This document shows, in pieces, positions 1 through 34,225 of a DNA stretch of 34,225 nt. Numbering within the stretch: the stretch's first letter is position 1; every line of letters begins with the position of its first letter. Position numbers and translations under genes: made by a program. The notes under the pieces were generated by a model. That model had not been told where the DNA came from. It saw only the letters and a list, made by a program, of their open reading frames with translations, and searched no databases. The DNA comes from an uncultured Erwinia sp. (GTDB taxonomy: Bacteria; Pseudomonadota; Gammaproteobacteria; Enterobacterales; Enterobacteriaceae), in contig CAJYIY010000131.1 of assembly GCA_913775305.1 (NCBI GenBank), forward strand, positions 1 to 34,225. The letters run 5' to 3'.

Positions 1-759
1 ATGCGCAGCAATTTCTTTTTGCAGCTGGGAGACAGGCATCGCCTGCAGCTGACGAATGCGCGCCGGGCTGTCATACCAGACCAGTGAAGCCCAGTTGTCA
101 AACAGCGGCAGGAAAGCACGCGGCCCCTGCGGGGTGAACTGCTGCCAGGTCGTATCACCCGCCTCGTGTTCGCAGCGCACGCTAATCAGCATACAGGACT
201 GGGCATAATTCCAGCCGCGAATGCCTATGCCCGCCATCTGCCGGACCTGTGAATTTGCACCGTCAGCCCCTATCACAAGGCGGGCATTAAGCCGCTGGCC
301 GTTATTCAGCGTCAGCTGCCAGCCGCCGTTAACCGTTTGCAAATTCTGTAACCTCGCCGGGCAGATGATCCTGACGGGCTGCTGGTGCAAACGCTGCCAC
401 AGCGCACGCTGCAGGACATTGTTTTCCACCATATAGCCCAGCTCAGGCAGCCCAAGCGATGCGGCGTCAAAAGAGACTTTAGCCGTCTGCCACTCCCAGG
501 TTTCCAGCCGACGGTACGGCACGCAGCGCATAGCGCTGACCGCAGGCCAGACTTCAAGCTGCTTGAGTAAAGCGACGGATGCAGCACCAATGGCCGAGAT
601 ACGTACATCTGGCTGGCTGGACGGATCAAATTCAGGCGGGGCTTCCTGCTCCAGAACCGCGACCTCAAACCCATGCTGTGCCAGGCCACTGGCCAGTGCG
701 GCACCAACCATGCCACCGCCCACAATAGCTACATCTGTCTTCTGCTCGTTTTCTGTCAT
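1..759 (-). CDS. ubiF: 2-octaprenyl-3-methyl-6-methoxy-1,4-benzoquinol hydroxylase, 3' end outside window
   Basis: FAD-dependent monooxygenase of ubiquinone synthesis that hydroxylates the demethoxyubiquinol ring, acting at the inner membrane with the other Ubi enzymes. The 253 visible codons start at the ATG at 759-757 and run in frame to the first base of the window, against roughly 390 residues for the family. The N-terminus carries the Rossmann FAD loop (VGGGMVGAALA, residues about 13-23). Further on are the family segments PDVRISAI, RRLETWEW and LVIGADGANS, and the last visible part reads RAFLPLFDNWASLVWYDS, very close to E. coli UbiF. It diverges from miaB, as in E. coli. The missing C-terminal third would hold the second FAD motif (GDAAH). 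Identity rests on close similarity recalled from E. coli; the paralogues UbiH and VisC are less alike in these segments. Confidence 0.95.
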   Translation of the reverse strand, partial: MTENEQKTDVAIVGGGMVGAALASGLAQHGFEVAVLEQEAPPEFDPSSQPDVRISAIGAASVALLKQLEVWPAVSAMRCVPYRRLETWEWQTAKVSFDAASLGLPELGYMVENNVLQRALWQRLHQQPVRIICPARLQNLQTVNGGWQLTLNNGQRLNARLVIGADGANSQVRQMAGIGIRGWNYAQSCMLISVRCEHEAGDTTWQQFTPQGPRAFLPLFDNWASLVWYDSPARIRQLQAMPVSQLQKEIAAH

Positions 760-820
760 TTTTTTTCCTTCACCGGCGTTGCCAAATATGCTCTACCGCT
801 ACACCTGGCCGGACGAATTC

Positions 821-829
821 TGTTATCCT
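821..829 (+). promoter_or_regulatory. candidate extended -10 promoter for miaB
   Basis: TGTTATCCT lies about 110 bases upstream of the miaB start in the ubiF-miaB divergent gap, fitting an extended -10 (TG-n-TATCCT). The -35 position, 17 bases further up, is poor. This is a pattern call only. Confidence 0.3.
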
Positions 830-938
830 GATAGTCATTAAGTGTACCGGATTTTAATCCGGTTACCTCGGTTTCACTGGTCGCGAAACAATAGGATACG
901 CGCCCGGAACTTTTTTCTGCATGACAAATGGCAAGTCG

Positions 939-2363
939 ATGACAAAAAAACTGCATATTAAAACCTGGGGCTGTCAGATGAATGAGTATGACTCATCCAA
1001 AATGGCTGACCTGTTAAACAGCACTCACGGTTACATCCTGACCGAAGCGGCGGAAGATGCCGACGTACTGTTGCTCAACACCTGTTCGATTCGTGAAAAG
1101 GCTCAGGAAAAAGTTTTCCATCTGCTTGGCCGTTGGAGAAAGCTGAAAGAGGCGCGACCGGACGTGATCATCGGTGTCGGTGGCTGTGTAGCCTCTCAGG
1201 AGGGCGAACTGATTCGCCAGCGTGCCAGCTGCGTGGATATTGTTTTTGGTCCGCAAACGCTGCACCGCCTGCCGGAGATGATTAACACCGTTCGTGGTAC
1301 CAAAAGCCCGGTGGTCGACATCAGCTTCCCGGAGATTGAAAAATTTGACCGCATGCCTGAACCGCGTGCGGAGGGCCCTACCGCGTTTGTTTCTATCATG
1401 GAAGGCTGCAACAAATACTGTACGTTCTGCGTTGTGCCCTACACCCGCGGTGAAGAGGTCAGTCGCCCGTCGGATGACGTTCTGTTTGAAATCGCCCAGC
1501 TGGCCGCACAGGGCGTTCGCGAAGTGAACCTGCTGGGTCAGAACGTCAACGCTTACCGGGGTGAAACTTACGACGGCGGGATCTGCACTTTCGCCGAACT
1601 GCTGCGCCTGGTGGCGGCCATTGATGGCATTGACCGCATTCGCTTTACCACCAGTCATCCAATTGAATTTACAGATGATATTATTGAAGTCTATCGCGAT
1701 ACACCGGAGCTGGTTAGCTTCCTGCATCTGCCGGTGCAGAGCGGTTCCGACCGGGTGCTGACGCTGATGAAGCGCTCACACACCGCGCTGGAATATAAAG
1801 CGATCGTTCGTAAGCTGTTAGCCGCACGTCCCGATATTCAGATGAGCTCCGACTTTATCATCGGCTTCCCCGGCGAAACGCAGGCTGACTTCGAGCAGAC
1901 GATGAAGCTGGTCGGCGAAATCAACTTCGACGTCAGTTTTAGCTTCATTTACTCGGCGCGTCCCGGTACGCCCGCAGCCGATCTGCCGGACGATGTACCG
2001 GAAGAAGAGAAGAAGCAGCGGTTGTATATTTTGCAAGACCGCATTAACCAGCAGGCGATGGCGTGGAGTCGCCGTATGCTCGGTACGGTCCAGCGCATTC
2101 TGGTGGAGGGCACCTCGCGTAAAAATGTGATGGAGCTTTCTGGCCGCACGGAAAATAACCGCGTGGTTAACTTTGAAGGATCTCCGGAACATATTGGTAA
2201 ATTCGTCGATGTTGAAATCGTTGATGTTTACACTAATTCCCTGCGCGGCGTTCTGGTACGCAGCGAAGAACAAATGGGTCTGCGTACCATTGAGTCCCCT
2301 GCCTCGGTCATTGCGCGCACCCGTAAGGAAAACGAGCTGGGCGTAGGTACTTTTCAGCCCTGA
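939..2363 (+). CDS. miaB: tRNA-2-methylthio-N6-dimethylallyladenosine synthase
   Basis: Radical-SAM methylthiotransferase that adds a methylthio group to i6A37 in tRNAs reading UNN codons. At 474 residues it equals the E. coli length. The N-terminal UPF0004 domain supplies Cys12, Cys49 and Cys83 for the auxiliary cluster. The radical-SAM triad is in [10 protein letters not shown] (Cys157, Cys161, Cys164), and a C-terminal TRAM domain follows from about residue 378. I chose the ATG at 939 because the protein then begins [20 protein letters not shown], like E. coli MiaB. An in-frame ATG at 921 would add six residues and is less likely. It is followed by a 209-base gap before ybeZ, so it may be transcribed apart from the ybeZYX-lnt group. 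Confidence 0.97.
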
Positions 2364-2467
2364 TCCCCCGCCTTGACTAAAATGCGGTGAGGATTCCAGT
2401 TCGCCGCATAATTTCATGCAACAACGGTTGGTTTCTGAAATCTCGACCCAAATATCAACTGAGTCGC

Positions 2468-2496
2468 TTGCACCTTTGCGTCATGCCATAAATAAT
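2468..2496 (+). promoter_or_regulatory. candidate promoter upstream of ybeZ
   Basis: TTGCAC (2468-2473) and AATAAT (2491-2496) are separated by 17 bases in the miaB-ybeZ gap, about 75 bases before the ybeZ start. In E. coli the ybeZYX genes are heat-inducible, but I see no convincing sigma-32 consensus here. This is a weak call. Confidence 0.3.
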
Positions 2497-2572
2497 TCTT
2501 TTATGGCACTGGCGCTTATGTCGGTGAAATCCACTTTTCTCAACCTGGCCCTGAGTGACCCAAAGGATTAGT

Positions 2573-3637
2573 TTGAATATTGAAACACGTGAAATAAGCT
2601 TAGAACCCGCCGATAACACCCGACTGCTGAGCCTGTGTGGCCCGTTCGACGACAATATCAAGCAGCTGGAACGCCGTCTTGGGATTGAAATAAACCGCCG
2701 GGATAATGCGTTTAAGCTGGTAGGGCGTGCGCTGTGTGTTAACGCCGCCGTTGATATCCTGCGCGATCTTTACGTCGATACCGCCCCGGTGCGCGGCCAC
2801 ATCCCGGATATCGATCCGGAACAGATTCACCTGGCGATAAAAGAGAGCCGGGTCCTGGAGCAGACCGCAGAAAGCGTACCCGAATTTGGCAAAGCGATTC
2901 ATATTAAGACCAAGCGTGGTGTTATTAAGCCACGCACGCCAAACCAGGCGCAGTACATTGCCAATATTCTCGATCATGACGTGACTTTTGGTATCGGACC
3001 GGCGGGTACCGGTAAAACGTATCTGGCCGTTGCGGCTGCGGTGGATGCGCTGGAGCGCCAGGAAATCCGTCGTATTTTGCTGACGCGCCCGGCAGTAGAA
3101 GCCGGTGAGAAACTGGGCTTCCTGCCCGGCGATCTCAGCCAGAAAGTCGATCCTTATCTGCGTCCGCTGTATGACGCTCTGTTTGAGATGCTGGGCTTTG
3201 AGCGCGTAGAGAAGCTGATTGAACGTAACGTGATTGAAGTTGCACCGCTGGCATATATGCGTGGGCGCACCCTCAACGACGCGTTCATCATTCTTGATGA
3301 AAGCCAGAACACCACCATCGAACAGATGAAGATGTTCCTGACGCGCATCGGCTTCAATTCGCGCGCGGTGATCACCGGTGACGTAACCCAGATCGACCTG
3401 CCGCGCAATCTGAAGTCCGGCCTGCGCCATGCAATAGAAGTGTTATCTGACGTACCTGAGCTGAGTTTCAACTTCTTCCACAGTGAAGATGTTGTGCGCC
3501 ATCCGGTCGTTGCCCGAATTGTGATTGCCTATGAAGCCTGGGAAAGTGCCGATCAAAAACGGCGTGATGCCCTGGCAGAAGAACGTAAACGTGAAGCGCT
3601 AGCTCTGCAGCAGGCGGCTTCGCAGGAGTCCAAATGA
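2573..3637 (+). CDS. ybeZ: PhoH-like ATPase YbeZ
   Basis: PhoH-family P-loop NTPase, thought to work with the endoribonuclease YbeY in ribosome and RNA quality control. The Walker A motif GPAGTGKT is at residues 142-149 and Walker B FIILDESQ at about 238-245. [19 protein letters not shown] is the family signature. The first 80 residues form a KH-like N-terminal segment. I place the start at the TTG at 2573: AAAGGA sits five bases upstream, and the protein then begins [15 protein letters not shown] as in E. coli. That gives 354 residues against about 346. A GTG at 2555 would add six residues but lacks a good ribosome-binding site. The stop overlaps the ybeY start by four bases (ATGA), suggesting translational coupling. 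The basic, Gln/Glu-rich tail is ordinary for the family. Confidence 0.95.
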
Positions 3638-4101
3638 GCACCGTCATTCTTGACCTGCAGTTAGCCTGTGAAAGTGAGCAGGGATTACCGACAGAAGCCG
3701 ATTTCCGCCGCTGGCTGGAGGCGGTGCTGCCGCAGTTCCAGCCGGAGAGTGAAGTCACCATCCGCGTGGTAGATGAAGCGGAAAGCCATGAGCTAAACCA
3801 TACCTATCGTGGTAAAGATAAACCAACTAACGTGCTGTCTTTTCCGTTTGAAGCGCCGCCGGGGATCGAACTTCCCCTGCTGGGCGACCTGATTATTTGC
3901 CGTCAGGTCGTGGAACAGGAAGCGCAGGAGCAGGAAAAAGCCCTGGAAGCGCACTGGGCGCACATGGTGATCCACGGTAGCCTGCATTTATTGGGTTATG
4001 ATCACATTGAAGATGACGAAGCCGAAGAGATGGAATCGCTGGAGACCGAGATAATGCTTGCTCTTGGCTATCCCGATCCGTACATTTCGGAGAAAGAATA
4101 A
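3634..4101 (+). CDS. ybeY: Endoribonuclease YbeY (16S rRNA maturation)
   Basis: Single-strand-specific, zinc-dependent endoribonuclease that takes part in 16S rRNA 3' maturation and 70S quality control. The UPF0054 signature [11 protein letters not shown] supplies the three zinc ligands His114, His118 and His124, at the same numbers as in E. coli. [11 protein letters not shown] (about 63-73) is the second conserved block. The length of 155 residues equals the family's. It overlaps ybeZ by four bases and precedes ybeX (corC) after an 83-base gap, the common enterobacterial order. That gap contains a small GC-rich hairpin (see 4130-4147). Confidence 0.97.
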
Positions 4102-4129
4102 GTCCGGGCGTATTCAGCTTGCTGTACGC

Positions 4130-4147
4130 CTTGCCCCTCACGGGGCA
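4130..4147 (+). other. GC-rich hairpin between ybeY and ybeX
   Basis: TTGCCCC and GGGGCAA form a 7-bp stem around a 4-base loop (TCAC). No T-run follows, so it looks more like an mRNA-processing or stabilising hairpin than an intrinsic terminator. Its role is unknown. Confidence 0.5.
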
Positions 4148-4184
4148 ACCGATCCCTTAACAGAGAGACTAACTCAAAAACGCC

Positions 4185-5063
4185 ATGAGCGATGACCATT
4201 CACAGAATAACGACAGTCCCAGTAGTAAAAAGGGATTTTTTAGCCTGATCCTCAACCAGCTGTTCCACGGTGAACCCAAAAACCGTGACGAGCTGCTTGA
4301 GCTAATCCGTGATTCCGAACAGAACGAGCTGATCGATCCGGATACCCGGGATATGCTGGAAGGAGTGATGGATATCGCCGAGCAGCGTGTACGCGATATC
4401 ATGATCCCCCGCTCGCAGATGGTTACGCTTAAGCGCAATCAAACACTGGAAGAGTGCCTGGCGGTGATTATTGATTCTGCCCACTCGCGGTTCCCGGTGA
4501 TCAGTGAAGACAAGGACCATGTTGAAGGCATCCTGATGGCGAAAGACCTGCTGCCGTTTATGAGCAGCAGCTCCGAGCCGTTCAGCATCGAAAAAGTCCT
4601 CCGCCAGGCGGTAGTGGTGCCGGAAAGTAAGCGTGTCGATCGCATGCTGAAAGAGTTCCGCTCCCAGCGCTACCACATGGCGATCGTCATTGATGAGTTT
4701 GGTGGCGTTTCCGGACTGGTGACCATCGAAGATATTCTTGAGCTTATCGTCGGTGAAATTGAGGACGAATATGACGATGAAGAAGACCGTGATATTCGCC
4801 AGCTGAGCCGCCATACCTATACCGTACGGGCGCTGGCCCCGATTGAAGACTTTAATGAGGTATTCGGCACCCACTTCAGCGATGAAGAGGTGGATACTAT
4901 TGGTGGACTGGTGATGCAGGGCTTTGGCCATCTCCCGGCTCGCGGTGAGAGCATTGAGATCGACGGCTATCAGTTTAAGATCGCGATGGCCGACAGCCGC
5001 CGTATTATCCAGGTTCATGTCAGGGTTCCGGAAAACTCACCACAGCCCACTCTGGAAGAGTAA
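4185..5063 (+). CDS. ybeX: CBS-domain protein YbeX/CorC
   Basis: Cytosolic protein with two CBS domains (about residues 75-200) and a C-terminal CorC/HlyC transporter-associated domain (about 210-285). It is named CorC for a proposed role in Co2+/Mg2+ efflux with CorA, and later work on E. coli YbeX links it to ribosome and rRNA metabolism. The 292 residues match E. coli. It contains no membrane segment, unlike the longer CNNM/CorC-type proteins. Recognisable blocks are [18 protein letters not shown] and [18 protein letters not shown]-like text around residues 165-185. The gene is followed after seven bases by lnt, so the two are probably cotranscribed. Confidence 0.95.
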
Positions 5064-5070
5064 TGTCCTT

Positions 5071-6612
5071 ATGGCAACTGCCTCACTTTACCAGCGCCAG
5101 TGGGTTCGCCTGCTGCTGGCGCTGTTAACGGGTGCCGCTGGCACCCTTTCCTTCTCTCCTTATGATTTCTGGCCCGCCGCCCTCGTCTCCTTAATCGGAT
5201 TACAGGCACTTACGCTTAACCGCACAACGCGGCAGGCCTGCGCGATTGGCTTCGCGTGGGGGTTTGGCCTGTTCGGCAGTGGTATCAACTGGGTCTATGT
5301 CAGCATCGCCACCTTTGGTGGTATGCCAGGCCCGGTTAATATCTTCCTCGTCGTTCTGCTGGCAGCCTACCTGTCGCTGTACCCGATGCTGTTTACCACC
5401 CTGCTTAATCGCCTGTTCCGGCAAACCACGCTGCTACGCCTGGTGCTGGTTGCGCCGGTTCTCTGGCAGGTTACGGAGTTTTTACGCGGCTGGATCTTAA
5501 CCGGCTTCCCGTGGCTGCAATTCGGCTACAGCCAGATTAATGGTCCTCTGAAAGGACTGGCTCCGCTGCTCGGCGTCGAAGGTCTCACCTTCCTGCTGAT
5601 GATGATTGCCGGCCTGCTGGTCTTCGCTGTCAGTCAGCGCCGCTGGAGTACAGCTGTTATTGCGCTGGTCCTGCTTTTTCTTCCGTGGCCTCTGCGTCTG
5701 CTCAACTGGTTCCAACCGCTGCCGCAACGCACCGTCGACGTGGCGCTGGTACAGGGGAATATCCCTCAGTCGATGAAATGGGATCCTGACCAGCTGGTTA
5801 ATACGCTAAAAACCTACACGGCGCTCAGCCGCCCTTATGTCGGGAAGGCACCGATTATTATCTGGCCGGAATCCGCTATTCCCGATCTGGAAACGCGGCA
5901 GCAGCCGTTTCTGAAAGAGATTGATGAGCAGCTTCGCCGCGGTGGCAGCAGCCTGATTACCGGCATTGTTGACTCGCGTCTGATGAATAATCGTTACCAC
6001 GACTTCAACTCGATTATCGTGCTGGGGGGGCCTGAGCCTTACAACTACTTCAGCGGCAACCGCTATCAGAAAAATCACCTGGTGCCTTTCGGCGAGTTCG
6101 TGCCGCTGGAATCGCTGCTTCGCCCGCTGGCTCCGTTCTTCGATCTGCCGATGTCCTCTTTCAGCCGCGGCAGCTATATCCAGCCACAGCTCAAGGTAGC
6201 AGGCTTTAATCTGACGGCCGCGATTTGCTATGAAATCGTGCTGGGCCAGCAGGTGCGGGATAACTTCCAGCCGGATACCAACTTCCTGCTGACAGTCTCT
6301 AACGATGCCTGGTTCGGCCATTCAATTGGCCCCTGGCAGCATCTGCAAATGGCACAGATGCGCGCACTGGAGCTGGGCCGACCGCTGTTGCGCAGTACCA
6401 ATAATGGTGTCACGGCCATTGTTGATGCTAAGGGAAATATCAGCCAGATGATTCCTCAGTTCACCTCAGAGGTGCTGTCTGCCAAAGTCACACCAACCAC
6501 AGGCCTGACGCCTTACGCGCGTTTCGGTAACTGGGGTGTGTGGGCTATTTCACTGCTCTTCGCGGTGCTCGGTGGATTGTGCTACTGGCGCTCGCGCAGG
6601 CCCGTACGGTAA
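5071..6612 (+). CDS. lnt: Apolipoprotein N-acyltransferase
   Basis: Integral inner-membrane enzyme that transfers an acyl chain from a phospholipid to the N-terminal diacylglyceryl-Cys of lipoproteins, the last maturation step. About seven hydrophobic segments cover residues 10-210 and one lies near the C-terminus, flanking a periplasmic nitrilase-fold domain. The catalytic triad is visible: Glu267 ([10 protein letters not shown]), Lys334 ([10 protein letters not shown]) and Cys386 (TAAICYEI), matching E. coli Glu267/Lys335/Cys387. I chose the ATG at 5071, giving 513 residues, over the much longer open frame from 4924, which would overlap ybeX by 140 bases. Likely clients encoded nearby are the lipoproteins LptE and RlpA. 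A strong terminator follows at once. Confidence 0.96.
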
Positions 6613-6618
6613 ACCTCT

Positions 6619-6652
6619 CTGGAGCCAGCCTCTGATGCTGGCTCCAGTTTTT
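6619..6652 (+). terminator. Rho-independent terminator after lnt
   Basis: A perfect 11-bp stem (CTGGAGCCAGC at 6619-6629 and its complement at 6637-6647) with a 7-base loop is followed by five T. It starts seven bases after the lnt stop and closes the ybeZYX-lnt unit. Confidence 0.95.
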
Positions 6653-6926
6653 GCCTTATCTGAGCCGATCTCTGCCTGATTTTCCAGCGGCGCGACCATT
6701 CAGAGCGCCCTCTTCTCCTGTTTCCCTGGCACTCTTTCTGACCCTCTGCGCCTCCTGCTGCCGATCTGCGGGTTGCCCTGACAACTGTCAACGTCTGTAC
6801 GCCCACGCTCGCCGATTATGCTGCACTTTTGTTCAATCGCCGTCGTTGGCACGATGATTGCAAAATATTTCGGTGAATACGTGTGTTGCTCTTAACAAAG
6901 TCATGATGAAACGCCTTTTGCACCAC

Positions 6927-6951
6927 AACAGGGCGCATCCCGCCCTGTTTT
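6927..6951 (+). terminator. Terminator-like hairpin in the gltI upstream region
   Basis: AACAGGGCG (6927-6935) pairs perfectly with CGCCCTGTT (6941-6949) around a 5-base loop, with a short TTTT stretch at its 3' side. It lies about 210 bases before gltI. It could be a weak terminator, an attenuator of a gltI leader, or the 3' end of a small RNA. Confidence 0.45.
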
Positions 6952-6970
6952 AGGGCGAACCCGACCGGTA

Positions 6971-6987
6971 AGCGCCAGATTGGTGCG
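6971..6987. promoter_or_regulatory. NtrC-like palindromic site upstream of gltI
   Basis: AGCGCCAGATTGGTGCG resembles the NtrC binding pattern (inverted GCACC/GGTGC half-sites with a 5-base spacer) known from glnA. A second half-site, TGCACC, occurs at 6919-6924. Nitrogen control would suit an amino-acid importer, but I found no matching sigma-54 promoter (GG-N10-GC), so this is tentative. Confidence 0.3.
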
Positions 6988-7158
6988 GCATGAATCGCAA
7001 AAAGAAAACTTTTTCGTATCCTGCCGTTAACATTCGGCTATGTTATTTGTGAAAGACCACGTTAACGACTGTACAAAAAACAGATAAACAGTTGGAAATA
7101 CACACAACATCACGTCGGCGTAGTGAAATTAACGCCACAACTGCAAAGGAGTTGGAAC

Positions 7159-8082
7159 ATGAAATTACGGAAACTGGGACTTTGCCTTGCACTGGCGGGT
7201 TTTGCCTCCGGTATTGCACATGCGGAAGAAGCTGCGGCACCCCAGGCCGCTAATGCGCAACCACAGACCCTGGAAAAAATCGCTAAAAACGGCGTTATTG
7301 TCGTAGGCCACCGTGAATCATCCGTCCCGTTCTCCTACTACGATAATCAGCAAAAAGTGGTGGGTTATTCTCAGGCCTATTCTGATGCCATTGTTGATGC
7401 CATTAAAAAGAAACTTAACAAGCCCGATCTGCAGGTGAAGCTGCTGCCAATCACCTCACAGAACCGCATTCCGCTGCTGCAAAACGGCACCTATGATTTC
7501 GAATGCGGTTCCACCACCAACAACCTGGAGCGCCAGAAGCAGGCGGCTTTCTCTGACAGCATCTTCGTTGTCGGCACCCGCCTGCTGGTGAAAAAAGGTG
7601 GCCCGATTAAAGACTTCGCAGACCTGAAAGGTAAGAGCGTTGTGGTCACCTCCGGTACGACATCCGAAATTCTGCTGAACAAGCTGAATGATGAGAAGAA
7701 AATGGACATGCGCATCATCAGTGCCAAAGATCACGGTGACTCATTCCGCACGCTGGAGAGCGGTCGCGCGGTGGCCTTTATGATGGATGATGCCCTGCTG
7801 GCCGGTGAACGTGCTAAAGCGAAGAAACCGTCTAACTGGGAAATCCTCGGCACGCCGCAGTCGCACGAAGCCTACGGCTGTATGCTGCGCAAAGGCGATA
7901 GCGAATTCAAGAAGCTGATGGATGACACTATTGCCCAGGCGCAGACATCCGGTGAAGCGGCTAAATGGTTCGACAAATGGTTTAAACAGCCAATCCCACC
8001 TAAAAATATGACTATGGACTTCGATATGTCAGACGATATGAAAGCGCTGTTCAAGTCTCCTAACGACAAGGCAATGAATTAA
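7159..8082 (+). CDS. gltI: Glutamate/aspartate ABC transporter, periplasmic binding protein
   Basis: Periplasmic solute-binding protein (SBP family 3) that captures L-glutamate and L-aspartate for GltJKL. A typical Sec signal peptide ends AHA|EE near residue 22. The mature domain begins around LEKIAKNGVIVVGHRESSVP. FECGSTTNN and AAFSDSIFVVGTRLLV are also nearly identical to E. coli GltI (YbeJ). The length of 307 residues fits, given a slightly longer Ala/Gln-rich linker after the signal. The ATG at 7159 has the strong site AAAGGAG seven bases upstream. It is followed by the SroC region and then gltJ. In this arrangement the binding protein is made in excess because most transcripts end at the SroC terminator; that is inferred from the terminator's position. 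Confidence 0.96.
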   Translation: MKLRKLGLCLALAGFASGIAHAEEAAAPQAANAQPQTLEKIAKNGVIVVGHRESSVPFSYYDNQQKVVGYSQAYSDAIVDAIKKKLNKPDLQVKLLPITSQNRIPLLQNGTYDFECGSTTNNLERQKQAAFSDSIFVVGTRLLVKKGGPIKDFADLKGKSVVVTSGTTSEILLNKLNDEKKMDMRIISAKDHGDSFRTLESGRAVAFMMDDALLAGERAKAKKPSNWEILGTPQSHEAYGCMLRKGDSEFKKLMDDTIAQAQTSGEAAKWFDKWFKQPIPPKNMTMDFDMSDDMKALFKSPNDKAMN

Positions 8083-8094
8083 TAACGAAAATAA

Positions 8095-8261
8095 AGGGCA
8101 GTTTGCTGCCCTATGATTGTTGAACACAGGTCCGGACAGACACGGCCAGGCGTATGAGATGTCACTCATTCAACCTGGCTAAGGTATTAAACGGTCGTTC
8201 CCCGTAGCGTACATCAGGGCCTCTCATCAATCTTCAGGGTAGCGGTCGCTACCCTTTTTTT
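8095..8261 (+). ncRNA. sroC: SroC small RNA (gltI 3' UTR-derived sponge RNA), approximate 5' end
   Basis: In E. coli and Salmonella the gltI-gltJ gap produces SroC, an Hfq-bound RNA of about 160 nt cut from the gltI transcript that binds GcvB and promotes its decay. Here the same gap holds a 7-bp hairpin (AGGGCAG/CTGCCCT, 8095-8112) right after the gltI stop. It ends in a strong terminator at 8237-8261. The distance between them, 167 bases, fits SroC well. The 3' end is well supported; the 5' end is a guess, because it is set by RNase E rather than a promoter. The GcvB pairing sites could not be checked by eye. Confidence 0.72.
8237..8261 (+). terminator. Rho-independent terminator at the end of gltI/SroC
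   Basis: GGGTAGC and GCTACCC form a 7-bp stem around a GGTC loop, followed by seven T, 13 bases before gltJ. Partial read-through would be needed for gltJKL expression. Confidence 0.9.
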
Positions 8262-8274
8262 ACCGGAGTCGTAT

Positions 8275-9015
8275 ATGTCAATTGATTGGAACTGGGGTAT
8301 CTTCCTGCAACAGGCCCCTTTCGGTAATACCACCTACCTTGGCTGGCTGTGGTCCGGTTTTCAGGTCACCGTTGCCGTCTCAGTCTGCGCCTGGATTATC
8401 GCTCTACTGGTAGGTTCGCTGTTTGGCATTTTGCGCACTGTTCCCAACCGATGGCTGTCAACACTGGGCACCTGCTACGTTGAGCTCTTCCGCAATGTGC
8501 CACTGATTGTTCAGTTCTTTATCTGGTATCTGGTCATCCCGGAGCTGCTGCCCGAGAGCATCGGCATGTGGTTCAAATCAGAGCTGGACCCAAACATTCA
8601 GTTCTTCACCTGTTCAGTGCTCTGCCTGGGACTGTTTACCGCCGCGCGCGTCTGCGAGCAGGTTCGAGCCGCGATTCAGTCTCTGCCATCCGGACAGAAA
8701 AATGCCGGACTGGCGATGGGGCTGACGCTGCCACAAACTTATCGTTACGTCCTGCTGCCCAACGCCTATCGCGTTATCGTGCCGCCTATGACCTCTGAAA
8801 TGCTGAACCTGGTGAAAAACTCAGCCATTGCCTCCACGATCGGTCTGGTGGATATGGCGGCGCAGGCGGGAAAACTGCTGGACTACTCCGCGCACGCCTA
8901 TGAATCATTTACCGCGATTACGCTGGCCTACATCGCTATCAATGCGGTCATTATGCTACTGATGAGCCTGGTTGAACGCAAAGTACGCCTGCCCGGCAGT
9001 ACGGGAGGAAAATAA
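8275..9015 (+). CDS. gltJ: Glutamate/aspartate ABC transporter permease GltJ
   Basis: Inner-membrane permease subunit of the polar amino acid (HisM/GlnP) family, forming the channel with GltK. The length of 246 residues equals E. coli GltJ. Hydrophobic segments lie at about 28-50, 78-98, 108-125 and 210-232. The ABC-interaction EAA loop is around residues 140-170 ([20 protein letters not shown]). The start [17 protein letters not shown] matches E. coli, and ACCGGAG lies six bases before the ATG. Its stop overlaps the gltK start by one base. Confidence 0.96.
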
Positions 9016-9692
9016 TGTACGAATTTGACTGGAGCACCATCGTCCCCAACCTGCCGTATCTGTGGAACGGCATGGTTGTTACCCTGAAAATCACCGCAAC
9101 TGCGGTTGTTTTTGGCATCATCTGGGGCACCCTGCTGGCAGTGATGCGACTGTCGTCAATCACCGTCGTCAGCTGGTTTGCCCGTCTTTATGTCAACCTG
9201 TTCCGTTCAGTACCGCTGGTGATGGTGCTGCTGTGGTTCTATCTGGTGGTACCGAGCTTCCTGCAGCAGGTGCTGGGCCTTTCGCCGAAAACGGATATTC
9301 GCCTGATATCGGCGATGGTGGCCTTCTCCCTGTTCGAAGCCGCCTACTACTCAGAAATTATCCGCGCCGGGATCCTGAGTATTGCGCGCGGTCAGGGCAA
9401 CGCCGCGCTGGCGCTGGGCATGACCCGCTGGCAGTCAATGCAGCTGATCATCCTGCCGCAGGCGTTCCGCGCCATGGTGCCATTGCTGCTTACCCAGGGT
9501 ATTGTTCTGTTCCAGGACACCTCACTGGTTTACGTTCTGAGCCTGGCCGATTTCTTCCGCACCGCAGATACCATCGGTATTAATAACGGTACTGAAATTG
9601 AAATGGTCCTGTTTGCCGGCGCGGTCTATTTTGTTATCAGCCTCAGTGCATCGCTGTTGGTCAGCTATTTAAAGAAAAAAAGGACTGTCTAA
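9015..9692 (+). CDS. gltK: Glutamate/aspartate ABC transporter permease GltK
   Basis: Second permease subunit, 225 residues (E. coli 224). It begins [20 protein letters not shown] and has an N-terminal transmembrane segment around residues 20-45. The EAA loop is in [18 protein letters not shown] (about residues 118-135), where it docks on GltL. The start codon ATG shares its A with the gltJ stop (TAATG), and GGGAGGAAAA just before it is a good ribosome-binding site. The gene ends directly against gltL with no spacer, consistent with stoichiometric expression of the importer. Confidence 0.95.
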
Positions 9693-10418
9693 ATGATTAC
9701 CCTGAAAAATGTTTCTAAGTGGTATGGTCAATTTCAGGTGCTGACCGACTGCTCAACGGAAGTCACAAAAGGTGAAGTGGTGGTGGTCTGTGGCCCATCC
9801 GGTTCCGGTAAATCCACGCTGATCAAAACCGTTAACGGTCTGGAGCCCGTTCAGCAGGGCGTGATTGAAGTTAACGGCACGGCGGTAAACGATAAGCGCA
9901 CCAATCTCGCCAAGCTGCGTTCACGCGTTGGCATGGTGTTTCAGCACTTCGAGCTGTTTCCCCATCTTTCTATTGTTGAAAACCTGACCCTGGCGCAGGT
10001 CAAAGTGCTGAAGCGTAATAAAGACGAGGCGCGTCAGAAAGGCCTGAAGCTGCTTGAGCGCGTCGGCCTGGGGGCACACGCCAACAAGTTTCCGGGGCAG
10101 CTCTCCGGAGGCCAGCAGCAGCGCGTGGCTATCGCCCGTGCGCTCTGCATGGATCCCATTGCCATGCTGTTTGATGAACCCACCTCAGCGCTGGATCCTG
10201 AAATGATCAACGAAGTGCTGGACGTGATGGTCGAACTGGCCAATGAGGGAATGACCATGATGGTGGTGACCCACGAGATGGGTTTCGCCCGCAAAGTGGC
10301 CAACCGGGTGATCTTTATGGATGAAGGCAAGATTGTGGAAGATTCACCAAAAGATGACTTCTTCAACAATCCACAGTCTGAACGCGCGAAAGAGTTTCTG
10401 GCCAAAATTCTGCACTAA
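9693..10418 (+). CDS. gltL: Glutamate/aspartate ABC transporter ATP-binding protein GltL
   Basis: ATPase that drives the GltIJK importer. At 241 residues it equals E. coli GltL. Walker [10 protein letters not shown] is at residues 34-42, the ABC signature [15 protein letters not shown] at about 131-145, Walker [15 protein letters not shown] at about 152-165, and the switch His in VTHEMGF near 195. AAGGA lies upstream inside the end of gltK. It ends the glt operon. I see no clear T-tailed terminator in the 193 bases before the convergent ybeL. Confidence 0.97.
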
Positions 10419-10611
10419 GAGCGACGCTGCTCAACGACCGCGCCCCTGAAAACAATCGTCAGGCACAGGGAGGTGTCACAGGGGGCCTGGCGTGCCCCGG
10501 ATATGTGCACGGGCAGGATACCGCAAAAGTGGCAGTAATATCAGGCGGTACCCGGCTAATCCTGTTTTCGATGGATCCGGATACCGTCCTCACTAACGCT
10601 GAATTCGCCCC

Positions 10612-11094
10612 TTACGGCTCAAAGGGCTGACGCTGGAACTGGTCGTGCCCACACGCAGAACAGCGGGTTAACACCTCAGGGGTGTAGATTGCGCGGGTGA
10701 ACTGACATTTCTCACACACCAGATTGCCTAATCCTACCACTTCACCACTTTGATATACCCCGTGATGATTCAGATCCTGAAACACCTCACGCCACTCAAG
10801 CTGGCTTTTATCAGTAATATCGGCCAGTTCTTTCCACAGACTCTGGCGGATCACCCGCATGAATACGCTGTCGCTGAGCTCCTGCTCATTTTCTGCGTAG
10901 CTGCGGGCAAATTCCTCCAGATCGCGGCGAATGGCACGCGTGACGTCATCAATTTCGCTGCGGGTCAGTTCGCCACGGTTGTTCATCCGCTGTCGCGCGC
11001 TGTCGACCAGCGCATCGATGTCGCGCTCCCCCTGCTCCAGGCGCCTGGTTAATGATGAAATAAACTCGCGATAATACTGAGCAACCTTGTTCAT
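10612..11094 (-). CDS. ybeL: YbeL family zinc-ribbon protein, function unknown
   Basis: Conserved enterobacterial protein (DUF1451/YbeL family) of 160 residues, the E. coli length. The N-terminal two-thirds are highly charged and helical, possibly coiled-coil (ERDIDALVDSARQRM, TRAIRRDLEEFARSYAENEQE). The C-terminal part is a zinc ribbon with two Cys pairs, CEKC and CSAC, about 19 residues apart, and ends HDQFQRQPFEP. The ATG at 11094 is preceded by AAGGAGAGTCT and gives the start MNKVAQYYREF known from E. coli. The open frame extends 13 codons further without support. It diverges from leuS. No function can be assigned from sequence. Confidence 0.93.
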   Translation of the reverse strand: MNKVAQYYREFISSLTRRLEQGERDIDALVDSARQRMNNRGELTRSEIDDVTRAIRRDLEEFARSYAENEQELSDSVFMRVIRQSLWKELADITDKSQLEWREVFQDLNHHGVYQSGEVVGLGNLVCEKCQFTRAIYTPEVLTRCSACGHDQFQRQPFEP

Positions 11095-11228
11095 AGACTC
11101 TCCTTTTTGATAACGAAAGCATGTTGTTATCATTCTAGTTCCTGCGCAAAGAATCCGGCTTTTATTGTAAAAATTTGCCGCAGCGCTTACAGCTTAAAGA
11201 GAAATGCCGCCTCCCCGTTCGCTTAGTG

Positions 11229-11258
11229 TTGTTGCGTTGGGGGGGGATCAGCTATGCT
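11229..11258 (+). promoter_or_regulatory. candidate leuS promoter containing a G8 tract
   Basis: TTGTTG (11229-11234) and TATGCT (11253-11258) are spaced by 18 bases. A run of eight G (11239-11246) fills the middle of the spacer. It lies about 60 bases upstream of the leuS start. This is a pattern call only. Confidence 0.35.
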
Positions 11259-11320
11259 ATGCGGATCTTAACGAAATCAGAAATAAGCTTAGCGCTATTC
11301 AAAAAGGACCACTGGCAGCC

Positions 11321-13903
11321 ATGCAAGAGCAATACCGCCCGGAAGAGATAGAATCCCACGTTCAGAAACACTGGGATGAGAAGCAAACGTTCAAAGTGAC
11401 CGAAGAGGAAGGTAAAGAGAAGTATTACTGCCTCTCAATGCTGCCCTATCCTTCTGGCCGCCTACATATGGGCCATGTGCGAAACTACACCATCGGGGAT
11501 GTGATTTCACGCTATCAGCGCATGCTGGGCAAAAACGTGCTGCAGCCTATTGGCTGGGATGCATTCGGCCTGCCTGCGGAAGGCGCGGCGGTAAAAAACA
11601 ATACCGCTCCGGCTCCGTGGACCTATTCCAACATTGATTACATGAAGAACCAGCTGAAGCTGCTGGGATTCGGCTATGACTGGAACCGCGAACTGGCGAC
11701 CTGTCAGCCTGAATACTATCGCTGGGAGCAGTGGTTCTTCACGAAGCTGTATGAAAAAGGTCTTGTCTATAAAAAGACCTCGGCGGTTAACTGGTGTCCA
11801 CATGACCTGACGGTGCTGGCGAACGAGCAGGTGATCGACGGCTGCTGCTGGCGCTGCGACACCAAAGTTGAGCGTAAAGAGATCCCACAGTGGTTTATTA
11901 AAATCACCGCTTACGCCGACGAACTGCTGAGCGACCTCGACAAGCTGGAAAACTGGCCTGAGCAGGTTAAAACCATGCAGCGTAACTGGATTGGCCGCTC
12001 TGAAGGGGTGGAAATCGAGTTCGACGTGGTGGACAGCGAAGAGAAGCTCCGCGTCTACACCACCCGCCCGGATACCTTTATGGGCGTCACCTATCTGGCC
12101 GTGGCTGCGGGTCATCCGCTGGCGGCGGCCGCGGCGGCATCCAACCCGGCGCTGGCTGACTTTATTGCTGACTGCCGCAATACGAAGGTAGCCGAAGCAG
12201 ATATGGCCACCATGGAGAAAAAGGGTATGGCCACCGGCCGCTTCGCGGTACATCCACTGACCGGTGAGCAGGTTCCGGTCTGGGTGGCTAACTTTGTGCT
12301 GATGGAATATGGCACCGGTGCAGTCATGGCCGTTCCTGGCCACGACCAGCGCGACTGGGAGTTCGCCACTAAATACGGTCTGTCAATCCAGCCTGTTATT
12401 CTGGCAGCAGACGGCACCGCGCCGGACCTGAGTGCTGCGGCTATGACTGAAAAAGGCACGCTGTTTAATTCCGGTGAGTTTGACGGCCTGTCATTTGAAG
12501 ATGCCTTCAACGCCATTGCTAACAAACTGGCAGAGAAAGGCGTCGGCGAACGCAAAGTCAACTACCGTCTGCGCGACTGGGGGGTTTCCCGTCAGCGTTA
12601 CTGGGGAGCGCCAATTCCAATGGTCACGCTGGAAGACGGTACCGTTATGCCAACCCCGGAAGATCAGCTGCCGGTTATCCTGCCGGAAGACGTAGTGATG
12701 GATGGCATTACCAGCCCGATTAAGGCCGACCCGGAGTGGGCCAAAACCGAGGTTAACGGCCAGCCAGCGCTGCGTGAAACCGATACCTTTGACACCTTTA
12801 TGGAGTCTTCGTGGTACTACGCGCGCTACACCTGCCCGGATTATGACAAAGGCATGCTGGATCCGGCTGCGGCCAACTACTGGCTGCCGGTCGATCAGTA
12901 CGTTGGGGGAATTGAGCACGCGATCATGCACCTGCTCTATTTCCGCTTCTTCCACAAGCTGCTGCGTGACACCGGCCTGGTGACCTCCGATGAGCCGGCC
13001 AAACGCCTGCTGTGCCAGGGGATGGTGCTGGCCGATGCGTTCTACTACACCGGTAACAGCGGCGAACGTAACTGGGTTTCACCGGTCGATGTCACCGTTG
13101 AACGCGACGAAAAAGGCCGCATCACCAAAGCGTCCGATGCCGCAGGTCACGAACTGATCTACGCGGGTATGAGCAAAATGTCGAAATCAAAAAACAACGG
13201 CATTGATCCTCAGGTCATGGTTGAGCGCTACGGTGCGGATACCGTCCGACTGTTTATGATGTTTGCTTCCCCGGCGGATATGACTCTGGAATGGCAGGAA
13301 TCCGGCGTCGAGGGGGCTAACCGCTTCCTGAAGCGCGTCTGGAAACTGGCCTTTGAGCACAGTGAGAAAGGCGCGACTGAAGCGCTGGATATCGCCTCAC
13401 TGAACGAAGAGCAGAAATCGCTGCGCCGTGATCTGCACAAAACCATCAGCAAAGTCAGCGATGATATTGGTCGTCGTCAGACCTTTAACACCGCGATTGC
13501 CGCAATTATGGAGCTGATGAACAAGCTGGCACGTGCACCGCAGGAAACGGCACAGGACCGTGCGCTGATGCAGGAAGCACTGCTGGCCGTTGTTCGTATG
13601 CTGTATCCATTTACCCCGCACGCCAGCTTCGTGCTGTGGCAGGCGCTGGGTGGCGAAGGCGAAATCGACAATGCCCCGTGGCCACAGGCTGACGAGTCAG
13701 CGATGGTTGAAGACTCACTGCTGGTGGTTGTTCAGGTCAACGGCAAAGTTCGCGGTAAAATCACCGTTGCAGCCGATGCGACTCAGGAGCAGGTGCAGGC
13801 TCGCGCGGCACAGGAGCATCTGGTGGCAAAATATCTCGACGGCGTTACCATTCGTAAAGTTATTTACGTGCCGGGTAAACTGCTTAACCTGGTTGTGGGT
13901 TGA
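11321..13903 (+). CDS. leuS: Leucyl-tRNA synthetase
   Basis: Class Ia aminoacyl-tRNA synthetase that charges tRNA-Leu. It has 860 residues, exactly the E. coli length. The HIGH-type motif is in [10 protein letters not shown] (His49-His52), and KMSKSKNNG lies near residue 620. The CP1 editing domain spans about 225-415 ([24 protein letters not shown] with the editing Asp). A Zn-type CP motif CPHD...CCWRC is near 157-180. The start ATG at 11321 has AAAAAGGACC upstream and gives [12 protein letters not shown] as in E. coli. The 39-codon extension from 11204 is not credible. It is followed closely by lptE. Confidence 0.98.
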
Positions 13904-13917
13904 TGTCAGGAGGAATT

Positions 13918-14514
13918 GTGCGACATCCAATAGTCTCTCTGCTTGTTGGCCTTGCGGTGTTGATCACCGCAGGTTGTGGCTACCATCTTCGCGGTACAAC
14001 GTCTGTCCCTGCGGAGATGAAAACGCTGGTGCTGGATACGTCCGATCCATATGGTCCGCTGGCGCGTTCGGTGCGCGAACAGCTGCGCCTGAATGATGTT
14101 AAAATTCTCGACAGCACGGATAACAACACCGAGGTGCCATCGCTGCGACTTCAGGGCGAGCGCACCAGTCGCGATACCGCCTCGATCTTCCAGGATGGTA
14201 AGACCGCTGAATACTCCATGATGATGGTCGTCAGCGCTCAGGTGCTGGTACCTAATAAAGGTATCTATCCGATTAGCACGACCGTCTACCGTTCGTTCTT
14301 TGATAACCCGCTGGCCGCTCTGGCAAAAGATTCGGAACAGCAAATTATCATTAATGAAATGCGTACTCAGGCATCCCAGCAGCTGGTGAGAAAACTGCTG
14401 ACGGTGCATGCGGCAGAGAATGATTCATCAATCAACACGCTTGATCACACGCCATCTTCAGTCGATCACCTGCGTTCTGACAATACAGTATCGGACAATT
14501 CCTTCACCCGATGA
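13918..14514 (+). CDS. lptE: LPS-assembly lipoprotein LptE (RlpB)
   Basis: Outer-membrane lipoprotein that plugs the LptD barrel and takes part in LPS insertion at the cell surface. I start it at the GTG at 13918, preceded at optimal distance by AGGAGG. The protein then has a short signal peptide with lipobox LITAGC and the lipidated Cys at residue 20. Conserved text includes [28 protein letters not shown] and [22 protein letters not shown]. The 198 residues fit the family, with a low-complexity Ser/Thr/Asp-rich tail. The upstream ATG at 13903 would spoil the signal peptide. The stop overlaps the holA start by four bases. Confidence 0.93.
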
Positions 14515-15542
14515 TCAGGATTTACCCTGAACAGCTGGGCGCGCATCTCCGCGAGGGGCTGCGCGCCTGCTACTTATTAAGCGGTAACGAGCCGCTGCTG
14601 CTGCAGGAATCGCAGGATGCTATCCGTGATGCCGCCCAGCTGCAGGGCTTTACCGAACATCATAGCGTCACGCTGGATGCCAGTACCGACTGGCAGTCGA
14701 TTTTTGCAATCTGCCAGGAACTCAGCCTGTTTTCTTCCCGTCAGACGCTGTTACTCATTCTGCCCGAGAATGGTCCTGGCGCGGCGATGAACGAGCCGTT
14801 ACTGACGCTCTCTGGTCTGCTGCACAGCGATATTTTGCTCATCCTCCGCGTGGCTAAACTGACCAGGGCTCAGGAAAACAGCGCCTGGTATAAGGCGCTG
14901 AGCAGCCAGGGCGTCGCTATCCCCTGCCAGACACCGGAGCAGGCACAGCTGCCCCGCTGGGTCAGCGCACGGGCGAAAAAAATGCAGCTGACGCTGGACG
15001 ATGCGGCCAGCCAGCTGCTGTGTTACTGCTACGAAGGGAATCTGCTGGCGTTGTCGCAGGCGCTTGAGCGGCTGGCGCTGCTGTGGCCGGACGGTAAACT
15101 GTCGCTCCCCCGGGTTGAACAGGCGGTCAGTGACTCGGCGCACTTCACCCCCTATCACTGGGTTGATGCTCTGTTGGCCGGTAAAAGCAAGCGCGCACTT
15201 CACATCCTGCGCCAGATGCGTAATGAAGAGATCGAGCCGGTGATCCTGCTACGGACTCTGCAGCGCGATCTGCTGCTGCTCGCCCAGCTCAAACGCCAGA
15301 TGGCCCATACTCCCCTGCGCACGCTGTTCGATCAGCATCGCGTCTGGCAAAACCGCAGAGCGCTGTTCAGCGAAGCGTTACAGCGACTGTCATCCCCGAC
15401 CCTGACTCAGGGCATTCATCTGCTGGCGCGCACTGAGCTGACGCTCAAGCAGGATTACGGCCAGTCCGTGTGGTCTGAACTGGAAACGCTGGCGCTGCTG
15501 CTTTGCCATCCGGCCTTCCCAACGAGTTTTTGCGATGCCTGA
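14511..15542 (+). CDS. holA: DNA polymerase III delta subunit
   Basis: Delta subunit of the clamp loader; it opens the beta sliding clamp. It is 343 residues, as in E. coli. The N-terminus [20 protein letters not shown] contains the clamp-contacting region, and [14 protein letters not shown] and [14 protein letters not shown] follow as in the family. It is an AAA+-like fold without a working Walker A motif. The C-terminal helical domain holds [17 protein letters not shown]. It overlaps lptE by four bases and nadD by eight, so the three genes are likely translated from one message. The lptE-holA-nadD linkage is standard. Confidence 0.96.
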
Positions 15543-16215
15543 TAAGCCTCAACTTCATGCACTGTATGGCGGCACATTCGACCCGATCCATTACGGTCAT
15601 CTGAAGCCGGTTGAAGCTCTGGCAACCCTTGCCGGGCTGAATAACGTGACGCTGCTACCTAACAATGTGCCTCCTCATCGTCCTCAGCCAGAAGCGTCTC
15701 CGGCACAGCGGGTCGAAATGATCAGGCTGGCGATTGCAGGTAATCCGCTGTTCGATCTCGATTTAAGGGAAATGCAGCGCGATACGCCGTCCTTTACCGT
15801 TGATACGCTGGCCGAACTTCGTCAGGAGCGTGGATCACATCAGCCGCTGGCGTTTATTATTGGTCAGGATTCCCTGCTCACCCTGCACCAATGGCATCGC
15901 TGGCAGGATCTGCTGTCGCTGTGCCATCTGCTGGTCTGCCAGCGGCCGGGATACCGCAGGGAAATGCCCACGCCAGAACAGCAGCGGTGGCTTGAACAGC
16001 ATCTGGCCGAACGGCCTGAGGAGCTCCATCAGCAGCCTGCCGGTAAAGTTTTTCTTGCCGATACGCCGCCGATCTCAATCTCAGCGACCGGGATCCGCGA
16101 AGGCCTTCATCAGGGACGACCTGATGCTGCTCTGCTACCGCCGTCGGTGAGTGAATTTATCATGCGCGAGGGTTTATATCGGAACCCAAATCCGCATGCT
16201 ATACTGCGCCGCTAA
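15535..16215 (+). CDS. nadD: Nicotinate-mononucleotide adenylyltransferase
   Basis: Adenylates nicotinate mononucleotide to deamido-NAD in the cytosol, the essential penultimate step of NAD synthesis. The nucleotidyltransferase motif [11 protein letters not shown] (about residues 12-22) and the second motif ISATGIR (about 180-186) are both present. [17 protein letters not shown] and FIIGQDSLL are conserved. At 226 residues it is longer than the E. coli protein (213), owing to four extra N-terminal residues and a tail after EGLYR. In E. coli cobC follows; here it is absent and rsfS comes 48 bases later. Confidence 0.95.
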
Positions 16216-16263
16216 TTTTTTGGGCATCAGCCCGACCCGAACTCAATCCCAAGGGGGAACCTT

Positions 16264-16581
16264 TTGCAAGGTAAAGCACTCCAAGACTTCGTCATTGATA
16301 AAATCGACGATTTGAAAGGCCAGGACATTATTGCCATCGATGTCCAGGGCAAATCCAGCATCACCGACTGCATGGTGATTTGTACCGGCACCTCAACCCG
16401 TCACGTTGTTTCCATTGCGGAGCACGTTGTGCAGGAAGCGCGTCAGGCCGGTCTGCGCCCGTTTAGCGTCGATGGCCGCGCCGCTGCCGATTGGGTCGTT
16501 GTCGACCTGGGTGAAATTATTGTCCATGTTATGCAGGAAGAGAGCCGTCAGCTCTACGAACTGGAAAAGCTCTGGAGTTAA
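16264..16581 (+). CDS. rsfS: Ribosomal silencing factor RsfS
   Basis: Binds uL14 on the 50S subunit and blocks subunit joining when nutrients are short. It is 105 residues, identical in length to E. coli RsfS, and reads [20 protein letters not shown] with only a few changes downstream ([36 protein letters not shown]). The start is the TTG at 16264, with AAGGGGG upstream; the E. coli homologue also begins at this codon. It is followed three bases later by rlmH. Confidence 0.96.
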
Positions 16582-16584
16582 GTC

Positions 16585-17055
16585 GTGAAGCTGCAGCTGG
16601 TTGCCGTCGGCACAAAAATGCCCGACTGGGTACAGACTGGATTTATGGAATATTTGCGGCGCTTCCCGAAGGATATGCCGTTTGAACTGGTTGAAGTTCC
16701 TGCCGGAAAACGCGGCAAGAATGCCGATATTAAGCGCATTCTGGAAAAAGAAGGCGAGATGATGCTGGCCGCTACCGGTAAAGGCAACCGCATCGTTACG
16801 CTGGATATACCCGGCCAGCCGTGGGAAACCCCACAGCTGGCCAGTCAGCTGGAACGCTGGAAGCAGGACGGACGTGATGTCAGCCTGCTGATCGGCGGCC
16901 CGGAAGGCCTGTCACCCGCCTGCAAGGCTGCGGCGGAACAAAGCTGGTCACTCTCAGCGCTGACCCTGCCCCATCCGCTGGTACGCGTTTTGGTTGCAGA
17001 GAGTTTGTATCGTGCATGGAGCATTACTGCGAACCATCCCTATCATCGTGAATAA
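16585..17055 (+). CDS. rlmH: 23S rRNA pseudouridine-1915 N3-methyltransferase RlmH
   Basis: SPOUT-class methyltransferase that modifies m3-psi-1915 in helix 69 of 23S rRNA in the assembled ribosome. It is 156 residues (E. coli 155); one extra Gly lies in [12 protein letters not shown]. The C-terminal knot binding S-adenosylmethionine contains [14 protein letters not shown] (about 107-120) and [20 protein letters not shown]. It starts at the GTG at 16585, giving [15 protein letters not shown] as in E. coli. It lies between rsfS and mrdA, as is usual. Confidence 0.97.
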
Positions 17056-17088
17056 CGACCTGGGTTAACCGGACAAACAAAGCAGCGG

Positions 17089-18993
17089 ATGAAATTACAA
17101 CGTAACTCCTTTCGTGACTATACCGCCGAGCAGACGCTGTTTGTTCGTCGGGCACTTATCGCATTCCTGGGCATTCTTATGCTCTCCGGTGTGCTGGTGG
17201 CCAACCTTTACCACCTGCAAATCGTCCGCTTTGAAGATTACAGCACCCGATCCAACGAAAACCGCATCAAGCTGGTGCCGGTAGCGCCCAGCCGCGGTAT
17301 TATTTACGACCGTAACGGCATTCCGCTGGCGCTGAACCGTACCATTTATCAAATCGAACTGGTGCCGGAAAAAGTTGATAACCTGCCGCAAACGCTGCAG
17401 GAGCTGAAACCGATCGTCGACCTGACTGACGAAGATATCGAAGCCTTCCAGAAAGAGCGCAAACGCTCGCGCCGCTTTACCTCTATCGCCCTGAAAACCG
17501 GATTGAACGATGTTCAGGTAGCACGATTTGCCGTTAATCAGTACCGCTTCCCCGGTATTGAGGTCAAAGGTTATCAGCGACGCTACTATCCGTACGGTTC
17601 GGCACTGACTCACGTGCTGGGTTACGTCTCTAAAATTAACGATCGCGATGTCGAACGCCTGGATAAAGAAGGCAAATGGCCTAACTATGCCGCAACCCAC
17701 GATATCGGCAAGCTGGGTATTGAACGCTATTATGAAGACGTTCTGCACGGCAAAACGGGCTACGAGGAAGTGGAAGTTAACAACCGTGGCCGGGTCATTC
17801 GCCAGCTTCACGAGCAGTCTCCGCAGGCCGGACGTGATATCTATCTGACCATCGACCTGAAGTTACAGCAGTATATTGAAACGCTGCTGGCGGGAAGTCG
17901 TGCTGCGGTGGTGGTGTCGGATCCGCGTAACGGTGAGCTGCTGGCGATGGTTTCCATGCCAAGCTACGATCCCAATCTGTTTGTAGACGGCATCTCCAGC
18001 AAGGACTACAACAGCCTGCTGCATGATGAAAACCGCCCGCTGATCAACCGCGCCACCCAGGGCGCTTATCCCCCTGCCTCTACGGTGAAACCCTATATTG
18101 CCGTTTCTGCCCTGACGGCAGGCGTGATTACCCGTAATACCAGCCTGTTCGACCCCGGCTGGTGGCAGCTGCCGGGCTCTGAAAAACGCTTTCGCGACTG
18201 GAAACGCTGGGGCCACGGCCGTCTGAACGTCACGAAGTCACTGGAGGAGTCAGCGGATACCTTCTTCTACCAGGTTGCCTACGATATGGGCATCGATCGA
18301 CTGAGCGAATGGATGAGCAAGTTTGGCTACGGTCATCTGAGCGGTATTGACCTGGTGGAAGAAACACCGGGCAATATGCCAACCCGCGACTGGAAAATGA
18401 AGCGCTTTAAAAAACCGTGGTATCAGGGCGATACAATCCCGGTCGGAATCGGCCAGGGCTACTGGACCGCAACGCCGGTGCAGATGAACAAAGCACTGAT
18501 GATCCTGATAAATGACGGGGTAATTAAAACGCCGCATCTGATGATGGATACCATGCAGGGCGAGACTAAAATCCCCTGGCGCCAGCCGGCTGCCGATCCT
18601 ATCGCTGATATTCACACCGGCTACTGGGAAATTGCCAAAGACGGCATGTATGGCGTTGCCAACCGGCCAAACGGCACCGCGCGGAAAAGTTTTGAAGATG
18701 CGCCATATAAAATCGCCGCTAAGTCAGGTACTGCTCAGGTCTTCGGCCTGAAAGCGAATGAAACGTATAACGCCCACAAGTTGACTGAGCGTCTGCGTGA
18801 CCACAAGCTGATGACCGCCTTTGCCCCATACGATCATCCTCGCGTTGCGGTAGCGATGATCCTGGAGAACGGGGGTGCAGGCCCAGCCGTCGGCACTATC
18901 ATGCGCCAGATCCTCGACCACATTATTCTGGGCGATAACAATACCAACCTGCCTGACGCTGCGCCAACGCCGCCGGGCTATGAAGGTGAATAA
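17089..18993 (+). CDS. mrdA: Penicillin-binding protein 2 (peptidoglycan transpeptidase)
   Basis: Class B PBP of the elongasome; it cross-links peptidoglycan during side-wall growth with RodA. It is 634 residues, with a single N-terminal membrane anchor (about 20-45), a PBP-dimer domain (about 60-240) and a transpeptidase domain. The active serine is Ser331 in PPASTVKP, where E. coli has Gly before the Ser. The SxN-type motif is SAD in [11 protein letters not shown], and KSGTAQVFG near residue 544 is the KTG-type motif. It overlaps nothing: 33 bases follow rlmH, and mrdB starts five bases after its stop. Confidence 0.97.
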
Positions 18994-18998
18994 CCGGT

Positions 18999-20111
18999 AT
19001 GAACACTAGCCGTCAGAAACGGTCAATCTGGACCCGAATCCATATTGACCCAACATTTTGTCTGATTATTGCCGCGCTGCTGATTTACAGCGCGCTGGTC
19101 ATGTGGAGCGCCAGTGGCCAGGACCCGGGCATGATGGAGCGCAAGATTGGACAAATCGCCATGGGTATCCTGGTCATGCTGGTAATGGCGCAGATCCCTC
19201 CCCGCGTTTATGAGGGCTGGGCACCCTATCTGTACATTATCTGCGTGATCCTGCTAATAGCCGTGGATGCGTTTGGTCATATCAGTAAGGGCGCGCAGCG
19301 CTGGCTGGATCTCGGGATTGTGCGCTTCCAGCCTTCTGAAATTGCGAAGATTGCCGTACCGCTGATGGTGGCGCGGTTTATTAACCGTGACGTCTGTCCA
19401 CCAACGCTGAAAAACACCGCCATTGCGCTGGTGCTGATTTTCATGCCCACGCTGCTGGTTGCCGCTCAGCCGGACCTCGGGACATCAATTCTGATTGCCG
19501 CATCCGGGCTGTTTGTGCTGTTCCTGTCCGGGATGAGCTGGCGATTGATTGCCATTGCCGTGCTGTTGGTGGCGGCCTTTATCCCGGTGCTGTGGTTCTT
19601 TCTGATGCATGACTACCAGCGCGATCGCGTGATGATGCTGCTCGATCCGGAAAGCGACCCGCTCGGAGCCGGTTACCACATTATTCAGTCCAAAATTGCC
19701 ATCGGCTCCGGCGGACTGCGCGGTAAAGGCTGGCTGCACGGTACGCAGTCGCAGCTGGAATTCCTGCCCGAACGCCATACCGACTTTATTTTTGCCGTAC
19801 TGGCAGAAGAACTGGGGCTGGTCGGCGTGCTGATCCTGCTTATACTCTATGTGCTGCTGATAATGCGTGGGCTGATGATGGCCGCGCATGCACAGACCAC
19901 GTTTGGCCGGGTTATGGCAGGAGGATTAATGCTGATCTTCTTTGTCTATGTTTTTGTTAATATTGGCATGGTCAGCGGTATTTTACCGGTGGTAGGGGTG
20001 CCGTTACCGCTGGTAAGCTACGGTGGTTCCGCCCTGATAGTATTGATGGCCGGGTTTGGGATCATAATGTCGATTCACACCCATCGAAAACTGTTGTCAA
20101 AGAGCGTTTAA
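18999..20111 (+). CDS. mrdB: Peptidoglycan glycosyltransferase RodA (SEDS family)
   Basis: SEDS polymerase that builds glycan strands from lipid II and partners PBP2 in the elongation complex. It is 370 residues, as in E. coli, with about ten membrane segments. Conserved blocks include [21 protein letters not shown], split here as [10 protein letters not shown] and [10 protein letters not shown], then [28 protein letters not shown] (contains the catalytic-loop Asp) and [13 protein letters not shown] near the end. It lies between mrdA and rlpA, the same cell-shape operon order as in E. coli. Confidence 0.97.
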
Positions 20112-20122
20112 GAGGCATAGAC

Positions 20123-21247
20123 ATGCGTAAGGATTGGCTTTGGATTGCCCTGGCATCTGCCATGCTGGCAGCCTGTACTACCGATACAGAGCAGCAGGCT
20201 CCGGCCCCGCAGCAGCAAACCTATAACGGCCCGGTGGTGGAGATTGGCGGAGCAGAACCTCGCTATGAACCGATCAATCCCGGTACCAGTCAGGATTACT
20301 CGGTAAATGGCAAGACCTATAAAGTCATCAAAGATCCCTCCAACTTCAGCCAGGTGGGTCTGGCCACCTCATACGGTGAAGAAGCCGGTGGCAATCGCAC
20401 GGCCATCGGTGAAACTTTTGATCCCAACGCGCTGACCGCGGCGCATCCAACGCTGCCGCTGCCGAGCTACGTTCGCGTGACCAACCTGGCGAATGGCAGG
20501 ATGATTGTGGTGCGCGTTAACGATCGTGGTCCGTACACGTCTGACCGGATTATCGATCTGTCGCGGGCAGCGGCCGATCGGCTGAACACCTCGAATAATA
20601 CCCGAGTGCGTCTTGACTACATTGCCGTTGCCCCGGATGGATCGCTTTCTGGCCCGGGCACTATCGGCACCACCGTGGCGAAACAGAGTTATGCCCTACC
20701 CCCACGTCCGGATATCGGTTCAGGTATGCCCTTGGGGGATGGCGCTGCCGCGTCACCGCCCCAGCCATCGCTGACCCCTGCCGGGCAGGCGGAACCGCAG
20801 AATATCCGCGCGGTAGACAACAGCACGTTGCACAGCGATGACAATATGGGTGCACCAGTGGCCAGCGGTGGCTTCCTGGGCGCTGCCCAGCCGCTTCGTA
20901 ATGGCGTTCTGGAGGGCAGCGAGCCGGTCAGCAATCCCGTCACCCCGTCAACGTCATCTGAGCCCCCGGCAATTGTTGCCTCGGCAGCAGCCTCACAGCC
21001 CGCTTCCGGTAGTGGCAATTACGTGGTACAGGTTGGTGCACTGAGTGACGGCACGCGCGCACAGCAGCTGGCCAACCGCCTCGGCAAACAGTTTGGCGTC
21101 CGTGGCTCCGTTGACAGCCGTGGCAACGTTTACCGTGTACAGTTAGGCCGCTTTAGCTCCCGGCAGCAGGCCGCCGCGTTACAGCAGCGGTTGGCGAATG
21201 AAGCTAACCAGCAGTCGTTTATTACCGTCGCACCTAATGCAATGTGA
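20123..21247 (+). CDS. rlpA: Rare lipoprotein A, septal-ring SPOR-domain protein
   Basis: Outer-membrane lipoprotein with a double-psi beta-barrel (about residues 70-165) and a C-terminal SPOR domain (about 293-370) that binds denuded glycan at the division site. The lipobox LAAC places the lipidated Cys at residue 18. The DPBB region contains GLATSYGEEAGGNRTAIGE and VRVNDRGPYTSDRIIDLS, which carry the residues used by lytic-transglycosylase RlpA proteins in Pseudomonas; E. coli RlpA has no detected activity. The linker at about 195-290 is Pro/Ser/Ala-rich and probably unstructured. It follows mrdB by 11 bases. The 374 residues compare with about 362 in E. coli. Confidence 0.95.
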   Translation: MRKDWLWIALASAMLAACTTDTEQQAPAPQQQTYNGPVVEIGGAEPRYEPINPGTSQDYSVNGKTYKVIKDPSNFSQVGLATSYGEEAGGNRTAIGETFDPNALTAAHPTLPLPSYVRVTNLANGRMIVVRVNDRGPYTSDRIIDLSRAAADRLNTSNNTRVRLDYIAVAPDGSLSGPGTIGTTVAKQSYALPPRPDIGSGMPLGDGAAASPPQPSLTPAGQAEPQNIRAVDNSTLHSDDNMGAPVASGGFLGAAQPLRNGVLEGSEPVSNPVTPSTSSEPPAIVASAAASQPASGSGNYVVQVGALSDGTRAQQLANRLGKQFGVRGSVDSRGNVYRVQLGRFSSRQQAAALQQRLANEANQQSFITVAPNAM

Positions 21248-21294
21248 TTCTGTCCGGCCCGCCTGAATTAGAGCGGGTCGCTGCCAGAGGATTT

Positions 21295-21303
21295 TGCTAT
21301 AGT
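21295..21303 (+). promoter_or_regulatory. candidate extended -10 promoter for dacA
   Basis: TGCTATAGT matches TG-n-TATAAT in five of six -10 bases plus the TG extension, 43 bases before the dacA start. The -35 position is poor. A 7-bp hairpin (GGCCCGC/GCGGGTC, 21256-21279) sits just upstream and may end rlpA transcripts. Confidence 0.45.
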
Positions 21304-21345
21304 GAGTCACTTTTTTAACTTAGCCAGGATGTTGTCGTTTTTAAC

Positions 21346-22557
21346 ATGCGCAATCTGAACCCTTCTCGACTAATTAAACGCCTGACGGTAGGATCGCTGA
21401 TCGCCTTCAGCCTCAACGCTGTCGCCTATGCCGATGATGTAAACATTAAAACCATGATCCCGGGCGTACCGGAAATTGATGCTGAAGCCTATGTCCTGAT
21501 CGACTATAACTCCGGTAAAGTGCTGGCTGAAAAAAATGCCGATACGCGTCGCGATCCCGCCAGTTTGACCAAGATGATGACCAGCTATGTCATCGGTCAG
21601 GCGGTTAAAGCAGGTAAAATTCATCAGGATGATATCGTCACCGTCGGTAAAGACGCGTGGGCAACCGGCAATCCGGTGTTCAAAGGCTCTTCGCTGATGT
21701 TCCTGAAGCCAGGTGACCGCGTGCCGGTTTCCCAGCTGACTCGCGGCATCGTGCTGCAATCAGGTAACGACGCCTGCGTGGCCATGGCCGACTACGTCGC
21801 CGGCAGCCAGGATGCGTTCGTGGGCCTGATGAACAACTACGTTAAGGCGCTCGGCCTGCAAAATACTCACTTCCAGACGGTACACGGTCTGGACGCTGAA
21901 GGCCAGTACAGCTCCCCACGCGACATGGCGCTGATTGGCCGTGCGCTGATCCGCGATGTGCCGGATGAATACGCGGTTTATCACGAAAAAGAATTTACCT
22001 TTAACAACATCCGCCAGATGAACCGTAATGGTCTGCTGTGGGATACCAGCCTGAACGTTGACGGTATCAAAACCGGCCACACCGAGGCGGCAGGTTACAA
22101 CCTGGTAGCTTCTGCGACCGAGGGGCAGATGCGTCTGATCTCTGCGGTGATGGGTGGCCGGACTTACAAAGGGCGTGAAACCGAAAGTAAAAAGCTGCTG
22201 ACCTGGGGCTTCCGCTTCTTTGAAACCGTCGCCCCGCTGAAGGCCGGGAAAGAGTTTGCCTCCGAGCCGGTTTGGTTTGGTAACAGCGATCGCGTACAGC
22301 TGGGTGTGGAAAATGACGTCTATCTGACCATTCCTCGCGGTCGGATGAAAGATCTGAAAGCCAGCTACACGTTGAGTAACACGGAACTGCATGCACCATT
22401 ACAGAAAAATCAGGTCGTGGGCAGCATCAATTTCCAGCTGGATGGCAAAACCATTGAGCAGCATCCGCTGGTGGTGCTGAACGAAGTGCCGGAGGGCGGT
22501 TTCTTTGGCCGCATCGTGGATTACATCAAACTGATGTTCCACCACTGGTTCGGTTAA
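21346..22557 (+). CDS. dacA: D-alanyl-D-alanine carboxypeptidase, PBP5
   Basis: Low-molecular-mass PBP that removes the terminal D-Ala from peptidoglycan stem peptides. The Sec signal peptide ends AYA|DD near residue 29. The three active-site motifs are SLTK (Ser73, Lys76), SGN in [11 protein letters not shown], and KTG in [12 protein letters not shown]. The C-terminal beta domain (about 290-385) is followed by an amphipathic anchor ending [13 protein letters not shown]. The length of 403 residues equals E. coli PBP5. DacA, DacC and DacD are similar paralogues; the position next to rlpA and ybeD identifies dacA. Confidence 0.96.
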
Positions 22558-22568
22558 TTCAGCGCACT

Positions 22569-22596
22569 CAGGGGGCCGATCGCCGATCGGCCCCTG
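22569..22596 (+). other. GC-rich hairpin after dacA
   Basis: GGGGCCGATC (22572-22581) and GATCGGCCCC (22585-22594) pair perfectly around a 3-base loop, 11 bases after the dacA stop, with flanking bases extending the stem. No T-run follows, so it may be a Rho-independent terminator of weak type or a 3'-end stabiliser. Confidence 0.6.
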
Positions 22597-22714
22597 CTGG
22601 TACCTGTTCTGGCTCAGGCCTGTCTCTTGAAATTATCCCACAATATCCTCATATTGTTAGTATCTGTGAACTCCCGCAGCGACGGGGGTCCTTGTATGTG
22701 TTACCGGAGTCCAT

Positions 22715-22978
22715 ATGAAAACCAACCTTAAAGATTTGCTCGAATTCCCCACCTCCTTTACCTACAAAGTCATGGGGCTGGCACAGCCAGAGCTGGTCGA
22801 TCAAGTGGTTGAAGTCGTGCAACGTCATGCGCCGGGCGACTACTCTCCGGACGTTAAACCCAGCAGTAAAGGCAACTTCCATTCCGTCTCCATTACCATT
22901 ACCGCCACTCACATTGAGCAGGTAGAAACCCTGTATGAAGAGCTGGGCAAAATTGACATTGTTCGGATGGTGCTGTAA
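22715..22978 (+). CDS. ybeD: DUF493 family protein YbeD
   Basis: Small cytosolic ferredoxin-like (ACT-like) fold protein of 87 residues, the same length as E. coli YbeD. Its function is not established; it is commonly linked to lipB in proteobacteria, suggesting a role near lipoate metabolism. Conserved text includes [30 protein letters not shown] and [24 protein letters not shown] is six bases before the ATG. Its regulation is not evident. Confidence 0.95.
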
Positions 22979-23062
22979 CCCCTTATCTGGTGCGGGCATG
23001 CTGGTTCTTGCCCTGCACCAGCGCTATACTGCCCTCCTGCATTTCTAACCGGATCGTGCGTT

Positions 23063-23731
23063 TTGTCTCCTGATACTTTGATTATTCGCCAGCTGGGCCT
23101 GCAGCCCTGGGCACCTGTCTCTCAAGCCATGCATCAGTTTACCGACCAACGCAGCGTAACCACGCCTGATGAAGTCTGGCTGGTAGAACATCCGCCGGTG
23201 TTTACCCAGGGTCAGGCGGGGAAAACTGAACATCTGCTGATGACGGGCGATATTCCGGTGGTACAGAGCGATCGCGGTGGCCAGGTCACCTATCATGGTC
23301 CGGGCCAGCAGGTGATGTATGTAATGATCAACCTCAAGCGCCGCAAACTGGGCGTTCGCCAGCTGGTGACGGCACTGGAGGAGACGGTTATTCTCACCCT
23401 CGCCCAACTGGGAATTACCGCCAACGCACGGGCCGATGCGCCGGGTGTGTACGTCGATAACAGAAAAATATGCTCACTGGGTCTGCGTATCCGCAACGGC
23501 TGCTCGTTTCACGGCCTGGCGCTCAATATTGATATGGACCTCACGCCGTTTTTGCGCATCAATCCCTGCGGTTATGCCGGTCTGGAGATGACGCACATTC
23601 GCGCACTGCGCCCGGCGGTGTCACTGGCATCCGTTCAGCCGCTACTGATTGACAATTTTGCGCATCTGCTGTCAATGACTGACGTACAGTGGAGCGAAGG
23701 GAACAATTTACCGCTCAACTGTGCGCTGTGA
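23063..23731 (+). CDS. lipB: Octanoyl-[ACP]:protein N-octanoyltransferase LipB
   Basis: Transfers octanoate from ACP to lipoyl domains, the first committed step of lipoate assembly; LipA then inserts sulfur. It has 222 residues. Catalytic Lys135 ([12 protein letters not shown]) and Cys169 (RINPCGYAG), as well as [12 protein letters not shown] (about 71-82), occupy the same numbers as in E. coli when translation begins at the TTG at 23063. E. coli lipB also uses TTG. No in-frame ATG is available near that point. In E. coli the LysR gene ybeF lies between lipB and lipA; here there is only a 223-base gap. Confidence 0.95.
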
Positions 23732-23786
23732 TTTACAATTCTGTAACGCTTTGTGGCACTGGCAGGCTGATTCTGGCCTTGAGAGA

Positions 23787-23795
23787 TGATATAAT
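23787..23795 (+). promoter_or_regulatory. extended -10 promoter for lipA
   Basis: TGATATAAT is a perfect extended -10 (TG-n-TATAAT) in the lipB-lipA gap, 159 bases before lipA. CTGATT at the -35 position with 17-base spacing is weak, as is normal for extended -10 promoters. It implies that lipA is transcribed separately. Confidence 0.6.
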
Positions 23796-23954
23796 TTTTG
23801 TTCTTTTTCAAATAAAGTTTAATTGACCCGTCATATTTTACGTCGGGGCAGACGGACACACAGGCTGATGCCCGTGAGTTACAGGGCCGTACCACAAACT
23901 CATTGAGTGTTTAGCGGGTATTTCGCCGCAATCCAACCTGGAACCAGTAAGACT

Positions 23955-24920
23955 ATGAGTAAACCGATTCTGATGGAACGCGGCGTTAAATACCGCGATG
24001 CAGACAAAATGGCGTTGATCCCGGTGAAAACCGTAACGACCGAGCGCACTGAGATACTGCGTAAGCCAGAGTGGATGAAAATCAAACTCCCTGCAGATTC
24101 CAGCCGCATTCAGGGCATTAAAGCTGCAATGCGTAAAAATGGTCTGCATTCCGTCTGTGAAGAGGCTTCCTGTCCCAACCTTGCTGAATGTTTTAACCAC
24201 GGCACCGCCACCTTTATGATCCTCGGTGCGATCTGTACGCGCCGCTGCCCGTTCTGTGACGTTGCCCATGGCCGTCCGCTGACACCTGACAGTAACGAGC
24301 CGGGGAAACTGGCACAGACCATCGCCGATATGGCACTGCGCTATGTGGTGATCACCTCTGTTGACCGTGATGACCTGCGTGACGGTGGTGCGCAGCACTT
24401 TGCCGACTGCATCACGGCCATTCGTGAAAAAAGTCCGAACATCAAAATTGAAACACTGGTGCCTGACTTCCGTGGTCGTATGGACCGCGCGCTGGAAATC
24501 CTCAACGCTTCACCGCCTGACGTGTTCAACCACAATCTGGAGAACGTGCCGCGCGTTTACCGCCAGGTGCGTCCGGGTGCGAACTACGAATGGTCGCTGA
24601 AACTGCTGGAGCGCTTTAAAGAAGCAAATCCGGATATCCCAACCAAATCCGGCCTGATGGTAGGACTGGGTGAAACTAATGAAGAGATCGTTGAAGTGAT
24701 GCGCGATCTGCGCCGCCACGGCGTCACTATGTTAACGCTTGGGCAGTATCTGCAGCCAAGCCGCCACCACCTGCCGGTACAGCGCTACGTCAGCCCGGCT
24801 GAATTTGATGAGATGAAGGCCGCTGCCATGGAGATGGGCTTCACTCATGCCGCCTGTGGCCCGTTTGTGCGTTCGTCTTACCATGCGGACATGCAGGCGA
24901 AAGGTCTGGAAGTAAAATAA
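23955..24920 (+). CDS. lipA: Lipoyl synthase
   Basis: Radical-SAM enzyme that inserts two sulfurs into octanoyl-lipoyl domains, using its auxiliary 4Fe-4S cluster as the sulfur source. It is 321 residues, as in E. coli. The auxiliary cluster ligands are Cys68, Cys73 and Cys79; the radical-SAM ligands are Cys94, Cys98 and Cys101 (CTRRCPFC). The conserved C-terminal RSSYHAD is present. I start it at the ATG at 23955 ([20 protein letters not shown]), not at the GTG 16 codons upstream. A shared terminator follows between lipA and tatE. Confidence 0.98.
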
Positions 24921-24934
24921 TATCTCTGGCGCAT

Positions 24935-24968
24935 AAAAAACGGATGATCCGGGATCATCCGTTTTTTT
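24935..24968. terminator. Bidirectional Rho-independent terminator between lipA and tatE
   Basis: CGGATGATC (24941-24949) pairs with GATCATCCG (24953-24961). It is flanked by six A on one side and seven T on the other, so it can stop both the + strand lipA and the - strand tatE transcripts. Confidence 0.93.
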
Positions 24969-24982
24969 CGCCTGAATGCAGC

Positions 24983-25180
24983 TCAGTCTCTGGACCGTTC
25001 GGCCGGTCTGTCTTCTGATACAGCGTGCTTTGCCGCGGTGTCATCTTCACTCATTGCTTTTTTAAAGCCTTTAATGGCAGCCCCCAAATCACCGCCCAGC
25101 GTGCGCAGCTTATTGGTGCCAAAAAGCAGGACGATCAGTGCGCCGACTATCAGCAGCTTGCCGATACTTAAACCTTCCAT
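24983..25180 (-). CDS. tatE: Twin-arginine translocase subunit TatE
   Basis: TatA/E-type component of the Tat pathway, 65 residues. An N-terminal membrane helix ([13 protein letters not shown], about 8-20) is followed by a hinge and an amphipathic helix ([20 protein letters not shown], about 23-42) and then a charged tail. The ATG at 25180 is preceded by AAGAAGGTAG and gives [10 protein letters not shown], close to E. coli MGEISITKLL. Its position just beyond lipA and away from tatBC identifies it as the TatE paralogue of TatA. Confidence 0.94.
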
Positions 25181-25286
25181 TTCTACCTTCTTCGCGTTGA
25201 GCAGAGGGGTAAACCCCAATTCGGCTTATATTAACGCGCGCAGGCGGCACCAGTGCAGTGGCAATCTGTAACAGGATACGATCTTC

Positions 25287-26087
25287 TCAGTGCTTTTTAG
25301 CGACCAGTTCAGGTCGGGCAAAACGACGGTTGACCAGCACCGGCAACGTCTGACGCACGTCTGCTATCCGCTGCGGATCCACCTCAGCCGTTAGCAGCGT
25401 GGGGCCTTCAGCCGCCCTGACAGTGGCGATGCCGAGCGGATCGACCAACAGACTGTTGCCAATATTACGCGGACCACACTCGCCTACCGCCAGCACATAG
25501 CAGGTATTTTCCAGCGCCCGGGCAGTGACCAGAACTTCCCAGTGCATCTCTTTGTGCGGGCCTCTCACCCAGGCAGCAGGCAATACCAGCAGCGATGCAC
25601 CGTCCAGCACCAGCCGCCTCGCCATCTCAGGAAAACGCAGGTCGTAACAGGTCATCAGCCCGACCTTTATACCGTCAATATCAATCAGCGGCGGCAGCTC
25701 ATCACCGGCACTGACATTGCGCGACTCCTGCATGCTGAACGCATCGTAAAGGTGCAGCTTGTTGTAACGCGCTTTAATCTCACCCAACTGGATGGCGATC
25801 AGCGTATTAAACACCCGCCCTTCACCATCAGGCACATGCAGGGTGAGTATCGTCGTGAGCGTATTGTTCAGGCTGGCTGCCAGCAGCTGGCTGATAAACG
25901 GTCCGTCCAGCGGCTGTGCGGAACGTACGCCCCAGTCAGGATCGCCGTTGTCCCGAGCCAGTACGGCCTCTGGCAGCACCAGCAGTCTCGCCCCTGCATC
26001 AGCGGCATCCCGCATCAGTCGGAGACAAATGTCCGCATTTTCCTGCCAGTCGCGGCGTACGGCAAACTGTCCGGCGGCAACTTTCAT
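25287..26087 (-). CDS. ybeM: Nitrilase-family deaminated glutathione amidase YbeM
   Basis: Carbon-nitrogen hydrolase of the Nit1 type. Members remove deaminated glutathione, a side product of transaminases, giving 2-oxoglutarate and Cys-Gly. The triad is clear: Glu40 (LLVLPEAVL), Lys110 (ARYNKLHLYD) and Cys147 (GLMTCYDLRFPE). At 266 residues it is full length, whereas E. coli K-12 carries a deleted form of ybeM. Three bases separate it from the GNAT gene upstream on the same strand, so the two form an operon. Assignment to deaminated glutathione follows from family and position; other small amides are possible. Confidence 0.88.
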   Translation of the reverse strand: MKVAAGQFAVRRDWQENADICLRLMRDAADAGARLLVLPEAVLARDNGDPDWGVRSAQPLDGPFISQLLAASLNNTLTTILTLHVPDGEGRVFNTLIAIQLGEIKARYNKLHLYDAFSMQESRNVSAGDELPPLIDIDGIKVGLMTCYDLRFPEMARRLVLDGASLLVLPAAWVRGPHKEMHWEVLVTARALENTCYVLAVGECGPRNIGNSLLVDPLGIATVRAAEGPTLLTAEVDPQRIADVRQTLPVLVNRRFARPELVAKKH

Positions 26088-26090
26088 CGT

Positions 26091-26516
26091 TCAACCAATC
26101 TCCTTGACGTGATAGCGCGGTGATTCAGTGAATCCTTCACGCAGATAAAAGGCATTCGCTTTCACGCGCTGTATATGACAGTGGACCTCCATCCGGTCAC
26201 AGCCGCGGTCGCGGGCCAGTTGTTCCGCATAAGCCAGCAGCTGCTGCCCGGCGCCTTTACTTCGTTCGCCTTCAGCAATACAGAAATAGCTTATACGGGC
26301 AAAATCCCCCGCCAGTGCCAGCTGAGGAATAAAATGCAGCGACAGGAATCCCAGTACGGTATGACCCTGCTCGGCTATCAGCAGTCGTTCGGTGTCATCT
26401 GCTATCAGCTGCGCCAGTCGCCGCTCAATGAATGGAGCAGTATTTTCATAGCCCAGTTCTGCCAGCAGTGCGCGCAGAGCAAAAGCATCTTTTGTTTCGG
26501 CAAGACGAATATTCAT
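26091..26516 (-). CDS. GNAT family N-acetyltransferase, substrate unknown
   Basis: A single GNAT domain of 141 residues. Beta-strand 4 and the acetyl-CoA pyrophosphate loop read RISYFCIAEGERSKGAGQQL (R-x-x-G-x-G type, about residues 85-90). The end is the usual LYEKxGF-like sequence, here FYLREGFTE. I chose the ATG at 26516 because GGAG lies seven bases upstream; a GTG two codons earlier is also possible. It sits three bases upstream of ybeM and is probably cotranscribed with it. In E. coli crcB lies close to this position and no such gene is present. I do not recognise the substrate. Confidence 0.85.
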   Translation of the reverse strand: MNIRLAETKDAFALRALLAELGYENTAPFIERRLAQLIADDTERLLIAEQGHTVLGFLSLHFIPQLALAGDFARISYFCIAEGERSKGAGQQLLAYAEQLARDRGCDRMEVHCHIQRVKANAFYLREGFTESPRYHVKEIG

Positions 26517-26762
26517 CCACACTCTCCGGAGTAAGCCAGTTGTTCATGCGATAAACACCAGCAGAGATAATTCCCGTCATTGTTTATAGCCTCAGCCCTG
26601 CTATTCCCGCAAGGGGCCAGATCACACGGGAATGTTACAAATGCTGATAAGTGTAATCTGAGAGAGACGGCATAAATTTATCGGCCGCTGTCACCGGCGA
26701 TTAATGTTTCCTTAATAATGTTTCGGCAGACTCAGCCTATCCCACTGCAAGAGGCGCTCAAG

Positions 26763-26858
26763 ATGAACTGGCTTCCCCGCTCCACACTCGAAAGCTTTAC
26801 TTTGCTGCTGGCCTGCGCCGCAGCAGTCGCGTGGCTGGTACTGTTTTTCGCGCGATAA
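26763..26858 (+). CDS. 31-residue candidate single-pass membrane protein
   Basis: A short open frame: ATG at 26763, stop TAA at 26856-26858. The start MNWLPRSTLES is polar. It is followed by about 17 hydrophobic residues (TLLLACAAAVAWLVLFF, about 13-29) and a final Ala-Arg, the layout of a small single-span inner-membrane protein. AAGAGG lies eight bases before the ATG. It occupies the gap left by crcB between the ybeM unit and cspE, and is divergent from the GNAT gene. No homologue is recognised; coding status is unproven. Confidence 0.5.
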   Translation: MNWLPRSTLESFTLLLACAAAVAWLVLFFAR

Positions 26859-26946
26859 CACACAGCCCCGGCATGTAGCTCTTCGCGCCGGGCCACTGAG
26901 GCATCAGCGGTAATATTCGTAGGGAACAGTTCGCGATCTGCAGGCG

Positions 26947-26975
26947 AAAAAAAACCCGCCTGAAAGGCGGGTTTT
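26947..26975. terminator. Rho-independent terminator of cspE (bidirectional form)
   Basis: AAAACCCGCC (26951-26960) pairs with GGCGGGTTTT (26966-26975) around a TGAAA loop. Eight A (26947-26954) give the T-run for the - strand cspE transcript. It also could stop + strand transcription from the 31-residue ORF. Confidence 0.93.
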
Positions 26976-26994
26976 AAAAATTCTGTCTGATAAC

Positions 26995-27204
26995 TTAAAT
27001 AGCGGCAACGTTAGCAGCAGATGGGCCTTTGGCGCCGTTGGTGATTTCGAACTCTACGCGCTGACCTTCAGCCAGAGTTTTGAAACCATTGCTCTGGATG
27101 GCAGAGAAGTGCACGAACACGTCTTTGCTACCATCTTCAGGAGTAATGAAACCGAATCCCTTGGACTCATTAAACCACTTAACGCTACCTTTGATCTTAG
27201 ACAT
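26995..27204 (-). CDS. cspE: Cold-shock-family RNA-binding protein CspE
   Basis: Single cold-shock domain of 69 residues. The RNA-binding motifs are KGFGFI (RNP1) and VFVHF (RNP2). The sequence differs from E. coli CspE at only a handful of positions (start [20 protein letters not shown]). CspE is expressed at 37 degrees, melts RNA hairpins and acts in transcription anti-termination. AAAGGT lies seven bases before the ATG. Its neighbours ybeM and pagP match the E. coli cspE locus rather than cspA/C/D. Confidence 0.96.
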
Positions 27205-27252
27205 CTATATTACCTTTACATGAAAAATGGACACTAAACTGTGTCGTCATCT

Positions 27253-27281
27253 AGTACAGCAATTGCGAGGGCTTTTGTCCA
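27253..27281 (-). promoter_or_regulatory. candidate cspE promoter
   Basis: Reading the - strand, TGGACA (27281-27276) and TGTACT (27258-27253) are spaced by 17 bases, 48 bases before the cspE start. The match is five of six and four of six to consensus. Confidence 0.5.
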
Positions 27282-27300
27282 GTAGACAATGATGAAAAAG

Positions 27301-27325
27301 TGATAAATATCGTCTTTTTTTATCA
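27301..27325 (-). terminator. weak terminator-like hairpin after pagP
   Basis: TGATAAA (27301-27307) and TTTATCA (27319-27325) form a 7-bp AT-rich stem about 30 bases beyond the pagP stop, followed on the - strand by CTTTTT. Confidence 0.35.
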
Positions 27326-27354
27326 TCCCTCAATTTTTTTGCAGTTTTCTTCCG

Positions 27355-27924
27355 TTAAAACTGCCAGCGCAGCCAGGCAAAATAAACATTACCGTTATTG
27401 TAGGTGCCCGGGATATAGGTCATCTGAAATGTTGCAGGACCATAACCCACTGATGCAAGAGGTAATACCAGTGGAATAGGAATATAATTCCAGTTATCTC
27501 GCATCGTCACGCCCGCGGTGAACCCGGCTCCCAGATGGAAGTTATCATCGGCTAACGGTCGCCAGGTTTTCTCCCAGCCGTAGCCGCCAATCGGCTCCCA
27601 CTTATTGAAGGAGTCTTTGAATGCCATCAGGTAGATGCCGTTCCAGTTTCCCTGTTCATTATAGCGGCTGACGCCAAGCCCCCCACCCCATGGGCGTTCG
27701 TTGTAACGATCGGTTTTCTCTTTGTCGTAGGTCCAGCGATTATGCCAGGTGATCGCGGGAATGTAGAGATCCACACTCTGCGGATCGCTCCAGGTCTGGC
27801 TGACGTTGTTGGTGAAAGATTCCCATCCTTGAGCGACCGTATCGCTCAGTGCAGAAGCCTGTGCGCCTGCTGACATTACACCACTCAACAGTAGTGAAAA
27901 GAGAAATTTCTTCTGGCTAACCAT
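27355..27924 (-). CDS. pagP: Lipid A palmitoyltransferase PagP
   Basis: Outer-membrane eight-stranded barrel enzyme that moves palmitate from phospholipid to lipid A, lowering sensitivity to cationic peptides. It is 189 residues with a Sec signal peptide ending around AQASA. The catalytic residues are in place: His in [15 protein letters not shown], Asp-Ser in [11 protein letters not shown]. The end [16 protein letters not shown] has the terminal aromatic Phe of a barrel and nearly matches E. coli. I use the ATG at 27924; a GTG four codons upstream (27936) with GGAG close to it is a real alternative. A TATAAT -10-like element lies at 28020-28015. No clear PhoP box was seen. Confidence 0.93.
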
Positions 27925-28452
27925 AATAATTCTCACTTCTCTCCGAGAATGATTAAAAAAATTCCTGTCGGGGTCCAAAAATTTAGCCCGGACAATAATT
28001 ATTGATTAGTGCTAATTATAGCGCTTCCATTCAAAAAAACCATTGACTGCCGTTTTTTATCTAAATTGTTCATCAACGACACCATAATCGAAACAAAACC
28101 TACTGAAATAAATGAAAAAAAAATCAGCCTGCCTTTCCGGCGATGACTAAAAAAAACACACTAAAGAGGTCAGTTTAAGCTGATAATGTCGCCAGCAACA
28201 TTATTGCTAACCTCTTTCAATCACGATAATGGGCAAAGTGAACAAAATTTACGCCAGGTCATATAAATTACGATTCCTTTACCAATTTGCACCCTAAAAA
28301 TGAACCAAAATCGCACATATGGATAAAAAAATCATGCTAATCATACTGTTATGAAATTATGGTGCTTGCAAAAACTAATAAATCTTATTTATAGATCTCT
28401 GGCGAAAATTTGATAAGATAATTCTTATCCATTAGAGCGCAGGGAGGCTGTA
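27925..28452. other. 528-base AT-rich gap between pagP and the zinc-ribbon gene
   Basis: Many A/T runs contrast with the GC-richer DNA to the left. I find no open frame of note on either strand. It holds a TATAAT-like element for pagP at 28015-28020 (- strand) and presumably the promoter of the 28453 gene, for which GATAAGATAATTCT around 28410 (+) is the best AT-rich candidate. It may be the junction where foreign DNA begins. Confidence 0.55.
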
Positions 28453-28665
28453 GTGATTAAGATGTTAAGGTGTGGACAATGTGGAAGTACAAAATTCATC
28501 TTCACCGTGGGTGGCAGCAACGGTGGACATCATGGCGCGATTTGCGCGTGTTGTCATAAACGACTCAACATTCACGATACCCGGGTGGGTTTATCGACTT
28601 TTTCCAACGTTATGCCAACGGCGAAAATTGAAGAACAGCTTAACCGTGTGATTAAAAAACAGTAA
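28453..28665 (+). CDS. 70-residue zinc-ribbon protein, unknown function
   Basis: A small basic protein starting at the GTG at 28453, five bases after GGGAGG. It has two Cys pairs, CGQC (about residues 7-10) and CACC (about 31-34), with a GGSNGGHHGA loop between, as in one zinc ribbon. The C-terminal half is helical and polar (AKIEEQLNRVIKKQ). No known family is recognised beyond the ribbon. It stands alone, flanked by AT-rich gaps of 528 and 304 bases, with no obvious terminator. Possible roles are nucleic-acid binding or a small regulator; both are guesses. Confidence 0.7.
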   Translation: MIKMLRCGQCGSTKFIFTVGGSNGGHHGAICACCHKRLNIHDTRVGLSTFSNVMPTAKIEEQLNRVIKKQ

Positions 28666-28969
28666 TCACTGCCGTTAATGCTTACGATTAAAATCGCAAC
28701 ACTTTGTGCGAATAGTCTGTGCTGATAAATTCACCGACGCATTCGCATTTTGTCGCGCTTTGAAAATATCATTCAAGTCTGATAATTACGCAGCGAATGA
28801 AATGCAATTTGTGCCTTTTTACCGGCAATTTACAGACGAATGACCTATGCTCAGACTCTGTTTATATCTTATTTAGCTTATTGCTTATAAACTGGACTTG
28901 TTAATTATCTGAACAATCTCAACGCCTGTTCAACAAATTATTTACCCACTCACCTGTCGGACGAGATAT
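28666..28969. other. 304-base AT-rich gap before the accessory operon
   Basis: No open frame worth reporting. The last 120 bases are AT-rich and must contain the promoter of the five-gene operon. TTGCTT (about 28882) and AATTAT, 16 bases on, are the best pair, but weak. There is no strong ribosome-binding site for the first gene; GGACGAGA lies seven to ten bases before its ATG. Confidence 0.5.
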
Positions 28970-29689
28970 ATGGAAAATCAGGGATTATCCGGCATTCTTA
29001 CCTGCGCGGATTCACGCTGGATTATTGTATGTGATTTTGATGGCACAATAAGTCATGAAGACGTAACAGATACATTAATGGAAAAATTTGGACACCCTGA
29101 CTGGCAATTACTGGAATCACGCTGGAAAAAGGCCGAAATAGGTTCTCGCGAATGTCTTAGTGGGCAAATATCATTGCTTGATGTTTCTCGCCAACAGATG
29201 GATACCTGCCTGGATCAAATCAGCATTGACCCGGCGTTCTCCCATTTTGTCCGCTGGGCACAAGAAGAGGCTATCCCGCTTTATGTAGTCAGCGATGGTC
29301 TCGACTACGCTATCGAGCGCATCTTAGGCAACAACAGCATCACTGGCCTGCCGGTGATTGCCAATCATCTGGAACAGATTAGCGAGCGGCGATGGCGCAT
29401 CACCTTTCCGCATTTTGACCCGAAATGTCAGTACGCCAGCGGCACCTGCAAATGTCAGGTTGCGCGTACGCTGAACGCGCACGCGTTTCTGGTTATCGGC
29501 GACGGACGTTCCGATTTCTGTGTGGCTTCCCAGGCCGACCACGTTCTGGCCAAAAAGAGCCTGCTTATTGAGTGCCAGAAAGCGGGTATCGCCCACACAC
29601 CCTTTACCCGTTTCAGCGAGGCGCGCGCCTGTATTGAAAATCTGAAGATGCAGGAGCGATTACTGATTTCTTCGCAGGAGACACCATGA
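28970..29689 (+). CDS. MtnX-like HAD-IB family phosphatase
   Basis: HAD-superfamily phosphatase of subfamily IB, 239 residues. The motifs are all present: motif I DFDGT with nucleophile Asp22 and acid/base Asp24, motif II Ser108 (YVVSDG), a Lys near 161 (GTCKCQ), and motif IV GDGRSDFC (177-184). The small Cys group (Cys153, Cys160, Cys162) resembles MtnX, the phosphatase of methionine salvage. No other mtn gene is in view, so a different phosphorylated intermediate is likely. It is the first gene of a five-gene run, overlapping the next by four bases. Exact substrate unknown. Confidence 0.85.
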   Translation: MENQGLSGILTCADSRWIIVCDFDGTISHEDVTDTLMEKFGHPDWQLLESRWKKAEIGSRECLSGQISLLDVSRQQMDTCLDQISIDPAFSHFVRWAQEEAIPLYVVSDGLDYAIERILGNNSITGLPVIANHLEQISERRWRITFPHFDPKCQYASGTCKCQVARTLNAHAFLVIGDGRSDFCVASQADHVLAKKSLLIECQKAGIAHTPFTRFSEARACIENLKMQERLLISSQETP

Positions 29690-30543
29690 TTACGCAACAC
29701 GATTATCTGTTGCAGGGCGGGCGTACCGGCGTACTGTTGATTCACGGTCTGACGGGGACTCCATCCGAAATGCGCGGCGTCGCCCGGGAGTTTCATCGGG
29801 CCGGATTCACCGTCTACGCATTACAGCTTGCCGGCCACTGCGGCAGCGTTGAGGATCTCATTGCCACCCGCTGGCAGGACTGGTATCAGAGCGTGATTGA
29901 CGGTGCTGAGAAGCTGCTTCGTCAGGTAGATACACTGTTTGTCTGCGGCCTCTCTATGGGGGCGGTTCTTGCCCTAAAATATGCGGCTTCCCATCCCGAC
30001 AGTGTTGCGGGTGTACTGGCCTACAGCGTGACGTTTCGCTATGACGGCTGGAGTATTCCGCCGCTGTCGCGCTTTGCTGCGCCGTGGCTTCTTCCTCTCG
30101 CCGGCATGCTTAATGTTGGCCGCCGAAGAATGTTCAATGAGGAGCCCCCGTACGGCATCCGTAATGAGCTGTTGCGTAAGAAAATCGCTGATAAAATGCT
30201 CAGTGGTGACAGCGCAGCAGCAGGGCTGCCGGGCAATCCCTGGTCTTCACTGAACGAATTTTTGCTGCTGTCGCGTAATGTCCGCCGTAAGCTGCATCAT
30301 ATTCATACGCCCTGCCTGCTGATACACGCCACCGACGACGATATCTCACACCGCCGCAATGCCGAACTGGTTCGCGACAGGATCGCCGGGCCGGTGGAAT
30401 TGGTGTTGTTACCTAACAGCTATCACATGATTACCATCGATAACGATCGCCAGGAGCTTTTCGAGCGCTCCATTGCCTTTATTAATCGCGTACGCATGGA
30501 AAGACTTGCGGGCACAAAGCCGACGCTGAGCGAGGCGTTATGA
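29686..30543 (+). CDS. Alpha/beta hydrolase (carboxylesterase/monoacylglycerol-lipase type)
   Basis: Cytosolic alpha/beta-hydrolase of 285 residues, without a signal peptide. The oxyanion region is VLLIHGLTGTPSEMR (about 16-30). The nucleophile elbow is GLSMG with Ser90, the acid is one of Asp217-219 (IHATDDDIS), and the base is His247 (NSYHMITID). The PSEM element after HGLTG is typical of the Est30/monoacylglycerol lipase group. It overlaps the HAD gene by four bases and the first SMR gene by four. A substrate cannot be named; an acyl ester or thioester of the cluster's product, or an editing role, are possible. Confidence 0.85.
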   Translation: MITQHDYLLQGGRTGVLLIHGLTGTPSEMRGVAREFHRAGFTVYALQLAGHCGSVEDLIATRWQDWYQSVIDGAEKLLRQVDTLFVCGLSMGAVLALKYAASHPDSVAGVLAYSVTFRYDGWSIPPLSRFAAPWLLPLAGMLNVGRRRMFNEEPPYGIRNELLRKKIADKMLSGDSAAAGLPGNPWSSLNEFLLLSRNVRRKLHHIHTPCLLIHATDDDISHRRNAELVRDRIAGPVELVLLPNSYHMITIDNDRQELFERSIAFINRVRMERLAGTKPTLSEAL

Positions 30544-30896
30544 GCCAAATCACCCTGCTGCTGTGGTTGCTAAATGTGGTGATCGACAGCCTGGGTCAGC
30601 TGTCGTTTAAAGCCGCCGCCAAAAGCAGTGCTCACATTGAGGGCATTCAACAATGGCGATTTATGCTGCAACGACCGTGGCTCTGGCTGGGAATGGCATG
30701 CTATGTCCTGGAGTTTATGCTGTGGCTGGCTTTCCTGACGCTCGTTCCTCTTTCTGTTGGCATGCTGCTTGGATCAACCAGCATCGTGACTATCATGCTG
30801 GCCGGAAGAATTTGGTTCAGGGAGTCGCTAACCCGCTGGCGCTTGACGGGCATTCTACTGATTTCGCTGGGCGTAGCGATAATAGGGATTAGCTGA
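30540..30896 (+). CDS. EamA/SMR-type small membrane protein, subunit 1
   Basis: A 118-residue protein with four predicted membrane segments (about 5-22, 48-68, 71-91, 98-117), the size of EmrE and ArnE. The first segment has DSLGQLSFKAAA (about 16-27), much like the GQLxxKxA stretch of ArnE/ArnF and EamA proteins, where EmrE has its Glu14. LGSTSIVTIMLAGRIWFRESLT is the EamA-like third-to-fourth helix part, split here in two pieces. It overlaps the hydrolase gene by four bases and its partner by one, so it probably makes an antiparallel heterodimer with it. Substrate unknown; a lipid-linked amino compound is one option. Confidence 0.82.
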   Translation: MSQITLLLWLLNVVIDSLGQLSFKAAAKSSAHIEGIQQWRFMLQRPWLWLGMACYVLEFMLWLAFLTLVPLSVGMLLGSTSIVTIMLAGRIWFRESLTRWRLTGILLISLGVAIIGIS

Positions 30897-31297
30897 TGAA
30901 ACGGTTCTATATTGTTGGTTTTCTCGCGCTGATGGTTTTCGACACCCTGGCACAGATCAGCTTCAAAGCAGCGGCCATTCATGCATCTCCACTAACGATG
31001 GACATTGCCTGGCTTTCCCGCGTATTCAGCCATCCGTGGATTTATGGTGCGTTTGTGGGCTATGCCGGGGCATTTTTCACCTGGATGACCCTGCTCAAAT
31101 ACGCCCCGATTGGTCCGGCCTTTGCTGCATCACACCTCGAAATCATCAGCGTTACGCTGCTGTCGGTCTGGTTATTTGACGACAGCCTGACGCTGACCAA
31201 AGCTCTCGGCGGCCTGTTGATCCTTGTCGGAATTCTGTTCCTCGCAAAAGGTGAAGTGGCTGAGGTCGATGAGAATGCGGAGCAGCGGGTGCCATGA
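30896..31297 (+). CDS. EamA/SMR-type small membrane protein, subunit 2
   Basis: A 133-residue homologue of the preceding gene with four membrane segments. DTLAQISFKAAA in the first helix mirrors DSLGQLSFKAAA of subunit 1. Helix 3-4 reads APIGPAFAASHLEIISVTLL, the EamA fold. The tail is acidic (EVAEVDENAEQ) and longer than in the partner. It overlaps subunit 1 by one base (TGATG) and the aminotransferase by four. Paired small SMR proteins often form heterodimers, as do ArnE and ArnF, the flippase of undecaprenyl-phosphate aminoarabinose. Confidence 0.82.
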   Translation: MKRFYIVGFLALMVFDTLAQISFKAAAIHASPLTMDIAWLSRVFSHPWIYGAFVGYAGAFFTWMTLLKYAPIGPAFAASHLEIISVTLLSVWLFDDSLTLTKALGGLLILVGILFLAKGEVAEVDENAEQRVP

Positions 31298-32538
31298 CGT
31301 GCGTTTTCAGCCGACGCCAGCTTCCTCCTACCGCCGGTCTGCCGCTTCACTGGCGCGATCTTGCAGGCCGTCACGCTGATTTTTCAGCCGATCTGGCACA
31401 GGCGCTGGGCATCCCGCCGCCGCTGTTGACCTGTTCCGGCACCGCCGCACTGATTATAGCCCTGCGTACCTTGCAGCAGCGTCAGCCGGATCGGTATCAG
31501 GTAATTGTTCCCGCCTGGACCTGCCCACTGGTCGCTCTGGCCGTTCACTACTGCCCCTCGCTCAAAATCATTCCCTGCGATATACGGCGCGGCAGCATAA
31601 ATTTCGATCGGCAAAAGCTGGCACAGTTGTGTGGATCGCAAACGCTGGCGATAGTAGTGACCCATCTTGCAGGCCGGGTTGCCGATACTGATTATGCCAT
31701 CCATGTCGCCACAGCTAACGGCGCGGCGGTGATTGAAGATGCGGCCCAGTCAATGGGGGCAAAAAATGCCGGAAAAAGCGTTGGACTGGCCGGAGATATC
31801 GGCTTTTTCAGCCTGGCGATGGGCAAGGGCCTGACGACGGCAGAGGGTGGCGTGCTGTTCAGCCGCTCTGCCGAACTGCAGGCCGCTCTGGCCCGACAAA
31901 TAGCCAGCGATTTACCCCATCACGCGGGATGGGAACTGCGCCGTATAACCGAACTCTGGTGCTACTGGCTGATGTATCATCCCGACAGGCTGGACTGGGT
32001 TTATGGCCGCCAACAGCGCGCCGCCCTGAAACGGGGCGACACAGTTGCTGCCGTTGGCGACGACTTTACCGTTGATGACATCCCTCTGCATACGCTGGGA
32101 CACTATCGTCAACGGGTGGCTGCTGCCGCTTTCAGGCGATTTCCCCTCTGGCTACTGGACAATCGCCAGCGTGCAGAAAGGCGGGTAGTTGCGCTTGAAC
32201 GGCTACCCGGCGTGACGGTGATGCAGGACGGTGCAGAGCAGCAGGGGGTCTGGCCGTTTATTTTGGTGTTAATGCCCGACGGTGCCTCACGCGACCGGGC
32301 AATGCGTCGGTTATGGTCTGCCGGGCTGGGCGTTACCCGGCTGTTTATTCACGTTCTTTCAGGTTACCCCGCCGTGCTCCCCTTTATTCAGCCAACGTCC
32401 ACACCTAATGCGGAAGATTTTGCCGCACGCTCGTTGAGTATCAGCAACAGTCACTGGGTCAGGGAAGCGGATTTCACCCGGATCCTTAATGCGTTACGCA
32501 CCGCGCTGGCCACCGAGGACGCCGCGAAGGAAAGCTAA
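31294..32538 (+). CDS. DegT/DnrJ/EryC1/StrS-type PLP aminotransferase
   Basis: A 414-residue PLP enzyme of the sugar-aminotransferase (ArnB, DegT) class. CSGTAALIIAL (about 47-57) binds the cofactor phosphate, Asp149 in VIEDAAQSMG pairs with the pyridine nitrogen, and the Schiff-base Lys is probably Lys178 in AMGKGLTTAEGG. The PAWTCPLVALAV block (about 73-84) fits the family. The middle part (about 195-260, rich in Trp/Arg) is divergent. It normally puts an amino group on a keto-sugar or keto-cyclitol; no sugar-nucleotide enzymes are in view. Its 3' end overlaps the convergent gene by 45 bases. Confidence 0.85.
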   Translation: MTCVFSRRQLPPTAGLPLHWRDLAGRHADFSADLAQALGIPPPLLTCSGTAALIIALRTLQQRQPDRYQVIVPAWTCPLVALAVHYCPSLKIIPCDIRRGSINFDRQKLAQLCGSQTLAIVVTHLAGRVADTDYAIHVATANGAAVIEDAAQSMGAKNAGKSVGLAGDIGFFSLAMGKGLTTAEGGVLFSRSAELQAALARQIASDLPHHAGWELRRITELWCYWLMYHPDRLDWVYGRQQRAALKRGDTVAAVGDDFTVDDIPLHTLGHYRQRVAAAAFRRFPLWLLDNRQRAERRVVALERLPGVTVMQDGAEQQGVWPFILVLMPDGASRDRAMRRLWSAGLGVTRLFIHVLSGYPAVLPFIQPTSTPNAEDFAARSLSISNSHWVREADFTRILNALRTALATEDAAKES

Positions 32539-33402
32539 GAGCTGCTGATTCAGCTGGTTTTGAGCCCGTTGCCACTCTGCCGCCTCACTGCTGGCGATCG
32601 GCGTTTGCCCGTCGCCAGCACTCAGCCAGCGCTTAAAGCGGCTATGATATTCACAGGATGAGACCTCCCCGGTGATGTCCATTCCCACCAGCCGATCGGC
32701 GCAGGCCTGAATCAGCAGCTCAAGATGCTTTACCTCAAAGTATCCCTGGTCCCAGTTCGTTTGCACCACCCGTTTGCTCAGCACATCTTTATCCAGCGAC
32801 AGATAAACCGGCTCTTCGCCAAGCTGGCGTAAGAATGCCGACAGCAGGCTGTCGGCATTATCAAACCGGTGGTTACATTTGCTCATTCCCAGCCAGTTAA
32901 GCCAGCGGGTATCCACGCCGATGCTCCAGTAGTGCAGCTTTTTTGCCAGCAGTGGGCTCAGATGGTTTTCCCAGGCGTGGCCAAGACCAATATCTGAAGA
33001 ACCGATGCCCAGCACGTGGATTTTATCGACCTGCGGAAGACGACTGGCATGGTAAACCCATGAGCCGCAGTGAATGCCAAACGGATAGACCATATTATCA
33101 GGGTGATTATCACAAACGATCAGCTGCACGGGCACCGCCACCGGCAGGCGCTGTAGCAGCAGGTAGCTGAGGTGATGGTAATCGCCACTGCCGGTAAATA
33201 CGCATCCATAGCGTTCGGGCAACAGGCGCTGGCATTCTGCCTCCAGCCGATGCCAGTCGGGCCAGCTGGCTCCAAAGCGAATACGCTGCTGCCAGGCCGA
33301 CATCGGCACTGTCGTTGCCCGGTCCAAACCGGTCACCGAACCATCGAAATCAAGCACCAAAGCCTGCTCTTCCGCCGTCAGGTAGTGGGGGGATCGGCCC
33401 AT
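32494..33402 (-). CDS. Arginase-fold binuclear metallohydrolase, unknown substrate
   Basis: A 302-residue protein whose metal-binding sequences fit the arginase/ureohydrolase fold: GSGDYHH (His76), CDNHPDN (Asp98, His100, Asp102) and SLDKDVL (Asp204, Asp206), in the order and spacing of arginase's His, Asp-His-Asp and Asp-x-Asp. GMDITGE (about 240-246) is like the arginase Glu region. The first 30 residues (VLDFDGSVTGLDR) are outside the typical fold. Substrate could be a guanidino group, or an N-acyl group if it acts like the deacetylase-type relatives. It overlaps the upstream acyltransferase by 25 bases, so they form an operon, and overlaps the aminotransferase tail by 45. Confidence 0.8.
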   Translation of the reverse strand: MGRSPHYLTAEEQALVLDFDGSVTGLDRATTVPMSAWQQRIRFGASWPDWHRLEAECQRLLPERYGCVFTGSGDYHHLSYLLLQRLPVAVPVQLIVCDNHPDNMVYPFGIHCGSWVYHASRLPQVDKIHVLGIGSSDIGLGHAWENHLSPLLAKKLHYWSIGVDTRWLNWLGMSKCNHRFDNADSLLSAFLRQLGEEPVYLSLDKDVLSKRVVQTNWDQGYFEVKHLELLIQACADRLVGMDITGEVSSCEYHSRFKRWLSAGDGQTPIASSEAAEWQRAQNQLNQQLLAFLRGVLGGQRGA

Positions 33403-34225
33403 TTTTTATCACTCTCAAAATAGTGGCGAAAATAACGCAGGATCCGGCGCAACAGCGGATTGCGCACGCGCACCAGATGGCGAGTGGAGGTAAAACTGGC
33501 TCCGAGACTGGCTTTAACTTCCGGATCGGTCCAGCCAGCCACGTATTCCTGTAATCCCTGTTCAATCGCGTACTCCAGATTGACAAACCAGCTGACAAAA
33601 TAGAGATTAAATTTCAGCGCCAGCGAATAATCTAAGCCAATATATTTATCCACCAGCTTGCCCTGATACTGATAACAGAGATTGAAGCCAACCAGGCGAT
33701 CTTCATGCCAGTAACAGAACACTTTTCCTGCGCTGTGCTTATCCAGCAGCAGTTGGTCAAAAAAACCGGCGCTAAGTAAATCGAAATGCACCTCGCTCTG
33801 CTGCCAGACGGAAAGGTAAAGCTGATAAAGCTGCGCACGCCAGTGCGCATCTTCAAACCGGATGTCACCGCAGGTAAGCACCTCAATACGCAACGCCGCC
33901 CGACTACGTAGCTTGCGGCGGATATTGCGCCGCCGACTGTGGGACATGCGCGCCAGGAACTCATCGGTGGTGGTAAAGTTAATCGGAACAACCGCGAGTG
34001 CCTGCCCTTCTACGCTGATATAGCCATACGCCTCTGCGGCGGCGATCAGGCGACGACTGTAGTCGTTATCTGTCGCAGGCAGCAGGGGTGAGGCAATCGG
34101 GAGATCTTTAATGATGGTCAGCGGATGCTGATTTGCACAGTGGATTTCCACCCAACGTAGCAGTACATCGGGGTCCTGCTGGCGGGGCAGACAGGCATAT
34201 TCGCTGGTCGTCGTGCCGATAAAGC
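33378..34225 (-). CDS. FemAB/BioF2-like acyltransferase, 5' end outside window
   Basis: The reading frame is open from 34225 (the window edge) to the stop at 33378, so the gene is truncated at its 5' end; a GTG at 34151 is not needed as a start. The visible 281 residues have the N-myristoyl/GNAT-type fold of the FemAB and peptidoglycan BioF2-like group: a basic stretch SRRRNIRRKLRS, GKVFCYWHEDRLVGFNLCYQ and KLVDKYIGLDYS leading to LYFVSWFVNLEYAIEQGLQEYVAG. Members transfer acyl or aminoacyl groups to an amine. It is coupled to the arginase-fold gene. The neighbouring DNA beyond 34225 is needed to judge the operon. Confidence 0.7.
   Translation of the reverse strand, partial: FIGTTTSEYACLPRQQDPDVLLRWVEIHCANQHPLTIIKDLPIASPLLPATDNDYSRRLIAAAEAYGYISVEGQALAVVPINFTTTDEFLARMSHSRRRNIRRKLRSRAALRIEVLTCGDIRFEDAHWRAQLYQLYLSVWQQSEVHFDLLSAGFFDQLLLDKHSAGKVFCYWHEDRLVGFNLCYQYQGKLVDKYIGLDYSLALKFNLYFVSWFVNLEYAIEQGLQEYVAGWTDPEVKASLGASFTSTRHLVRVRNPLLRRILRYFRHYFESDKKWADPPTT

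What the first reader, a model, noticed from the sequence alone, without database searches (positions are those of the whole stretch)
28970..34225. Uncharacterised accessory biosynthetic cluster next to pagP
Seven genes lie in two converging units. The rightward unit is HAD phosphatase, alpha/beta hydrolase, two SMR-type subunits and a DegT-type aminotransferase, every junction overlapping by 1 or 4 bases (29686-29689, 30540-30543, 30896, 31294-31297). The leftward unit is a FemAB/BioF2-like acyltransferase and an arginase-fold hydrolase. Together they supply dephosphorylation, acyl hydrolysis, transamination, amide formation or cleavage, and membrane translocation. I know no named pathway with this set. 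A small aminated, acylated metabolite or lipid-linked amino sugar is my inference. The cluster continues past the right edge.
Basis: partly seen in the sequence, partly recalled or inferred. Interest (0 to 1): 0.85.

Follow-up and report, generated by a model that had tools for sequence, protein, structure and literature searches.

The report
Conserved unstudied amine-making and transport cluster
The seven genes are most of an eight-gene set that recurs, whole or as a smaller core, in very different proteobacteria and probably makes and moves an amine-bearing compound whose identity is not yet known.

Summary
In detail: seven genes, two converging units, junctions as described. The window ends where its contig ends. 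The missing eighth gene, a class III PLP aminotransferase-like protein (AT3), is on contig C129 of the same genome, followed by sugar-acid genes, so the cluster ends there. The set recurs in gamma-, beta- and alphaproteobacteria: of 94 loci fetched, 93 hold AT3, 83 both FEM and ARG, 78 HAD, 73 both EamA subunits, 73 ABH, 52 DegT. Six of 37 genus members hold only HAD, two EamA and AT3 (four of them also ABH), in what the tree suggests are three separate reductions; these short sets are still under purifying selection. So HAD, AT3 and the EamA pair look like the core, FEM, ARG and DegT an extension. AT3 lacks two residues that bind carboxylate in GABA aminotransferase. FEM models closest to Fem/MprF aminoacyl-tRNA transferases, ARG as a ureohydrolase. 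Two-component systems, MipA/OmpV, DevBCA/TolC-like exporters, ACP/ketosynthase and cyclopropane synthase adjoin it in other lineages and favour an amine-bearing envelope lipid; a secreted small amine is not excluded. pagP is only the neighbour of the site. Substrates are unknown.

The parts
28970..29689 (+). HAD: MtnX-like HAD-IB phosphatase (core gene)
   Evidence: Pfam HAD 1.8e-09; NCBIfam DKMTPPase-SF 112.1 bits, cut-off 81.55, but MtnX equivalog 115.5 against 303.2; PDB 2fea 2.9e-23
29686..30543 (+). ABH: alpha/beta hydrolase, monoacylglycerol-lipase-like; in 73 of 94 loci, missing from two of the six short clusters of the genus
   Evidence: Pfam Hydrolase_4 4.1e-26; PDB 5xks monoacylglycerol lipase 3.1e-35
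30540..30896 (+). EamA1: small EamA/SMR-type transporter subunit (core gene)
   Evidence: EamA 27.7 bits, cut-off 28.2; ArnF/ArnE-like 27.8/26.6 bits, far under their cut-offs
30896..31297 (+). EamA2: partner transporter subunit (core gene)
   Evidence: EamA 29.4 bits, cut-off 28.2; ArnF-like 32.9, EmrE-like 25 bits
31294..32538 (+). DegT: DegT/DnrJ/EryC1/StrS aminotransferase; optional gene of the extension
   Evidence: Pfam 9.4e-38; nearest solved relatives perosamine synthetase and 2-deoxy-scyllo-inosose aminotransferase; in 52 of 94 loci
32494..33402 (-). ARG: ureohydrolase (arginase-fold) enzyme with all six expected metal-ligand positions; extension gene
33378..34223 (-). FEM: Fem/MprF-type GNAT-fold N-(amino)acyltransferase; 5' end lies on contig C129; extension gene
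34208..34225 (.). 18-base end of the window that equals the start of contig C129, which carries AT3 (C129:255-1631, minus strand)

Best explanation
This is an undescribed biosynthesis-and-translocation cluster. Core: AT3 (class III PLP enzyme) and HAD (phosphatase) make an amine from a phosphorylated keto precursor, and the EamA1/EamA2 heterodimer carries it, or a lipid bearing it, across the inner membrane. Extension: FEM, a Fem/MprF-type transferase, puts an aminoacyl or fatty acyl group on the amine; ARG removes a guanidino (urea-forming) group from the conjugate or its precursor; DegT, where present, adds a further amine; ABH hydrolyses an acyl ester. The end product is most likely an amine-bearing lipid of the cell envelope, made under envelope stress. 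Shown here: gene set, conservation, modular loss, predicted folds, metal and PLP motifs. Inferred: every substrate, the order of steps, the lipid nature and the stress role. [quoted passage not shown]
For: Co-inheritance of the genes. Core without extension in six genus members, in what the tree suggests are three separate reductions; dN/dS 0.03-0.21 between short sets L187 and L188. In 8 genomes whose fetched AT3 stretch held no EamA gene, the pair was found outside it in 7, two of these about 11 kb away on the same contig. Two genomes with the other genes but no AT3 in the fetched stretch have AT3 elsewhere. AT3: Thr at GabT's Glu211 position in 99 of 99 copies and at Arg398 in 98 of 98 that reach it, Arg141 kept in 99; RYRR[RK][YF]GHF in 99 of 99. 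FEM and ARG folds. ABH nearest monoacylglycerol lipase. Neighbours within 4 kb, of 94 loci: kinase plus regulator 37, MipA/OmpV 23, DevC-like permease 34, HlyD 33, TolC 28, cyclopropane synthase 10; ACP 9, KAS 9 in the stretch; a DevA-like ATPase 1.8e-65. P. aeruginosa MipA binds polymyxins and is induced through ParR/ParS (PMC10936184, passages). DHAP to serinol phosphate to serinol by RtxA (PMC3222319, passages).
Against: No substrate is known for any gene. None of the neighbour types tested (kinase, regulator, MipA, TolC, HlyD, permease, cyclopropane synthase) was found by the cluster in genus loci L023-L025, nor ACP or ketosynthase, so the envelope-lipid and stress link rests on other lineages, many of them close kin, and was not held against background frequency. 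The core alone contains nothing that makes a lipid. FEM may use acyl-CoA as well as aminoacyl-tRNA; the fold does not decide. Loss of GabT's carboxylate-binding residues also fits a racemase, lyase or mutase. No sequence comparison with RtxA was made; the serinol route is an analogy. In one near-identical pair of short sets (L185, L186) dN/dS of EamA2 is 0.35 and of ABH 0.25 on very few changes.
Confidence: 0.4

Rival explanations
1. The cluster makes a small secreted amine or peptide-like metabolite (antimetabolite, signal or metallophore): AT3 and HAD make an amine, FEM adds an aminoacyl group from tRNA, ARG trims an arginyl side chain, and EamA1/EamA2 or a tripartite pump exports it.
For: FEM's nearest solved folds are the streptothricin-type aminoacyl-tRNA-dependent synthases Sba18/Sbb17; the minimal core HAD + AT3 + EamA pair is soluble chemistry plus an exporter; a DevC-like permease adjoins in 34 of 94 loci and TolC in 28.
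Against: AT3 is 73-96% identical to the first of 14 rows and still 76-77% in Bartonella and Brevundimonas, steadier than usual for antibiotic clusters (recalled generality); ACP/KAS and cyclopropane synthase neighbours point to acyl chains. No peptide-synthetase gene was noticed in the annotated stretches, but none was searched for.
Confidence: 0.3
2. An Arn-like pathway that puts an amino sugar on a lipid carrier or lipid A, with DegT as transaminase and EamA1/2 as ArnE/ArnF-like flippase.
For: DegT's nearest solved relatives act on keto sugars and cyclitols; EamA1/2 hit ArnE/ArnF models; kinases like RstB and QseC/PmrB in two lineages scanned; dTDP-rhamnose genes and glycosyltransferases lie some kb from the cluster on two Bartonella plasmids, and a GT9 gene 1.5 kb from AT3 in L189.
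Against: DegT is not seen in 42 of 94 loci, or 33 of the 62 with long flanks, in five compact versions of two other genera, nor in the six short-set genus members; no glycosyltransferase in the window's cluster; ArnB, ArnE and ArnF cut-offs missed by far.
Confidence: 0.12
3. A catabolic or detoxifying route for a guanidino or polyamine compound: ARG releases urea, the aminotransferases remove amines, and EamA1/2 carry amines.
For: ARG resembles agmatinase, guanidinase and metformin hydrolase; class III aminotransferases include putrescine and GABA enzymes.
Against: FEM was not found in the six short-set genomes, nor ARG in their loci or in the one genome searched, yet the short sets are under selection; FEM, HAD and ABH have no clear place in such a route; no dehydrogenase or uptake system was noticed among the neighbours shown as clusters 7-11, 15, 20, 22, 23 and 28.
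Confidence: 0.1

Closest known systems
MprF/Fem/VlmA-type aminoacyl-tRNA transferases (lysyl-PG synthase, FemX, valanimycin VlmA)
   Same: FEM's predicted fold; the idea of an amino acid put on an amine or lipid that is then flipped
   Different: separate EamA pair and partners AT3, HAD, ARG; donor untested; a GlnRS-like gene lies near the cluster in 12 loci, probably a housekeeping gene (my reading of its first residues)
Arn (4-amino-4-deoxy-L-arabinose) lipid A modification
   Same: a DegT aminotransferase and a pair of small EamA subunits; a QseC/PmrB-like kinase nearby in one lineage scanned
   Different: DegT optional; no glycosyltransferase, formyltransferase or deformylase among the window's genes; equivalog cut-offs missed
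RtxA serinol route of rhizobitoxine synthesis
   Same: PLP amination of a phosphorylated C3 ketone, then dephosphorylation, would be the same chemistry as AT3 + HAD
   Different: no sequence comparison with RtxA was made; substrate of AT3 unknown; AT3 has no second domain
Bacterial sphingolipid/ceramide clusters (recalled)
   Same: PF04339-type N-acyltransferase and, in some Lysobacterales, an ACP beside it
   Different: no serine palmitoyltransferase-like gene noticed in the set; none was searched for in the genomes
DevBCA-TolC glycolipid exporter of Anabaena
   Same: DevA/DevB/DevC-like genes and TolC adjoin the cluster in about a third of loci
   Different: below the Dev family cut-offs; not found beside the cluster in genus loci L023-L025

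Membership tests
Arn pathway | ArnB transaminase (NF008658 cut-off 631 bits) | tested here: not met
   DegT scores 62.2 bits
Arn pathway | ArnE/ArnF flippase subunits (cut-offs 92 and 99 bits) | tested here: not met
   EamA1 26.6 and 27.8, EamA2 20.3 and 32.9 bits
Arn pathway | glycosyltransferase ArnC/ArnT and ArnA/ArnD within the window's cluster | tested here: not met
   none among the seven window genes; next gene is AT3, then GntP and four sugar-acid genes
Fem/MprF aminoacyl-tRNA transferases | double-GNAT Fem/MprF fold | tested here: met
Fem/MprF aminoacyl-tRNA transferases | use of aminoacyl-tRNA | not testable with these tools
   needs an assay; by recall PF04339 relatives may use acyl-CoA
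Ureohydrolases (arginase family) | arginase fold and six Mn-ligand positions | tested here: met
Ureohydrolases (arginase family) | Pfam PF00491 gathering score 22 | tested here: inconclusive
   21.6 bits for the window copy
Class III aminotransferases | PLP lysine and aspartate motifs | tested here: met
   K[AS]LTNG in 98 of 99, DEIQMG[FY] in 95 of 99; L113 is cut by a contig edge
GABA aminotransferase-type class III enzymes | Glu211 and Arg398 of GabT | tested here: not met
   Thr at both: 99 of 99 and 98 of 98 (mapping; residue roles recalled)
MtnX phosphatase | TIGR03333 cut-off 303.2 bits | tested here: not met
   115.5 bits; the wider DKMTPPase-SF subfamily is met
DevBCA exporter (neighbour genes, not window) | TIGR02982 / TIGR01185 / TIGR02971 cut-offs | tested here: not met
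   L005 220.7 of 295.8, L087 54.2 of 290.35, L099 66.9 of 129 bits
Bacterial ceramide synthase (recalled as a PF04339 member) | PF04339 domain | tested here: met
   48.1 bits, cut-off 27
Bacterial ceramide synthase (recalled as a PF04339 member) | acylation of a sphingoid base, with serine palmitoyltransferase in the genome | not tested
   no search made

The most novel reading that the evidence does not exclude
A new, widespread class of amine-bearing envelope lipid whose head group starts from a phosphorylated C3 ketone (AT3 + HAD), is loaded with arginine from Arg-tRNA by FEM, and is then changed to ornithine on the lipid by the dedicated ureohydrolase ARG: aminoacylation followed by trimming of the attached residue.
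Probability: 0.12. Interest if true: 0.9.

Novelty: new variant of a known kind. Interest (0 to 1): 0.6.

Why it matters
A pathway kept by gamma-, beta- and alphaproteobacteria, including insect-gut symbionts and plant-associated species, with a PLP enzyme under very strong constraint (dN/dS about 0.02-0.03 within the genus), would add a new amine-bearing metabolite or lipid to bacterial envelope chemistry. Natural strains with the core alone and with the full set give a ready-made comparison to find what each half makes.

Tried and rejected
Rejected: foreign-DNA signal (GC 55.5% in the cluster, 54.0% in window 1-28900). pagP as functional partner: pagP is in 34 of 37 genus genomes and beside the sugar-acid genes also where the cluster is absent, in 4 of 4 such sites looked at, out of 27 genomes without AT3. 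Exporter swap in Dyella (DevBCA in place of EamA): rejected, the EamA pair lies elsewhere in those genomes. Deacetylase-type role for ARG: not favoured, both metal sites are kept.

Results that do not fit neatly: L131 holds FEM, ARG and the EamA pair without HAD, ABH, DegT or AT3 in 19.9 kb, and L032 has no AT3 in its stretch; both genomes have AT3 elsewhere. In Bartonella HY406 the plasmid's ARG is about 40 kb from HAD. Dyella clusters are split, with ARG not found in three of five genomes. One MAG (L100) gave neither ARG nor EamA1.

Led nowhere: scan of genome contigs with the window DegT found no relative by tblastn. Ten paper searches were made; those aimed at the set listed no paper whose title or abstract start shows this cluster, those on background were. 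The library holds open-licence papers only, so this does not prove absence. FEM profile against PDB sequences gave nothing. Not done: background frequency of the neighbour genes; sequence comparison of AT3 with RtxA; pocket modelling; a positive control inside (tblastn found FEM in L184 and L024 but not in L185-L190).

Ascertainment: 80 of the 94 loci were found through AT3 and 14 through DegT, so counts are conditional on these; some stretches are cut by contig ends; many Gilliamella and Dyella loci are close kin. Bars for 'has gene' are blastp E <= 1e-10 to a few query proteins.
Full report
What is there. Pfam and NCBIfam support HAD, alpha/beta hydrolase (ABH), two EamA subunits, DegT aminotransferase, a weak arginase match (ARG) and a FemAB-like/Acetyltransf_6 protein (FEM). 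None of the seven reaches the NCBIfam cut-off of a named pathway enzyme. The window is a whole contig, C131 of G000, and the cluster runs off its end.

The missing gene. In the same genome a class III aminotransferase-like protein, AT3, lies at C129:255-1631 on the minus strand, 95% identical to that of a genus member. The first 18 bases of C129 repeat the last 18 of C131; a match to residues 1-87 of the relative's FEM follows at C129:2-262, then AT3, then a GntP permease and four sugar-acid genes. The cluster therefore has eight genes here: HAD-ABH-EamA1-EamA2-DegT rightward, AT3-FEM-ARG leftward.

Conservation. The same genes lie together in most of 14 stretches around DegT from the genus and other families. 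AT3 relatives came from 80 named loci of, among others, Erwinia, Sodalis, Acinetobacter, Gilliamella, Snodgrassella, Frischella, Orbus, Bartonella, Acidovorax, Delftia, Variovorax, Alcaligenes, Brevundimonas, Dyella and Xanthomonas, the best 80 of 581, most with the same neighbours. Of these 94 loci, 93 hold AT3, 83 ARG, 83 FEM (the same 83), 78 HAD, 74 EamA1, 74 EamA2 (73 both), 73 ABH, 52 DegT, 9 ACP and 9 KAS; 48 hold all eight and 69 all but DegT. Of the 62 with at least 4 kb beyond the cluster on both sides, the numbers are AT3 62, ARG 54, FEM 54, HAD 55, EamA1 50, EamA2 50, ABH 50, DegT 29, ACP 1, KAS 1. The loci were chosen through AT3 (80) or DegT (14). Distances of all 28 gene pairs correlate (r 0.69-0.91; 0 of 500 permutations reached the value for any pair); relatedness alone would give part of that. 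In samples of 398 genomes of the phylum, the own genome included, DegT was found in 10 (E <= 1e-50) and ARG in 16 (E <= 1e-20), so the set is widespread but patchy. Five genomes of two unnamed genera (g180 in the same class, g252 in another class of the phylum) have a compact form, ARG, EamA, HAD, AT3, ABH and, in four of the five stretches, FEM, without DegT; the fifth stretch starts at a contig end. DegT relatives are on plasmids of Xanthomonas sacchari, Roseomonas and Bartonella; in Roseomonas a HemL-like class III enzyme sits in AT3's place, and in Bartonella HY406 ARG lies about 40 kb away on the same plasmid.

Core and extension. In the genus, AT3 is in 10 of 37 genomes (E <= 1e-150) and DegT in 4 of 37 (E <= 1e-40). 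Six genomes hold a shorter set: HAD-ABH-EamA1-EamA2 with AT3 (L185-L188) or HAD-EamA1-EamA2 with AT3 (L189, L190). FEM was not found in any of these six genomes (without its own positive control), nor ARG in the one searched. A tree of the four shared proteins puts the short sets in three places among full ones. The fork that holds L025 with L185 and L186 has support 93/92 only, and L025 is a long branch flagged as unsure. Between the short sets L187 and L188, dN/dS is 0.11 HAD, 0.14 ABH, 0.14 EamA1, 0.21 EamA2, 0.03 AT3; between the window and L023 or L024, 0.025-0.12 over the eight genes. The short sets are thus still selected. In Erwinia sp. JUb26 (L035) a possible remnant of FEM's first part remains (E 0.03, a weak match). 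In three Dyella genomes ARG was not found while AT3, HAD and the EamA pair were.

The site. pagP is not part of the system. Four genus members without the cluster have pagP, a 70-residue ORF and the GntP/sugar-acid genes in a row, GntP being in pieces in one (L194); three genus members carry the short set elsewhere than at pagP.

Neighbours. Within 4 kb: sensor kinase plus regulator in 37 of 94 loci, MipA/OmpV in 23, DevC-like permease in 34, HlyD in 33, TolC in 28, cyclopropane synthase in 10. The two kinases scanned are nearest to RstB (L055) and to QseC, with PmrB third (L005). In X. sacchari regulator, kinase, TolC, a permease ORF (not scored), DevA-like ATPase, HlyD-like gene, ABH, EamA1, EamA2 and DegT run in one direction. 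P. aeruginosa MipA is a polymyxin-binding co-sensor of ParR/ParS (PMC10936184, passages). DevBCA-TolC in Anabaena exports glycolipid (recalled; papers seen in a search listing). Accessory genes that build (ACP, KAS) or alter (cyclopropane synthase) acyl chains, and lipid-type exporters, favour an acyl-bearing envelope product. No background frequency was measured, close relatives are over-represented, and none of these neighbours was found by the cluster in L023-L025. Against a plain lipid reading, dTDP-rhamnose and glycosyltransferase genes lie near the Bartonella plasmid clusters and a GT9 gene near AT3 in L189.

Reading. AT3 and HAD make an amine, EamA1/EamA2 move it or its lipid, FEM and ARG elaborate it, DegT and ABH add or remove groups. 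An amine-bearing envelope lipid is my first choice (0.4), a secreted amine or small peptide-like product second (0.3). Serinol from dihydroxyacetone phosphate is one precursor that would fit, by analogy with RtxA, whose N-terminal domain does this (PMC3222319, passages). A paper on tRNA-dependent ligases describes other clusters, built round a methionyl-tRNA synthetase paralog, in some of which GNAT enzymes, arginase and PLP enzymes occur (PMC2922099, passages); it is a precedent for the logic, not this set. Lysyl-diacylglycerol (PMC10580965, abstract and outline) shows that lipids other than phosphatidylglycerol are aminoacylated.

Verdict. A real, conserved, apparently undescribed pathway built of known enzyme families; the chemistry is open but directly testable.

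Noticed in passing
window 28453-28665: A 70-residue ORF with CxxC pairs next to pagP matches (47-70% identity) at the pagP site of genus members with and without the cluster.
   Followed up: partly
L184:2071-7149 (G000:C129): A GntP permease and four sugar-acid genes (dehydrogenase, SBD_N/NBD_C kinase-like, class II aldolase, xylose-isomerase-like) flank the cluster beyond AT3.
   Followed up: partly
L035:11377-13128: Erwinia sp. JUb26 lacks ABH, DegT, ARG and most of FEM, leaving HAD, EamA1/2 and AT3 open and a weak match to FEM's first residues.
   Followed up: yes
L042 and L043: Acinetobacter rathckeae EC24 has two copies of the cluster on one contig, in opposite orientation and with the same gene positions in both loci.
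   Followed up: no
L006:5467-14166: In Roseomonas mucosa a HemL-like class III enzyme stands where AT3 would, and an undecaprenyl-diphosphate phosphatase gene follows DegT.
   Followed up: partly
L048, L049, L055, L057, L059-L069, L073-L076: The cluster recurs in insect-gut bacteria of several groups (Snodgrassella, Orbus, Gilliamella, Frischella, Bartonella), many beside a two-component system and, in Gilliamella, MipA/OmpV.
   Followed up: partly
L005:15458-16978: An ACP and a FabF-like ketosynthase lie inside the cluster in Xanthomonas sacchari; 9 of the 94 other loci hold such genes in or by the cluster.
   Followed up: partly
L055:18258-19940: A gene whose start reads like glutaminyl-tRNA synthetase lies near the cluster in 12 loci; probably housekeeping, but of interest if FEM uses charged tRNA.
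   Followed up: no
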